From Streptomyces sp. NRRL F-6676 (GTDB taxonomy: Bacteria > Actinomycetota > Actinomycetes > Streptomycetales > Streptomycetaceae): a DNA stretch of 64,000 nt. Below the pieces are notes generated by a model, which saw nothing but the letters and a program-made list of their open reading frames with translations, was not told where the DNA came from and did no database searches. The stretch's first letter is position 1. Each line of letters starts with the position of its first letter. Of this stretch, positions 1-64,000 are shown piece by piece. Location of the stretch: the NCBI RefSeq assembly GCF_000725625.1, contig NZ_JOHS01000028.1, positions 9,815 through 73,814 of the forward strand, given 5' to 3'. Position numbers and translations under genes: made by a program.

Positions 1-254
1 GTCAGCGCGAACACCTTGGCCGGGCGGCCGCGGGTGCGGGCCCCGTAGACCCGGCGCTCACGGGCCTCCACGACGTTGTCCGCGAGCAGCGCGTCCAGAT
101 GCCGGCGTACGGCGGCCTGGGTGAGGCCGAGGCGGCCGGCGAGCTCGGCGACGGTCGAGGGGCCGTGGTCCAGGACGGAGCGCGCGACACGGTTGCGGGT
201 GGACCGCTCACCGGTCGCGAGATCCTCCTGCGGAGCCTCGCCGACGTTTTTCAC
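1..254 (-). CDS. sufR: SufR-type Fe-S cluster biosynthesis repressor (N-terminal part)
   Basis: This is the first 84 or so codons of a DNA-binding regulator that runs off the left window edge. Reading leftwards from the GTG at 254, the protein starts VKNVGEAPQEDLATGER and has a winged-helix DNA-binding domain at about residues 20-80, with recognition-helix-like LTQAAVRRHLDALL followed by the wing RVYGARTRGRPAKVFALT. That pattern is typical of ArsR/DeoR-like SufR proteins, which carry a C-terminal [4Fe-4S]-binding domain (not in this window) and repress suf operons. The start is set by homology, and a SufR-like inverted repeat overlaps it. It is divergent from the ABC transporter genes. The suf genes should lie beyond the left edge; this is inference from known Streptomyces order. 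Confidence 0.8.
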   Translation of the reverse strand, partial: MKNVGEAPQEDLATGERSTRNRVARSVLDHGPSTVAELAGRLGLTQAAVRRHLDALLADNVVEARERRVYGARTRGRPAKVFAL

Positions 255-267
255 AACGCCATTGTTG
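254..267. promoter_or_regulatory. candidate SufR operator (CAAC-N6-GTTG)
   Basis: The sequence CAAC-gccatt-GTTG is a perfect 4-bp-arm inverted repeat with a 6-bp spacer. It is identical in form to the operator described for cyanobacterial SufR. It overlaps the GTG start of the sufR-like gene, so bound protein would block its own transcription or translation. The assignment is inference; actinobacterial SufR sites can differ in sequence. Confidence 0.45.
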
Positions 268-325
268 CGTAATTCGCCGGACCCGGGCAAGCGAGGGTCC
301 ACCGGGCGGGTGGTGGGCTGAATCA

Positions 326-341
326 CTTAGGCATACCTAAG
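326..341. promoter_or_regulatory. iron-box-like inverted repeat
   Basis: CTTAGG-CATA-CCTAAG is a perfect 6-bp-arm palindrome. The 19-mer ending in CCTAA matches the DmdR/IdeR iron box (TTAGGTTAGGCTAACCTAA) at about 13 positions by eye. It lies about 70 bp upstream of the sufR-like start and could link suf expression to iron, or could itself be the SufR site. It is the most AT-rich part of this intergenic region. Confidence 0.35.
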
Positions 342-377
342 CCGACCTGCGGAAACGTTTCGGGGCGCCGCGGGCGG

Positions 378-500
378 GTGGTCCGGGCGCGGCCCGGTGG
401 CGGCCGTTCGCGCAGTTCACCGCGCCCCTCGAAAGCGGCGGGTGCCGCCTGTTGTTCAGGGGCGCGGGGAACCGCGCGACAAGCCACGACGGACCCGCAG
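378..500. repeat. dispersed palindromic repeat, copy A (degenerate)
   Basis: This copy contains the family core CGCGCAGTTCACCGCGCCCCT (408-429 region) and its near inverse AGGGGCGCGGGGAACCGCGCGA (458-479), separated by about 28 bases. The same core occurs at 3386-3510 and 13119-13297, and a related flank occurs at 63911-64000. It sits in the 353-bp divergent spacer between the sufR-like gene and the ABC transporter genes. Unlike the other copies it is not between convergent genes. Confidence 0.7.
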
Positions 501-607
501 CCCCCGAACCGGCAGATCCCCCCGAGCCGGAAGGCGCCCCGGGGCCGAGGGCTCGCCCTGCCCACCCCCGCGCGGAGCGCACCCCGCACGAACCTAGACT
601 TCGCCTC

Positions 608-1531
608 ATGCGAAGCGACCCGGTCGTCCAGGTGCGCGCCCTGGTGAAGCGGTACGGCGCCAAGACCGCCGTCGACGGTCTCGACCTCGTGGCCCGCCCC
701 GGCGTCACCGCCGTGCTCGGCCCCAACGGTGCGGGCAAGACCACCACCGTCGAGACCTGCGAGGGCTACCGCAGACCGGACTCCGGAACCGTCCGCGTGC
801 TCGGCCTCGACCCCGTGCGCGAAGGCGCCGCCCTGCGCCCCCGCATCGGCGTGATGCTCCAGTCCGGCGGCGTCTACTCCGGCGCCCGCGCCGAGGAGAT
901 GCTGCGCCACGTGGCGAAACTGCACGCCCACCCGCTCGACGTCGACGCGCTGATCGAACGGCTCGGCCTCGACTCGTGCGGCCGCACCAGCTACCGCCGG
1001 CTCTCCGGCGGCCAGCAGCAGCGCCTCGCACTGGCGATGGCCGTCGTCGGCCGCCCGGAGCTGGTCTTCCTCGACGAGCCCACCGCCGGCCTGGACCCGC
1101 AGGCCCGCCGCGCCACCTGGGACCTCGTCCGGGACCTGCGCGCCGACGGCGTCTCCGTCATCCTCACCACGCACCACATGGACGAGGCCGAACAGCTCTC
1201 CGACGACGTGGCCATCATCGACGGCGGCCGGGTCATCGCCCAGGGCTCCCCCGAGGAGCTGTGCCGCGGCGGTGCCGAGAACACCCTGCGCTTCACCGGC
1301 CGCCCCGGCCTCGACGTGGGCTCGCTGCTCAAGGCGCTGCCCGCCGACTGCACGGCCGCGGAGCTGACGCCGGGCTCGTACCGGGTCTCCGGCAAGATCG
1401 ACCCCCAGCTGCTGGCCACCGTCACCTCCTGGTGCGCGCAACACGGGGTGATGCCGGACCGCATCTCGGTCGAACGGCACACCCTCGAAGACGTCTTCCT
1501 GGCGCTCACCGGCAAGGAGCTGCGCTCATGA
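608..1531 (+). CDS. ABC transporter ATP-binding protein
   Basis: This is the cytoplasmic ATPase of an ABC-2 type exporter, 307 residues. It shows Walker A GPNGAGKTT (about residues 38-46), signature LSGGQQQR (about 131), Walker B LVFLDEPTAGLD (about 150) and an H-loop in ILTTHH. The ATG at 608 was chosen because the protein then begins just before the first beta strand; the open frame upstream is repeat sequence without coding character. The stop overlaps the ATG of the permease gene (ATGA), so the two are translationally coupled. The substrate is unknown. Its position next to ctaA and sufR is conserved in streptomycetes as I recall, which hints at heme or cofactor handling, but nothing in the sequence proves that. 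Confidence 0.9.
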   Translation: MRSDPVVQVRALVKRYGAKTAVDGLDLVARPGVTAVLGPNGAGKTTTVETCEGYRRPDSGTVRVLGLDPVREGAALRPRIGVMLQSGGVYSGARAEEMLRHVAKLHAHPLDVDALIERLGLDSCGRTSYRRLSGGQQQRLALAMAVVGRPELVFLDEPTAGLDPQARRATWDLVRDLRADGVSVILTTHHMDEAEQLSDDVAIIDGGRVIAQGSPEELCRGGAENTLRFTGRPGLDVGSLLKALPADCTAAELTPGSYRVSGKIDPQLLATVTSWCAQHGVMPDRISVERHTLEDVFLALTGKELRS

Positions 1532-2307
1532 CCACCGCCACCGGTACCGGCGCCTACGCACCGAAGCCCGGCGCGGCCCCGCTGCCGCGCATGATCGGGG
1601 CGCAGGCCGTGCTCGAGACGAAGATGCTGCTGCGCAACGGCGAGCAGCTGCTGCTGACCGCCGTCATCCCCACGCTGCTCCTCGTCCTCTTCAGCTCCGT
1701 GGACATCGTCGACACGGGCGCGGGCGAGGCCGTCGACTTCCTGGCCCCCGGCATCCTGGCGCTCGCCGTGATGTCGACGGCGTTCACCGGGCAGGCGATC
1801 GCCACCGGCTTCGAGCGGCGCTACGGCGTCCTGAAGCGGCTCGCCGTCTCCCCGCTGCCCCGCTGGGCCCTGATGACCGCCAAGACGCTGTCCGTACTGG
1901 TGACCGAGGCGCTCCAGGTGGCCCTGCTGACCGCGATCGCCTTCGCCCTCGGCTGGTCACCGCACGGCAACCCGGGCGCGGTGCTGCTCCTGCTGGTGCT
2001 CGGCACCGCCGCGTTCTCCGGGCTCGGCCTGCTGATGGCGGGCACGCTGAAGGCGGAGGCCACGTTGGCCGCCGCGAACCTGGTCTTCCTGCTGCTGCTG
2101 GTCGGCGGCGGCGTGATCGTGCCGCTGGACAAGTTCCCGGGCGCGGCCCAGGACGTCCTCGGGCTGCTGCCCATCTCCGCGCTCTCGGACGGGCTGCGGG
2201 ACGTCCTGCGCGACGGCGCCGGGATGCCGTGGGGCGACCTGGGGATCCTCGCCGTCTGGGCGGTCGTGGGGCTCGCGGCGGCGGGGCGGTTCTTCCGCTG
2301 GGAGTGA
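1528..2307 (+). CDS. ABC-2 type transporter permease
   Basis: A 259-residue integral membrane protein that pairs with the ATPase encoded immediately upstream (4-nt ATGA overlap). About six hydrophobic segments are visible, including LLLTAVIPTLLLVLF, FLAPGILALAVMSTAF, ALLTAIAFALGW, VLLLLVLGTAAFSGLGLLM and LVFLLLLVGGGVIVPL. The KFPGAAQDVLGLLPISAL segment near the C terminus is typical of ABC-2 permeases of the drug or daunorubicin-exporter type. It ends about 60 bp before ctaA and could be cotranscribed with it. The transported compound is unknown. Confidence 0.85.
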   Translation: MTTATGTGAYAPKPGAAPLPRMIGAQAVLETKMLLRNGEQLLLTAVIPTLLLVLFSSVDIVDTGAGEAVDFLAPGILALAVMSTAFTGQAIATGFERRYGVLKRLAVSPLPRWALMTAKTLSVLVTEALQVALLTAIAFALGWSPHGNPGAVLLLLVLGTAAFSGLGLLMAGTLKAEATLAAANLVFLLLLVGGGVIVPLDKFPGAAQDVLGLLPISALSDGLRDVLRDGAGMPWGDLGILAVWAVVGLAAAGRFFRWE

Positions 2308-2366
2308 GCGGAGGCACACCTGTGGGGGGCGCCCCTCGTGAATCGGTGCACAAGCGGCCGCCTACG

Positions 2367-3371
2367 ATGGTGCCCGTGCCCAAGCTGACCCGCGCCGAGG
2401 CCGTACAGGCCGTGCGCAACCCGCTCGCCTTCATCGCCGCACGCTGGACGCCGACACCGCGGACCGTCCAGTGGGCGGCCTTCCTCGCGCTCGCCATGGC
2501 GGTCGTCCTGGTCGTCACCGGCGGCGCGGTACGGCTCACCGGCTCCGGGCTCGGCTGCCCGACCTGGCCCAAGTGCACCGGCGACTCGCTCACCACCACC
2601 AGCGCGATGGGCTTCCACGGGGTGATCGAGTTCGGCAACCGGATGCTGACGTACGTGCTGTGCGCGGCGGTCGGCTGGGCGATCATCGCGGCGCGGGCCG
2701 AGAAGCCGTGGCGACGGAGCGTGACCCGGCTGGGCTGGGCGCAGTTCTGGATCGTCATGGGCAACGCGGTGCTCGGCGGCATCGTGGTGCTGGTCGGCCT
2801 CAACCCGTACACGGTCGCGGCGCACTTCCTGCTGACCTCGGCGCTCATCGGGGTGGCCACCGTGATGTGGCAGCGCACCCGGGAGGGCGACGGGGAGCCT
2901 CGGCCGCTGGTCGGCACGGCGGTGCGGCAGCTGGTGTGGGTCCTGGTCGTGGCGTCCGTGGTGCTGCTCGCGGTGGGCACGGTGGTGACCGGGGCGGGGC
3001 CGCACGCGGGGGACTCCAGCGAGGTGGAGCGGATGCCGCTGGACTGGGAGACGGTGAGCAAGCTGCACGCGGTGCTGGCGTGGATCGTGGTGACGCTGAC
3101 GTTCGCGTTGTGGTTCGTGCTGAAGGCGGTGGACGCGCCGAGGGGGCCGCTGGTGCGGACCCGGGAGCTGTTCCTGATCCTGCTGGCGCAGGGTGTGATC
3201 GGTTATGTGCAGTACTTCACGAACCTGCCGGAGGCGCTGGTGGGGGCACACATGCTGGGCTCGGCGGTGATGTGGGTGGGCGTCCTCCGGGTGCATCTGT
3301 CGCTCCGCGAACGCCCGGCGATCCCGGCCGACCCGTCCGCCGCCCCGTCACCAACGCTCACCACGGCGTAG
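2367..3371 (+). CDS. ctaA: heme A synthase (COX15/CtaA family)
   Basis: A 334-residue membrane enzyme that oxidises the C8 methyl of heme O to the formyl group of heme A for aa3-type cytochrome oxidase. It shows GGAVRLTGSGLGCPTWPKC, including the extracytoplasmic CxxWPxC cysteine pair, the conserved HGVIEFGNRMLTY helix with a heme-ligand His, and further helices beginning HFLLTSA, HAVLAW and HMLGSA. There are about eight hydrophobic segments. ATG 2367 is followed in frame by GTG codons at 2370 and 2376 that could also start. Its partner CtaB is encoded 1.8 kb downstream on the opposite strand. Confidence 0.93.
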   Translation: MVPVPKLTRAEAVQAVRNPLAFIAARWTPTPRTVQWAAFLALAMAVVLVVTGGAVRLTGSGLGCPTWPKCTGDSLTTTSAMGFHGVIEFGNRMLTYVLCAAVGWAIIAARAEKPWRRSVTRLGWAQFWIVMGNAVLGGIVVLVGLNPYTVAAHFLLTSALIGVATVMWQRTREGDGEPRPLVGTAVRQLVWVLVVASVVLLAVGTVVTGAGPHAGDSSEVERMPLDWETVSKLHAVLAWIVVTLTFALWFVLKAVDAPRGPLVRTRELFLILLAQGVIGYVQYFTNLPEALVGAHMLGSAVMWVGVLRVHLSLRERPAIPADPSAAPSPTLTTA

Positions 3372-3385
3372 GCCCTGTAGTTCTT

Positions 3386-3510
3386 CCTCGCCCCCGCCGC
3401 CCCTACCCGTCCCATCCCCGGGGGCTCCGCTCCCGGACCCCCAAAAGATCGCGCGGTTCCCCGCGCCCCTGATCAGGTGCGAACCGCCCGACAGGCCCGG
3501 CGGGGGCGAA
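3386..3510. repeat. dispersed palindromic repeat, copy B
   Basis: This copy opens with CGCCCCCGCCGCCCCTACCC, shared with copies C and D. It then has a GGGGGCTCCG..CGGACCCCC hairpin, the core CGCGCGGTTCCCCGCGCCCCT and a closing CGGGGGCG. It fills the 148-bp space between convergent ctaA and the amidohydrolase gene and may act as a bidirectional terminator. Confidence 0.75.
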
Positions 3511-3519
3511 GACCTCCGG

Positions 3520-4626
3520 TCACCCCACGCCGTACAGTCGCCCCGCGTTGCCCGCCGCGATCAGCCCCGCCACCCGCTCCGCATCCGCCCGCGCCCACGC
3601 GCCCTCCCCCACCCACGCCCCCAGCACCCTCCCCAGCGCCTCCCGGAACAACCGCGCCCCCACCACATGCAGCTCCGGCAGCCCCCGCCCCCCGCTGGAG
3701 AACAGCAGCTTCCCGAACGGGGCCAGTTCCAGCGCCTCCGCGAGGACCTCCGCCGCCCGCGCCCCCGTCCGCACGAGCGGCGCCCCCAGATCGGCGTACA
3801 CATGCGGAAACACCCCCGCGAGATGGGCCGCCTGCCGGTGGTAGGGGTAACCGTGCAGCAGCACCAGATCCGTACCGACCCCCGCCGTCGCCCGCGCGAA
3901 CTCCGCGAGCACCCCGGGATCCACGACCCGCGCGGCCGCCCCCGCCCCGCCCGGCCCCGCGTGCAGCTGCAACGGCCGCCCCGCGGCCACCGCCACCCAC
4001 AGCAGATGCCGCAGCAGCACGGGATCGGTCGGCGGGCCCCCCACCCCACGCCGGCCCAGCCACCGCGCGGCGGCCCCCCGCACCTCCCCCGGCCCCGGCG
4101 GCTCCGGCGCGAGCACCGACCCGTGCCGCAGCCCCGCGACCGACGTGAACGCCACCGCGTGCTCGGCCGCGGAGTGGACGGCCTCGGCGAGGCCCGCGAG
4201 GAAGGACTCCACCGTCCCGGAGGTGTCGGCGACCTGCTCCGCGAGCGGTTCGAGCCGTACGATCTCGTGCGCCTCGGCGTCCCCGGCGAGCGCCATCTCG
4301 CCGGGACCGGTGAGATCACCGGGCGGCCCGGTGTCGACGAGGTACGTGGTGATGCCGCTGCCCCGCAGCAGCCGCCGTCCGGCCTCCAGGGCGCCCAGTT
4401 CGCGCCGCCGGGCGAGATAGCGGGCCGGCGGGCAGTGCGGCTCCAGGCCGAGCAGGGGCGGGCACCAGCGGCGTACGGCGAAGCCCGTCTGGGTGTCGAA
4501 GAGGGTGGTGCCGGCGGCGGGCGGGCCCTCGGTACGGGCGAGCTGGGCCTCGAAGGTGCCGAGGCCCAGCTCGGTGCGGAGGACGCCGTGGCAGTACTGG
4601 TCCACCAGTGACGGCGTGTCGATCAT
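3520..4626 (-). CDS. amidohydrolase-fold protein with altered metal ligands
   Basis: A 368-residue protein with the TIM-barrel layout of the amidohydrolase-2 (FluG N-domain-like) family. Visible landmarks are VDQYCHGV near residue 8, QLHAGPG near 215, LLHGYPYHRQAAHLAG near 255 and a C-terminal AAGNAGRLYGVG. In active members the first motif is HxH and the strand-8 motif ends in Asp. Here they read YCH and LLFSSGG, so two usual metal-binding positions are changed. A catalytic role is therefore uncertain; it may be a single-metal enzyme or a non-enzymatic relative. It is convergent with ctaA and lies downstream of a small hypothetical gene on the same strand. Confidence 0.7.
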   Translation of the reverse strand: MIDTPSLVDQYCHGVLRTELGLGTFEAQLARTEGPPAAGTTLFDTQTGFAVRRWCPPLLGLEPHCPPARYLARRRELGALEAGRRLLRGSGITTYLVDTGPPGDLTGPGEMALAGDAEAHEIVRLEPLAEQVADTSGTVESFLAGLAEAVHSAAEHAVAFTSVAGLRHGSVLAPEPPGPGEVRGAAARWLGRRGVGGPPTDPVLLRHLLWVAVAAGRPLQLHAGPGGAGAAARVVDPGVLAEFARATAGVGTDLVLLHGYPYHRQAAHLAGVFPHVYADLGAPLVRTGARAAEVLAEALELAPFGKLLFSSGGRGLPELHVVGARLFREALGRVLGAWVGEGAWARADAERVAGLIAAGNAGRLYGVG

Positions 4627-4729
4627 TCGGGCTCCCCCGCGGCTGGACCGTTCCTCTCGGAAGGCCTAACGCCCGAAGGGCCCCGACGGGTGCGCCCGGC
4701 ACCGGCCGTTACGCGGCCACCCGCCCGCG

Positions 4730-5101
4730 TCAGCCGTTGCCCCGGCCGCCCACCTGGATCCCGGCCATGCGCGACCACTCGTAGGGTCCGGTGCGCACCC
4801 GGCCCGCGAACTCCCCGTCGAACGCCTCGTGCACGGTGAGGCCGGCCGCCGCCACCGCCTGCTTCGCGATCGCGTGGGTCGGTGCCACCAGGTCGCCCCA
4901 GCCGCCGTCCGCGCCGACGAGGACGATGCGCGCGCCGCGCTGGCCGAGGTATGCGATCTGTCCCTCGGCGCCGCCGTGCGCCTTGGCGAAGGAGCCGATC
5001 TCCTTGGCCAGCCGGGTGGCCCTGCGGGCGTCCCGGGCGGCGCGCCGGGCGTCGGCGGAGCTGCCGTCCTGCTGGGTGTCGTCTGCCGTGTCGTCTGCCA
5101 T
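4730..5101 (-). CDS. conserved hypothetical protein
   Basis: A 123-residue soluble protein without a motif I recognise. It has an acidic N terminus (MADDTADDTQQDGSSAD), a basic helical stretch rich in Ala/Arg (ARRAARDARRATRLAKE) and a small alpha/beta C-terminal part with GGWGDLVAPTHAIAKQA. There is no signal peptide or membrane segment. Codon use is fully Streptomyces-like. It lies between ctaB and the amidohydrolase gene on the same strand, separated from ctaB by a strong hairpin, so it probably has its own promoter. Function unknown. Confidence 0.7.
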   Translation of the reverse strand: MADDTADDTQQDGSSADARRAARDARRATRLAKEIGSFAKAHGGAEGQIAYLGQRGARIVLVGADGGWGDLVAPTHAIAKQAVAAAGLTVHEAFDGEFAGRVRTGPYEWSRMAGIQVGGRGNG

Positions 5102-5130
5102 GGCCAGGATGCTACCGGCGGGTAGGAAGA

Positions 5131-5180
5131 ACGGCGACGGGCGGGCGCGTGGTCTTGCCCACGCGCCCGCCCGTCGCCGT
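5131..5180 (-). terminator. 22-bp perfect hairpin, ctaB terminator
   Basis: The 22-bp arms 5131-5152 and 5159-5180 are perfectly complementary, with loop TCTTGC. The hairpin begins 16 bp past the ctaB stop. As usual in Streptomyces, no U-tract follows. Confidence 0.85.
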
Positions 5181-5195
5181 CGTGTCCGGAGGGGA

Positions 5196-6182
5196 CTACC
5201 TCAGGAAGGGGTCCACCGCGACCGCCACGAAGAGGATCGACACATAGGTGATGCTCCAGTGGAACAGGCGCATCTCCTTCAGCTTGGCGCCCGTCACCTC
5301 CGCCTTCGCGCGGTTCAACAGCGCGTGCGCCTCCCACAGCCACATGCCGCCGGCCGCCAGCGCCACCGCCAGGTAGAACCAGCCGGTGTAGCCGAGCGGG
5401 GTGAGCAGCAGGGAGGCCCCGACCATCACCCAGCTGTAGAGGACGATCTGCCGGGCGACCACCTTGTTGGAGGCGATCACCGGGAGCATGGGCACGCCCA
5501 CGCGCGCGTAGTCGTCCTTGACCTTCATGGAGAGCGGCCAGTAGTGCGGCGGCGTCCAGAAGAACATCACCAGGAAGAGGATGATCGGCGCGTAGGAGAC
5601 CGAGTCGGTGACCGAGGACCAGCCGATCAGCACCGGCATGCAGCCCGCGATGCCGCCCCACACGATGTTCTGCGAGGTGCGCCGCTTGAGGATCATCGTG
5701 TAGACGACGACGTAGAAGAGGAGCGCGCCGAGCGCCAGCCAGGCGGAGAGCCAGTTGACGGTGAGGCCGAACAGCAGCGTCGAGACGACCGCGAGGCCGA
5801 TACCGAAGGCGAGGCACTCCCGGGGGCTGACCATGCCGGTGACCAGCGGACGCTGCGAGGTGCGCTCCATCAGCGCGTCGATGTCGCGGTCGATGTACAT
5901 GTTGAGCGCGTTGGCGCCGCCCGCGGAGAGGTAGCCGCCGAGGCAGGTGAGCAGGACCAGCTTGAGGTCCGGCACGCCCTGCTGGGCGAGGAACATCACC
6001 GGAACGGTGGTGATCAGGAGCAGTTCGATGATCCGCGGCTTGGTCAGCGCCACGAACGCCTTCACACGGGCCCCGAACGGCCGTTGGCGCCGGCTGCTGC
6101 CCGCCTCGACTTCCCCCGCATCCTTGACGGTGCGGGCGGTACCCCCATCCGCGGGTCGGGATTCGACGGCCGTCACGCACAC
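5196..6182 (-). CDS. ctaB: protoheme IX farnesyltransferase (heme O synthase)
   Basis: A membrane prenyltransferase of about 328 residues that transfers farnesyl from farnesyl-PP to protoheme IX, giving heme O, the substrate of CtaA. The two Asp-rich UbiA motifs are present: [15 protein letters not shown] and [14 protein letters not shown], the second just after [10 protein letters not shown]. Seven to nine hydrophobic helices are visible. The GTG at 6182 (protein [10 protein letters not shown]) fits family N termini as I recall them; ATGs at 6191 and 6197 are in-frame alternatives, and no clear ribosome-binding site decides among them. It is divergent from the pentose-phosphate operon and followed by a 22-bp terminator hairpin. 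Confidence 0.93.
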
Positions 6183-6197
6183 CCCTGACATGGACAT

Positions 6198-6515
6198 CAA
6201 AGCGAGTCGTACCCGCACCAATGGCGGGTAAAGGACTCGCGCGTACCACGCCACTTTAGACGTTGCCCCTCCTTCGCTCTGCGCGGGGGTGGCCGTGTGG
6301 GGCACCCCGCCCGACCTCCTCATTGAGCACTCGGGTGACGGGCCGCGTATGGAGGGGTCCACGGCCGGGCGGGACCCGTCCGGCCGGGGTGCCGGGGACA
6401 GGTCCGGCATCCGGGACGAGTCGAAAGAACGCACTACCTCCAGGGGTAGGCTCATCACGGCCGGTACGCGCCGCGTGACCGGCATTCGACATGTGGAGAG
6501 GAGCCCTGACCCAGG
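6198..6515. other. divergent spacer ctaB / tkt
   Basis: The 318-bp region holds no coding sequence that I can support. It must carry the promoters of both ctaB and the tkt operon. A TAGGCT hexamer at 6447 could be a -10 for tkt, but no convincing -35 is spaced correctly. GAGAGGAG (about 6496-6503) is the tkt ribosome-binding site. Confidence 0.5.
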
Positions 6516-8603
<2,088 letters not shown>

Positions 8604-8637
8604 CGCTCATATACGACACGTAGGAGATGCATTTTCC

Positions 8638-9756
8638 ATGACAGACGCACTCAAGCGCCTCTCCGAGGAAGGCGTGGCGATCTGGCTGGACGACCTGTCG
8701 CGCAAGCGGATCACGTCCGGCAACCTCGCCGAGCTGATCGACCAGCAGCACGTCGTGGGCGTCACCACCAACCCGTCGATCTTCCAGAAGGCGATCTCGC
8801 AGGGCGACGGCTACGACCAGCAGCTCTCCGACCTCGCGTTCCGCAAGGTCACGGTCGAAGAGGCCATCCGCATGATCACGACGGCGGACGTCCGGGACGC
8901 CGCCGACATCCTGCGCCCGGTCTTCGACGCCACCGACGGCCAGGACGGCCGGGTCTCCATCGAGGTGGACCCGCGCCTGGCGCACAACACCAAGGCGACC
9001 GTCGCCGAGGCCAAGCAGCTGGCCTGGCTGGTGGACCGCCCCAACACGCTCATCAAGATCCCGGCCACCCGCGCGGGCATCCCGGCGATCACCGAGACCC
9101 TGGGCCTCGGCATCAGCGTCAACGTCACGCTGATCTTCTCGCTGGAGCGCTACCGCGAGGTGATGGACGCCTACCTGGCCGGTCTGGAGAAGGCCAAGGA
9201 GCGCGGCCTGGACCTGTCGCAGATCCGTTCCGTGGCGTCCTTCTTCGTCTCCCGTGTGGACACCGAGATCGACAAGCGGATCGACGCGCAGGGCACCGAC
9301 GAGGCCAAGGCGCTGCGCGGCAAGGCCGGCGTGGCCAACGCCCGGCTCGCCTACCAGGCGTACGAGGAGGTCTTCTCCTCGGACCGCTGGGCGGCCCTGG
9401 AGAAGGCGGGCGCCCGCAAGCAGCGTCCGCTGTGGGCCTCCACGGGCGTCAAGGACAAGGCGTACAAGGCGACGCTGTACGTCGACGAGCTGGTCGCGCC
9501 CAACACGGTGAACACCATGCCGGAGGCCACCCTCCAGGCCACCGAGGAGAGCGGCGAGATCCGCGGCAACGCGGTGGCCGGCACCTACGAGCAGGCCCGT
9601 GCCGACCTCGACGCGCTCGAGAAGATCGGCATCTCGTACGACGAGGTGGTCCAGCTCCTGGAGGACGAGGGCGTCGACAAGTTCGAGGGCGCCTGGAACG
9701 ACCTGCTCAAGTCGACCGAGGCGGAGCTCAAGCGCCTCGCCCCTTCGGAGGGCTGA
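8638..9756 (+). CDS. tal: transaldolase
   Basis: A 372-residue class I aldolase that transfers dihydroxyacetone between sedoheptulose-7-P and glyceraldehyde-3-P. The motif [14 protein letters not shown] (about residue 40) and the Schiff-base lysine in [16 protein letters not shown] (about 138) mark it as the long actinobacterial/cyanobacterial transaldolase type. The ATG follows GTAGGAGATG. It starts 34 bp after tkt and ends 4 bp before the TTG of zwf, so it is cotranscribed with both. Confidence 0.96.
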
Positions 9757-9760
9757 CCCC

Positions 9761-11290
9761 TTGACCGCACACGGAGCCAACCCGCTCCGTGACGCCGCGG
9801 ACCGACGGCTCCCGCGTATCGCGGGGCCGTCGGGCCTTGTCATTTTCGGCGTCACGGGGGATCTGTCGCGCAAGAAGCTGATGCCCGCCGTCTACGATCT
9901 GGCCAACCGCGGCCTGCTGCCGCCGGGCTTCTCCCTGGTCGGCTTCGCCCGCCGCGAGTGGGAGCACGAGGACTTCGCGCAGGTCGTGCACGACGCGGTG
10001 AAGGAGCACGCGCGCACGCCCTTCCGCGAGGAGGTCTGGCAGCAGCTCGTCCAGGGCATGCGTTTCGTCCAGGGCACGTTCGACGACGACGAGGCGTTCA
10101 AGCGGCTGCGCGGCACGATCGAGGAGCTGGACAAGGCGCAGGGCACGGGCGGCAACTTCGCCTTCTATCTGTCGGTGCCGCCGAAGTCGTTCCCGGTCGT
10201 CATCCAGCAGCTGAAGAAGCACGGCCTGGCCGACCAGTCGGGCGGCTCCTGGCGGCGCGCGGTGATCGAGAAGCCGTTCGGGCACGATCTCGCCTCCGCC
10301 GAGGAGCTCAACTCGATCGTGCACGAGGTGTTCGGTTCGGACCAGGTGTTCCGGATCGACCACTACCTGGGCAAGGAGACCGTCCAGAACATCCTGGCGC
10401 TGCGCTTCGCCAACCAGATGTTCGAGCCGATCTGGAACCGGTCCTTCGTGGACCATGTGCAGATCACGATGGCCGAGGACATCGGCATCGGCGGCCGGGC
10501 CGGGTACTACGACGGCATCGGCGCCGCCCGTGACGTCATCCAGAACCATCTGCTCCAGCTGATGGCGCTGACCGCGATGGAGGAGCCCGCCTCCTTCGGC
10601 GCGGACGCGCTGGCGGCGGAGAAGACCAAGGTGCTCGGCGCCGTCCGGCTGCCCAAGGACCTCGGTCTGGACACCGTGCGCGGGCAGTACGCGGCCGGCT
10701 GGCAGGGCGGCGAGAAGGCGGTCGGCTACCTCCAGGAGGAGGGCATCGACCCGCAGTCGAAGACCGACACCTACGCGGCGATAAAGCTCGGCATCGACAA
10801 CCGCCGCTGGGCCGGGGTGCCGTTCTATCTGCGCACCGGCAAGCGGCTCGGCCGCCGGGTCACCGAGATCGCGGTGGTCTTCCAGCGGGCCCCGCACTCG
10901 CCGTTCGACACCACCGCCACCGAGGAGCTCGGCTCGAACGCCATCGTCATCCGGGTCCAGCCCGACGAGGGTGTCACGGTCCGCTTCGGCTCCAAGGTGC
11001 CGGGCACGTCGATGGAGATCCGGGACGTGTCCATGGACTTCGCCTACGGCGAGTCCTTCACCGAGTCCAGCCCGGAGGCGTACGAGCGGCTCATCCTGGA
11101 CGTCCTGCTCGGCGACGCCAACCTCTTCCCGCGTACGGAGGAGGTGGAGCTGTCCTGGAAGATCCTCGACCCGATCGAGCGGTACTGGGACACCCACGGC
11201 ACGCCCGCGCAGTACGCCTCGGGCACCTGGGGCCCCGCGGAGGCCGACGAGATGCTGGAGCGAGACGGACGGAGCTGGCGCCGGCCATGA
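9761..11290 (+). CDS. zwf: glucose-6-phosphate 1-dehydrogenase
   Basis: A 509-residue NADP enzyme for the entry step of the oxidative pentose-phosphate pathway. The nucleotide-binding loop reads LVIFGVTGDLSRKKLMPA near residue 30, and the active-site motif RIDHYLGKETVQNI sits near residue 205. The start is a TTG at 9761, 4 bp after the tal stop. It gives LTAHGANPLRDAADRRLP, which agrees with Streptomyces homologues as I recall them; no ATG or GTG lies nearby in frame. The stop overlaps the ATG of opcA by 4 nt. Confidence 0.95.
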   Translation: MTAHGANPLRDAADRRLPRIAGPSGLVIFGVTGDLSRKKLMPAVYDLANRGLLPPGFSLVGFARREWEHEDFAQVVHDAVKEHARTPFREEVWQQLVQGMRFVQGTFDDDEAFKRLRGTIEELDKAQGTGGNFAFYLSVPPKSFPVVIQQLKKHGLADQSGGSWRRAVIEKPFGHDLASAEELNSIVHEVFGSDQVFRIDHYLGKETVQNILALRFANQMFEPIWNRSFVDHVQITMAEDIGIGGRAGYYDGIGAARDVIQNHLLQLMALTAMEEPASFGADALAAEKTKVLGAVRLPKDLGLDTVRGQYAAGWQGGEKAVGYLQEEGIDPQSKTDTYAAIKLGIDNRRWAGVPFYLRTGKRLGRRVTEIAVVFQRAPHSPFDTTATEELGSNAIVIRVQPDEGVTVRFGSKVPGTSMEIRDVSMDFAYGESFTESSPEAYERLILDVLLGDANLFPRTEEVELSWKILDPIERYWDTHGTPAQYASGTWGPAEADEMLERDGRSWRRP

Positions 11291-12336
11291 AGATCGATCT
11301 CACCGACACCACGGCCAGCAAGATCAACAAGGCGCTGGTGCAGGGCCGCCGCGCGATCGGCACCCCGGCCGTCGGACTGGTGCTCACCCTCGTCATCGTC
11401 ACCGACGAGGAGAACGCCTACGACGCGCTGAAGGCCGCCGGCGAGGCCGCGCACGAGCACCCCTCGCGCACGCTGGTCGTCATCAAGCGCGTCTCGCGCA
11501 CCCCCCGGGACCGCACCACGTCCCGGCTGGACGCGGAGGTCCGGCTCGGCGCGGAGGCGGGCACCGGCGAGACGGTGGTGCTGCGGCTGTACGGCGAGGT
11601 GGCCGACCACGCCCAGTCCGTGGTGCTGCCGCTGCTGCTCCCCGACGCGCCCGTCGTCGTCTGGTGGCCGGTCAACGCGCCGCTCGACCCGGCCGGCGAC
11701 CCGCTGGGCGCGCTCGCCCAGCGCCGGGTCACCGACACCTACGCCGCCGAGGAGCCGGTCCGCGAGCTGAGCGCCCGCGCCGACGCCTACACACCCGGCG
11801 ACACCGATCTGTCCTGGACCCGGATCACGCCCTGGCGCTCCATGCTGGCGGCCGCCCTGGACCAGGTCGCCTGCGAGGTGCAGGCGGTCGAGGTGGAGGG
11901 CGAGGAGTCCAATCCGAGCTGCGAGCTGCTGGCCATGTGGCTCGCGGACCGGCTGGACGTGCCGGTGCGGCGGTCGTCGTCCGGCGGCCCCGGTCTCACG
12001 GCGGTCCGGATGTCCACGGACTGCGGCCCGATCACCCTGGACCGCGCCGACGGCCGGCTGGCCACCCTCACCATCGAGGGCCAGCCGGAGCGGGCGGTGG
12101 CGCTCAAGCGCCGTGACACCGCCGAGCTGATCGCGGAGGAGCTGCGCCGGCTCGACCCGGACGACACCTACGCGTCCGCGCTGCGGTTCGGCGTGGAGCG
12201 GCTGCACGCCGGGAACGCGGGCGCGGCGGACGCGGCGTGGGCGGCGGCGGAGAAGGCCGCGGGGGGTGCGCCGGCGGGGAAGTCCGCGGACGCGTCCGCC
12301 GAGGGTTCCGCGGAGAAGGAGGCGGCCGCCAAGTGA
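11287..12336 (+). CDS. opcA: glucose-6-phosphate dehydrogenase assembly protein
   Basis: A 349-residue OpcA, the partner that assembles or allosterically activates Zwf in actinobacteria and cyanobacteria. Typical segments are TLVIVTDEENAYDAL, HPSRTLVVIKR, VVVWWPVNAPLDPAGDPLG, DLSWTRITPWRSMLAAALDQ and a C-terminal AELIAEELRRLDPDDTYASAL. The last 40 residues are an Ala/Gly/Lys-rich low-complexity tail. It is coupled to zwf by an ATGA overlap and to pgl by a GTGA overlap, so Zwf, OpcA and Pgl are made together. Confidence 0.95.
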   Translation: MKIDLTDTTASKINKALVQGRRAIGTPAVGLVLTLVIVTDEENAYDALKAAGEAAHEHPSRTLVVIKRVSRTPRDRTTSRLDAEVRLGAEAGTGETVVLRLYGEVADHAQSVVLPLLLPDAPVVVWWPVNAPLDPAGDPLGALAQRRVTDTYAAEEPVRELSARADAYTPGDTDLSWTRITPWRSMLAAALDQVACEVQAVEVEGEESNPSCELLAMWLADRLDVPVRRSSSGGPGLTAVRMSTDCGPITLDRADGRLATLTIEGQPERAVALKRRDTAELIAEELRRLDPDDTYASALRFGVERLHAGNAGAADAAWAAAEKAAGGAPAGKSADASAEGSAEKEAAAK

Positions 12337-13115
12337 GCACACCGCAACTCGTCGTCCACCGCGACAAGGAACTGATGGCCCAGGCCGCCGCCGCGCGGCT
12401 GATCACCAAGGTCGTCGACGCCCAGGCCTCCACCGGCCACGCCTCCGTCGTGCTGACCGGCGGGCGCAACGGCAACGGCCTGCTGGCCGCGCTCGCCGCC
12501 GCGCCCGCGCGGGACGCGATCGACTGGGGGCGCCTGGACCTGTGGTGGGGCGACGAGCGGTTCCTGCCCGAGGGCGACCCCGAGCGCAACGTCACCCAGG
12601 CGCGCGAGGCGCTCCTCGACGCGGTGCCGCTGGATCCGGAGCGCGTGCACGCCATGCCCGCCTCCGACGGACGGTACGGCTCGGACGTGGAGGCGGCGGC
12701 CGAGGGGTACGCGGCGGAGCTGGCCCGGGCGGCCGGGCCGGGGGACCACGGCGGGGTGCCGGCGTTCGACGTGCTGATGCTGGGCGTCGGGCCCGACACG
12801 CATGTCGCCTCGCTGTTCCCGGAGCTGCCGGCGGTGCGGGAGACCTCGCGGACGGTGGTGGGGGTGCATGGTGCGCCGAAGCCGCCGCCGGTGCGGGTGT
12901 CGCTGACGTTGCCGGCGATCCGTGCCGCACGTGAGGTGTGGTTGCTGGCGGCGGGCGAGGACAAGGCGGGGGCGGTGAAGATCGCCCTGTCGGGCGCGGG
13001 CGAGATCCAGGCACCGGCGGCGGGAGCCTACGGCACCGCCCGGACCCTGTGGCTCCTGGACGAGCCCGCGGCCTCGCAACTCCCGCGCTCGCTGTACCCG
13101 CCGGCGTCGGCGTAG
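12333..13115 (+). CDS. pgl: 6-phosphogluconolactonase
   Basis: A 260-residue enzyme that hydrolyses 6-phosphogluconolactone made by Zwf. Family signatures are VVLTGGRNGNGLLAAL near residue 36, LDLWWGDERFLPEGDPERN near 70, MLGVGPDTHVASLFP near 150 and a C-terminal VSLTLPAIRAAREVWLLAAG. The GTG at 12333 overlaps the opcA stop. It is the last gene of the operon and is followed by a large composite hairpin (repeat copy C) that separates it from convergent pgi. Confidence 0.95.
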   Translation: MSTPQLVVHRDKELMAQAAAARLITKVVDAQASTGHASVVLTGGRNGNGLLAALAAAPARDAIDWGRLDLWWGDERFLPEGDPERNVTQAREALLDAVPLDPERVHAMPASDGRYGSDVEAAAEGYAAELARAAGPGDHGGVPAFDVLMLGVGPDTHVASLFPELPAVRETSRTVVGVHGAPKPPPVRVSLTLPAIRAAREVWLLAAGEDKAGAVKIALSGAGEIQAPAAGAYGTARTLWLLDEPAASQLPRSLYPPASA

Positions 13116-13118
13116 GAG

Positions 13119-13297
13119 GTTTTCGCCCCCGCCGCCCCTACCCGTCCCATCCCTTCAAGGGGCTCCGCCCCTTGGACCCCGTTGCGCAGTTCCCCGCGCC
13201 CCTGGATCAGGGGCGCGGGGAACTGCGCGATCTTTTCGGGGGTCCGGGGGCTTGCCCCGGGTTGGGACGGGAAGGGGCGGCGGGGGCGAGGAAAATC
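13119..13297. repeat. dispersed palindromic repeat, copy C (complete), bidirectional terminator
   Basis: This is the full form of the family. A 21-bp perfect stem (13184-13204 / 13208-13228, loop GAT) is nested inside an outer inverted repeat in which CGCCCCCGCCGCCCCTACCC at the left is mirrored by AAGGGGCGGCGGGGGCGAGG at the right. A CAAGGGGCTCCGCCCCTTG hairpin lies inside the left half. It occupies the entire pgl/pgi convergent gap and should end transcription from both sides. Confidence 0.85.
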
Positions 13298-13298
13298 C

Positions 13299-14951
13299 CT
13301 ACCGCCCGCGCAGCGCCCGGTACTTGGCGACCAGCGCGCGGCTGGACGCGTCGAGCCCCGGCACGTCCGCCCCCTCCGTCAGCGCCGGCTCCACCCGCTT
13401 CGCCAGCACCTTCCCCAGCTCGACCCCCCACTGGTCGAACGAGTCGATCCCCCACACCGCGCCCTGCACGAACACCTTGTGCTCGTACAGCGCGATGAGC
13501 TGCCCCAGCACCGACGGCGTCAGCTCGCGCGCGAGGATCGTCGTCGTGGGGTGGTTCCCGCGGAACGTCCGCGGCGCCACCTGCTCCTCCGGGACCCCTT
13601 CCGCCCGCACTTCCTCCGCCGTCTTCCCGAACGCCAACGCCTGCGTCTGCGCGAAGAAGTTCGCCATCAGCAGGTCGTGCTGCGCCTTCAGCTCCTCGCT
13701 CAGCTCCGCCACCGGCTCGGCGAAGCCGATGAAGTCGGCGGGGATGAGCTTCGTCCCCTGGTGGATCAACTGGTAGTACGCGTGCTGCCCGTTCGTGCCG
13801 GGCGTCCCCCACACCACGGGCCCCGTCTCCCACTCCACCGGCCGCCCGTCCCGGTCCACGGACTTGCCGTTGGACTCCATGTCGAGCTGCTGGAGGTAGG
13901 CCGTGAACCGCGAGAGATAGTGCGAGTACGGCAGCACCGCGTGCGACTGCGCCCCATGGAAGTTCCCGTACCAGATCCCCAGCAGTCCAAGGAGCAACGG
14001 CACATTGGACTCGGCCGGAGCCGTACGGAAGTGCTCGTCGACCAGCCGGAAACCGTCCAGCATCTCGCGGAACCGGTCGGGACCGATCGCGATCATCAGG
14101 GACAGGCCGATCGCCGAGTCGTACGAGTACCGCCCGCCGACCCAGTCCCAGAACTCGAACATGTTGGCGGTGTCGATGCCGAAGTCGGCGACCTTCTCCG
14201 CGTTCGTCGAGAGCGCCACGAAGTGCTTGGCGACGGCGTCCTGACCGGCCTTCAGCTCGCCCAGCAGCCAGTTGCGGGCGGAGGTGGCGTTGGTGATCGT
14301 CTCGATGGTGGTGAACGTCTTGGAGGCGATGACGAACAGCGTCTCGGCGGCGTCCAGGTCGCGGATGGCCTCGTGCAGGTCCGCGCCGTCGACGTTCGAC
14401 ACGAACCGGACGGTGAGGTCGCGGTCGGTGAAGGCGCGCAGCGCCTCGTAGGCCATCGCGGGGCCCAGGTCCGAGCCGCCGATGCCGATGTTGACGACGT
14501 TCTTGATGCGCCGGCCGGTGTGCCCGGTCCACTCCCCCGAGCGGACCCGCCCGGCGAAGTCGGCCATCTTGTCGAGGACGGCGTGCACGGCCGGGACGAC
14601 GTTCTCGCCGTCCACCTCGATCACCGCGTCGCGCGGGGCGCGCAGCGCGGTGTGCAGGACGGCCCGGTTCTCCGTGGTGTTGATGCGCTCGCCGCGGAAC
14701 ATCGCGTCCCGCAGCCCGAACACGTCGGTGGCGGCGGCCAGCTCGCGCAGCAGCCGCAGGGTGTCGTCGGTGACGAGCTGCTTGGAGTAGTCGACGTAGA
14801 GGTCGCCGACCTGGAGGGTGTAGCCGGTGCCGCGCGCGGGGTCGGCCTCGAACAGCTCCCGCAGGTGGGTGCCGGCCAGTTCCTCGCGGTGCGCGGCCAG
14901 CGCGGACCACTCGGGTGTGCGGTCGAGCCGGGTACGGCTGTCTGCGTTCAT
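13299..14951 (-). CDS. pgi: glucose-6-phosphate isomerase
   Basis: A 550-residue enzyme that interconverts glucose-6-P and fructose-6-P. It contains [16 protein letters not shown] near residue 78, [18 protein letters not shown] near 150, [16 protein letters not shown] near 265, [20 protein letters not shown] near 380 and the C-terminal [17 protein letters not shown], which correspond to both PROSITE PGI signatures. Full length. It is convergent with the pentose-phosphate operon, which places the glycolytic branch point beside the oxidative branch. Confidence 0.97.
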
Positions 14952-15084
14952 CTCGGACTTCCGCCTTCTTCCTTGCCTTGCCTGTGCGTGCTGTGCCCCG
15001 CTGCCGGTCCCAACCTAATTGATCAGGGCATGCGAACGGGCCACGACGCCGTCACCGACAGGCGTGCGGCTCGGGAGAGGACTG

Positions 15085-15114
15085 CGGCCAGACACCTTCG
15101 TAGGTGCCTGGCCG
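15085..15114 (-). terminator. hairpin after the RbpA-family gene
   Basis: CGGCCAGACACCT and AGGTGCCTGGCCG form a 13-bp stem with one mismatch and loop TCGT. It lies just past the stop of the minus-strand RbpA-family gene and upstream of pgi. Confidence 0.7.
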
Positions 15115-15125
15115 TTGTCGTCGCC

Positions 15126-15461
15126 CTAGATCTCGCCCCGCAGCTTCGCGAGCGCCTCCGCGAGGATCGCCTCGCCGTCCGCGTCGCTGCGCCGCTCCCG
15201 TACGTAGGCGAGGTGCGTCTTGTACGGTTCCGTGCGCGGGGGGTCCGGCGGGTTGTCCCGGTCCTGTCCGGCGGGGAAGCCGCAGCGCGGGCAGTCCCAG
15301 GTGTCGGGGACCTGCGCGTCGCTGGCGAAGCTCGGCTGCGTCTCGTGCCCGTTGGAGCACCAGAAGGAGATGCGCAGACGCGGCGCGGACTCGCCGCGCT
15401 CGGCCTCGCCCATCGGGCCGGCCCCGACCCGGCTTCCTCGGATCGCGTTGCCACTTGCCAC
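15126..15461 (-). CDS. RbpA-family RNA polymerase-binding protein (paralogue)
   Basis: A 111-residue protein that resembles the RNA polymerase/sigma-binding activator RbpA throughout. It has an N-terminal AIRGSRVG segment (RGTRLV in RbpA), a zinc-ribbon-like core with FWCSNGHETQPSF and WDCPRCG, and a C-terminal helix YVRERRSDADGEAILAEAL that keeps the two arginines (ERR) RbpA uses to contact the sigma factor. It lacks the C-terminal tail of S. coelicolor RbpA. I read it as the paralogue seen beside RbpA in many streptomycetes rather than the main RbpA. The GTG start is preceded by AGGGAG. It is monocistronic with its own terminator. Confidence 0.8.
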   Translation of the reverse strand: MASGNAIRGSRVGAGPMGEAERGESAPRLRISFWCSNGHETQPSFASDAQVPDTWDCPRCGFPAGQDRDNPPDPPRTEPYKTHLAYVRERRSDADGEAILAEALAKLRGEI

Positions 15462-15632
15462 GGTCGTAACTCCCTGCGTGATGGTGCCGCGAAGCGAGTC
15501 GGCGTTCCGCTTCGCTGCGAGCGCCTCAGTCTACGTAAGGCCCAACGCGCGTCCAGTGAGGGGAGTTACCCCCCGGCCCCGGACGCAACCCCATGATAGG
15601 CCGCGTCCCAAGGGCTGGTCGTGGGCTCCGGA

Positions 15633-15869
15633 CTAGTGATTGCCCTTCATCACCAGACCGAGGACGATAATGCACGCGAACCACAGCAGACCGACCACGA
15701 CGGTGATGCGGTCCAGGTTGCGCTCGGCGACCGAGGAGCCGCCGACGGACGACTGCATGCCGCCACCGAACATGTCGGAGAGACCGCCGCCCTTCCCCTT
15801 GTGCATCAGCACCAGCAGCATCAGCAGCAGGCTGAACACGATCAGGGCGATTGAGAACCCCAGAACCAC
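15633..15869 (-). CDS. secG: preprotein translocase subunit SecG
   Basis: A 78-residue SecYEG accessory subunit. It has two transmembrane helices (FSIALIVFSLLLMLLVLM and ITVVVGLLWFACIIVLGLV) joined by a Gly/Ser-rich loop with the conserved HKGKGGGLSDMFGGG motif. The GTG start fits normal SecG length. It is the last gene of gap-pgk-tpiA-secG, 115 bp after tpiA, an arrangement common in actinobacteria. Confidence 0.95.
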   Translation of the reverse strand: MVLGFSIALIVFSLLLMLLVLMHKGKGGGLSDMFGGGMQSSVGGSSVAERNLDRITVVVGLLWFACIIVLGLVMKGNH

Positions 15870-15984
15870 GGCTGGACCAACTTCCTCGGATGCGGATGAA
15901 CGACGGGGGCCGGTGGCCGTGCGGCACGGCGCACGGTGGCCACTGGCCCCCGCAAGGGTACGACGGATCGCCGCTAGGGCGTAC

Positions 15985-16761
<777 letters not shown>

Positions 16762-16767
16762 ACGGGG

Positions 16768-17979
16768 TCAGTCCTCCAGTGCGGCGAGGCCGGGGAGCGT
16801 CTTGCCCTCGAGGTATTCGAGGGAGGCGCCGCCACCGGTCGAGATGTGGCCGAATGCGTTCTCGTCGAAGCCCAGGGTGCGCACGGCCGCGGCGGAGTCT
16901 CCGCCGCCGACGACGGTGAAACCGTCCGAGTCGATGAGAGCCTGGGCGACCGCCTTGGTGCCCTCGGCGTAGTCGGGGTGCTCGAAGACGCCCATGGGGC
17001 CGTTCCAGAAGACGGTCGCGGCGTCGGCGAGCTTGCTCGCGTACAGTGCGCCGGTCTTCGGGCCGATGTCCAGGCCCAGCTGTCCCTCGGGCATCTTGTC
17101 GGCGTCGACGGCGGAGTGCTCGGTGGACGCCTTGGCCTTCAGGTCCGGGAAGCCCGGGGAGACCACGACGTCGATCGGGAGCACCAGCTCGACGCCCTGC
17201 TTCTCGGCGCGCTCCAGGTACTCGGTCACGGCCGGGATCTGGTCCTCCTGCAAGAGGGAGGCGCCGACCTCGTGGCCCTGGGCCTTGAGGAAGGTGAAGG
17301 CCATGCCGCCGCCGATGAGGATGCGGTCGGCCTTGTCGAGCAGCTGGTCGATCACGGCGAGCTTGTCGGAGACCTTGGAGCCGCCGAGCGCCACGACGTA
17401 GGGGCGCTTGACGTCCTCGGTGAGCTTCTTGAGGACGCCGACCTCGGTGGCGATCAGGTAGCCGGCGTAGTGCGGCAGCCGCTCGGGCAGGTCGAAGACG
17501 GAGGCGTGCTTGCGGTGCACCGCGCCGAAGCCGTCGCCGACGTACACGTCGGCGAGGCCGGCCAGCATGTCGGCGAAGGCGGCGCGCTCGGCGTCGTCCT
17601 TGGCGGTCTCCCCGGCGTTGAAGCGCAGGTTCTCCAGGACGGCGACCTGTCCGTCGGCGAGGCCGGAGACGGTGGACTCGGCGGACTCGCCGACCGTGTC
17701 CGCCGCGAAGGCGACCTCCGCGCCGAGGAGTTCACCGAGGCGGGCGGCGGCCGGGGCGAGGGAGAAGGCGGGGTCAGGGGCGCCCTTGGGGCGGCCCAGG
17801 TGCGAGGCGACGATCACCCGGGCGCCCGCCTCGGCCAGGGCCTTGACCGTGGGCAGGACGGCGCGGATGCGGCCGTCGTCGGTGATCGTGGTGCCGGCCA
17901 GCGGGACGTTGAGGTCGGCGCGGACGAAGACGCGCTTGCCCGCGACACCGTCCGAGAGGAGTTCGTCGATCGTCTTCAT
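16768..17979 (-). CDS. pgk: phosphoglycerate kinase
   Basis: A 403-residue glycolytic kinase that makes ATP from 1,3-bisphosphoglycerate. Signature segments are VFVRADLNVPLAGT near residue 18, SHLGRPKGAPDP near 60, DGFGAVHRKHASV near 155, ALGGSKVSDKLAVI near 200 and the nucleotide loop VVGGGDSAAAVRTLG near 365. It lies between gap (147 bp upstream, with an intervening hairpin) and tpiA (6 bp downstream). Confidence 0.97.
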   Translation of the reverse strand: MKTIDELLSDGVAGKRVFVRADLNVPLAGTTITDDGRIRAVLPTVKALAEAGARVIVASHLGRPKGAPDPAFSLAPAAARLGELLGAEVAFAADTVGESAESTVSGLADGQVAVLENLRFNAGETAKDDAERAAFADMLAGLADVYVGDGFGAVHRKHASVFDLPERLPHYAGYLIATEVGVLKKLTEDVKRPYVVALGGSKVSDKLAVIDQLLDKADRILIGGGMAFTFLKAQGHEVGASLLQEDQIPAVTEYLERAEKQGVELVLPIDVVVSPGFPDLKAKASTEHSAVDADKMPEGQLGLDIGPKTGALYASKLADAATVFWNGPMGVFEHPDYAEGTKAVAQALIDSDGFTVVGGGDSAAAVRTLGFDENAFGHISTGGGASLEYLEGKTLPGLAALED

Positions 17980-18057
17980 GCAGGGGCTCCCTGGTGCTGT
18001 GGATCGCGTCGGTCGGTCTGATCGCGGCGATCGGCCGGCGATCGCCGGACGCGCGTC

Positions 18058-18095
18058 AGGGCTCGGACGGCGCGTCCTTGCGCCGTCCGAGCCCT
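18058..18095 (-). terminator. intercistronic 16-bp hairpin between gap and pgk
   Basis: The arms 18058-18073 and 18080-18095 pair perfectly (AGGGCTCGGACGGCGC / GCGCCGTCCGAGCCCT) around loop GTCCTT. The hairpin lies within the presumed gap-pgk-tpiA-secG operon. It is either a partial terminator that reduces pgk relative to gap or an RNA-processing/stability element for the gap transcript. Confidence 0.75.
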
Positions 18096-18126
18096 GCTGC
18101 GCATCGAGGTGTCTGCTCCCGGTCGA

Positions 18127-19200
<1,074 letters not shown>

Positions 19201-19402
19201 CTACGACCCTACCTCCCCAGGGGCCCCCGGGTGACATTGAGACGCCCCGTATGCGGCGGGGCGGCGTGTACCGGTCAGTAGGGGTACGGATCACCCGGAA
19301 CCGTCGGCTGTTCAGCCCTTCGGGCGGGCTTTCGGGCGGGCCTCCGGGTGAGGCGGTCAACTGGAGGCTGACGGTGGGGCGGTCGCCGCGGCCGGCCGCC
19401 GC

Positions 19403-20392
19403 TCAGCCCACGAGGTTGTCCGCCATCTCCTCCGTCAGATTGGACTCCGTGCCCGGGATGCCGAGGTCGGAGGCGCGCTTGTCGGCCATGGCGAGCAGCC
19501 GGCGGATCCGGCCGGCCACCGCGTCCTTGGTCAGCGGCGGGTCGGCGAGCGCGCCGAGCTCCTCCAGGGAGGCCTGCTTGTGCTCCATGCGCAGCCGTCC
19601 GGCGGCGGCGAGGTGCTCGGGAACGTCGTCGGCGAGGATCTCCAGCGCGCGCTGCACTCGGGCGCCGGCGGCGACGGCCGCGCGGGCCGAGCGGCGCAGG
19701 TTGGCGTCGTCGAAGTTGGCGAGCCGGTTGGCGGTGGCGCGGACCTCGCGCCGCATCCGGCGCTCCTCCCAGGCGAGCACCGACTCGTGCGCGCCGAGCC
19801 GGGTGAGGAGCGCGCCGATCGCGTCGCCGTCGCGGACCACGACCCGGTCGACGCCGCGCACCTCACGGGCCTTGGCGGCGATGGAGAGCCGGCGGGCGGC
19901 GCCGACCAGGGCGAGCGCGGCCTCCGGGCCCGGGCAGGTGACCTCCAGGGAGGAGGAGCGGCCGGGCTCGGTGAGCGAGCCGTGGGCGAGGAAGGCACCG
20001 CGCCAGGCGGCCTCGGCGTCGCAGGTGGCCCCCGAGACCACCTGCGGCGGCAGACCCCGGATCGGGCGGCCCCGGCCGTCGACCAGGCCGGTCTGGCGGG
20101 CCAGCTGGTCGCCGCCCGCGACCACCCGGACCACGTAGCGCGAGCCGCGGCGCAGGCCGCCGGGGGCCATCACGATCAGTTCGGAGCTGTGGCCGAAGAT
20201 CTCCAGGATGTCCCGCTTGAGGCGGCGGGCCGCCATCGCGGTGTCCAGCTCCGCCTCGATCACGATGCGGCCGCTGACCAGGTGCAGACCGCCCGCGAAC
20301 CGCAGGATCGCCGAGACCTCCGCCTTTCTGCAGCAGGTCCGGGTGACGGGTAGCCGGGAGATCTCGTCCTTCACCGCTGCCGTCATCGCCAT
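19403..20392 (-). CDS. whiA: sporulation transcription factor WhiA
   Basis: A 329-residue regulator required, with WhiB, for septation of aerial hyphae. It has an N-terminal LAGLIDADG-homing-endonuclease-like domain (about residues 1-200; [34 protein letters not shown]) and a C-terminal HTH domain ([28 protein letters not shown]). Length is normal. ATG 20392 overlaps the 3' end of yvcK by 10 nt; a second ATG two codons later is an alternative. It is the last gene of the overlapping cluster uvrC-rapZ-yvcK-whiA. Confidence 0.97.
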
Positions 20393-21474
20393 GGGCCGAT
20401 CCTTCCATGCATCCGAAAAATACGGTCGTACGCGGCGGCCAACAGCTCCGGGTCGTGCCGCGGAGTGCCGTCGGTCCGGGCCACCGGCGCCAGCTCGACC
20501 GCGGCGCCGAACCGCTGGGCGGCAGCGGTCAGCACCTCGCGGTCGGGCACGGCGGCCTCGTCGGCCAGCACCACGTCCAGGGCGAGTTTAGGGGCGTGTC
20601 GTGCCAAAACCTCCAAATGACGCTGCGGGGAGAAGCCTTCGGTTTCTCCGGGCTGCGGGACGAGGTTCAGCGAGAGGACCCGGCGGGCCTTGGTCGCGGT
20701 CAGCGCGTCCAGCAGCTGGGGCACCAGCAGGTGCGGGATGACGGAGGAGAACCAGGAGCCGGGGCCGAGCACCACCCAGTCGGCGTCAAGGACCGCCTCG
20801 ACCGCCTCGGGGACGGCCGGCGGGTCGTTCGGCACGAGGTGCACGGACTGCACCTCGCCGGGGGTGAGGGCGACGGTGGCCTGGCCGCGGACGGTGTCCA
20901 CGTCGTCGGGCCGTTCCGGGTCGTGGCCCCTGACCAGGGCCTGGAGCTCCAGCGGTACGGCGGACATGGGCAGCACCCTGCCGTGCGCGCCGAGCAGCCG
21001 GCCGACCAGGTCGAGGGCCTGGACGTGGTCGCCGAGCTGTTCCCACAGGGCGACGATCAGCAGATTGCCGACCGCGTGTTCGTGCAGGTCGCCCTGGGAC
21101 TGGAAGCGGTGCTGGATGACGCGGGCCCAGGTCTGGCCCCAGTCGTCGTCCCCGCACAGCGCGGCCAGCGCCTTGCGCAGGTCACCGGGCGGCAGGACGC
21201 CCAGTTCGTCGCGGAGCCGGCCGCTGGAACCGCCGTCGTCGGCGACGGTGACGACGGCGGTGAGGTCGCCGGTGATCCGGCGCAGCGCGGCGAGCGAGGC
21301 GGACAGCCCCATGCCGCCGCCGAGGGCGACCACCTTGGGCTGGGTGCCGCGGCGGCGCGGCTTGCCGCCGCGCGCCTCGACGGGCCGGGCGGGGCGGCCC
21401 TCGGCCGGGCGGCCGCCGCGGCCCTCGGGCACCACCCGGCGCAGCCGGCTCAGCCGCGGAGTACGTCCGGTCAC
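20383..21474 (-). CDS. yvcK: YvcK/MgfK family protein (gluconeogenesis factor)
   Basis: A 363-residue protein of the CofD-like/YvcK family, which binds UDP-sugars and links carbon status to cell-envelope growth in other bacteria. It shows [19 protein letters not shown] near residue 48 and [19 protein letters not shown] near 72, then [15 protein letters not shown] and [19 protein letters not shown]. The N-terminal 45 residues are a basic Arg/Gly/Pro-rich extension. The GTG at 21474 overlaps the rapZ stop (GTGA), and the end overlaps whiA, so translation is coupled along the operon. Confidence 0.93.
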
Positions 21475-22619
21475 TCGCGCCCCATGTCCCGGTGGACGAC
21501 GACCGTCTCCACGCCCTCGGCCGCGAGGCGGGCGGCGAGCTTCTCCGACATGGCGACCGAGCGGTGCTTGCCGCCGGTGCAGCCGACCGCGATGGTCACA
21601 TAGCGCTTGCCCTCGCGCCGGTAGCCGGCGGCCACCAGGCGGAGCAGCTCGGCGTAGCGGTCGAGGAACTCCTTGGCGCCGGGCTGGTTGAAGACGTACG
21701 CGGCGACCTCCTCGTTGAGGCCGGTGAAGGGGCGCAGCTCCGGGACCCAGTGCGGGTTGGGCAGGAACCGCATGTCCACGACCAGGTCGGCGTCGACGGG
21801 AAGGCCGTACTTGAAGCCGAACGACATGACGGTGGCCCGCAGCTCGGGCTCCTCCTCGCCGGCGAACTGGGCGTCCATCTTGGCGCGCAGTTCGTGCACG
21901 TTGAGGCTGGAGGTGTCGATCACCAGGTCGGCGTCGCCGCGCAGTTCGCGCAGCAGTTCGCGTTCGGCGGCGATGCCGTCGACGATGCGGCCGTCGCCCT
22001 GGAGGGGGTGCGGGCGGCGCACCGACTCGAAGCGGCGCACCAGGGCCTCGTCGGAGGACTCCAGGAAGACGATGCGCCGGGTGACGTGCCGGGCCTCGAG
22101 GTCGGCGAGGGATTCGCGCAGATTGTCGAAGAAGCGGCGGCCGCGCACGTCGACGACGACGGCGATGCGCGCCACGTTGCCCTGGGAGCGGGCGCCCAGC
22201 TCCACCATGGTGGGGATGAGCGCGGGCGGCAGGTTGTCGACGACGAACCAGCCGAGGTCCTCCAGACACTTGGCCGCGGTGGAGCGGCCGGCTCCGGACA
22301 TGCCGGAGATGATCACCAGCTCGGGGATGGCCGTCTCGGGCGCCCCGGGCGCCCCGGCCGTTTCGCTGCCCGTACTCACCTGTGCTCCGTCGTCGTGGCC
22401 TGTGCCGCGCCCTGGGGCGCGGTGCGTGGGGGCGCTGTCGCGCGCGTCCTGCGCGTCGTGCACATCGTGCGTGCTGTGCACATCGTGCGTGCTGTGCGCT
22501 TCGTGCGTGCTCTGCGCGTCGTGCGCTTCGTGCCCGAGGGCATTGTCCTGCGGTTCGCTGTGGACGCGTCCCGGCGGTGCGGCGCCGCCGGGTTCCGTGC
22601 CCGCTTCGTGCTCGGTCAT
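21471..22619 (-). CDS. rapZ: RapZ family nucleotide-binding protein with His-rich N-terminal repeats
   Basis: A 382-residue RapZ/YvcJ homologue. The N-terminal P-loop domain has [20 protein letters not shown] near residue 105 and [12 protein letters not shown] near 128. The C-terminal domain carries [20 protein letters not shown] and the conserved [16 protein letters not shown] near 353. In Enterobacteria RapZ adapts sRNA decay; its role in Streptomyces is not established. The first 95 residues are an unusual extension rich in HEAH, THDVH and DAQDA repeats. A GTG near 22377 (VSTGSETAG) would remove it, but the ATGA overlap with uvrC favours the long start. Confidence 0.9.
22449..22540. repeat. 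imperfect 15- to 18-bp tandem repeat within rapZ
   Basis: The units TCGTGCGTGCTGTGCACA, TCGTGCGTGCTGTGCGCT and TCGTGCGTGCTCTGCGCG follow one another. In the protein they give the [19 protein letters not shown] region. The reading frame is kept throughout, as expected for a length-variable coding repeat. Confidence 0.75.
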
Positions 22620-24664
22620 GTCTCCTGCCCCCGTCGTTCCTGCGAGGTGCCCGCGGACACGGGCTCCTGGGAGGGATCCGCCGCCGCCACGGGCGGGCCG
22701 GCGGGTTCCTCCTCTTCCATGATCTCTCCCGTCGCGGTGTTCACGGCCGGTCCGGCCGGGGCCGAGCGGGCGAGGGCGACGGCGATGGTCTCGGCGGTCT
22801 TGCGGCCGATGCCCGGGACCTCCTGTATCTGGTCGAGCGTGGCGGCGCGCAGCCGCTTGACCGAGCCGAAGTGCTTGATCAGCGCCTGCTTGCGGGTCTC
22901 GCCGAGGCCGGGGACGTCGTCCAGTGGGCCGGAGCGCAGCCGCTTGGCCCGCTTGGTGCGCTGGTAGGTGAGGGCGAAGCGGTGGGCCTCGTCACGGATG
23001 CGCTGGAGCAGATAGAGGCCCTCGCTGGTCCGGGGCAGCACCACCGGGTCGTCCTCGCCGGGCAGCCAGACCTCCTCCAGCCGCTTGGCCAGGCCGCAGA
23101 CGGCGATGTCGTCGATGCCGAGGTCGTCCAGCGCCCGCTGGGCCGCGGCGACCTGCGGCTGCCCGCCGTCGACCACGACGAGCTGCGGCGGGTAGGCGAA
23201 CCGCTTGGGCCGGCCGTCCTCCTCGGTGAGCGCGGCCTCGCCGTCGGACCACTCCCCCGTCTTCTCCTTGTCGGAGAGGTAGCGCCGGAAGCGGCGGGTG
23301 AGCACCTCGTGCATCGACCGGACGTCGTCCTGGCCCTCGAAGCCGCGGATCTGGAAGCGGCGGTACTCGCCCTTGCGCTGCAACCCGTCCTCGAAGACGA
23401 CCATGGAGGCCACCACGTCCTCGCCCTGGAGGTGCGAGATGTCGTAGCACTCGATGCGGAGCGGGGCGCTGTCCAGGTCGAGGGCCTCGGCGATCTCCTC
23501 CAGGGCGCGCGAGCGGGTGGTCAGGTCGGAGGCGCGCTTGGTCTTGTGCAGCACGAGCGCCTGCTGGGCGTTGCGCTGCACCGTCTCCATCAGCGCCTTC
23601 TTGTCGCCGCGCTGCGGGATGCGCAGCGAGACGTTCGAGCCCCGGCGGGTGGTGAGCCAGTCCTGGACGGGCTCTATGGGGTCCGGGAGCGCGGGGACGA
23701 GCACCTCCTTGGGCACCGAGTCGCCCGTCTCCTCGCCGTAGAGCTGCTGCAACGCGTGTTCGACGAGGGCGCCGGTGGTGACGTCCTCCACCTTGTCGGT
23801 GACCCAGCCGCGCTGGCCGCGGACCCGGCCGCCGCGGACGTGGAAGATCTGGACGGCGGCCTCCAGCTCGTCCTCCGCGACCGCGATCAGGTCCGCGTCG
23901 GTCGCGTCGGCGAGGACGACCGCGTTCTTCTCCATGGCCTTCTTCAGGGCCTCGATGTCGTCGCGCAGCCGGGCGGCCCGCTCGTACTCCATCTCCTCGG
24001 CCGCCTCCGCCATCCGCTTCTCCAGACGGCGGATGTAGGTGCCCGTGCGCCCCGCCATGAAGTCGGAGAACTCCTCGGCCAGTTCGCGGTGGTCCTCGGC
24101 GGAGATGCGCTCCACGCAGGGCGCCGAGCACTTGCCGATGTAGCCGAGCAGACAGGGGCGGCCGGTGCGGGCGGCGTTCTTGAACACCCCGGCGGAGCAG
24201 GTGCGCACGGGGAAGACGCGCAGCAGCAGGTCGACGGTGTCGCGGATCGCCCACGCGTGCGCGTACGGGCCGAAGTAGCGCACGCCCTTCTTCTTGTGAC
24301 CGCGCATCACCTGCACGCGCGGGAACTCCTCGTTCATCGTCACCGCGAGGTAGGGGTAGCTCTTGTCGTCGCGGTACTTGACGTTGAACCGGGGGTCGTA
24401 CTCCTTGATCCAGGAGTACTCCAGCTGAAGTGCCTCGACCTCCGTGGACACCACCGTCCACTCCACGGACGCCGCGGTGGTGACCATGGAGCGCGTGCGC
24501 GGGTGGAGGCCCGCCAGGTCCTGGAAGTAGTTGGCCAGGCGCTGGCGCAGGCTTTTGGCCTTCCCGACGTAGATCACCCGGCGGTGCTCGTCGCGGAAGC
24601 GGTACACCCCCGGGGAGTCCGGGATCTGGCCCGGCCTGGGGCGGTAGCTGGAGGGATCGGCCAT
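22616..24664 (-). CDS. uvrC: excinuclease ABC subunit C
   Basis: A 682-residue dual-incision nuclease of nucleotide excision repair. It has an N-terminal GIY-YIG domain ([20 protein letters not shown], residues 18-37) and a Cys cluster [23 protein letters not shown]. The UVR helix pair [17 protein letters not shown] binds UvrB, and the RNase H-like nuclease part has [20 protein letters not shown]. Two C-terminal helix-hairpin-helix motifs end in [19 protein letters not shown]. The ATG at 24664 lies 7 nt after the -10 of a damage-type promoter, so the mRNA is probably leaderless. Its 3' end overlaps rapZ. Confidence 0.96.
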
Positions 24665-24671
24665 GTCACAC

Positions 24672-24695
24672 ACCCTACTGGCGGCCACTGACAGG
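24672..24695 (-). promoter_or_regulatory. RecA-NDp (PafBC-type) promoter of uvrC
   Basis: Read on the minus strand it is CTGTCAGTG-N8-TAGGGT, with 7 nt then the uvrC ATG. This fits the LexA-independent damage promoter consensus tTGTCRgtg-N8-TAnnnT known from mycobacteria and Streptomyces. The same layout precedes uvrA, uvrB and ogt in this window. Confidence 0.85.
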
Positions 24696-24917
24696 CGGCC
24701 GTGGTGTGCCCGGCCGTCCCCGGCCGTGGGGCGGGCCCCGGCCAGGTTCCCCCATCTTGTTGTCCTTACATGGTCAACACGCTTCAATGCGGGGGAACCC
24801 ACGGGTCCCGGAAGACGGCGTTCCCCCTCGGGGCGCCCCGCGCCCCGCGCGCCCGTCTCGCCCGGTCCCCGCGCGCGGTCCGACCAGCCGTCGCGCACCC
24901 GACAGAAAGGCCCCTGC

Positions 24918-25859
24918 ATGCGGCATGGCACACAGCACGCGGATCCCGCCGCCGCGGAGTTGGAGACGGCACTGCGCCGCGGCCCCTTCCATGTCGCCCT
25001 GCGTGCCGCGATCACCGCGCGCGGGCTGCCGTTGCAGCGCGTCCAGCACCATCTGTCGCGCTACGGGGTCAAGGTCGGGGTGACGAGTCTCAGCTACTGG
25101 CAGCAGGGCGCCCGCCGCCCCCAGCGCCCCGAGTCGCTGCGGGCCGTGCGCGCGCTGGAGGAGATACTCCACCTCCCCGACGAGTCCCTGATCCGCCTGC
25201 TCGCCTCCGCCGAGGAGGAGCCGGGCCGGGCCGCGGGGCGCTCCTACCGCTCGCTGATGGAGGCGTCGGGGGTCCTGGAGGAGCTGCTCGCCGAGCTGGA
25301 GGCGCCGCTCGACGGCGGACTGCACAGCATCGGTCACCACGAGTATGTCCGGATCGGCGCGCGCCGGGAGCTGCTGGGCCGCGAGTCGCAGCACATCGTG
25401 CGCGCCCACCGGGACGGGGTGGACCGCTTCCTCGCCGTCCACCACGGCGACCCGGGCTGTGTCCCGGAGCACGTCATGGTGCGGGCGCTGGAGAACTGCC
25501 GCACCGGGCGCGTGCGCCGGCACGGCGAGACGGGGATGCTGGTGGCCGAACTCCTCTTCGACACGCGACTGCGGGCCGGGGATACGTTTCTGTTCCGCTA
25601 CGGGTTCGAGGACGGCACGGCGGGCCAGAGCCGCGAGTACGTCCGGGGGTTCCGCGGCGCGGGCGGGCAGTACGCGCTCCAGGTGCGGTTCGACGACACG
25701 GCGCTGCCGGTGCGCTGCCACCGGTTCGCCCAGCATTCGACGGCGGCGCCGCGCGGCTCCCGCCAGGAGCTCCGGCTGAGCCGGGAGCACCGGTCGGTGC
25801 ATCTCGTGGAGCAGCGGGTGCGGTCGGGGATCGTGGGGATCGCGTGGGACTGGGAGTAG
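24918..25859 (+). CDS. helix-turn-helix domain protein, function unknown
   Basis: A 313-residue protein. Residues about 25-85 look like an XRE-type HTH ([53 protein letters not shown]). The remaining 220 residues form a beta-rich domain with [21 protein letters not shown] and [20 protein letters not shown] that I cannot name; it could be a ligand-sensing or interaction domain. There is no signal peptide. ATG 24918 is the plausible start, with GACAGAAAGG upstream. It is divergent from uvrC, separated by a 253-bp spacer, and stands alone before a convergent Rieske gene. Confidence 0.7.
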
Positions 25860-25874
25860 GAGTCCCTTCGTCGC

Positions 25875-26315
25875 TCAGGCCTTCGGGCCTGCGACGATCC
25901 TGCCGTCCTTCGCCTCGACGGACAGCGTGTGCAGCGGCTCGGTGGCCGGGGCCTGGAGCACCTTTCCGGTCCGGGCGTCGAACTCGCTGCCGTGGCAGGG
26001 GCAGGTGAGGGTGGTGCCGGACAGCTTGGTGATGGCGCACCCCGCGTGCGTGCAGATCGTGCTGAACGCCTTCAGGGCTCCGGCGTCGGACCGGCTGACC
26101 ACCACGTTCGCGTCCCGGTAGAGCTTCGCGCCGCCCTTGGGGACCTCGGCTTCGGCGCCCAGGTCGACCGGCGCGGTCGGGGTGGCGGGCGTCTTGCCGC
26201 CGTCGCCGCCGGTGGAGCAGGCCGCGAGCCCGGTACCGGCGACGGAGGCGAGCGCCGCTCCGCGCAGGACGGTGCGGCGCCGGGCGGTCGGGCTGCCGGT
26301 CGGGACGGTCTCCAC
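25875..26315 (-). CDS. Rieske (2Fe-2S) lipoprotein, Tat-exported
   Basis: A 146-residue protein with a twin-arginine signal (TARRRTVLRGAALASVAGT) that runs into a lipobox LAAC at about residues 30-33. It should be folded with its cluster in the cytoplasm, exported by Tat and lipid-anchored outside. The cluster ligands are CTHAGC (about residues 88-93) and CPCHGSEF (about 106-113), a standard Rieske pair. The segment between the lipobox and the domain is Thr/Pro/Gly-rich. The redox partner is unknown. It is a single gene, convergent with the HTH gene. Confidence 0.9.
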   Translation of the reverse strand: METVPTGSPTARRRTVLRGAALASVAGTGLAACSTGGDGGKTPATPTAPVDLGAEAEVPKGGAKLYRDANVVVSRSDAGALKAFSTICTHAGCAITKLSGTTLTCPCHGSEFDARTGKVLQAPATEPLHTLSVEAKDGRIVAGPKA

Positions 26316-26591
26316 AGGGGGCTCCTCTCATTGGTCGGCGTACGTCGTCTGCGTACGGCCCGACCATACCGGTACGGATCATTCCGCCTCCGCTCGGCCG
26401 ACGGTGGCCGCCCCCGACCACGGCTGTTCGTTTCGTGCCGGTCACCGCCCGTTTCGGTTCGGCCGGCGGCCCGTTTGACCGGCGCCGTGACCGTGCGGGG
26501 CCGGGGCGCCGTACCGGTGTTTACGTGCGGCGTCCGCATCGGATAGCTTCGCGCCCCGTATCCCCAGCCGGCCCGAGAAGGGACCCGTTTA

Positions 26592-27515
26592 GTGATCGTC
26601 GTCGCCGGTGAGGCCCTGATCGATCTGGTACCGCGGGGCGCGGGGGCGCTCGCGGCGCTCACGCCCGCGCGCGGCGGCGGCCCGTACAACACCGCCGTGG
26701 CGCTCGGCCGCCTCGGCTCCCCCACCGCCTTCTGCTCCCGCGTCTCGCGGGACCCCTTCGGCGAGGCGCTGCTCGACCGGCTGCGCGAGTCCGGGGTGGA
26801 CGTCTCGCCGGTGCAGCGCGGGCCCGAGCCGACCACGCTGGCGGTCGCCACGCTCGACGACGGCGGTTCGGCGGCCTACTCGTTCTACGTCGAGGGCACC
26901 GCCGACCGGCTGTTCACGGTGCCGGAGCGGCTTCCCGAGGGCACCCGGGCCGTGTCGTTCGGCACCTGTTCGCTGGTCCTGGAGCCGGGCGCGAGCGCGT
27001 ACGAGAAGCTGCTGCGGGAGGCGCACGGGCGCGGGCTGTTCACCGCCCTGGACCCGAACATCCGGGCGGGGCTCATCACGGACGCGGACGCCTACCGGGC
27101 CCGGTTCCGCGGCTGGCTGCCGTCGGTGACGCTGCTGAAGCTGTCCGCCGAGGACGCCGAGTGGCTGGGCGGCACGCCCCGCGAGTGGCTGGACGCCGGT
27201 CCCGCCGCCGTCGTGGTCACCCACGGCGGGGACGGGCTGACCGCCTTCGTACGCGAGGCCGGCGGGGTGGACGCCGTGTATGTGGCCCCGGGCGAGAAGG
27301 TGGACGTGGTGGACACCATCGGGGCGGGTGACACGGTCAACGCGGCACTGCTGCACGGCCTCGCGGCCCGCGACGCGCTGTCCGCCGCCGCCGTGGCGGA
27401 TCTCGGTCCCGACGGCTGGCAGCGTCTGCTCCGCCTCGCGGCCCGCGCGGCAGCACTCACCTGCTCCCGTGCGGGCGCGGAACCGCCGTGGGCAGCGGAG
27501 CTGGCCGGCGCGTAG
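26592..27515 (+). CDS. PfkB-family sugar kinase (fructokinase-like)
   Basis: A 307-residue ribokinase-fold kinase. The N-terminal VVAGEALIDLVP and GGGPYNTAVALGRLG are the substrate-binding start. ALDPNIRAGLI lies near residue 155, and the PfkB signature with the catalytic Asp is VVDTIGAGDTVNAALLHGL near 238. The DPNIR motif and the GEALIDL start are typical of fructokinases. The true sugar is not proven. The GTG at 26592 lies in TAGTGATCG and is preceded by AGAAGGGA. It is convergent with uvrA, with a hairpin between them. Confidence 0.85.
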   Translation: MIVVAGEALIDLVPRGAGALAALTPARGGGPYNTAVALGRLGSPTAFCSRVSRDPFGEALLDRLRESGVDVSPVQRGPEPTTLAVATLDDGGSAAYSFYVEGTADRLFTVPERLPEGTRAVSFGTCSLVLEPGASAYEKLLREAHGRGLFTALDPNIRAGLITDADAYRARFRGWLPSVTLLKLSAEDAEWLGGTPREWLDAGPAAVVVTHGGDGLTAFVREAGGVDAVYVAPGEKVDVVDTIGAGDTVNAALLHGLAARDALSAAAVADLGPDGWQRLLRLAARAAALTCSRAGAEPPWAAELAGA

Positions 27516-27522
27516 AGCGGCG

Positions 27523-27550
27523 CGCACCCGAGCTCGGGGGCTCGGGTGCG
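27523..27550. terminator. bidirectional terminator between the PfkB kinase and uvrA
   Basis: CGCACCCGAGC (27523-27533) pairs perfectly with GCTCGGGTGCG (27540-27550) around a 6-nt loop. It is placed between convergent stops. Confidence 0.8.
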
Positions 27551-27589
27551 TCGGCGAGTGCGGGTGAGTGGGCTCGTTCGCGCGAAGGG

Positions 27590-30526
<2,937 letters not shown>

Positions 30527-30581
30527 GCCGGTCCGCACCTTTCTTGAGAGAAGTGACAGGGGCGGGGCCCCGGTCACTTTC

Positions 30582-30605
30582 AGACTAGGGGGAGCCACTG
30601 ACAAC
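30582..30605 (-). promoter_or_regulatory. RecA-NDp (PafBC-type) promoter of uvrA
   Basis: The minus strand reads TTGTCAGTG-N8-TAGTCT. The predicted transcription start is about 50 nt before the uvrA GTG, so unlike uvrB and uvrC this mRNA has a leader with a ribosome-binding site. Confidence 0.85.
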
Positions 30606-30748
30606 GCCGGTCGGATTCTGTGCTCCGTAACAATCCCGGACCCTCCAGCATGCCCGACGCCGCAGTCGACCTTATAGCACGCACATTCGATTTCCGGGCG
30701 GAGTGAGCCGTCTTCACCCGAAGGAGTGGCGGGGCTAGGGTCGGCCGC

Positions 30749-31435
30749 ATGATGGATCACGCCCGCGACCTGGTCTCTCTCCGTGACGCGACCGACCGGC
30801 TGCTCAGCGCGGCCGCCGCACTGGACAACGCCGCTGTGACGCAACCGTCACGGCTGCCGGGCTGGACCCGCGGCCATGTCCTCGCCCACCTCGCCCGCAA
30901 CGCCGACGCCCTCGTCAACGTCCTCGAGGGGCGTCCGATGTACGTCTCGGCCGAGGCCCGCGACGCCGACATCGAGAAGTGCGCCCCGCGCCCGCTGGAG
31001 GAGCAGCTCGCCGACCTGCGCGAGAGCGCGGACCGCTTCGCGCGCGCGGCGGACTCCCCCGCGGACTGGTCGCGCACGGTGGAGCTGCGCAACGGGGTCA
31101 CCGACGCGGCGGCCCGGGTGCCGTTCCGGCGCTGGGCCGAGGTCGCGCTGCACCACGTCGACCTCGGGATCGGCCATGAGCTGGAGGACTTGCCGCAGGA
31201 GTTCACCGAGCGCGAGACCGGCTTCCTCGCCGACCGCTTCACCGGCCGCCCCGACGTCCCGGCCACGCGCCTGACGGACGGCACGCGCGCGTGGAGCACG
31301 GGACGGGCGGCGGACGCCCCCGAGGTCGCCGTGGAGGGCCGCCCGGCGGATCTGCTCGGCTGGCTGGCCGGACGCCGCGACGGGGCCGCGCTGACCGTGC
31401 AGGGGGGCGCCCTGCCTGTCCTGCCCCCGCTGTGA
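30749..31435 (+). CDS. maleylpyruvate isomerase-family (DinB-fold) protein
   Basis: A 228-residue protein of the mycothiol-dependent maleylpyruvate isomerase type. It has an N-terminal DinB four-helix bundle with [17 protein letters not shown] near residue 40 and [15 protein letters not shown] near 132; these provide the three metal-binding histidines. A C-terminal MDMPI domain ([18 protein letters not shown]) follows. It likely uses mycothiol, the actinobacterial thiol, for isomerisation or detoxification; the substrate is unknown. It is divergent from uvrA and 30 bp upstream of an MBL hydrolase gene, with which it is probably cotranscribed. Confidence 0.87.
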
Positions 31436-31465
31436 CGCCCGGAACGCCGCTATAGGCTGACGGCC

Positions 31466-32122
31466 ATGACGTACAGCGGAGCGGTGAGGGTCGGCGGTCC
31501 GGCCGATGTGCACGAGCTGCAAAACTTGATGATCACCAAGATCGCGGTCGGCCCCATGGACAACAACGCCTATCTGCTGCGCTGCCGGGCCACCGACGAG
31601 CAGCTCCTGATCGACGCCGCCAATGACGCCCACACGCTGCTCGGGACGATCGGTGACGACGGCATCACGTCCGTCGTCACCACCCACCGGCACGGCGACC
31701 ACTGGCAGGCGCTCGCCGAGGTCGTGGCCGCCACCGGCGCCCGCACCTACGCCGGCCGGGACGACGCCGAGGGCATCCCGGTCCCCACGGACGTGCCGGT
31801 CGACGACGGCGACACGATCCGGGTGGGGCGCGTGACGCTCACCGCGCGCCACCTGGTCGGCCACACGCCGGGCTCGATCGCCCTCGTCTACGACGACCCG
31901 CACGGGCATCCCCATGTCTTCACGGGGGACTGCCTCTTCCCGGGCGGGGTCGGCAACACCTTCAAGGACGCGAAGGCGTTCGCCAGTCTGATCCACGACG
32001 TCGAGACCAGGATCTTCGACGTGCTCCCGGACGAGACGTGGGTCTACCCCGGCCACGGCAACGACACCACGCTGGGCGCGGAGCGCCCCCATCTGCCGGA
32101 GTGGCGCGCGCGGGGCTGGTAG
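31466..32122 (+). CDS. MBL-fold metallo-hydrolase (glyoxalase II-like)
   Basis: A 218-residue hydrolase with the zinc motif VTTHRHGDHWQAL near residue 70. Further ligands are seen in ARHLVGHTPGSIALVY near 128, FTGDCLFPGGVGNT near 150 and the final WVYPGHGNDTTLG near 195. The layout matches glyoxalase II-type enzymes that cleave thiol esters. Pairing with a mycothiol-dependent isomerase gene suggests action on mycothiol adducts; this is inference. ATG 31466 has a TATAGGCT -10-like element 13 bp upstream, so it may also have its own promoter. Confidence 0.87.
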   Translation: MTYSGAVRVGGPADVHELQNLMITKIAVGPMDNNAYLLRCRATDEQLLIDAANDAHTLLGTIGDDGITSVVTTHRHGDHWQALAEVVAATGARTYAGRDDAEGIPVPTDVPVDDGDTIRVGRVTLTARHLVGHTPGSIALVYDDPHGHPHVFTGDCLFPGGVGNTFKDAKAFASLIHDVETRIFDVLPDETWVYPGHGNDTTLGAERPHLPEWRARGW

Positions 32123-32143
32123 CCCCGGTCCCGCCGGTACGGC

Positions 32144-32617
32144 TCAGGTGGCCGCGCGGCCGTCCGCCGCGAGCGTCGCGACCCGCTCCACCCCGAACGC
32201 GTACCCCTGCACCCCGCACCCGGCGATGACCCCGTCGGCGCGCAGCGAGACGTACGAGTGGTGCCGGAACTCCTCGCGCTTGTGGATGTTGGAGATGTGC
32301 ACCTCCACCACCGGCAGTCCGTCGCAGGTGTTCAGGGCGTCGAGGATCGCCACCGAGGTGTGCGAGTAGGCCGCGGGGTTGATCACGATCCCGGCGTGGT
32401 GCAGCCGCGCCTCGTGGATCCAGTCCACCAGCTCGCCCTCGTGGTTCGACTGCCGGAAGTCGACCGTGCCCCCGTGCGCGGCCGCGGCCTTGACGCACAG
32501 CGCCTCGATGTCGGCGAGCGTGTCCCGCCCGTAGATCTCCGGCTGCCGCTGCCCCAGCAGATTGAGATTGGGCCCGTTGAGAATCATGATCGGGGCACTG
32601 GCAAGGGTGCGCGACAC
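32144..32617 (-). CDS. aroQ: 3-dehydroquinate dehydratase, type II
   Basis: A 157-residue dodecameric enzyme of the shikimate pathway. Family landmarks are [19 protein letters not shown] with the catalytic Tyr near residue 28, [19 protein letters not shown] near 55, [14 protein letters not shown] near 82 and [18 protein letters not shown] with the catalytic His near 110. The GTG at 32617 is chosen because GGAGG lies 4 nt upstream and the length then matches the family; the longer ATG form lacks support. It is monocistronic. Confidence 0.96.
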
Positions 32618-32728
32618 GCTACCTCCGGTCCGAAACGGCTCCACCGGCCCGTTTGGACCGCTGCTGCCCCCGGTCTATCACGCTGCGCCGGCGCGGCGAC
32701 GGCCCGTACGCCCTCCCGGCGCCCCGGC

Positions 32729-33829
32729 TCAGGGGTTGACCGCCAGTTCCAGGTAGGCGGCGAAGAGGACCAGGTGGACGCCGCCCTGGAGGGGGGTGGC
32801 GCGGCCCGGGACCACCGTCAGGGAGCTCACCACGACCGTGAGCAGGAGCAGCACCATGTGCAGCGGGGCCAGGCCCAGGACCAGGGGGCCGGGGAGCCAG
32901 ACGGAGGCGGCGGCCACGGCGGGGATCGTCAGGCCGATGCTGGCCATGGCGGAGCCGAGGGCCAGGTTGAGGCTGGTCTGCACACGGTCGCGGCGGGCCG
33001 AGCGGAGCGCGGCGATGGTTTCGGGCAGCAGCACGAGCAGGGCGATGATCACGCCGACGACGGCGTGCGGCAGTCCGGCCGCCGCCACTCCGGACTCCAG
33101 GGTGGGCGACACCCCTTTGGCCAGGCCGACCACCCCGATCAGTGCGGCGCCGAGCAGCCCCAGGCTGATCCCGGACTCCCGCGCGGACGGCCTGCGGGCA
33201 TGGTCCTCGGCCCGGATCACCTCTCCCTGCCGGGTGATCGGGAGGAAGTAGTCCCGGTGGCGCACCGTCTGGGTGGCGACGAACAGGCCGTAGAGGACGA
33301 GGGAGGACACGGCCGCGAAGGCGAGCTGGGGAGTGGAGAACTCGGGGCCCTGCTTGCTCGTGGTGAAGGTCGGCAGCACCAGGCTGAGCGTGGCCAGCGT
33401 CGCCACGGTGGCGAGTGCGGCGCCGGTGCCCTCCGGGTTGAAGACCGCCGTGCCGTGCCGCAGCGAGCCCACGAGCAGGCTCAGGCCGACCACTCCGTTG
33501 CAGGTGATCATCACCGCCGCGAAGACGGTGTCGCGGGCGAGCGTCGCGCTCTTGTCGCCGCCGTCCGCCATCAGGGTGACGATGAGGGCGACCTCGATGA
33601 CCGTGACGGCGATGGCGAGCACCAGGGAGCCGAAGGGCTCGCCCACCCGGTGCGCGACCACCTCGGCGTGGTGGACCGCCGCCAGGACCGCTCCGGCGAG
33701 CACGACGGTCACCAGGGCCACGACCGGGCCGGGCAGGTCGCGCCCCCAGGTGAGGGCCAGCAGGACGACCGCCAGCAGGGGCACGACGGTCGTCCACCGC
33801 GTGGCGAGCGCCCGGGACCGAACGATCAT
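32729..33829 (-). CDS. chaA: ChaA-type calcium/sodium:proton antiporter
   Basis: A 366-residue membrane protein with about eleven hydrophobic segments. Both alpha-repeats of the CaCA superfamily are present: GEPFGSLVLAIAVTVIEVALI near residue 62, and LPETIAALRSARRDRVQ with SLNLALGSAMASIGLTIP near 275-310. The acidic residues in these repeats bind the cation. It would extrude Ca2+ or Na+ in exchange for H+. It is encoded downstream of terC on the same strand (64 bp gap) and may be cotranscribed, which would join two metal-homeostasis functions. Confidence 0.88.
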   Translation of the reverse strand: MIVRSRALATRWTTVVPLLAVVLLALTWGRDLPGPVVALVTVVLAGAVLAAVHHAEVVAHRVGEPFGSLVLAIAVTVIEVALIVTLMADGGDKSATLARDTVFAAVMITCNGVVGLSLLVGSLRHGTAVFNPEGTGAALATVATLATLSLVLPTFTTSKQGPEFSTPQLAFAAVSSLVLYGLFVATQTVRHRDYFLPITRQGEVIRAEDHARRPSARESGISLGLLGAALIGVVGLAKGVSPTLESGVAAAGLPHAVVGVIIALLVLLPETIAALRSARRDRVQTSLNLALGSAMASIGLTIPAVAAASVWLPGPLVLGLAPLHMVLLLLTVVVSSLTVVPGRATPLQGGVHLVLFAAYLELAVNP

Positions 33830-33893
33830 GACGCGATCGTCGCAGAGACGGGGTGGCCCCGCACGTCCGGACGCCGGTCCGCTGCCGGCACCG

Positions 33894-34895
33894 TCACGCG
33901 TCCACGCTGTTCTCGGCGGCGTCCTCCGTCTCGGCCTTCGCCGCCCCGGCGGCCTCCTGCTTCCGCGAGGCCATGAGGCTGGTGATCGTGGTGACGATCA
34001 GCACCGCGCAGATCACGCCGAGCGAGACCGGTATGGAGATCTCGGGCACGTGCACCCCGGACTCGTGCAGCGCGTGCAGCACCAGCTTCACCCCGATGAA
34101 GCCCAGGATGACGGAGAGACCGTAGGAGAGGTGCACCAGCTTCTTCAGCAGTCCGCCGATGAGGAAGTACAGCTGCCGGAGCCCCATCAGAGCGAACGCG
34201 TTGGCCGTGAACACGATGTACGGGTCCTGGGTCAGGCCGAAGATCGCGGGGATCGAGTCGAGCGCGAACAGCACGTCCGTGGTGCCGATCGCCAGCATCA
34301 CGACGAGCATCGGGGTCATGACCCGCTTGCCGTTCTGCCGGATCCACAGCTTGGTGCCGTGGTAGCGGTCGGCGACACCGAACCTGCGCTCGGCGGCCTT
34401 GAGCAGCTTGTTCTCCTCGAACTCCTCGTCCTCCTCGTCGGCGCGTGCCTCCTGGATGAGCTTCCAGGCCGTCCAGACGAGGAAGGCCCCGAAGAGGTAG
34501 AAGACCCAGGCGAAGCTGGCGAGGATGGCGGCGCCCGCGGCGATGAAGATCGCGCGCAGCACCAGGGCTATGAGGACGCCGACCAGCAGCACTCGCTGCT
34601 GGTACTTCGAGGGCACCGAGAACTTCGCCATGATCAGGACGAAGACGAAGAGGTTGTCGACGCTGAGCGACTTCTCGGTGACGAAGCCGGCGAAGAACTC
34701 CCCCGACGGCCGGCCGCCGCCGAAGACCAGCAGGCCGAGGCCGAACAGCCCGGCCAGCGCGATCCACACGACCGTCCAGATTCCGGCTTCCTTGACGGAC
34801 ACGTCGTGCGGTTTGCGGCCGATGAGGAAGTCGACGGCGATCAGGGCGGCCAGCCCCACGAGGGTGAGAACCCACAGGTTCACGGATACATCCAC
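33894..34895 (-). CDS. terC: TerC family membrane protein (metal exporter, Alx/MntP-like context)
   Basis: A 333-residue protein with about nine membrane helices. The family motifs are FVTEKSLSVDNLFVFVLIM near residue 70 and DVLFALDSIPAIFGLTQDP near 215, with acidic membrane residues. The cytoplasmic loop DEEDEEFEENK is very acidic. TerC/Alx proteins export Mn2+ or load it into secreted enzymes in other bacteria. The GTG at 34895 is preceded by ACCGGAGG 4 nt upstream. The leader contains a candidate yybP-ykoY Mn2+ riboswitch whose 3' stem strand is complementary to that site. The TerD genes lie just upstream. Confidence 0.92.
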   Translation of the reverse strand: MDVSVNLWVLTLVGLAALIAVDFLIGRKPHDVSVKEAGIWTVVWIALAGLFGLGLLVFGGGRPSGEFFAGFVTEKSLSVDNLFVFVLIMAKFSVPSKYQQRVLLVGVLIALVLRAIFIAAGAAILASFAWVFYLFGAFLVWTAWKLIQEARADEEDEEFEENKLLKAAERRFGVADRYHGTKLWIRQNGKRVMTPMLVVMLAIGTTDVLFALDSIPAIFGLTQDPYIVFTANAFALMGLRQLYFLIGGLLKKLVHLSYGLSVILGFIGVKLVLHALHESGVHVPEISIPVSLGVICAVLIVTTITSLMASRKQEAAGAAKAETEDAAENSVDA

Positions 34896-34899
34896 TGCG

Positions 34900-35066
34900 C
34901 CTCCGGTAGTACGTCACGGCAATCTCGGTCGTGTCACCGGAGGTCTCTTCCACCCGTGCCGCCGGAACGCGAGGCGCGTCCGGTGCGCGGGCCGACGCCC
35001 CGGGATCCGATATCGGTCCGTACTGACGGGCACGTCGCGCAGACGGGGAGTACTCCCCTCCGTACG
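34900..35066 (-). promoter_or_regulatory. candidate yybP-ykoY (Mn2+) riboswitch in the terC leader
   Basis: On the minus strand, CGGA-GGGGAGTA (35062-35051) opens the element and GAGACC-TCCG (34947-34938) closes it. CGGAGG/CCTCCG forms a 6-bp P1, and the two loop motifs match the conserved L1 (GGGGAGUA) and L3 (GAGACC) of the yybP-ykoY manganese aptamer. CGTGCC (about 35035) pairs with GGCACG (about 34959) as an inner stem, with a CCGATATCGG hairpin between. CCTCCGGT (34943-34936) is the exact complement of ACCGGAGG (34907-34900), the terC ribosome-binding site. Forming P1 would therefore free the site. TerC genes are classic targets of this class. The match was made by eye; the middle of the aptamer is divergent. 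Confidence 0.65.
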
Positions 35067-35070
35067 GACG

Positions 35071-35100
35071 AGAGTACCCGAATCACCAAGGAAAGGTAAA
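35071..35100 (-). promoter_or_regulatory. candidate terC promoter
   Basis: Minus-strand TTTACC (35100-35095), 18-bp spacer, TACTCT (35076-35071). Transcription would begin near 35064, right at the first base pair of the proposed riboswitch. The surrounding 35080-35160 stretch is much more AT-rich than anything nearby, as expected for a promoter here. Confidence 0.45.
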
Positions 35101-35208
35101 GTGAATGGCAAAGGAAAGATCAAAGAGCCAGTTCAGACGCCTTTACTCGTACTTGGCAAACGTCTCGGAGCGGGCGGGGCAGGCACGGCCAGGGGGCGGC
35201 TCACCGCC

Positions 35209-37155
35209 TCAGCGGTTCCACTCCCGGCGGGCCTTCGCGACGTGCTCCAGCACCTGCCCGAGCACCGGGCTGCCGGCCGGGATCTGCGGCGGCTCGTACG
35301 TCCAGGCGTGCCCCACCCACGGGTCCACGAGGTGGTCGTCGGAGACCGGGGTGAGCCGCAGCAGGGCGCGCCAGAGCGGGTCCAGGAGCGGTCCGTACCC
35401 GGCGGCGTCCTCCCGGTCGGCGACCAGCATCAGATGGACACCCACCGCCGGTCCCTCGTCCGCGAGATAGCGCAGCTGGGTCACGGCACGGTCGTCGAAG
35501 CCGTGCGGGAAGTCGTTGACGATCAGCAGCTGCTCGGCCGTGTCGACGTCCGGGGGCAGCGCGTCGGCCGCGCCGCCGCGGAACGCCATCTGAAGCAGGT
35601 CCACCCGCTGGGTGAGTGCTCCCAGCACCGACGCGACCCCGGCCGGTCCCGCACCCGGCGGACCTGCGAGCACACCGGACCGGACCAGGGGCGCGAACGC
35701 CTCCGTCCCGGAGCCCGCCGGGTCGATGACGTGCACGGCGAACTCGCCCGCCGGATAGGCCGCGAGCAACCGTGCCGCATGCGCCACCGCCGCGCCGAGG
35801 GCGAGCCGGCGCACCTCGCCGGAGTCGGCGAGAGTCCCCTGGGCGGACGGGACGCGCCCGCTGTCGATCCATATGCCGCGCTCCAGCGGCAGCCGCACCA
35901 GCATCGGTATGCGGACGTCCTCGCACTCGGGCAGCTGGAGATCGCCCAGGCGCAGCGCCATCGGCAACTCCATCGGGACGCGGTAGCCCTGCCAGGCGGG
36001 GCTATCCCAGCGGGCGAACGCCGGGGGCAGCGCGGGTTCGACGACGCGGGACTCGGCCCGGAGCTGGGCGAGGTCCCGGTCGAGCACCGTCCTGGCCCGG
36101 TCCACCAGGTCCGCGTACCGCGCGCGGGCAGCCTCCCGGGCCGCGTCGCCCTGGCCGCCGAGACGGTCGCGGGGGTCGGCGAGGGCCGCGTCCAGTTCGC
36201 GTTCCCGGCGCTGGTCGGCGAAGTCGACGGCACTGCGGTACGCGGCCGCCGTCCGTGCCAGGTCTTCGAACATGCCCCACACATGGTTGTAGAGCCGCTC
36301 CTCCAGGGACCAGCCGGTCGCGTCGCCCGCGACCGGCGCCGCGGGCTCGCCGGGCGGGGCCACGGGGGCGGACGGCGGGGGCGGCGGGGGCGCGGTGCGC
36401 TGCCGGGCGGGGTGCGTGTAGTCGACGGGGCCGCCGCCCGCGTCCGGCAGGCCGTACGGTTCCCCCGTTCCGGCGCCGTCGGTGGCGTCGGCGGGCGGCT
36501 GGGAGGGCAGGGACCGGCTCTGGTGCGCGCCGGGGCGTGCCTGGGCGGCGGATCCGCCGGAGGGGACGCGCGGCGGCGCCACGGAGCGGGCCGTACCCTC
36601 CGCCACGGCGTCGGCCACCTCGTCCGCGAGCCGCCGCGCCTCGGCCGCGTCCCGCCCGGCGAGGAGGTCGGCGAAGAGCGCGACGAGACCGCCCGCGTAC
36701 CCCTGTCCGACCGCGCGCACCTTCCAGGCGCCCTGCCTGCGGTACAGCTCCAGGGCGACGACCGCGGACTCGCTGTCCAGTCCGGTGACCGTGTAGCCGG
36801 CGATCTCGGCGCCGTCCGATGCGGTGACCGCCACGAAGGGTGCCGGGAGGGCGCCGAACCGGGCCGGGCCGCCGGTGCCAGGCGGCAGCGCGAGCAGCAC
36901 CGTGACCCGGTGCGCCTCCTCGGGCAGCGCCGCCAGGTCGACGGCGAGCCGGTGGTCGGCGGCGGCCTGCCGGGAGACCTCGATGCCGGGCAGCGCGGGC
37001 GTGCCCGGGTGGGCCACCCAGGCGGGCCCGGGCGTGCCGCCCTGTCCGTCGTCCAACGCCGCGCCCGCCACGATCGGCTTCCCGGCCGAGATCCGGATCT
37101 CCAGACGGGTCCCGGGCAGTGGATGGTTCTGTCCCCGGACCAGCTCGGCCGTCAT
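35209..37155 (-). CDS. TerD-domain protein fused to a degenerate FtsK-like C-terminal region
   Basis: A 648-residue protein. Residues 1-175 are a TerD (stress/calcium-binding) domain ending in SAVVALELYRRQGAWKVRAVGQGYAGGL. Residues 176-275 are a Pro/Ala/Gly-rich linker with a PPPPPP run. Residues 285-375 look like a helical/coiled region (RTAAAYRSAVDFADQRREREL, ARYADLVDRARTVLDRDLAQ). Residues 400-648 resemble an FtsK/EccC ATPase core (RIPMLVRLPLERGIW, EFAVHVIDPAGSGTEAF, EQLLIVNDFPHGF, VGVHLMLVADRED), but I see no Walker A GxxxxGK. The ATP-binding role is thus doubtful. It is 53 bp downstream of a second terD and upstream of terC, forming a Ter stress module. Confidence 0.75.
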   Translation of the reverse strand: MTAELVRGQNHPLPGTRLEIRISAGKPIVAGAALDDGQGGTPGPAWVAHPGTPALPGIEVSRQAAADHRLAVDLAALPEEAHRVTVLLALPPGTGGPARFGALPAPFVAVTASDGAEIAGYTVTGLDSESAVVALELYRRQGAWKVRAVGQGYAGGLVALFADLLAGRDAAEARRLADEVADAVAEGTARSVAPPRVPSGGSAAQARPGAHQSRSLPSQPPADATDGAGTGEPYGLPDAGGGPVDYTHPARQRTAPPPPPPSAPVAPPGEPAAPVAGDATGWSLEERLYNHVWGMFEDLARTAAAYRSAVDFADQRRERELDAALADPRDRLGGQGDAAREAARARYADLVDRARTVLDRDLAQLRAESRVVEPALPPAFARWDSPAWQGYRVPMELPMALRLGDLQLPECEDVRIPMLVRLPLERGIWIDSGRVPSAQGTLADSGEVRRLALGAAVAHAARLLAAYPAGEFAVHVIDPAGSGTEAFAPLVRSGVLAGPPGAGPAGVASVLGALTQRVDLLQMAFRGGAADALPPDVDTAEQLLIVNDFPHGFDDRAVTQLRYLADEGPAVGVHLMLVADREDAAGYGPLLDPLWRALLRLTPVSDDHLVDPWVGHAWTYEPPQIPAGSPVLGQVLEHVAKARREWNR

Positions 37156-37208
37156 CGCCTTCGCCCCCCTGTGTGCTGTCCCGTCGTACTGTCGTGCGTG
37201 GTGCGGCT

Positions 37209-37787
37209 CTACAGGTGCGGCAGGATCGCCGGCATCAGGTCCTGGAAGGTCCGCCCGTTGGCCGGGGTGCCGAGGGCGGTCATCGTCCAGCCGGAGCCTG
37301 AACGGTGGACCTTGGCCATGATCTGCGCCGTGTAGGCCCCGCCGCCCGCGAGCGTGTAGCGGGCGAGTTCCTGCCCGTTGGTCTCGTCGACCAGGCGGCA
37401 GAACGCGTTCTGCACCTCCTGGAACGTCTGGCCCGTGAAGGAGTTGACGGTGAAGACGATCTGGTCGATGTGGACCGGCACGCGCTGGAGGTCGACCAGG
37501 ACCGCCTCGTCGTCGCCGCCCTGACCGGCGCCGCCGACGAGGTTGTCACCGGTGTGCCGAACGGAGCCGTCGTCGCTGACGAGGTGGCGGAAGAAGACCA
37601 CGTCGACCGGCTGCTTGTCCGCGAAGAGCACCGCGGAGGCGTCGAGGTCGATCTCGCGGGTGCGCGTGCCGAACAGTCCGCGCCGGGGTGCCGCCTGCCA
37701 GCCGAGCCCCATGCGCACCGCGGTCAGCGTGGCTCCGTCGCTCTTCTGCAGACTGATGGCCTGACCCTTGGTCATGTTGACGGTCAC
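37209..37787 (-). CDS. terD: TerD family protein
   Basis: A 192-residue single-domain TerD protein of the tellurite/stress (vWA-like beta-sandwich) family. It shows VNMTKGQAISLQKSDG at the N terminus, then MGLGWQAAP, REIDLDASAVLF, VVFFRHLVSDDGSVRHTGDN and the acidic GGDDEAVLVDLQRVP segment that binds Ca2+ in relatives. A FNSFTGQTF-type motif (TVNSFTGQTFQEVQNAFCRL) lies near residue 115. It is the first gene of the terD / terD-fusion pair. Confidence 0.92.
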   Translation of the reverse strand: MTVNMTKGQAISLQKSDGATLTAVRMGLGWQAAPRRGLFGTRTREIDLDASAVLFADKQPVDVVFFRHLVSDDGSVRHTGDNLVGGAGQGGDDEAVLVDLQRVPVHIDQIVFTVNSFTGQTFQEVQNAFCRLVDETNGQELARYTLAGGGAYTAQIMAKVHRSGSGWTMTALGTPANGRTFQDLMPAILPHL

Positions 37788-38010
37788 GCGCTGTTCCCCT
37801 CTCGCAATGTCCCCTGTTGCCGTGGAAGTCCACGGATGACCAGCACTTTACGCAGGGGCACCGACAGTGCCGAGTCCCGGCGGAGGCTTTGTGTCGGTCT
37901 TGCAACACAGTGCGTGCACACCCGCCGGGCGGGTCGGCCCGGCCGTCCGGCGCGGCCCGCCCCGCTCCGGATCCCTCCCGTCCGCCCCGTCTCCTCAGGC
38001 CCTCGTGGCC

Positions 38011-40155
38011 TCAGGCCAGGCCGGCCTCCTTCATCTGCCGCAGTTCCTTCTTCATCTCCGAGACCTCGTCACGCAGCCGGGCGGCGATCTCGAACTGAAG
38101 GTCGGCCGCGGCCGCCCGCATCCGCTGGGTCATGTCCTCGATCTGCTCCGCCAGTTCGGCGGCCGGCCGGTCGGTGGGAACCGTCGCGGCGGCCTTGCCC
38201 TTGGCCGCCTTGCCCTTCGCGGCCGGGGCGTTCGCGACCTGGTGGCCGGCCAGCGCGGGCACCGGCGCCTTGGCGTCCTTCCCCTTACGGTAGCCCGTGC
38301 CCAGCAGCTGCTCGGTGTCGACGTCCTCGCGGGCGATCTGCGCCACGATGTCGTTGATCTTCTTGCGCAGCGGCTGGGGGTCGATGCCGTGCGCGGTGTT
38401 GTAGGCGACCTGCTTCTCGCGGCGGCGGTTGGTCTCGTCGATCGCCCGTTCCATCGCCGGGGTGATCCGGTCGGCGTACATGTGGACCTGGCCGGACACA
38501 TTGCGCGCGGCACGGCCGATCGTCTGGATCAGGGACGTTCCGGAACGCAGGAAGCCCTCCTTGTCGGCGTCGAGGATCGCCACCAGGGAGACCTCGGGCA
38601 GGTCGAGGCCCTCCCGCAGGAGGTTGATGCCGACCAGGACGTCGTACTCACCGGCGCGCAGCTCGCGCAGCAGTTCGACGCGGCGCAGGGTGTCGACGTC
38701 GCTGTGCAGATAGCGCACCTGGATGCCGAGTTCCACGAAGTAGTCGGTGAGGTCCTCGGCCATCTTCTTGGTCAGCGTGGTGACCAGGACCCGCTCGTTC
38801 TTCTCCGTGCGGATGCGGATCTCGTGCACCAGGTCGTCGATCTGGCCCTCGGTGGGCTTGACGACGACCTCGGGGTCGACGAGGCCGGTGGGTCGGATGA
38901 TCTGTTCCACGTGCCCGTCGGCACGAGAGAGCTCGTAGGCGCCCGGTGTCGCCGACAGATAGACGGTCTGGCCGATGCGCTGCTGGAACTCCTCCCACTT
39001 CAGCGGGCGGTTGTCGAGGGCGGAGGGCAGCCGGAAGCCGTGGTCGACGAGGGTGCGCTTGCGGGAGGCATCGCCCTCGTACATGGCGCCGATCTGCGGC
39101 ACGGTCACGTGCGACTCGTCGATGACGAGGAGGAAGTCCTCGGGGAAGTAGTCGAGGAGCGTGTTCGGCGCGGTGCCCGGCGCGCGGTCGTCGAAGTGCA
39201 TCGAGTAGTTCTCCACGCCGGAGCAGGTGCCGATCTGGCGGAGCATCTCGATGTCGTACGTCGTCCGCATGCGCAGGCGCTGGGACTCCAGGAGCTTGCC
39301 CTGCTGGTCCAGGGCGGCCAGGCGCTCCTCCAGCTCCTTTTCGATGCCGTTGATCGCCCGCTCCATGCGCTCGGGGCCGGCGATGTAGTGGGAGGCGGGG
39401 AAGATGTAGAGCTGCTCGTCGTCGCTGATGATCTCGCCGGTGAGCGGGTGGAGGGTGGACAGCGCCTCGATCTCGTCGCCGAACATCTCGATCCGGACGG
39501 CCAGCTCCTCGTAGACGGGGAAGATCTCGATGGTGTCGCCGCGGACCCGGAAGGTGCCGCGGGCGAAGGCCACGTCGTTGCGCGTGTACTGGATGTCGAC
39601 GAAGCGGCGCAGCAGCTGGTCGCGGTCGATCTCGTCGCCGACCCGGAGCGGGACCATCCGGTCCACGTACTCCTGCGGGGTGCCCAGGCCGTAGATGCAG
39701 GAGACGGAGGCGACCACGACGACGTCACGGCGGGTGAGCAGGGAGTTGGTGGCGGAGTGACGCAGCCGCTCCACCTCCTCGTTGATCGAGGAGTCCTTCT
39801 CGATGTAGGTGTCCGACTGGGGGACGTAGGCCTCGGGCTGGTAGTAGTCGTAGTACGAGACGAAGTACTCGACCGCGTTGTTGGGGAGCAGTTCGCGGAA
39901 CTCGTTGGCGAGCTGGGCCGCGAGGGTCTTGTTGGGCGCCATCACCAGGGTGGGGCGTTGCAGCTTCTCGATCATCCACGCGGTGGTGGCGGACTTGCCG
40001 GTGCCGGTCGCGCCCAGCAGGACGACGTCCTTCTCACCCGCGCGGATGCGCTGCTCCAGCTCGGCGATGGCCGTGGGCTGGTCGCCGCTGGGCCGATAGG
40101 GGCTGACGACCTCGAAAGGCGCCACCGTACGTTCGATCGTGGAAACGGGCCGCAT
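38011..40155 (-). CDS. uvrB: excinuclease ABC subunit B
   Basis: A 714-residue helicase-like damage-verification subunit. It has the motif [17 protein letters not shown], Walker [16 protein letters not shown] near residue 35, and the beta-hairpin region [20 protein letters not shown] near 95. Motif II is [12 protein letters not shown] near 345, and motif VI is [12 protein letters not shown] near 550. The C-terminal UVR domain [17 protein letters not shown] binds UvrC. The ATG at 40155 is chosen because it lies 7 nt after the -10 of a damage-type promoter, giving a leaderless mRNA. An Ala/Lys-rich insert (about residues 640-675) separates the helicase core from the UVR domain. Confidence 0.97.
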
Positions 40156-40162
40156 GTCATCC

Positions 40163-40186
40163 ACCGTACGACCCGCCACTGACAAC
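40163..40186 (-). promoter_or_regulatory. RecA-NDp (PafBC-type) promoter of uvrB
   Basis: The minus strand reads TTGTCAGTG-N8-TACGGT, then GGATGAC and the ATG. The element identity and the spacing match uvrC base for base outside the spacer, which argues for a leaderless start at 40155. Confidence 0.85.
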
Positions 40187-40195
40187 GGGGTCCGG

Positions 40196-41077
40196 TCAGC
40201 GGTTCTGCGGGGTCCGGTGGCCCCGTGGCGCCGTGCGCTGCCCGGGGCGGGCGAGGGTGCGGCGCAGTCCGGCGTCGAGGGCGTCGACGGCCGGGGGGTG
40301 GGCGGGGACGCCGGGGCGGCGGTGTTCCACCGGGGGCCGGCCGGATCCGCCGGCGACCATCAGCGGGTCGAACATCACGACGACGCCAGCCAGGCAGAGG
40401 AAGACCAGCGGGCCGATCATCAGGGGGGCGAGGAGGGAGGCCGGGGAGTCACCGGCCGGGCTGCCGGGCCCACCGTGCAGATGGACGCTGAGGGCGGCCA
40501 TGCCGGTGTAGTGCATGCCGCTGACGGCGAGCCCCATGACGAGGCTGGCGCCGACGCTCCACAGGAAGCCGCGGACCTGTCCGGCCGCCCAGAGCGCCGC
40601 GGTCGCGGCGGCCATGGCGATGATCACGGAGGCGGCGACGGTGAGGGTGTTGTACCGCAGCGTCCCGTTGAGCCGCATGCCGGCCATGCCCAGGTAGTGC
40701 ATCGTGGCGATGCCCAGACCCGTGACGGCGCCGCCGGTGAACAGGGGCACCCCCGTGGCGCCGCGGTAGCCGACGATGAACACGCCGATGCCGACCATGA
40801 GGACGCCCACCCCGAGGCTGGCGAAGGTGATCGCCTGGTCGTAGTGGACGGGGGTCTCCGCGACGGTGAACCCCATCATGGCGATGAAATGCATCGTCCA
40901 GATGCCGGAGCCGATGGCGGCCGAGCCCAGGGCGAGCCAGCCGGCCCGCCAGGACTGGGCGACGAGCATCGATCTGGTGGTGCAGCGCAGCCCCAGCGCC
41001 CCGCCCAGGAAGGCCAGGAAGAACGCCACCAGTGGGGTGACGATCCCGTAGCTGAAGCCGTCGACGGTGCCCTGCAT
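40196..41077 (-). CDS. MHYT-domain membrane sensor protein
   Basis: A 293-residue protein with seven predicted helices and three MHYT-type motifs placed at helix ends: [11 protein letters not shown] near residue 61, [11 protein letters not shown] near 124 and [11 protein letters not shown] near 188. The conserved Met/His residues are thought to bind a metal, probably copper, and so sense O2, CO or NO. Other MHYT proteins carry GGDEF/EAL or kinase output domains. Here only a basic Pro/Arg-rich cytoplasmic tail of about 55 residues follows, so the output route is unknown. It is divergent from the secreted glycerophosphodiesterase gene and 40 bp downstream of the uvrB promoter region. Confidence 0.88.
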
Positions 41078-41306
41078 GCGCGGCTACCCTTTCCGACGTA
41101 CTGCGTTTTTGCCAGGCAGAGAGTATGACCCGGACCTGAATGGTCGAACGATTTTCCGGCAAACAATCACGGACCGCCCCCACTTGTGCATCCTGTGTGA
41201 CCACAGTTGGACAACTCCTGGCAATCGACGCCCGCCGTGCGACTTGCCCGGTGACGCTGTGCTGTCAGTCTTGTGCTGTTCGTGTTCGCCGACGCGAGGA
41301 GTACGC

Positions 41307-42179
41307 ATGCACGCGCGCGTAGCCGCCGCCACGACCACCGCGCTCCTGGGGACGAGCATCGCCATACTGCCCCCGTCCCATGCCGGGGCCACGGTGCACG
41401 ACGCCCCCGTGATCGTGGCCCACCGGGGCGCCTCCGGATACGCGCCGGAGAACACCCTGCCCGCCGTCGACAAGGCCGCTGCCATGGGCTTCGACTGGGT
41501 GGAGAACGACGTCCAGCGCACCAAGGACGGCCGCCTCGTCGTCCTCCACGACGACACACTGGCGCGCACGACCGACGTCGAACAGGTGTACCCCGACCGG
41601 GCGCCGTGGAAGGTCGGCGACTTCACCAAACGGGAGATCGCCCGGCTGGACGCGGGCAGCTGGTTCGGCCCCGAGTACGCCGGCACCCGCGTGCCCACGC
41701 TGCGCCAGTACCTGGACCGGGCCACGCTGCGCCACGAGAAGCTGGTCCTGGAGATCAAGAACCCGGAGCTGTACCCCGGCCTCGCCCGGCAGACCCTGAA
41801 CACCCTCGCCGACCGGGGCTGGCTCGACGCCGACCACGTCCGGCGGCGGCTGGTGGTGCAGAGCTTCGACGCGGACACCGTACGGACCGTGCACGAGCTG
41901 CGGCCGGCGGTGCGTACCGCCTACCTGGGCACCCCGCGCGTCGCGGACCTGCCCCGGTACGCCGAGTTCACCGACGGCGTCAACGGCGCCCATCCCACGC
42001 TGTCGGCCGGGTACGTGTCCGCCGCCCACGCGGTCGAGGGCCCGCACGGCCGTCCGCTACGGGTGATGGCCTGGACGGTGAACACCGCCGACGTGGCCCG
42101 CCGCGTCGCCGGGTACGACGTCGACGGCATCATCACCAACGTGCCGGACGTGGTGCGGCGGGCGGTGGAGGAGGACTGA
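41307..42179 (+). CDS. glpQ: secreted glycerophosphodiester phosphodiesterase
   Basis: A 290-residue enzyme that releases glycerol-3-phosphate from phospholipid head-group diesters. It has a short Sec signal (MHARVAAATTTALLGTSIAI, cleavage after SHAGA). The GDPD core has VIVAHRGASGYAPENTLPA with catalytic His and Arg near residue 38, WVENDVQRTKDGRLVVLHDDTL near 65 and the terminal RVMAWTVNTADVARRV near 258. It is extracellular. ATG 41307 follows GCGAGGAG. S. coelicolor relatives are phosphate-regulated as I recall, but I found no convincing tandem PHO box here. Confidence 0.92.
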   Translation: MHARVAAATTTALLGTSIAILPPSHAGATVHDAPVIVAHRGASGYAPENTLPAVDKAAAMGFDWVENDVQRTKDGRLVVLHDDTLARTTDVEQVYPDRAPWKVGDFTKREIARLDAGSWFGPEYAGTRVPTLRQYLDRATLRHEKLVLEIKNPELYPGLARQTLNTLADRGWLDADHVRRRLVVQSFDADTVRTVHELRPAVRTAYLGTPRVADLPRYAEFTDGVNGAHPTLSAGYVSAAHAVEGPHGRPLRVMAWTVNTADVARRVAGYDVDGIITNVPDVVRRAVEED

Positions 42180-42209
42180 GCCGCCCGGCGGTCCTCCCGT
42201 GCCGGGGCG

Positions 42210-42232
42210 CTGTCAGTGGTGCGCCGTACCGT
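42210..42232 (+). promoter_or_regulatory. RecA-NDp (PafBC-type) promoter of ogt
   Basis: CTGTCAGTG-N8-TACCGT, followed 6 nt later by the ogt ATG. It is the same architecture as the three uvr promoters and again nearly leaderless. Here it controls a direct-reversal repair gene on the opposite strand. Confidence 0.8.
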
Positions 42233-42238
42233 GGGCGC

Positions 42239-42802
42239 ATGAACGGTGAGAACGGTGCGGGCAGCGCCGCACGGCGGGCCGTCTGGACGGTGCTCCCCAC
42301 GGACATCGGCCCGCTGCTGCTGGCCGCGACGCGGGACGGCCTGGTGAACGTCGTCTTCCACGCCACGGACCCGGTGCGCGACAAGGCGCTGGAACGGCTC
42401 ACGACCCGGCTCGGCGGCGAGCCGCTGCACGATGCCGCCTCCCCCCTGCTGGCAGAGGCGATATCCCAGGTGGAGGGGTACTTCGCGGGCGGGCGGCGGG
42501 AGTTCGCGCTGCCGCTGGACTGGTCGCTGATCTCCGGCTTCCACCGCCAGGTACTGCGCGAGCTGGCTTCCGGGGTGCCCTACGGCTCGGTGGTGGGGTA
42601 CGGCGATCTGGCCCGGCGGGTGGGCCAGCCGGGGGCGGCGCAGGCCGTGGGGCTGGCGATGGGCGCCAATCCGCTGCCGGTGGTGGTGCCCTGCCACCGG
42701 GTGGTGGAGAGCGACGGCGGCATCGGCGGCTTCGGGGGCGGTCTGGAGACCAAGCGCAGGCTGCTGGCGCTGGAGGGGGTGCTTCCGGAACCGCTCTTCT
42801 GA
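42239..42802 (+). CDS. ogt: methylated-DNA--protein-cysteine methyltransferase
   Basis: A 187-residue suicide repair protein that removes alkyl groups from O6-alkylguanine. The acceptor Cys is in VVVPCHRVVESDGGIGGFGGG near residue 150. The HTH DNA-binding part precedes it (FHRQVLRELASGVPYGSVVGYGDLARRVGQ), and the N-terminal domain is RNase H-like. ATG 42239 lies 6 nt after a damage-type -10, so the mRNA is leaderless or nearly so. It is a single gene between glpQ and psuG. Confidence 0.95.
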   Translation: MNGENGAGSAARRAVWTVLPTDIGPLLLAATRDGLVNVVFHATDPVRDKALERLTTRLGGEPLHDAASPLLAEAISQVEGYFAGGRREFALPLDWSLISGFHRQVLRELASGVPYGSVVGYGDLARRVGQPGAAQAVGLAMGANPLPVVVPCHRVVESDGGIGGFGGGLETKRRLLALEGVLPEPLF

Positions 42803-42879
42803 CCCGCCCCGGCCCGCACGTTTGGCGGGGTGCGGCGCCCGCCAGAGATGAGGCAGGAGCCGAAGACGGGAGGCAGTGC

Positions 42880-43785
42880 GTGTTAGTGGTGTCCGAAGAG
42901 GTGCGGGAAGCGCTCGTCGCGGGCCGGCCGGTGGTCGCGCTGGAGTCCACGATCATCGCCCATGGGCTGCCGCGCCCGCGCAATCTGCGGGTCGCGCACG
43001 AGCTGGAGGAGCTGGTGCGCGAGGGCGGGGCGACCCCGGCCACGATCGCCGTGCTCGATGGGCAACCGCATGTGGGTCTCGACAAGGACCAGCTGGAACG
43101 GATCGCCCAGGAGGACGGAATCCGCAAGCTGGGCCATCGTGACCTGCCGCTCGCGGTGGCCTCCGGGGCGAGCGGCGCCACGACGGTGTCCGCGACGGCC
43201 CTCCTCGCCTCGCTCGCGGGCGTACGGGTGTTCGCGACCGGGGGCCTGGGCGGGGTGCACCGGGAGTGGACGGTGACCCAGGACGAGTCCGCGGACCTGG
43301 GACTGCTGGCGCGCACCAGGATCACCGTGGTGTGCGCGGGTGTGAAGTCGATCCTGGACGTGCCCGCGACGCTTCAGCGGCTGGAGACGCTGGGGGTCTC
43401 CGTGGCCGGATACGGCACGGACCGGTTCCCCGGCTTCTACCTGTCCGACTCGGGCCATCCCGTCGACTGGCGGCTGGAAACCCCGGAGGAGGTCGCGGCG
43501 GTGATGCGGGCGCAGACCTCGCTGCGCGGGCCCGCGTCGGCGCTGATCGTGGCCAATCCGGTGCCCGAGGAGGAGCAGCTCGATCCGGCACTGCACGCGC
43601 GCGTGCTGGCCGACGCGCTGCGGGCGTGCGAGGAGCGGGGCGTGACGGGGCAGGCGGTCACCCCGTTCCTCCTGGACCACCTGGTGCGGCACACCGACGG
43701 CGCCTCGCTCGCCGCCAATCTGGCGGCGGTACGGGGCAACGTACGGCTCGCGGCACGGATCGCGGCGGTCTGGGCCGGAGCGTGA
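42880..43785 (+). CDS. psuG: pseudouridine-5'-phosphate glycosidase
   Basis: A 301-residue enzyme of pseudouridine catabolism that reversibly splits pseudouridine-5'-P into uracil and ribose-5-P. It shows VALESTIIAHGLPRP near residue 21 with the catalytic Glu, ATIAVLDGQPHVGL near 55, ASGASGATTVSATALLASLAG near 88, FATGGLGGVHRE near 112 and CAGVKSILDVPATLQRLETLG near 152. The GTG at 42880 has only weak upstream purines. The stop overlaps the GTG of a PfkB kinase gene (GTGA), so the two are coupled. Confidence 0.93.
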   Translation: MLVVSEEVREALVAGRPVVALESTIIAHGLPRPRNLRVAHELEELVREGGATPATIAVLDGQPHVGLDKDQLERIAQEDGIRKLGHRDLPLAVASGASGATTVSATALLASLAGVRVFATGGLGGVHREWTVTQDESADLGLLARTRITVVCAGVKSILDVPATLQRLETLGVSVAGYGTDRFPGFYLSDSGHPVDWRLETPEEVAAVMRAQTSLRGPASALIVANPVPEEEQLDPALHARVLADALRACEERGVTGQAVTPFLLDHLVRHTDGASLAANLAAVRGNVRLAARIAAVWAGA

Positions 43786-44726
43786 CCGGTCCGGCCGGGC
43801 ACGGAGGCACGGGCGGGGCGCTGCTCGTGGTCGGTGACGTGGTGACGGACGTCGTGGCCCGGCACCGGGGGCCGCCGGTGCCGGGTACCGACACGGCCGC
43901 CGCGATCCGGACCGTGCCGGGCGGGGCGGGCGCCAATGTGGCGTGCTGGGCCGCCCACTGGGGCCTTGCGGATGTACGGCTGCTGGGCAGGGTGGGGGCC
44001 GAGTCGGCCGCCTGGCACGAGCGCGAGCTGACGGCGTGCGGGGTGCGTGCGCGGCTCGTGGTCGACCCGGACGCGCCGACGGGAACCGTGATCTGTCTGG
44101 TGGACGCGGACGCCTCGGGGGAACGCACGTTCCTCACGGACAGCGGGGCCTCGCTGCGACTGGGGCCCGGCGACTGGTCACCGGCGCTGCTCGACGGTGT
44201 GGCGCGGCTGCATCTGTCGGGTTATCTGCTGTTCTCCGCCACGGGCAGGGCGCTGGTGGCGGTCGCCGTCCCGGCGGCACGCGCGCGGGGAGTGCCCGTG
44301 AGCGTCGATCCCGCGTCGGCCGGTTTCCTCACCGTGCTGGGGACGGAGCGCTTCCTCACGCTGATCGAGGGCGTCGACGTCCTCCTGCCCAGCCGGGACG
44401 AGGCGGGACTGCTGACCGGGCTGTCCGATCCGGAGGAGGCCGCGGCCGCCCTGAGCCGCCGGGTGCCCCTGGTCGTGGCCAAGCAGGGGGCGCACGGGGC
44501 CCTGGTGGCCGTGTCCGGAGCCGTACGGGGCCGGGTTCCGGCGCTGCCCGCCGCCGTACGGGACACCACGGGCGCGGGGGACGCCTTCACCGGGGCGTTC
44601 CTCGCCGCCCTGCTGTCCGGTGCGGGTACGGATCCGGTGGCGGCGGCGCGGGAGGGCTGCCGGGCAGGCGCGCTGGCCGTGGGCGAGGTGGGCGGACGGC
44701 CACCGGGCGGCGGCCGGGCGGGCTGA
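43782..44726 (+). CDS. psuK: PfkB-family kinase, probable pseudouridine kinase
   Basis: A 314-residue ribokinase-fold kinase. The GGAGANVACWAAHWG motif is near residue 48, VSVDPASAGFL near 172, LLPSRDEAGLLTG near 205 and the PfkB signature DTTGAGDAFTGAFLAALL near 268. It is coupled to psuG by a 4-nt overlap. In other bacteria PsuK phosphorylates pseudouridine to feed PsuG, so the pair predicts uptake or salvage of pseudouridine from RNA. The substrate is inferred from this context, as PfkB members are hard to tell apart by sequence. Confidence 0.8.
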   Translation: MTGPAGHGGTGGALLVVGDVVTDVVARHRGPPVPGTDTAAAIRTVPGGAGANVACWAAHWGLADVRLLGRVGAESAAWHERELTACGVRARLVVDPDAPTGTVICLVDADASGERTFLTDSGASLRLGPGDWSPALLDGVARLHLSGYLLFSATGRALVAVAVPAARARGVPVSVDPASAGFLTVLGTERFLTLIEGVDVLLPSRDEAGLLTGLSDPEEAAAALSRRVPLVVAKQGAHGALVAVSGAVRGRVPALPAAVRDTTGAGDAFTGAFLAALLSGAGTDPVAAAREGCRAGALAVGEVGGRPPGGGRAG

Positions 44727-44730
44727 GCCG

Positions 44731-45525
44731 CTACTCCTTGCGTCCCCAGGCCGAGATCATCGGGGACGTGGCCAGGTCCATCGTTCCGGAGGCCAGGTTG
44801 GCGAGGTGCCGGTCGATCTCCTCGTCGGTGGCCAGGCCCGCGCCGACGAGGCGGTCGCGGACCTGACGGACCGTGGCCGCCTCGAGGTCGGTGCAGGCGG
44901 GCGAGGTGATCGGGAAATACGCGTCCGCCCGGACGTCCTTGAGCCCGGCCTCCCGCAGCAGCCGCGGCAGCCGGCGCCCGTACGACAGATCGGCGCCGCG
45001 CTCGGCGAGCAGGGAGCGGAACCCCCTGCGCAGCCGGTTGGCGAGCTCCTGCGCGGGGCCGTACTCGTCTGGGCAGAGCAGCGGTTGCAGCGCGGGGTCG
45101 GCGTCCTCGATCAGCAGGTGACCGCCGGGGCGCAGGGAGTCGATCATCGAGCGCAGGGCGCGGTCCCGGTCGGGCACATGGACCAGGACCAGCCGGGCGT
45201 GCACCAGGTCGAAGCCCTCACCCGGCGGTTCCTCGGCGCCCACGTCGTGGGTGCGCACCTCGATCGGGGGCCGCGCGGCCGCGGTGGCCCAGGAGGTGTC
45301 GATGTCGGTCGCGAGGATCCGGCCGGACGGGCCGGTGCGTCCGGCCAGCCAGGAGATCACCGAGGTGCCGCCTGCGCCGACCTCCCAGCAGCGCCAGCCC
45401 GGTGCGACACCGAGATTCTCGATGTGACGGAAGGTGCCGGGGTCGAACAGGGTGGCGAGTGCGGCGAAGCGCCGGCCCGCCTCCGTCTGCCGGTTGTCGA
45501 GGAGGTATCCGTCGGATCGCGTCAT
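44731..45525 (-). CDS. class I SAM-dependent methyltransferase
   Basis: A 264-residue Rossmann-fold methyltransferase. SAM motif I is CWEVGAGGTSVISWLAGR near residue 46, motif II RILATDIDTSW near 70, then GFDLVHARLVLVHVPDRDRAL near 108 and SLRPGGHLLIEDADP near 130. ATG 45525 gives MTRSDGYLLDNRQTEAGRRFAAL, typical of small-molecule methyltransferases. The substrate is unknown. It is convergent with the psuK gene (4 bp apart) and downstream of a kinase-like gene. Confidence 0.82.
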   Translation of the reverse strand: MTRSDGYLLDNRQTEAGRRFAALATLFDPGTFRHIENLGVAPGWRCWEVGAGGTSVISWLAGRTGPSGRILATDIDTSWATAAARPPIEVRTHDVGAEEPPGEGFDLVHARLVLVHVPDRDRALRSMIDSLRPGGHLLIEDADPALQPLLCPDEYGPAQELANRLRRGFRSLLAERGADLSYGRRLPRLLREAGLKDVRADAYFPITSPACTDLEAATVRQVRDRLVGAGLATDEEIDRHLANLASGTMDLATSPMISAWGRKE

Positions 45526-45631
45526 GCCGGCGATGCTCTCAGACTTATCCACAGGCTCGTCCCGCGATCCGGCGGTTCCGGCAGACTGGCCTGCGGCGAC
45601 ACGGTGTTCGGGACGGTGCGCGAGGGGCGTA

Positions 45632-46288
45632 CTACGCCGGGCGGGCCCCGCCGTTCCATGCCGGATGCCGGGGGTCGTCCGCGCGGACCAGGACGTCGAC
45701 GGTGCCGGCGGGGTCCGTCTCAGCCTCGTAGCGCGCGTGGGCGGGCAAGGTCCAGTGCTCGGCCTCGGGGGTGCGGCGGCGCAGGGCGCCGGCGGAGAGG
45801 AGGACATGGACAGTCAGGTCGAACGGGAACCAGTGGTGCAGCAGGAAGGAGCCGTGCAGCAGGAGCACCCCGCCGGGCGGGAGCGGGACGTAGGGGCTGC
45901 GGGTGGCCCGGTCGGTGGCCGGGTCCCGCAGGTCCGGCAGGACGTGTCCGTCGGCGCCGGGTTCGAGGCGACCGAACACCTCGCGCCACAGGGCGCCGGT
46001 GTCCAGCCAGCCGCCGTAGTAGGAGTCGGGGTCGTGGTGTCCGTGCTCGAGCCGGAGTGACGCGGGGCGCCAGAAGCCCTCCGCGGCGACGACGAGGGAC
46101 GGGCGGCCGCGCGCCCGGAGCGCCTCGCCGACGCGCTCGGCGAGCGCGCCGGGCCGGGCGGCCGGGGCTCCGTCCACCGCGACGCGCGGCCAGGAGCCGC
46201 CGTCCTCCGACTTCAGGTCGAGCAGACGGTCGGCGAGCGCCTCGGCGAGGCGCTCCCAGGTGATCGCTTCGAGTCGCACACGGCCCAT
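45632..46288 (-). CDS. uridine-kinase-like protein without a Walker A motif
   Basis: A 218-residue protein related to the P-loop nucleoside kinase family. It keeps later landmarks such as LVVAAEGFWRPASLR, DSYYGGWLDTGALWREV, GVLLLHGSFLLHHWFPFDLTV and the LID-like RRRTPEAEHW. At the normal P-loop site it reads RVAVDGAPAARPGALAERV, which lacks the GxxGxGK[ST] lysine. It is therefore a divergent or inactive kinase-fold protein. ATG 46288 was chosen, since the longer form adds only low-complexity sequence. Its upstream region has an AT-rich island at 46392-46427. Confidence 0.65.
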   Translation of the reverse strand: MGRVRLEAITWERLAEALADRLLDLKSEDGGSWPRVAVDGAPAARPGALAERVGEALRARGRPSLVVAAEGFWRPASLRLEHGHHDPDSYYGGWLDTGALWREVFGRLEPGADGHVLPDLRDPATDRATRSPYVPLPPGGVLLLHGSFLLHHWFPFDLTVHVLLSAGALRRRTPEAEHWTLPAHARYEAETDPAGTVDVLVRADDPRHPAWNGGARPA

Positions 46289-46578
46289 GATGCCGCGCCG
46301 GCACGGCGCCCCCGTGCGCACCCCGAAAGGCGGCGCCGTTCGGGGACGGGGGCGGCCGGACCGGTCGTGCACGCGGTGTTCCGGTGGGTCAACTCAACAT
46401 CATTTAAAAGAAGATGATTAGTCAAAGCGGCGATCGAAGCGATCGGGGTGGTGCTGCGGGTCGGTGATCAACGCGAGAGGGCTGATCGGAAGGGACAGGG
46501 TGAGCAAACAGGGTCCGGTGGCAATGTCCGGGCCGGTGTCCGTCGGGAAGGCCGTCGGCGGGGCCTTCGGGACGCACG
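46289..46578. other. spacer with AT-rich island
   Basis: The 290-bp spacer holds no gene that I can support. The stretch 46392-46427 is strikingly AT-rich (TTTAAAAGAAGATGATTAGTC). On the minus strand it starts with TTGACT followed by AT-rich sequence, so it may be the promoter of the kinase-like gene, although no good -10 is seen at the correct distance. Confidence 0.4.
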
Positions 46579-46884
46579 TCAGGAGAGCAGGAAGTCGGCC
46601 TCACCCGCCTTCGCTCCCTCGATGAACGCGGTCATCTCGGCGGAGGTGTAGATCAGCGCGGGTCCGTCGGGGTCCGTGGACTGGCGGACGGCTATGCGGC
46701 CGTCGGAGAGCTTCATGGCCTCCAGGCAGTTGCCCCCGTTCCCGCCGCTCCACGGCTTGTGCCAGCCCTCGCTGCCCAGTTCCCGCGCGGGCATGCCGTT
46801 GTAGACGCGGTTGCGGGTCAGCGCGCCGGTCGCGGCGCGGCGGTCCTGCTTGATGTTGATGCGGTCGTGTGCGATGCGGTCCAT
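46579..46884 (-). CDS. DUF397 domain protein
   Basis: A 101-residue protein. The DUF397 domain is the C-terminal 70 residues (WHKPWSGGNGGNCLEAMKL, RIAVRQSTDPDGPALIYTSA, EMTAFIEGAKAGEADFLL). Such proteins are encoded beside XRE regulators of the WhiJ/Scr1 type and act as partners or toxin-like components. The ATG at 46884 directly abuts the stop of the regulator gene, which implies coupled translation and supports the long N terminus (MDRIAHDRINIKQDRRAA). A shorter start at MPARELG is possible. Confidence 0.88.
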   Translation of the reverse strand: MDRIAHDRINIKQDRRAATGALTRNRVYNGMPARELGSEGWHKPWSGGNGGNCLEAMKLSDGRIAVRQSTDPDGPALIYTSAEMTAFIEGAKAGEADFLLS

Positions 46885-47745
46885 TCACAGCTCCTTGCGA
46901 AGATCCTCGAGGATCTCCTTCGTGCGTTGTGCCGTGGCGGCCTGGGCCGCCATGCGGTCCATGACCTCGAGGTGGGTCGCCACCTCGGAGCGCGAGTCGA
47001 GGTAGACCGCGCCGGTCAGGTACTCGCTGTAGACCATGTCCGGGAGTTCCGGCATGGCGAACCGGAAGAGGACGAACGGCCCGTAGGTGCCCGGGTGGGG
47101 TCCCGAGGAGAACGGGATCACCTGGAGCGTCACGTTGGACAGCTCGCCGAGCTCGAGCAGCTTGTCGATCTGGGCGCGCATCACCTCCGGGGCGCCGACG
47201 GGGCGGCGCAGTACGGTCTCGTCCATCACGGCCCAGAAGTGGGGCGCGTCCTCGCGGGTGAGCAGCTGCTGACGGCGCATGCGCACATCCACGTGCCGCG
47301 AGATCTCGTCCGGGCTGGTCTGCCCGACGGCGCCCGACTTCAGGACGCCGCGGGCGTAGTCCTCGGTCTGCATGAGTCCGGGGACGAAATGGGGTTCGTA
47401 CGAGCGGATGAGGGCCGCGGCTCCCTCCAGGCTGACGTACATCGAGAACCAGCCCGGGAGGATGTCGTGGTAGCGCTGCCACCAGCCGGGCTTGTTGGCG
47501 TCCTCGGCCAGCCGGACGAACGCCTCGGCCTCCTCCTCGTCGACCCCGTACGCCTGTAGCAGCAGCTGGAGGTACGGGATCTTGAGAGCGACCTCGGCGG
47601 TCTCCATCCGGCGCACGGTGGCGGGCGCGACGCGCAGGATGCGCGCGGCCTCCTCACGCTTGAGCTGCGCGCGTTCGCGCAGGTCGAGCAGGCGCCGGCC
47701 GAGAACGACCTGTCCGACCGTCGGCGCGGACCGCGGTTCGCTCAT
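46885..47745 (-). CDS. XRE-family regulator with DUF5753 domain (WhiJ-like)
   Basis: A 286-residue regulator. The N-terminal HTH (residues about 14-65) includes LGRRLLDLRERAQLKREEAARIL and APATVRRMETAE. The DUF5753/Scr1-type domain follows, with YEPHFVPGLMQTEDYARGVL near residue 112, the RMRRQQLL motif near 155, and AQIDKLLELGELSNVTLQVIPF. It belongs to the large Streptomyces family that includes WhiJ. ATG 47745 follows AGGAGGGG. It is coupled to a DUF397 gene and divergent from an HATPase gene, the classic three-gene developmental/antibiotic-control locus. Confidence 0.9.
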   Translation of the reverse strand: MSEPRSAPTVGQVVLGRRLLDLRERAQLKREEAARILRVAPATVRRMETAEVALKIPYLQLLLQAYGVDEEEAEAFVRLAEDANKPGWWQRYHDILPGWFSMYVSLEGAAALIRSYEPHFVPGLMQTEDYARGVLKSGAVGQTSPDEISRHVDVRMRRQQLLTREDAPHFWAVMDETVLRRPVGAPEVMRAQIDKLLELGELSNVTLQVIPFSSGPHPGTYGPFVLFRFAMPELPDMVYSEYLTGAVYLDSRSEVATHLEVMDRMAAQAATAQRTKEILEDLRKEL

Positions 47746-47953
47746 CTCGCCCCTCCTCCTGGTCCGGACAGGCCGGGCGGCGCCGTTCGGAGGCCTCCCC
47801 GCTCTTGTTCGAACGGTTCGTCCGTAACGGGCGTCCGGGGAGGAAAACGACGTTCCATACCCGTATGACCACGTTCCGTGCAGAGGTTCCAACTGGCGCC
47901 GCTCGGCGTGCTGTTGCGAGCAGTGTGCCACGCCCTCTTTCGAGCGCACACCG

Positions 47954-47974
47954 CACTCTGCAATTTTCAGAGTG
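47954..47974. promoter_or_regulatory. candidate operator in the XRE/HATPase spacer
   Basis: CACTCTG-N7-CAGAGTG is a perfect 7-bp-arm inverted repeat in the AT-richer part of the divergent spacer, about 32 bp upstream of the HATPase start. It is well placed for binding by the neighbouring XRE regulator. No experimental site is known to me for this locus. Confidence 0.45.
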
Positions 47975-48005
47975 ACTCTTGCCAAGTGTTCCCGACGGGG
48001 AGATA

Positions 48006-48845
48006 GTGGCAAGCGTGACTCCGCCCGCGCGTTTAGAAACAGACGCCGAGAACCGGTCGGGTCTGCATGCCGCTCCCGGGGTACGCCCCGAGGCGGCCGC
48101 AGAACACCGGTTCCGCTTCCAGCTGTCCGCCCATCCGGGTTCCGTGGCACGGGCCCGGCGGCTGACGCGGCAGCGGTTGAGTGACTGGGGGGCCTGCGGG
48201 GACACCTGCGACTCGGCCGCCCTGATCGTCTCCGAACTCGTCACCAACGCGATCGTGCACACCGCCAGCGAGAGCGTCGTCTGCGAGCTGCGCGACGACG
48301 ACGAGCTGGTGCGCATAGCCGTGCGTGACGAGGGCTGCGCCCCGGGCGAACCGCATCCCTCCCCGCGCCGACCGGAGGAGGAGCACGGCCGGGGTCTGCT
48401 CCTGGTCGAGGCACTGTGCCGGGCCTGGGGCGCCCAGGAGACCGGGCCGGGGCTGCTGGTCTGGGCGGAGCTTCCGCGCCGGGCCGAGGCCTCGGTCCCC
48501 CGGGACCTGTCGTGTTCCGGCGACAGGTCCCGCCCCGACTCCTCCGAGGGTCACGACTCCCCGCAGGACGTCCGGCCCGCCGAGCCCCACGGCTCCCCGG
48601 AAACCGCCGACGCCCCGGAAGCCGACGCTCCGGACACCGGCACCAGCACCAGCACCAGCACCAGCACCAGCACCAGCACCGAGCCGTACCCCGCTCCCGG
48701 ACACCGCACCACCGCGCCCCCCGCCCCGCGCTCCGATCTCGGCTGGAGCGCGAAGAAGCCCCCGGCCGAGGGCGGACGCGGCGACGAGACGGAAGCACTC
48801 GACGAGGCGGAAGCCCTCTGGGACATGAGGTCCGTATGGATGTGA
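48006..48845 (+). CDS. HATPase (anti-sigma-factor-like) protein
   Basis: A 279-residue protein. Residues about 35-155 form an HATPase_c_2 (SpoIIAB/RsbW-like) ATP-binding domain: RARRLTRQRLSDWG, CDSAALIVSELVTNAIVHTA with the N-box, VRDEGCAPGEP as G1 box and EHGRGLLLVEALCRAWG as G2. The last 120 residues are disordered, acidic and Pro-rich, with a Thr-Ser repeat. Streptomyces encodes many such proteins beside XRE/DUF397 pairs, and they may act as serine kinases or anti-sigma factors. Start GTG 48006 follows GGGGAG by only 3 nt; GTG 48015 is an alternative. Confidence 0.85.
   Translation: MASVTPPARLETDAENRSGLHAAPGVRPEAAAEHRFRFQLSAHPGSVARARRLTRQRLSDWGACGDTCDSAALIVSELVTNAIVHTASESVVCELRDDDELVRIAVRDEGCAPGEPHPSPRRPEEEHGRGLLLVEALCRAWGAQETGPGLLVWAELPRRAEASVPRDLSCSGDRSRPDSSEGHDSPQDVRPAEPHGSPETADAPEADAPDTGTSTSTSTSTSTSTEPYPAPGHRTTAPPAPRSDLGWSAKKPPAEGGRGDETEALDEAEALWDMRSVWM
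48641..48680 (+). repeat. CACCAG hexanucleotide tandem repeat (6.7 units)
   Basis: Six exact CACCAG units plus CACC encode (Thr-Ser)n in the disordered tail of the HATPase protein. Slippage would change length in steps of two residues without a frameshift. Confidence 0.9.
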
Positions 48846-49318
48846 CGGGCGCCCCGGTCGGCGGCCCTCACGGCGCCCGGGTACTGACCCTGGCCACTCT
48901 CGCGGGCCTCGGACGCGCCCGGCGCACGCCCGCCGCGCCCGACCGGCTCCCCATCCCCGCCGGCATGCACCTGCCGCTCGGCTGCGACGCGGTGGCGGTA
49001 CCCGCCGCCCTCGGGGCTCAGCTGATGCCCCGGCTCCCCCGCGTCGGCTGTGTCTACGCGGACCGCGCGCACTGGTGGTGGATCGTTCCCGCCGACTCCG
49101 ACGTGGCCCTGGAGTGGCCGGCGCCCGCGCGCTACACGGCGGGCGCGGTGGTCACCCGCCGGCCGCACGGCCCCGGCGCGAGCCCCGGCCCCGGCCCCGT
49201 GGAGCTGATCCACCGGCCGCACGGCACTCTTCCCTACACCCCGCCGATCCCCCTCTACCTGGCGCTGTGCCGGGTCACCGGCGCGACCCCGGCGTGGTCC
49301 CGGCCCCTCAGCGCCTGA
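48836..49318 (+). CDS. hypothetical protein
   Basis: A 160-residue protein that I do not recognise. The only striking segment is VYADRAHWWWIVPADSDVALEWP (about residues 80-102), an aromatic-rich patch, followed by a Pro/Gly-rich part and HRPHGTLPYTPPIPLYLALC. There is no signal peptide or membrane helix. ATG 48836 overlaps the end of the HATPase gene by 10 nt (ATGGATGTGA), so translation is coupled and a shared role with the XRE/DUF397/HATPase locus is likely. Proteins of this size often follow such ATPases in Streptomyces, as I recall. Confidence 0.75.
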   Translation: MDVTGAPVGGPHGARVLTLATLAGLGRARRTPAAPDRLPIPAGMHLPLGCDAVAVPAALGAQLMPRLPRVGCVYADRAHWWWIVPADSDVALEWPAPARYTAGAVVTRRPHGPGASPGPGPVELIHRPHGTLPYTPPIPLYLALCRVTGATPAWSRPLSA

Positions 49319-49346
49319 AGCCCCCCTGCGACAGCCGGCGCCCCGA

Positions 49347-49523
49347 TCAGTCGGCCACGACCTCCGCCGCGCGCACGATCACGAGGAAGGTGTCCGTGGC
49401 GAGGTCCATGACGACCTCGGCGGGAGTTCCCTCCTGACGGCGCGCCTGCGCGAACTCCTCCGCGGGCCACGAGCCCCGGGGGCCGCCGGCGGGGAACCGC
49501 TCGAGCACCGTTCTCCCGTTCAC
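49347..49523 (-). CDS. small conserved protein, 58 residues
   Basis: A short gene that reads VNGRTVLERFPAGGPRG at the N terminus, then SWPAEEFAQARRQEGTPAE and ends VVMDLATDTFLVIVRAAEV followed by VAD. Start GTG 49523 has a strong GGAGG 8 nt upstream (GGAGGTGTACAG), and codon use is Streptomyces-like. The MDLATDTFLVIV ending looks like a conserved small-protein tail in streptomycetes from memory. Function unknown. It is convergent with the 160-residue hypothetical gene and preceded by an AT-rich 130-bp promoter region. Confidence 0.7.
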   Translation of the reverse strand: MNGRTVLERFPAGGPRGSWPAEEFAQARRQEGTPAEVVMDLATDTFLVIVRAAEVVAD

Positions 49524-49655
49524 CTGTACACCTCCGTGTCACGCGCCGTACTCCCCGGAACCTCTCCCGGAACGGTCGTGGTCCGTAGAGTTAAACGCCT
49601 GAGACAGGGTATAGGTCTCCGGACGTGACGGTACTGAGATGTTGTTGACACTCGT

Positions 49656-51548
49656 TCACCGTATTTGTGTGACGCCCGTCTCCTTTTGAGGGCTTTTCTC
49701 CGCAGGTCCGAGCCCCGCCCGCCGACGGCGTGCGGCGAGTTCGGCGAGCAGCTGGTCGAGCCGCTCCCGGTGGCCGGGGTCGAGGCTTCCGGTGTCGTCG
49801 AGGTGCACGGCGCAGGCGGTGGTGGTGTCCACCAGCCGCTCCACCGTGGCGGCCACCTCGGCGGTGCCCTCCGTGTGCCGTGCGAGGGCCGGCAGTTCGG
49901 CCGCGGCCCTGCCGATGGCGGCCTGGGCCTCGGCCAGCGCGTGGTAGGCGTCACGCCGCAGCGTCCACCGGCGGGCCCGGTCCCCGGGCTCGTGCAGGAC
50001 GTGCGCGAGGTAGGCGTAGGCCGCGTCGGCCGCCGCCGTCAGCCGGGCCCTGACACCTCCGGCACGCTCCCCCGGCACCGGGAGATGGCCGACGAGCAGG
50101 ACGATGGCGCAGGCCAGCAGGGTCTCGCCGATCCGGTTCCAGGAGGCCCCCGGCTCCCCGCCGACCATGAGCAGGGCCAGGACGAGCACCGTGATGACGG
50201 CGGTCTGGGCGGCGAAGTGCCGTGCGGCGACCGGGATGAGCGCCCCGCACAGCGCGACCACCGCGATCAGCCCGCCCGGCCGGGGCACGAGGGCGGCGAC
50301 CCCGGCGAAGACGACGGCGCCCAGCACCGTCCCGGCCGCCCGGGAGAGCACACGCGAGACCAGCGGTCCGAGATCGGGCTTGACGAGGAAGACGGCGCTG
50401 GCCGGGAGCCAGTACCAGTGGGGGTGGCTGCCGTACCAGCCCGTCCGGTGCAGGGCCTGTGCGACGGCGGCACTCGCCCCGAAACTCAGTGCGACCCGGA
50501 ACCCGTACTCGCGTCCGCCCGGGCCGAGCGCGGTCCGCAGCAGCGAGCGGGCGCCGCGCCGGCGGGTGTGCAGCCGGCCGCCGTCGCCGCGGTCGAAGGC
50601 CTCGGCGGCCTTGAGCAGGGCGTCGTCGAGTGCGCGCAGCGCGGCGGCGGTGCGGGTGGGCGCGGGCAGCGGGCCGGTGGGCGCGCCGGCGCGGACGGCG
50701 GCGGCGAGCCGGCGCGGCCCCTCCGCCGCCCGGGCCGGGACCGGGCGCCCGGCCCAGGCCAGCGCGGTCGCGGCCTCGGCCAGGGGCAGGGCGGCGGCGT
50801 ACTGCGCGTGCAGCCGCCGCTCGGCCGGGGAACCGGCGTGCCGCCGCAGCCGGGGGCCGGCGAGGGCGTCCTGGGCCTGGTCGAGGGCGGCGGTCAGGGC
50901 GGCCCGGCGGGCGGTGGCCCGGGAGGTGCCGGTGGCGTCGAGGAGCGTGGAGACGGCCTCGTACACGTCGGCGACCGCCGCCCGCTCCCCGTCGAACCGG
51001 AAGTCGAGCCGGGCGCCGCCCGCCGCGGCGGCGCGCGGGGTGGGCAGCAGCAGGCGCAGGCCGAGCAGCCAGCCGGCGCCCACGAGGTAGACCATCGCGC
51101 TCTCCCAGCCCGGCTCCGGCAGCATCATCCCGGCGCCGACGGCGGAGGTGACCAGGAGCTGGGTGCCGGAGGCGGAGGCGACGGGCCCGACGGCACTGAC
51201 CGCACCGGCCAGCAGCCCGAGGAGGGTGAGCAGCAGCGTCAGGGCCACCGCGCCGGTGTGCCGCCCGGCGTACGTGCCGACGAGCAGCCCGGCGGCGCCG
51301 GCGAGCGCCGGCAGGCCCAGCCGGCCGACCGAGGCGCGCCGGCTGCCGGGCCGGTCGTTGACCCCGGCGAGCATGGCGCCGAGCGCGGCGACGACCCCCA
51401 CGGAGGTGCGTCCGGCGAGCACGCCCGCGAGCAGCAGCGGTCCGGCGGCCAGCGCTCCGCGCACCACCGCGTTCCAGGGCACCGGGCCGCGCTGGGCGCG
51501 CAGCGCGTGGGCGAGCCAGGGCGGCAGACGGAAGGGGGCGCGGGTCAC
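49656..51548 (-). CDS. FUSC-family (aromatic acid exporter-like) membrane protein
   Basis: A 630-residue protein with two membrane blocks. The first (about residues 30-175) has GPLLLAGVLAGRTSVGVVAALGAMLAG and ALTLLLTLLGLLAGAVSAVG. The second (about 370-500) has VLGAVVFAGVAALVPRPGGLIAVVALCG and TAVITVLVLALLMVGG. Cytoplasmic helical regions separate and follow them. The layout matches FUSC/YccS/AaeB-type exporters. The substrate is unknown. The GTG at 51548 (VTRAPFRLPPWLAHAL) is preceded by AGGAG. It is convergent with nothing and stands alone. Confidence 0.82.
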   Translation of the reverse strand: MTRAPFRLPPWLAHALRAQRGPVPWNAVVRGALAAGPLLLAGVLAGRTSVGVVAALGAMLAGVNDRPGSRRASVGRLGLPALAGAAGLLVGTYAGRHTGAVALTLLLTLLGLLAGAVSAVGPVASASGTQLLVTSAVGAGMMLPEPGWESAMVYLVGAGWLLGLRLLLPTPRAAAAGGARLDFRFDGERAAVADVYEAVSTLLDATGTSRATARRAALTAALDQAQDALAGPRLRRHAGSPAERRLHAQYAAALPLAEAATALAWAGRPVPARAAEGPRRLAAAVRAGAPTGPLPAPTRTAAALRALDDALLKAAEAFDRGDGGRLHTRRRGARSLLRTALGPGGREYGFRVALSFGASAAVAQALHRTGWYGSHPHWYWLPASAVFLVKPDLGPLVSRVLSRAAGTVLGAVVFAGVAALVPRPGGLIAVVALCGALIPVAARHFAAQTAVITVLVLALLMVGGEPGASWNRIGETLLACAIVLLVGHLPVPGERAGGVRARLTAAADAAYAYLAHVLHEPGDRARRWTLRRDAYHALAEAQAAIGRAAAELPALARHTEGTAEVAATVERLVDTTTACAVHLDDTGSLDPGHRERLDQLLAELAARRRRAGLGPAEKSPQKETGVTQIR

Positions 51549-51727
51549 GGGGCTCCTGTCGGACGAGGGCGGGGCGGGGCCTTCGGGCGACGGTGGCCGG
51601 GCTCTTCGGTGTCTCCACGGTACGGCGGAGACGGGCGGGACGGGGAACGCCGGTGTTTCACCGGGGTGACGGCGGACGGGCCGGCGGGGTGCGGGGGCGT
51701 ACGCCGGCATCGGTTCGGGCGCGGGCC

Positions 51728-52492
51728 CTACGGGGACGGCTCCGTGGTCGGCAGCCCCGCCGCCGTGGCCGCCGTGCGCAGTACCTCGCGGAGCATCTCG
51801 GGGGTGAGCCGCCCGGTGAACGTATTGCGTTGGCTGACGTGGAAGCACCCGAAGAGCTCCAGGCCGCCGTCGGCGCCGGTGGCGTCGGCGCCGGCGGTTC
51901 CCTCGGCCCGGTGCAGCCGGACGCGGGCCCCGTGGCCGAAAGCCGGCCGGGGGCGTGGCACCGTCCAGCCGGCTTCGGCGAAGGCCGGCAGTGCGGCCTG
52001 CCAGCCGAACGCGCCCAGCACCACCACCGCCCGGAGTGTCGGCCGGAGCAGCGCCAGTTCCCGCACGAGCCAGGGCCGGCAGGTGTCCCGCTCCCGCGGG
52101 GTGGGCTTGTTGGCGGGCGGGGCGCAGTGCACGGGCGAGGTGATCCGCATGCCGTACAGCTCCAGCCCGTCGCCCAGCCGTTCGGACGTCGGCTGCGAGG
52201 CCAGCCCGACCTCGTGCAGTGCCGCGTACAGCACGTCTCCGGAGCGGTCGCCGGTGAACATCCGTCCGGTCCGGTTCCCGCCGTGGGCCGCCGGGGCGAG
52301 CCCGACGATCAGCAGCGCGGCGTCGGGCGGCCCGAAGCCCGGCACCGGCCGGCCCCAGTACGTCCAGTCGGCGAACGCGGCCCGCCGGGTACGGGCCACC
52401 TCCTCGCGCCAGGCGACCAGCCGCGGGCACGCCCGGCATCCGGCGATCCGCTCGTCGAGCTCCTCCAGCGCACTGCCGTCCATGCCTCCCAC
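51728..52492 (-). CDS. uracil-DNA glycosylase, family 5 (UdgB type)
   Basis: A 254-residue base-excision repair enzyme that removes uracil, and in family 5 often hypoxanthine too. The Fe-S cluster cysteines are in [13 protein letters not shown] near residue 19 and in [20 protein letters not shown] near 120-138. Motif A is [19 protein letters not shown] near 64, with Ala rather than a catalytic Asp as in UdgB. The leucine-loop motif is [13 protein letters not shown] near 222. ATG 52492 or the Met three codons later can start. No damage-type promoter is visible upstream. Confidence 0.88.
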
Positions 52493-52571
52493 CGTAGATG
52501 CCCGGGAGCGCGGCGGGAGTTCCGGTCCCGGGCGGGTCCGGTCCGCCGCCGCCTGCGACTAAGGTCGGAGC

Positions 52572-53063
52572 ATGGCTTCTGAGGTCAGAGAAGGAGACAC
52601 CGGCGCCGCGCCCGGCACCGGAACCCACCCCGACGCCGTCGCCGCCGCTGTCGCCGCGCGGCCCGCCGGGGGCGAGAGCGTGCGGATCGACAGCTGGATC
52701 TGGTCCGTGCGCCTGGTGAAGACCCGCTCGATGGGTGCGACCGCCTGCCGGGGCGGCCATGTCCGTGTGAACGGCGAGCGCGTGAAGCCCGCGTACGCCG
52801 TCCGCGTCGGCGACGAGGTGCGGCTGCGGCACGCCGGCCGTGAGCGGGTCGTCGTCGTGAAGCGTCTGATCCGCAAGCGGGTCGGGGCCTCCGTCGCGGT
52901 CGAGTGCTACGTCGACAACAGTCCGCCCCCGCCGCCCCGCGAGGCCGTCGCCCCGATCGCCGTCCGCGACCGGGGCGCCGGCCGGCCCACCAAGCGCGAC
53001 CGCCGCGAACTGGACCGGCTGCGGGGCCTGGCCGCAGGGGACACGGACGCCGGCACCCCCTGA
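52572..53063 (+). CDS. S4-domain RNA-binding protein (Hsp15-like)
   Basis: A 163-residue protein. The S4 domain spans about residues 36-100: SVRIDSWIWSVRLVKTRSMGA, CRGGHVRVNGERVKPAYAVRVGDEVRL. Hsp15 relatives bind the free 50S subunit with blocked nascent chains. The N terminus is acidic and Ala-rich, and the C terminus is basic with RDRGAGRPTKRDRRELDRLRG, as in Hsp15. The ATG at 52572 has a TAAGGTCGGAGC upstream with GGAG as its ribosome-binding site. It is divergent from the uracil-DNA glycosylase gene. Confidence 0.88.
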   Translation: MASEVREGDTGAAPGTGTHPDAVAAAVAARPAGGESVRIDSWIWSVRLVKTRSMGATACRGGHVRVNGERVKPAYAVRVGDEVRLRHAGRERVVVVKRLIRKRVGASVAVECYVDNSPPPPPREAVAPIAVRDRGAGRPTKRDRRELDRLRGLAAGDTDAGTP

Positions 53064-53091
53064 GCCCGCTTCCGGCGGGGAACCACGCCTC

Positions 53092-53793
53092 CTAGGCCGG
53101 CCTCTGGGCCGGCACCGCCCGTACCCACACCCGGTCCTCGGTCAGATAGCGGTCCACGCGCAGTCCGGCCTCGGCGAGCGCCTCCTCGAACTGCTGCCTG
53201 GTCAGGGGCCGCGCCAGGAACGTCTGCGTCCATGTGGCGTCCGGGAACTCGTACTCCGCGCGCACCTCGTTCACACCGTCGCCGACGGGCTCCGCCGAGC
53301 GTATGCGCACGGTGAACCCGCTCGGGTCGACCCGTTCCCGCGGCAGGTCGGTGTGGTAGTCCTCGCCCTCGCGCTGGATCAGCACGCAGCCGTCCGCCGC
53401 CACGTGCCGCGCGCAGGTCCGCAGCAGGCCCCGGCGCACCTCGACGTCCCCGGCGTGGACGAGGAAGGAGGCGAGCAGCACCACGTCGAACGTCTCGTCC
53501 AGCCGTAGGTCCTCGATCGAAGCGCATATCGTGCGGGCGCCGCGGACCCGTTCCAGCATCTCCGCGGACTCGTCCACCGCCGTGATCCGGAAGCCGCGCT
53601 CCCGCAGCGGATGCGTCATCCGCCCCACCCCGCTGCCCAGTTCCAGGACGCGCGCCCCCGGTGGCACCGCCGCGGCGATGATCCCGGGCTCCTCCCCCAC
53701 GGGCAGCCGGGCGTAGAGCTCGACCGCGCAGCCGTCCGGGGTGATCGCTCCGGGCCCCGTCCCCTCGTGTCCCGCTCGCATGTCCTGCCTCAT
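53092..53793 (-). CDS. class I SAM-dependent methyltransferase
   Basis: A 233-residue methyltransferase. Motif I is ARVLELGSGVGRMTHPLRERG near residue 51, motif II FRITAVDESAEMLERV near 72, then FDVVLLASFLVHAGDVEVRRGLL near 105 and HVAADGCVLIQREGEDYH near 133. The C-terminal part RPLTRQQFEEALAEAGLRVDRYL is typical of methyltransferases of small metabolites. The substrate is unknown. A Met four codons in (MRAGHEG) is an alternative start. It is convergent with the S4 gene. Confidence 0.82.
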   Translation of the reverse strand: MRQDMRAGHEGTGPGAITPDGCAVELYARLPVGEEPGIIAAAVPPGARVLELGSGVGRMTHPLRERGFRITAVDESAEMLERVRGARTICASIEDLRLDETFDVVLLASFLVHAGDVEVRRGLLRTCARHVAADGCVLIQREGEDYHTDLPRERVDPSGFTVRIRSAEPVGDGVNEVRAEYEFPDATWTQTFLARPLTRQQFEEALAEAGLRVDRYLTEDRVWVRAVPAQRPA

Positions 53794-53909
53794 GCCGGGA
53801 GAACGGACGACCGGTCCGGCGCCGTTCCCCCGCGCCCGTCACTCGTTGGAGTGAACGTTCGACGGGGGAACAAGGAACCGGCGCGCGACAATGGGAAGGG
53901 GTGAGGCCT

Positions 53910-54176
53910 ATGCGTACGGGCAGCGAACCGACGACGGCACGCAGTCCGCTGCGGCTGCGCTTCTGGCTGAGTCTCTGGGGCGAGGTCTGGACGATCGGCG
54001 GCACGGTGGCGCTCGCGCTGGCGGGCCGGACGGGCTGGGCGGCCCTCTGCGGGGCGCTGTGGCTGATCGTGACCGTCGATCTGATCATGGTGATCCGGCA
54101 CATCCGGCAGGGCCCGCACTGGCAGCCGGGCCGCGACATCCCGCCCTATGCGCCACCGGAGCAGCGGCGTCGCTGA
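53910..54176 (+). CDS. small membrane protein, DUF6343-like
   Basis: An 88-residue protein with two hydrophobic helices (VWTIGGTVALALAGRTGWAAL and CGALWLIVTVDLIMVI) after a short basic N terminus, and a tail RHIRQGPHWQPGRDIPPYAPPEQ. The RHIRQGPHxQPGRDxPPY end matches the DUF6343 family as I recall it, found only in actinobacteria. Function unknown. ATG 53910 is preferred; a GTG at 53901 is also in frame. Confidence 0.75.
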   Translation: MRTGSEPTTARSPLRLRFWLSLWGEVWTIGGTVALALAGRTGWAALCGALWLIVTVDLIMVIRHIRQGPHWQPGRDIPPYAPPEQRRR

Positions 54177-54204
54177 GCGGGGGCGCCCGACAACGGCCCC
54201 CGGC

Positions 54205-54585
54205 TCACGCGTCGAAGCGGGCGGCGTCCAGATAGCGCGGGTTGGGGTCGAGCGCGGCCGCGAGGCGGAAGTGCCGCTTGGCCTGCTCGGGGCGCAGCTG
54301 GCGCTCGTAGGTCCGGGCGAGCGCGAAGTGGGCGAAGGCGTTGTCCGGTTCGCGTTCCAGGACGATGCTGAACTCCAGCTCGGCGGGGCGGAGCTGGGCG
54401 GCGGCGAAGAAGGCCCGGGCCCGCAGCAGCCGGGCCGCGGTGTTCTCCGGGTGCGCCGCTATGAGTCCGTCGAGCAGCTTGACCGCGCCCCGCGGGTCGT
54501 GCGCGGCGAGCAGCTGCTCGGCGGCGCGGAAGTCGATCACGTTCGTTTCCGGAGTCCGTCCACGGGAACCGCTGATGTCGGGCAC
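54205..54585 (-). CDS. tetratricopeptide repeat protein
   Basis: A 126-residue protein. After VIDFRAAEQLLAAHDPRGAVKLLD it has about three TPR helix pairs (AAHPENTAARLLRARAFFAAA, RPAELEFSIVLEREPDNAFAHFALARTYER, RPEQAKRHFRLAAALDPNPRY). It lacks signal and membrane segments and probably mediates protein contacts. It lies 49 bp downstream of coaE on the same strand and may be cotranscribed with it. Confidence 0.82.
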   Translation of the reverse strand: MPDISGSRGRTPETNVIDFRAAEQLLAAHDPRGAVKLLDGLIAAHPENTAARLLRARAFFAAAQLRPAELEFSIVLEREPDNAFAHFALARTYERQLRPEQAKRHFRLAAALDPNPRYLDAARFDA

Positions 54586-54634
54586 GACGAAGTCCTTCCC
54601 TCACTCGGCGGCTTCAACGCCCCCGGCGGAACCG

Positions 54635-55261
54635 CTATTCCCGGGGCGGCCGTGCCGTGGACCGCCGGCGTGCGCGGCGGACGAGGTCGTCCCACAGCTC
54701 GCGCACCCGCCGCTCCAGTTCGGGCAGGGGCACGTCGTTGTCGATGACGACGTCCGCGATCGCGCGCCGCTGCTCGCGGGACGCCTGGGCGGCCATGCGG
54801 GCGCGCGCGTCCTCCTCGCTCATGCCGCGCAGCCGCACCAGCCGGTCGAGCTGGGTGGCGGGGTCCGCGTCGACGACCACGACCATGTCGTACAGGGGTG
54901 CGAGGCCGTTCTCGGTGAGGAGCGGCACGTCGTGGACGACGACGGCGTCCTCGGCGGCGGCGGACTCCAGCTCTCGGGAGCGGGCGCCGACCAGGGGGTG
55001 CACGATCGAGTTGAGCACGGCGAGCCGGTCGGGGTCGGCGAAGACGACGGCCCCGAGGCGGGGGCGGTCGAGGCTGCCGTCCTCGGTGAGGATCTCCTCA
55101 CCGAAGGCCTCGACGACGGCCGCGAGTCCCGGTGTCCCGGGTGCGACGACCTCGCGGGCGATGCGGTCCGCGTCGATCAGTACGGCGCCGTGTGCGACGA
55201 GCAGCCGCGACACCTCGCTCTTGCCGGCGCCGATGCCGCCGGTCAGGCCCACGGACAGCAT
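54635..55261 (-). CDS. coaE: dephospho-CoA kinase
   Basis: A 208-residue kinase for the last step of coenzyme A synthesis. The P-loop [17 protein letters not shown] is at residues 5-21, the acceptor-site motif [19 protein letters not shown] near 29, [13 protein letters not shown] near 88, [24 protein letters not shown] near 108 and [18 protein letters not shown] near 145. The ATG gives [14 protein letters not shown], the usual start. The C-terminal 15 residues are basic. Confidence 0.96.
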
Positions 55262-55402
55262 GAGCGCGTCTTCACCTCACCCACTCCCGCACCGGCGGGA
55301 ACGAACGTCACGACCGGCGTACGGGTACCGCCGGCCGGCCCACCGGAATCGTCCGCGCCACGGCGGGACGGGCAGGTCGTGGCCGTCCGGCAGACTATCG
55401 GA

Positions 55403-56341
55403 TCAGCCGTCGCCCTCTCGCTCCGCGAGGAAGCGTTCGAACTCCTGGCCGATCTCGTCCGCGGACGGGATCTCCACCGGCTCGGCCAGCATGTTGCCCC
55501 GCGTCTCGGCGCCCGCGGCGGCGTCGTACTGGTGCTCGAGGCCCTGGACCAGGGCGACCAGTTCCTCGTCGCCCTCCTGGATCTGCCGGTCGATCTCCGT
55601 CTGGGTGCGGTGGGCGTCGGTGCGCAGGGAGTGCGCGACGCCGGGCAGGACCAGTCCGGTCGCGGCCGTGACGGCCTCGAGGACCGTCAGCGCGGCGTCC
55701 GGGTAGGGGGAGCGGGCGATGTAGTGCGGGACGTGCGCGGCGACGCCCAGCACGTCGTGCCCGGCCTGGGCCAGGCGGTACTCGACGAGCGCCTCCGCGC
55801 TGCCGGGCACCTGCGCCTCCTCGAAGGGGCTGCGGTGTCCCGGCACCAGGTCGGTGCGGTTGCCGTGCGGGGTGAGGCCGACGGGGCGGGTGTGCGGGAC
55901 GCCCATCGGGATGCCGTGGAAGTTCACCGCCAGGCGGACGCCGAGCCGCTCCACGATCTGTTCGACGGCCGCGGCGAAGCGCTCCCACTCGACGTCCGGC
56001 TCGGGGCCGGACAGCAGCAGGAAGGGCGCCCCGGTGGCGTCCTGGACGAGGCGCACGTCGATCGTGGGCTCGTCGTAGTCGGTCCAGGTGTTGCGCTTGA
56101 AGGTCAGCAGCGGCCGGCGGGCACGGTAGTCGACCAGCCGGTCGTGGTCGAAGCGGGCGACGACCTGGTGGGGCAGCGAGTCGAGCAGCCGGTCGACGAT
56201 CTGGTCGCCGGTCTCGCCGGCGTCGATGTAGCCGTCGAAGTGGTAGAGCATGACAAGTCCGGCCGACTCCTGCGCGAGCGCCATGTCGACGACGGCCAGG
56301 CCCTTCGGCTCCCATGCGTACAAACTCTGCGGATCAAGCAC
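55403..56341 (-). CDS. PAC2-family protein
   Basis: A 312-residue protein of the PAC2 (proteasome-assembly-chaperone 2-like) family. It shows [26 protein letters not shown] near residue 28, [18 protein letters not shown] near 78, [26 protein letters not shown] near 105, [20 protein letters not shown] near 148 and [22 protein letters not shown] near 210. The exact function in actinobacteria is not known. The GTG at 56341 has GGAGGAG upstream, and the longer open frame overlaps the rpsA terminator, so it is excluded. The C-terminal region is acidic. Confidence 0.86.
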
Positions 56342-56467
56342 AGTGACCGCTCCTCCTCGTGTCCAATGGGAGACAACGTGGCGCGGGACACGCGCATTCC
56401 CGGGCGGCCGGGCCGGGTTGGGAAAACCGGGCGTCCGACCGCGCGTCCGGCGATGGCGGCGCAACGC

Positions 56468-56503
56468 GGAAGGCCCGCACCCCGAGGGGGGTGCGGGCCT
56501 TCC
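56468..56503 (-). terminator. rpsA terminator, perfect 16-bp hairpin
   Basis: GGAAGGCCCGCACCCC (56468-56483) and GGGGTGCGGGCCTTCC (56488-56503) pair fully with loop GAGG. It is 65 bp past the rpsA stop. Confidence 0.9.
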
Positions 56504-56568
56504 GTTCGGCTCGGTGGTCCGGCCTCAGCGACGGGCGCTCAGGCCGGGGTCCGACGCGTGGCCGGGGT

Positions 56569-58065
56569 TCAGCTCTGGCCGCCGGCCAGCTTCTCCCGCA
56601 GCGCCGCGAGCGCCTCGTCCGAGGCGAGCGCGCCGGAGGTGTCGCCACCCTCGGAGGAGTACGAACCGCCGCCGCCGGACGCGACCGGAGCGGCAGCCTC
56701 GCCACCCTCGGCAGCGGCCTTCTCGTCCGCCTCGCGGGACTTGATGACCTGCGCCTGGTGCTGCTCGAAGCGCTGCTGCGCCTCGGCGTACTGCGTCTCC
56801 CACGCCTCGCGCTGGGTCTCGTAGCCCTCGAGCCAGTCGTTGGTCTCGGGGTCGAAGCCCTCGGGGTAGATGTAGTTGCCCTGGTCGTCGTAGGACGCGG
56901 CCATGCCGTACAGGGTCGGGTCGAACTCGACCGTCGACGGGTCGGCGCCGAAGGCCTCGTTGGCCTGCTTCAGCGAGAGGCTGATGCGACGGCGCTCGAG
57001 GTCGATGTCGATGACCTTGACGAAGATCTCGTCGTTGACCTGGACGACCTGCTCCGGGATCTCCACGTGGCGCTCGGCCAGCTCGGAGATGTGGACCAGA
57101 CCCTCGATGCCCTCGTCCACGCGGACGAACGCACCGAACGGAACCAGCTTGGTGACCTTGCCGGGCACGACCTGGCCGATCTGGTGCGTGCGGGCGAACT
57201 GCTGCCACGGGTCTTCCTGGGTCGCCTTCAGCGACAGGGAGACGCGCTCGCGGTCCATGTCGACGTCCAGGACCTCGACCGTGACCTCCTGGCCGACCTC
57301 GACGACCTCGGAGGGGTGGTCGATGTGCTTCCAGGACAGCTCGGAGACGTGCACCAGGCCGTCGACGCCACCCAGGTCCACGAAGGCACCGAAGTTGACG
57401 ATCGAGGAGACCACGCCGGAGCGGACCTGACCCTTCTGAAGGGTCGTGAGGAACGTCTGGCGGACCTCGGACTGGGTCTGCTCCAGCCAGGCACGGCGGG
57501 ACAGGACCACGTTGTTGCGGTTCTTGTCCAGCTCGATGATCTTCGCCTCGAGCTCCTTGCCCACGTAGGGCTGGAGGTCGCGGACGCGGCGCATCTCCAC
57601 CAGGGAGGCCGGGAGGAAGCCGCGGAGGCCGATGTCGAGGATGAGACCACCCTTGACGACCTCGATGACGGTACCGGTGACGATGCCGTCCTCTTCCTTG
57701 ATCTTCTCGATGGTGCCCCAGGCACGCTCGTACTGGGCGCGCTTCTTCGAGAGGATCAGGCGGCCTTCCTTGTCCTCCTTCTGGAGAACAAGGGCCTCGA
57801 TCTCGTCACCGACGGCGACGACCTCGTTGGGGTCGACGTCGTGCTTGATCGAGAGCTCGCGGCTCGGGATGACACCTTCGGTCTTGTAACCGATGTCGAG
57901 CAGGACCTCGTCCCGGTCGACCTTCACGATGACGCCGTCGACGATGTCGCCGTCGTTGAAGTACTTGATCGTCTCGTCGATCGCGGCGAGGAAGGCTTCC
58001 TCGTTACCGATGTCGTTGACCGCAACCTGCGGGGTGGTGGCGGTGGTCTCGGTGCTGCTCGTCAT
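56569..58065 (-). CDS. rpsA: 30S ribosomal protein S1
   Basis: A 498-residue protein with four S1 OB-fold domains at about residues 35-105, 120-190, 205-275 and 290-360. Examples are IVDGVIVKVDRDEVLLDIGYKTEGVIP, GLILDIGLRGFLPASLVE, GVVSSIVNFGAFVDLGGVDGLVHVSEL and PGKVTKLVPFGAFVRVDEGIEGLVHISEL. A C-terminal Gly/Ser/Glu-rich tail ends ALREKLAGGQS. It recruits mRNA to the 30S subunit. ATG 58065 follows GAGCCCTTTCCCAC with weak ribosome-binding complementarity, as in other rpsA genes. It has its own strong promoter, a leader of about 190 nt and a terminator. Confidence 0.97.
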   Translation of the reverse strand: MTSSTETTATTPQVAVNDIGNEEAFLAAIDETIKYFNDGDIVDGVIVKVDRDEVLLDIGYKTEGVIPSRELSIKHDVDPNEVVAVGDEIEALVLQKEDKEGRLILSKKRAQYERAWGTIEKIKEEDGIVTGTVIEVVKGGLILDIGLRGFLPASLVEMRRVRDLQPYVGKELEAKIIELDKNRNNVVLSRRAWLEQTQSEVRQTFLTTLQKGQVRSGVVSSIVNFGAFVDLGGVDGLVHVSELSWKHIDHPSEVVEVGQEVTVEVLDVDMDRERVSLSLKATQEDPWQQFARTHQIGQVVPGKVTKLVPFGAFVRVDEGIEGLVHISELAERHVEIPEQVVQVNDEIFVKVIDIDLERRRISLSLKQANEAFGADPSTVEFDPTLYGMAASYDDQGNYIYPEGFDPETNDWLEGYETQREAWETQYAEAQQRFEQHQAQVIKSREADEKAAAEGGEAAAPVASGGGGSYSSEGGDTSGALASDEALAALREKLAGGQS

Positions 58066-58262
58066 GTGGGAAAGGGCTCCGGTACGGACATTGAAGTCGT
58101 AGGTACTGCTTGCGCCGGGAGCCCGTTTCGCTCTGAAGAAGCCGGACAGCCTAGGAAGCGCCCCGCGACAACGCGGTGACACCTCGACAACCGAGGGGAC
58201 ATACAACAGATGCGAGCGCAGCCTGCTACGTCTGAGGAGCGCAGGCCCGCAGCGCAACTTGT

Positions 58263-58291
58263 AGCATACGGGGGCAGCCGGACAGGGTCAA
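58263..58291 (-). promoter_or_regulatory. rpsA promoter (HrdB-type)
   Basis: Minus-strand TTGACC (58291-58286), 17-bp spacer and TATGCT (58268-58263). This is close to the vegetative consensus and the best match I see in the window. It predicts transcription from about 58256 and a leader of about 190 nt before the ATG at 58065. Confidence 0.8.
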
Positions 58292-58493
58292 TGCGCGAAG
58301 GCGCACACCCGGGGCGGATCCCCGCATACCCGGCACAATCAACCGTCCGGGGAGGCCACGCGGCGTCCACGGCGCCCTCGCGCGGCACCACCGCGACGGC
58401 GGCGCCGAGAGGTGACGGAAGAGTACGACGAGGGAGCCGATCATCCAAGAGTCCGAACCGCTCGAACCCGAGGCCACGCGGCGGGTCGCCGGA

Positions 58494-59267
58494 GTGACGG
58501 AGAGCGCGCGTGCCAACCGGGGCTGGTGGGACCGCAACGCGGACGAGTACCAGGTCGAACACGGCACGTTCCTCGGTGACGACCGCTTCGTCTGGTGCCC
58601 GGAGGGCCTCGACGAGGTCGAGGCCGAACTGCTCGGCCCGGCGGAGAAGCTGGCCGGCCGGGACGTCCTGGAGATCGGCGCCGGCGCGGCCCAGTGCTCG
58701 CGCTGGCTGGCCGCGCAGGGCGCCCGCCCGGTCGCGCTGGACCTCTCCCACCGCCAGCTCCAGCACGCGCTGCGGATCGGCGGACCGTTCCCCCTGGTGT
58801 GCGCCGACGCCGCCGTCCTGCCCTTCGCCGACGCCTCCTTCGACCTGGCGTGCTCGGCGTACGGTGCGCTGCCCTTCGTCGCCGATCCGCGGCTGGTGCT
58901 GCGGGAGGTGCGCCGGGTGCTGCGGCCGGGCGGCCGTTTCGTGTTCTCGGTGACGCATCCGGTCCGCTGGGCCTTCCCGGACGAGCCCGGGCCCGAGGGG
59001 CTGAGCGTGTCCGCGTCCTACTTCGACCGCACGCCGTACGTGGAACAGGACGAGGACGGCAGCGCGGTCTACGTCGAGCACCACAGGACGCTGGGCGACC
59101 GCGTCAGGGACATCGTGACCTCCGGTTTCCGGCTGGTGGACCTGGTGGAGCCGGAGTGGCCGTCCTGGAACACCTCGGAGTGGGGCGGCTGGTCCCCGCT
59201 GCGCGGCCGGCTGATCCCGGGTACGGCGATCTTCGTGTGCGAGCGGGACCGAGCCGGGACCGAGTGA
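58494..59267 (+). CDS. class I SAM-dependent methyltransferase
   Basis: A 257-residue methyltransferase. It begins SARANRGWWDRNADEYQVEHG, then EKLAGRDVLEIGAGAAQCSRWLA with motif I near residue 60, PVALDLSHRQLQHA near 80, FDLACSAYGALPFVADPRLVLREV near 118 and RPGGRFVFSVTHPVRWAFPD near 142. This layout (WWDxxAxxYxxEHG) is typical of actinobacterial MenG/UbiE-like proteins of unknown substrate. GTG 58494 is preceded by a weak GGAG. It is divergent from rpsA, with a conserved neighbourhood as I recall. Confidence 0.83.
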   Translation: MTESARANRGWWDRNADEYQVEHGTFLGDDRFVWCPEGLDEVEAELLGPAEKLAGRDVLEIGAGAAQCSRWLAAQGARPVALDLSHRQLQHALRIGGPFPLVCADAAVLPFADASFDLACSAYGALPFVADPRLVLREVRRVLRPGGRFVFSVTHPVRWAFPDEPGPEGLSVSASYFDRTPYVEQDEDGSAVYVEHHRTLGDRVRDIVTSGFRLVDLVEPEWPSWNTSEWGGWSPLRGRLIPGTAIFVCERDRAGTE

Positions 59268-59279
59268 TGAGGCCGTGAT

Positions 59280-59305
59280 CGCCCTCCACGCGCGCGTGGA
59301 GGGCG
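59280..59305. promoter_or_regulatory. 26-bp perfect palindrome between methyltransferase and hrpB genes
   Basis: CGCCCTCCACGCG is followed directly by its reverse complement CGCGTGGAGGGCG with no spacer. It lies 13 bp after the methyltransferase stop and 29 bp before the hrpB GTG. It may be a cruciform-type terminator or a dimer-binding site. Confidence 0.6.
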
Positions 59306-59333
59306 ACGACGGCGTCGTACGACACTGGGGGGC

Positions 59334-61892
59334 GTGATCCGTGACGACGCCCTGGAGGCGCTGCCCGTCCGCGGGGCCCTGCCCGCTCTGAACGACGCCC
59401 TGGAGGACCACGGCGCCGCCGTGCTCGTGGCACCGCCCGGCACCGGCAAGACGACCCTGGTGCCGCTGGTGCTGGCGGGTCTGGTGGGCGGGGGCCCCGC
59501 GCGCCGCGTGCTGGTGGCCGAGCCGCGGCGGATCGCGGCGCGGGCGGCGGCACGGCGGATGGCGTGGCTGCTGGGCCAGGAGGTGGGCGGCGACATCGGG
59601 TTCACCGTGCGCGGGGAGCGCGTCGTCGGACGCCACGCGCGCGTGGAGGTCGTCACCACCGGTGTGCTGTTGCAGCGGCTCCAGCGCGACCAGGAACTGC
59701 CCGGGATCGACGCGGTGGTGCTGGACGAGTGCCACGAACGGCATCTGGACGCCGACACGGCCGCCGCCTTCCTGCTCGACGTGCGCGGGACGCTGCGGCC
59801 CGAGCTGCGGCTGGTCGCGGCCTCGGCGACGACCGACGCGCAGGGGTGGGCGCGGCTGCTGGGCGGGGCCCCGGTGGTCGAGGCCGCGGGGGTCTCCCAT
59901 CCGGTGGAGGTGGTGTGGGCGCCGCCGGCCCGGCCCGTGCGGCCGCCGCACGGGATGCGGGTGGACCCGGCGCTGCTGGCCCATACGGCGTCGGTGGTAC
60001 GGCGGGCACTGGCCGAGCGGCCCGGCGACGTGCTCTGCTTCCTGCCCGGCGTCGGGGAGATCGCCCGGGTGGCCGGGCTGCTGGGGGACCTGGGGGCGGT
60101 GGACGTGCTCCAGGTGCACGGGCGGGCGCCGGCGGCCGTGCAGGAGGCGGTGCTGTCTCCCGCGGAGCGGCGCCGGGTGGTGCTCGCGACCTCGGTGGCC
60201 GAGTCGTCGCTGACGGTGCCCGGGGTGCGGGTGGTGGTGGACGCGGGGCTGGCGCGGGAGCCGCGCGTGGACCACGCGCGCGGGCTGAGCGGTCTGACGA
60301 CCGTACGGTCCTCCCGGGCGGCCGGACGGCAGCGGGCCGGCCGGGCGGGACGGGAGGCGCCCGGAGCGGTGTACCGGTGCTGGGCGGAGGCCGAGGACGG
60401 CCGGCTGCCGCCGTTCCCGGCGCCGGAGATCAAGGTGGCCGACCTGACCGCGTTCGCGCTCCAGGCGGCCTGCTGGGGCGATCCCGACGCCTCCGGGCTG
60501 GCGCTGCTCGATCCGCCGCCGGGCGGGGCGATGGCGGCGGCCCGGGAGACCCTGACGGCCGTCGGCGCGGTGGACCCCCGGGGGCGGGCCACGGACCGGG
60601 GGGCGCGACTGGTGCGGTGGGGGCTGCACCCCCGGCTGGGCCGGGCCCTGCTGGACACCTCCGGCGCGGCGGCCGAGGTGGTGGCGCTGCTGTCCGAGGA
60701 GGCTCCGCGGGCGTACGGCGACGACCTGGCGGGGGCACTGCGCACCGCCCGGCGCGGGGGCGACGCGTACGCGGCCCGCTGGCGGAGCGAGGTACGGCGG
60801 CTGCGCGCCGTGGCGTCGGAGCCGGGCGGGCGGTCCCGCGGCCGGGGAGCCGCGGGGAGCGGCGGCCGGCCCTCCGGCCCCGGCGGGCGGCCGCCCGGCG
60901 CCGACGTGGCCGGGGCGGGGGATGACGGGCTCGTCGGGCGCGCCGTCGCACTGGCCTTTCCCGAGCGGGTGGCGCGGCTCGACGGCGGGTCGTATCTCAT
61001 GGCCTCGGGAACGCGGGCCGAGCTGGGCGAGGGGTCGGCGTTGCGGGGGGCGCCGTGGATCGTCGTCGCCGTGGCCGACCGGCCGGCGGCCGGCGGGCAC
61101 GCGCGCGTGCGGCTCGCCGCGCCCGTGCCCGAGGACGTGGCCCGGGAGGCGGCCGCGGCGCTGCGGACCGACCAGGAGGAGGTGCGCTGGGCCGACGGGG
61201 ACGTCGTGGCGCGGCGGGTGGAGCGGCTGGGGGCGATCGAGCTGTCGGCGCGGCCGCTGCCGGACGCCGCGGCCGGGCTCGTCCGCGACGCGCTCCTGGA
61301 GGGGCTGCGGCGGGAGGGGTTCGGCCTGCTGCGGTGGTCGCCGGAGGCGGTGGCGCTGCGGCAGCGGCTGGCGTTCCTGCGGCTGCGGCTCGGCCCGCCG
61401 TGGCCGGACGTCTCGGACGACGCGCTGCACGCGCGCGTGGCGGAGTGGCTGGAGCCCGAGCTGGGCCGCGCCCGCCGGCGGGCCGACCTCGGGCGGATCG
61501 ACGCCGGGCAGGCGCTGGGCCGGCTGCTGCCGTGGGCCTCGGGCGAGGCGGCCCGCCTGGACGAGCTGGCCCCGGAACGGCTCACCGTGCCCAGCGGGTC
61601 GCGGATCCGCGTCGACTACGCCGATCCGGAACGGCCGGTGCTCGCCGTGAAGTTGCAGGAGATGTTCGGTCTGGACAGCTCGCCCGTCCTGGCCGGGGTG
61701 CCGGTCCTCGTGCACCTGCTCTCCCCCGCCGGACGGCCCGCCGCCGTCACGGCCGACCTCGCCTCGTTCTGGCGGGAGGGCTACCGCGCCGTACGGGCGG
61801 AGCTGCGCGGCCGGTACCCGAAGCATCCGTGGCCCGAGGACCCGGCGGCCGCGGAGCCGACCCGGCGCACCAACGCGCGGCTGCGCCGCTGA
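59334..61892 (+). CDS. hrpB: ATP-dependent helicase HrpB
   Basis: An 852-residue DEAH/DExH-box helicase. Motif I is APPGTGKTTLVPL near residue 33, motif Ia AEPRRIAARAAARRMA, motif II VVLDECHERHLD (DECH) near 128, motif III ASATTD near 163 and motif VI GRQRAGRAGREAPG near 335. The middle and C-terminal parts carry the HA2-like and HrpB-specific domains (IRVDYADPERPVLAVKLQEMFGL near 758, LRGRYPKHPWPEDP at the end). Its RNA or DNA substrate is not established. A Gly/Ser/Arg-rich insert lies near residues 497-525. Start GTG 59334 follows GGGGGG. Confidence 0.93.
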   Translation: MIRDDALEALPVRGALPALNDALEDHGAAVLVAPPGTGKTTLVPLVLAGLVGGGPARRVLVAEPRRIAARAAARRMAWLLGQEVGGDIGFTVRGERVVGRHARVEVVTTGVLLQRLQRDQELPGIDAVVLDECHERHLDADTAAAFLLDVRGTLRPELRLVAASATTDAQGWARLLGGAPVVEAAGVSHPVEVVWAPPARPVRPPHGMRVDPALLAHTASVVRRALAERPGDVLCFLPGVGEIARVAGLLGDLGAVDVLQVHGRAPAAVQEAVLSPAERRRVVLATSVAESSLTVPGVRVVVDAGLAREPRVDHARGLSGLTTVRSSRAAGRQRAGRAGREAPGAVYRCWAEAEDGRLPPFPAPEIKVADLTAFALQAACWGDPDASGLALLDPPPGGAMAAARETLTAVGAVDPRGRATDRGARLVRWGLHPRLGRALLDTSGAAAEVVALLSEEAPRAYGDDLAGALRTARRGGDAYAARWRSEVRRLRAVASEPGGRSRGRGAAGSGGRPSGPGGRPPGADVAGAGDDGLVGRAVALAFPERVARLDGGSYLMASGTRAELGEGSALRGAPWIVVAVADRPAAGGHARVRLAAPVPEDVAREAAAALRTDQEEVRWADGDVVARRVERLGAIELSARPLPDAAAGLVRDALLEGLRREGFGLLRWSPEAVALRQRLAFLRLRLGPPWPDVSDDALHARVAEWLEPELGRARRRADLGRIDAGQALGRLLPWASGEAARLDELAPERLTVPSGSRIRVDYADPERPVLAVKLQEMFGLDSSPVLAGVPVLVHLLSPAGRPAAVTADLASFWREGYRAVRAELRGRYPKHPWPEDPAAAEPTRRTNARLRR

Positions 61893-61894
61893 GG

Positions 61895-61924
61895 CGCAGG
61901 CCGGTCGCGGTGGACCGGCCTGCG
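61895..61924. terminator. bidirectional terminator between hrpB and the transglycosylase gene
   Basis: CGCAGGCCGGTC (61895-61906) pairs perfectly with GACCGGCCTGCG (61913-61924), loop GCGGTG. It is placed just past the hrpB stop and before the convergent stop at 61935. Confidence 0.82.
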
Positions 61925-61934
61925 GGGACGGGGG

Positions 61935-63677
61935 CTACGACGCCGCCTCGGCGACCTTCAGTTCGAGCGTGACGGTCGCGCCGCCGGCCGTGGTGACGCG
62001 GAGCAGGAACGTGCCCGTGGTGTCGTCCGCGTACAGCTTCGGCAGCTTCAGCACGCCGTCGGCGTCGGTCGTCAGCCCCGTGAGGGTGCGTACGGGCTTC
62101 TTGTCGGCGTCGTCGGCCGTGCTGTCGGGGTCCTTGAAGTAGGGGCCCTTGTCGTTCTCGGTCGCGTCGTCGGCGGACTTGATGAGCGTGGCGGTCGCGG
62201 CGACCTTGCCGGGGGCGGCGCCCTTGTAGGTGGCCTTCAGTTGGATCTGCTCGGCGAACTCGCCGCCGGGGGTGCAGGTCAGCGGGGTGTCGCCGACGCG
62301 GGCCAGGGCGTCGGCCGTGCGTGCGGTGACGGTGGCGGTGTGGTCGAGGGCGGCCACGGTCCGGCCCACGACCAGGGCGCGGACGGTGAATTCGCCGGTC
62401 TTCTCGCCGGCCACGAGGGCGGGCGCGGTGGCGGTGCCGGTGCCGCCCGTGCGGACGGTGGCGGTCTTCTCGCCGCCGGTGAAGGTGGCGTCCGTGTCGC
62501 CGACGATGGTGAAGCGGACCCGGACCTTGGCCACGGCCGTGCCCGCCTTGGTCTCCGGACGGACCACGATCTTCTCGTCGAACGTGTCGCCCGCCCTGGC
62601 GGTCAGCTTGCCGGTGCCGGCGTCGTCGAGGTGGTCGACGGTGTCGGTCGGCGTGGGGGTGGGTGTCGTCGAGGGGGGCGTGCTCGGCTTCGTCGGCTCG
62701 GTGGACGGCTTGCCGCCCGCGTCGGAGCCGGAGCCGGATCCGGAGCCGGAATTCGAGCCGGTGTTGCCGGGCTTGGTGGTGTGGGACGCCGGCGGTGTGG
62801 TGGTCGTCGCCGGGGTCGAACCGGTGCCCGAGCCGCTGCTCTCGTCGCTGCGGTGGCGGGGCAGGGTGCCCGTGCCGTCCGGCACCGAGTGGGTGCCGTT
62901 GCGGTAGAACTCCAGCCACGACAGGACGGTGTTGAGGTAGTCCTGCGAGTGGTTGTAGCTGAGGATCGCGGCGTCCATGTTCGACTGGACGGACAGGTCG
63001 CGGTCGGCGCGGCACAGGTAGTGGCCGGCGGCGAGAGCGGCGTCGTAGACGTTGTTGGGGTCCTTGACGCCGTCGTCGTTGCCGTCGCGGCCCGCCCAGG
63101 CCCAGGTCGACGGGATGAACTGCATGGGGCCGACGGCGCGGTCGTAGGTGCTGTCGCCGTCGTAGGCGCCGTGGTCGGTGTCCGAGATGTGGGCGAAGCC
63201 GCTGCCGTTGAGGACGGGGCCGAGGATCTTGGAGTACGTCGTGCCCTCGGCGTCGACGCGGCCGCCGCGGGCCTGGCCGGACTCCACCTTGCCGATGGCG
63301 GCGAGGAGTTGCCAGGGGAGGTTGCAGCCGGGCTTGGACTCGCGCAGTTCGGCCTCGGCCTTCTTGTAGGCGTCGAGGACGGTGGCGGGGATGCCGGAGT
63401 CGTCACCGGTGCCGGTTGAGCCGGAGTTCGCGCTGTCGTCGGGGGCCGGGGTGGGGCTGTCGAGCGTGGGGAGGTCGGTGTAGTAGTGGCCGTCGCCGGT
63501 CGCCGAGTCGTCGCCGGTGGCGTCGGGGGTGTTCTGGGCGGAGCCGGTGGTCTGTCTGCCGTGGTCGTCGGCGGTGACTCCGGGGGCCTGGGACGCGGAG
63601 AGTGCCGCGACTGCCGCGGCTGCGAGGGCTGTGGTTGCCGCGCCCTTGCGGAGCCGCCTGCCGAAATGCGCCGCCAT
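61935..63677 (-). CDS. secreted lytic transglycosylase with C-terminal repeat-like domains
   Basis: A 580-residue exported protein. The signal peptide is residues 1-36 (GRRLRKGAATTALAAAAVAALSA). An MltB-like SLT domain lies at about 95-260: WQLLAAIGKVESGQARGGR with the catalytic Glu, RAVGPMQFIPSTWAWAGRDGN and LSYNHSQDYLNTVLSWLEFYRNG. It should cut peptidoglycan glycan strands. A Ser/Thr/Pro/Gly-rich linker with (SG)n runs (about 275-350) leads to two beta-rich Ig-like domains (about 355-580) ending FLLRVTTAGGATVTLELKVAEAA. ATG 63677 has GGGAGGGG upstream; the longer open frame is not supported. Confidence 0.88.
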   Translation of the reverse strand: MAAHFGRRLRKGAATTALAAAAVAALSASQAPGVTADDHGRQTTGSAQNTPDATGDDSATGDGHYYTDLPTLDSPTPAPDDSANSGSTGTGDDSGIPATVLDAYKKAEAELRESKPGCNLPWQLLAAIGKVESGQARGGRVDAEGTTYSKILGPVLNGSGFAHISDTDHGAYDGDSTYDRAVGPMQFIPSTWAWAGRDGNDDGVKDPNNVYDAALAAGHYLCRADRDLSVQSNMDAAILSYNHSQDYLNTVLSWLEFYRNGTHSVPDGTGTLPRHRSDESSGSGTGSTPATTTTPPASHTTKPGNTGSNSGSGSGSGSDAGGKPSTEPTKPSTPPSTTPTPTPTDTVDHLDDAGTGKLTARAGDTFDEKIVVRPETKAGTAVAKVRVRFTIVGDTDATFTGGEKTATVRTGGTGTATAPALVAGEKTGEFTVRALVVGRTVAALDHTATVTARTADALARVGDTPLTCTPGGEFAEQIQLKATYKGAAPGKVAATATLIKSADDATENDKGPYFKDPDSTADDADKKPVRTLTGLTTDADGVLKLPKLYADDTTGTFLLRVTTAGGATVTLELKVAEAAS

Positions 63678-63906
63678 AGAGTGCGCCCCTCCCGTGGACG
63701 AACGTCCGTGTCCTCTTCTGCTCTCTACGGTGCGCTGGGTCTGGCGTGTACCGCCCTGGCACCGTGACGCTGGTGACCCTACGGCAACGTGCGGCCGGGT
63801 GGCACCCGTTGATGGCGGGTCTTCACCGGTTGGCCATGTGCGCGTGGAGTGTCGCGTGTGCGTCACCCTTACTTGACGGTCGTGGTCGTCGGACGGTTGT
63901 GGTGGG
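63678..63906. other. leader region of the transglycosylase gene
   Basis: About 230 bp upstream of the transglycosylase, without a supported gene. I looked for a ydaO-type c-di-AMP riboswitch, which often precedes Streptomyces cell-wall hydrolase genes, and did not find its conserved blocks. A TAAGGGT segment (minus strand, about 63870) could be a -10, with low certainty. Confidence 0.4.
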
Positions 63907-63910
63907 GGTG

Positions 63911-64000
63911 AGGGTTTTTCGCCCCCGCCGCCCCTACCCTTCCCGTCCCTTCAAGGGGCGCTGCCCCTTGGACCCCGGGGGTGGGTGGGGAGTCGGGGGT
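63911..64000. repeat. dispersed palindromic repeat, copy D (cut by window end)
   Basis: It starts GTTTTTCGCCCCCGCCGCCC and continues CCTACCCTTCCCGTCCCTTC with AAGGGGCGCTGCCCCTTGGA, closely matching the left half of copy C. The rest lies beyond the window. Confidence 0.8.

Follow-up and report, generated by a model that had tools for sequence, protein, structure and literature searches.

The terC leader of Streptomyces sp. NRRL F-6676 is probably a yybP-ykoY-type manganese riboswitch with a translational ON switch

The terC locus and the anatomy of its leader

The window, a stretch of 64,000 nucleotides of Streptomyces sp. NRRL F-6676, contains on its minus strand a terC gene preceded by a structured leader (Table 1). 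Genes further downstream on that strand encode a Na/Ca-exchanger-family protein (PF01699) and a type II dehydroquinase, and a TerD-domain gene lies upstream of terC. The exchanger-family gene (32729-33829) is located 64 nt downstream of terC and may be co-transcribed with it. An open reading frame of the plus strand (33333-35099, 588 aa) spans most of the leader. TerC matches were obtained in 61 of 61 genomes searched, including that of Streptomyces sp. NRRL F-6676 itself.

Table 1 Features of the terC leader and the evidence on which each assignment is based
Feature	Position	Strand	Score, evidence or remark
terC	33894..34895	-	GTG start at 34895; PF03741, 179.9 bits
Shine-Dalgarno (SD) ACCGGAGG, predicted to be sequestered in the OFF hairpin	34900..34907	-	four bases before GTG 34895
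Switch strand CCUCCGGU (P1 3' strand CCUCCG plus anti-SD)	34936..34943	-	sequence, cross-locus comparison
Whole R1 match, yybP-ykoY-type aptamer	34937..35064	-	94.2 bits; this leader (L001) is itself among the 29 training rows
P1 3' strand CCUCCG	34938..34943	-	pairs with CGGAGG 35062-35057
GAGACC: L1 3' side GAGA (34947-34944) and first two bases of P1 3' strand	34942..34947	-	alignments
P1.2 3' strand GGA	34949..34951	-	covariation
P4 hairpin, GCCC 34992-34989 / GGGU 34955-34952, variable loop length	34952..34992	-	alignments, covariation
P3.1 3' strand CGGG(G)CGUCG	34993..35002	-	covariation
P3.2 hairpin GGACCG-AUAU-CGG(A)UCC	35003..35019	-	two-sided changes in relatives
Hairpin CCGAUAUCGG	35016-35007	-	present as in the preliminary description
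L3 bulge UCAGUAC	35020..35026	-	A35024 is the counterpart of Mn-binding A41 (L. lactis) / A48 (X. oryzae)
P3.1 5' strand CGACG(UG)CCCG	35027..35037	-	covariation
P1.2 5' strand UCC	35047..35049	-	pairs with GGA 34951-34949
L1 5' side GGAGUA	35051..35056	-	sequence, same-genus alignment, model alignment
P1 5' strand CGGAGG	35057..35062	-	sequence, switch-strand comparison, covariation
Promoter-like TTTACC-N18-TACTCT	35071..35100	-	TTTACC 35100-35095, TACTCT 35076-35071

All sequence strings named in the preliminary description of this DNA were recovered at their positions on the minus strand, including the 6-bp P1 helix and the switch strand, which is indeed fully complementary to the ribosome-binding site. 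The inner stem CGUGCC/GGCACG proposed there had to be given up: it occurs in the sequence but lacks conservation, its 3' half falls into the variable P4 loop (four bases in L004), and its place is taken by the conserved, covarying pairings CGACG/CGUCG and CCCG/CGGG, which we call P3. The L1 loop of the family has been described as sarcin-ricin-like (PMC6754395).

Among 30 same-genus loci chosen by the TerC protein alone, 29 carry GGGGAGTA and GAGAC at most 330 nt upstream of terC, the exception being L026; the two loop motifs, whose conservation in orthologous leaders the preliminary description had anticipated, are therefore not a chance occurrence in this leader. The 29 leaders with the motifs form alignment A1, in which 99.3% of cells pair and which supports P1 CGGAGG/CCUCCG, P1.2 UCC/GGA, P3.1 CGRCG/CGYCG with CCCG/CGGG, the 7-nt bulge, P3.2 GGAYC/GRUCC and P4 GCCC/GGGU. 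Covariation in A1 consists of U-A to C-G exchanges in P3.2 (10 of 28 distinct rows), with one-sided changes in P3.1 (12 of 28); P1 and P1.2 are invariant and hence show none. Paired cells, changed cells and covariation score all lay above a shuffled control (0 of 500 as high), and the number of pairs with two-sided changes was reached in 56 of 500 shuffles and that of pair types in 500 of 500.

Breadth and covariation outside the genus

A covariance model, R1, was built from 29 same-genus terC leaders. In the order it matched 230 of 245 genomes and in the phylum 42 of 296, 33 of these outside the genus Streptomyces. A pattern scan of named contigs, which had its L3 letters fixed and so provides neither a census nor a test of L3, gave 21 of 22 Streptomyces loci, among the matches listed, with R1 scores of at least 78 bits. 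Of the 59 R1 matches in that comparison, 55 were used, and the remaining four had E values of 0.6-0.98. On a Nonomuraea contig (L143, 1761-2046), two R1 elements lie on opposite strands, back to back with 83 nt between them.

We aligned 40 R1 matches from outside the genus (L076-L115) to the model and found that 95.8% of 1036 cells pair and that 20 of 27 pairs have changed on both sides, in 172 cells; shuffles averaged 43.7 such cells, none of 500 reaching 172, and slid partners gave 10-38. Five pairing and covariation measures exceeded all 500 shuffles. Such figures lean towards structure, as the alignment was fitted to the model and related rows were counted separately; even so, an effect this large, together with the slid control, favours genuine structure. 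Two-sided changes are found in 3 of 6 pairs of P1, 2 of 3 of P1.2 and 15 of 18 of P3 and P4 together. Of the covariation that the preliminary description had sought in P1 and in the anti-SD pairing, that in P1 is absent within the genus, where P1 is invariant; outside it, changes appear both in P1 and jointly in P1 and SD.

For comparisons of individual elements we used 115 loci, of which 97 passed motif patterns and 84 were left after removal of identical tails (52 of the same genus, 32 other); the 18 failing the patterns were L031-L038, L026, the E. coli locus L039 and the R1 matches L092, L095, L097, L100, L104 and L107-L109. P3 split by its bulge, with at least 3 bp on both sides, was present in all 52 same-genus leaders and in 29 of the 32 others, for which shuffling gave a mean of 9.4 and a maximum of 18. 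The base pair adjoining L1 is U-A in 16, C-G in 8, G-C in 3 and an unpaired C.A in 5 of the 32 non-genus elements, and C.A in 45, C-G in 4 and U-A in 3 of the 52 same-genus ones.

These patterns bear on the idea that a protein-coding or antisense constraint on the plus strand underlies the conservation, as the open frame across most of the leader could suggest. GC-rich DNA often contains long antisense frames, and conservation specific to loops, a strongly variable length of P4 and two-sided stem changes fit RNA, so that we give this explanation almost no credence.

The P1/Shine-Dalgarno switch, its promoter and its decay

The strand CCUCCGGU can serve either P1 or the SD hairpin, two pairings that exclude each other. 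All 52 same-genus leaders have both, with a P1 of 5 bp or more and a downstream stem of 6 bp or more. Among the 32 other elements, 27 have a P1 of this length, and in 26 the switch strand can form a downstream stem of 6 bp or more; some of these stems may not involve true SDs, since the finder took the longest stem anywhere downstream. P1 and SD have changed jointly in L084 (GAAGG/CCUUC/GCCGAAGG), and further co-changes occur in L106 (CAGAGG/CCUCUG) and L080 (CCUCCAGC/GCUGGAGG). The leader of Streptomyces sp. NRRL F-6676 itself has CCGGU/ACCGG instead of the usual CCGGC/GCCGG, a two-sided change. Exchanging P1 strands among loci reduced the average paired length only from 5.7 to 4.9, or to 4.4 in combinations with differing 3' strands. 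A further hairpin between anti-SD and SD, CAGCG/CGCUG, is absent from the terC leader of Streptomyces sp. NRRL F-6676; hairpins of at least 4 bp occur there in 43 of 52 same-genus leaders (36 identical; shuffled mean 16.6, maximum 27) and in 10 of 26 others versus a shuffled mean of 8.9, and we do not claim this element.

Unconstrained folding of the terC leader yields the OFF form, with a stability that is not unusual (z -0.88; 33 of 200 shuffles fold as well). By calculated energy, OFF is more stable than ON in 52 of 52 same-genus leaders (mean 10.8 kcal/mol) and in 24 of 26 others (mean 8.2), energies that cover 78 of the 84 leaders, six with a stem below 6 bp being left out. For the terC leader the preference amounts to 15.1 kcal/mol in secondary-structure energies that include neither metal nor tertiary contacts, and metal alone could hardly reverse it at equilibrium. 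A difference of this size points to a choice between P1 and SD during transcription, in line with the P1 3' strand ending about 30 nt before the SD.

Taken together, the terC leader is very likely a yybP-ykoY (Mn2+) riboswitch with a translational ON switch, on an mRNA that starts at about 35064. The family, target gene and translational mechanism put forward in the preliminary description gain support from R1, the L3 loop, covariation and the co-change of P1 and SD. According to this model, the terC mRNA would open with the aptamer; at low Mn2+, CCUCCGGU would pair with the Shine-Dalgarno sequence ACCGGAGG and block translation, and at high Mn2+, metal held between L1 and L3 would lock P1 (CGGAGG/CCUCCG), which would take up the CCUCCGGU strand, free the SD and allow synthesis of TerC, which probably exports Mn2+ or loads metal. 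We infer both Mn2+ as the ligand and ON as the direction of the response. In X. oryzae, Mn2+ stabilises the P1.1 switch helix (PMC6754395), and a review describes yybP-ykoY elements as either freeing the ribosome-binding site or antiterminating.

A search for terminator-like sites in the terC leader found none, which fits translational control. The leader might instead act on transcription, through Rho access, or on mRNA stability, the SD hairpin being a side effect, and the OFF state would indeed expose untranslated terC mRNA to Rho. In Vibrio parahaemolyticus, moreover, mRNA coverage of mneA and terC rises with Mn and the yybP-ykoY-leader profile is unchanged (PMC13274385). Both the lack of a terminator-like site and the role of the SD as one half of a conserved switch hairpin speak for control of translation, and we regard action through Rho or stability as unlikely.

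The candidate promoter TTTACC-N18-TACTCT of the preliminary description is present and kept in the same genus: CTTTAC-N17/18-TAnnnT was found in 48 of 52 non-redundant same-genus leaders, with a distance of 8 nt between the -10 element and CGGAGG in 44 of the 48. A sigma-70 consensus scan found nothing. A conserved CTTGG and a second CTTT-CC-like copy lie around the -35 element (35081-35130) and might form a regulator site.

Fifteen genomes of the order gave no R1 match; one of them has no TerC match and two have only a paralogue of 42-43% identity. The remaining 12 keep terC with altered leaders, which we classed by eye. In L237, L240, L242, L243 and L244 the aptamer core is replaced by a short unrelated stretch, and the P1-like flanks and the anti-SD/SD hairpin stay; these are possibly relic switches, perhaps set by temperature. 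L238, L239 and L241 retain only promoter and SD, with L026 as a fourth case, and L245 and L247 have other sequence upstream of terC. In L236 and L246, which fall on different branches of the terC tree, 8 and 7 nt separate the promoter -10 element from the start codon, and by this spacing their terC mRNAs are probably leaderless. With filters off, the best R1 score across 14 R1-negative loci and L026 was 14.2 bits. In the terC tree of 42 loci, 14 of whose 39 inner branches are weak, the SD-only group is one clade (99/97) close to the rows that have lost the core, and four changes between intact and not intact are needed, three of them forced by well-supported branches. The leaderless forms give independent support to the promoter call, and the whole series, down to the apparently leaderless mRNA, supports both the promoter and the borders of the module.

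The five core-less genomes also show that the hairpin pair can persist alone, as would be expected if the element were a plain conserved 5' UTR hairpin or an RNA thermometer without ligand. Such a hairpin would leave unexplained why L1 and L3 are near-invariant beside strongly varying stems, and we consider it very improbable for the terC leader.

If the riboswitch reading holds, TerC of most sampled streptomycetes is placed under a probable Mn2+ switch. Streptomycetes are a group that secretes many enzymes. The TerC proteins of B. subtilis supply exported enzymes with Mn by loading it into them (PMC10550928). A broader reading, which we offer tentatively and with considerable doubt, combines an actinobacterial, P2-less three-way-junction subtype of the Mn2+ aptamer missed by current Rfam, a one-shot co-transcriptional translational switch and ligand-free relics. 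The switch would effectively be one-shot because the OFF fold, once made, is about 11 kcal/mol more stable; as the core decays, P1/anti-SD hairpins would persist, ligand-free or temperature-set, until leader and switch are finally lost together. The series from aptamer to bare hairpin, bare SD and apparently leaderless mRNA provides natural mutants for studying riboswitch loss.

Relation to known yybP-ykoY riboswitches

The window gave no Rfam match at gathering thresholds (Rfam 15), and the terC leader no match to the family model RF00080 even at E up to 10. RF00080 was equally silent on 20 phylum loci related to the terC leader (E up to 1), on eight non-actinobacterial loci with R1 matches (E up to 0.01), on 18 further pattern loci at its gathering cut-off of 45 bits, five of which are clear R1 matches, and, above the cut-off, on 121 same-genus genomes. 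The preliminary description had named the lack of a significant match as grounds for refutation, and RF00080 gives no such match; the same model, however, gives the E. coli mntP leader (L039, 1962-2058) 41.6 bits, below its own cut-off, so that its silence on the terC leader is no refutation and 45 bits in Rfam 15 does not mark the border of the family. We therefore dropped RF00080 as a judge of membership; the current model has a sensitivity gap. In our reading of the printed RF00080 alignments, the 3' half of the model fits poorly. R1, for its part, missed the E. coli mntP leader at E values up to 10. A sucA match on the plus strand (16.5 bits, cut-off 40) is at chance level.

At the L3 position that contacts Mn, all 29 rows of A1, which were not chosen by L3, have A, and so do all 39 of the 40 model-aligned elements outside the genus that have a base there, one row being gapped; A in 83 of 83 elements located by the pattern finder is no test, as the pattern demanded it. 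Likewise, alignment A2 is not counted as a test of L1, its rows having been chosen by L1 motifs. In the published structures, L3 reads UCA41AU43UC in L. lactis and ACA48U49ACU52 in X. oryzae, and N7 of A41/A48 touches Mn2+ (PMC6754395).

Eight further same-genus elements (L031-L038) score 47.7-57.7 bits with R1 and 26.0-30.5 bits, below the cut-off, with RF00080. The gene that follows belongs to the GDT1 family (PF01169) in all six tested (L032, L034-L038) and is a Na/Ca exchanger after L033. R1 thus also finds the GDT1-gene elements that RF00080 weakly recognises, which links the two groups. A survey of genes after other elements covered 33 of the 55 R1 matches used above and the 32 non-genus elements, 65 in all, 62 of which gave an ORF, with two frames offered where possible; TerC was found in 45 of the 107 candidate ORFs and P-type ATPase in 9, and there were single matches to LysR, solute-binding and pectate-lyase families. 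In L084 and L113, the element precedes a Peptidase M50 gene with a CBS domain, an unusual target for a Mn2+ riboswitch.

The stretch from GUA to L3 measures 13-28 nt in the 84 phylum elements and is equally short, 20 nt, in elements of Lysobacter and Verticiella; that of E. coli mntP has 31 nt and contains a 6-bp hairpin. Some 4-bp hairpin could form in it in 20 of 52 same-genus leaders and 14 of 32 others, a count confounded by bases of P3. Beside the supported P3, the stretch looks too short for a P2, and this arm of the four-way junction seems to be absent.

An aptamer of this family with L3 and junction unlike the crystallised forms could sense another ion, or Mn2+ over a shifted range. 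Position 4 of L3 is free (T in 19, G in 12, C in 5 and A in 3 of 39), the GUA-to-L3 stretch is short with P2 apparently missing, and the gene after L033 is of the Na/Ca-exchanger family, all of which would be in keeping with a different ligand. Yet the metal-contacting A is kept, the L. lactis L3 UCAAUUC, seen in a Mn2+-bound structure, is nearly identical (PMC6754395), and the targets are mainly TerC and P-type ATPases, along with GDT1-family genes in the six cases tested. We therefore think a different ion or range quite improbable and retain Mn2+ as the proposed ligand.

In the openly licensed papers covered by searches for a streptomycete yybP-ykoY or manganese riboswitch, we found no account of such an element, of a missing P2 arm or of the decay series, and no streptomycete expression or binding data. 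There is a precedent for a terC riboswitch in an actinobacterium: the C. glutamicum cg2157 (terC) leader has been published as yybP-ykoY, listed in 2013 as RF00080 with 49.13 bits from Rfam and with a mapped start at 2,043,151, beside the predicted element start at 2,043,157 (PMC3890552). That leader is likewise an actinobacterial terC leader, from another genus, compared here through its published listing; two other Corynebacterium loci with weak R1 matches (L156, L177) gave no Rfam 15 match. The GDT1-gene elements (L032, L034-L038) share with the terC leader that R1 finds them (47.7-51.3 bits), and differ from it in an L3 of the ACAC/ACAUAC type, a P1 ending in CCUUCGG and the gene that follows.

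Compared to the yybP-ykoY reference (RF00080; L. lactis, X. oryzae, E. coli mntP), the terC leader stands apart in its lack of an Rfam 15 RF00080 match and in the apparent absence of the P2 arm, and its L3 follows the L. lactis type and not that of X. oryzae and E. coli. It shares with that reference the L1 strands GGGGAGUA and GAGACC, the 7-nt L3 bulge with its metal-binding A, P1 as the switch helix, and targets of the TerC and exporter type.
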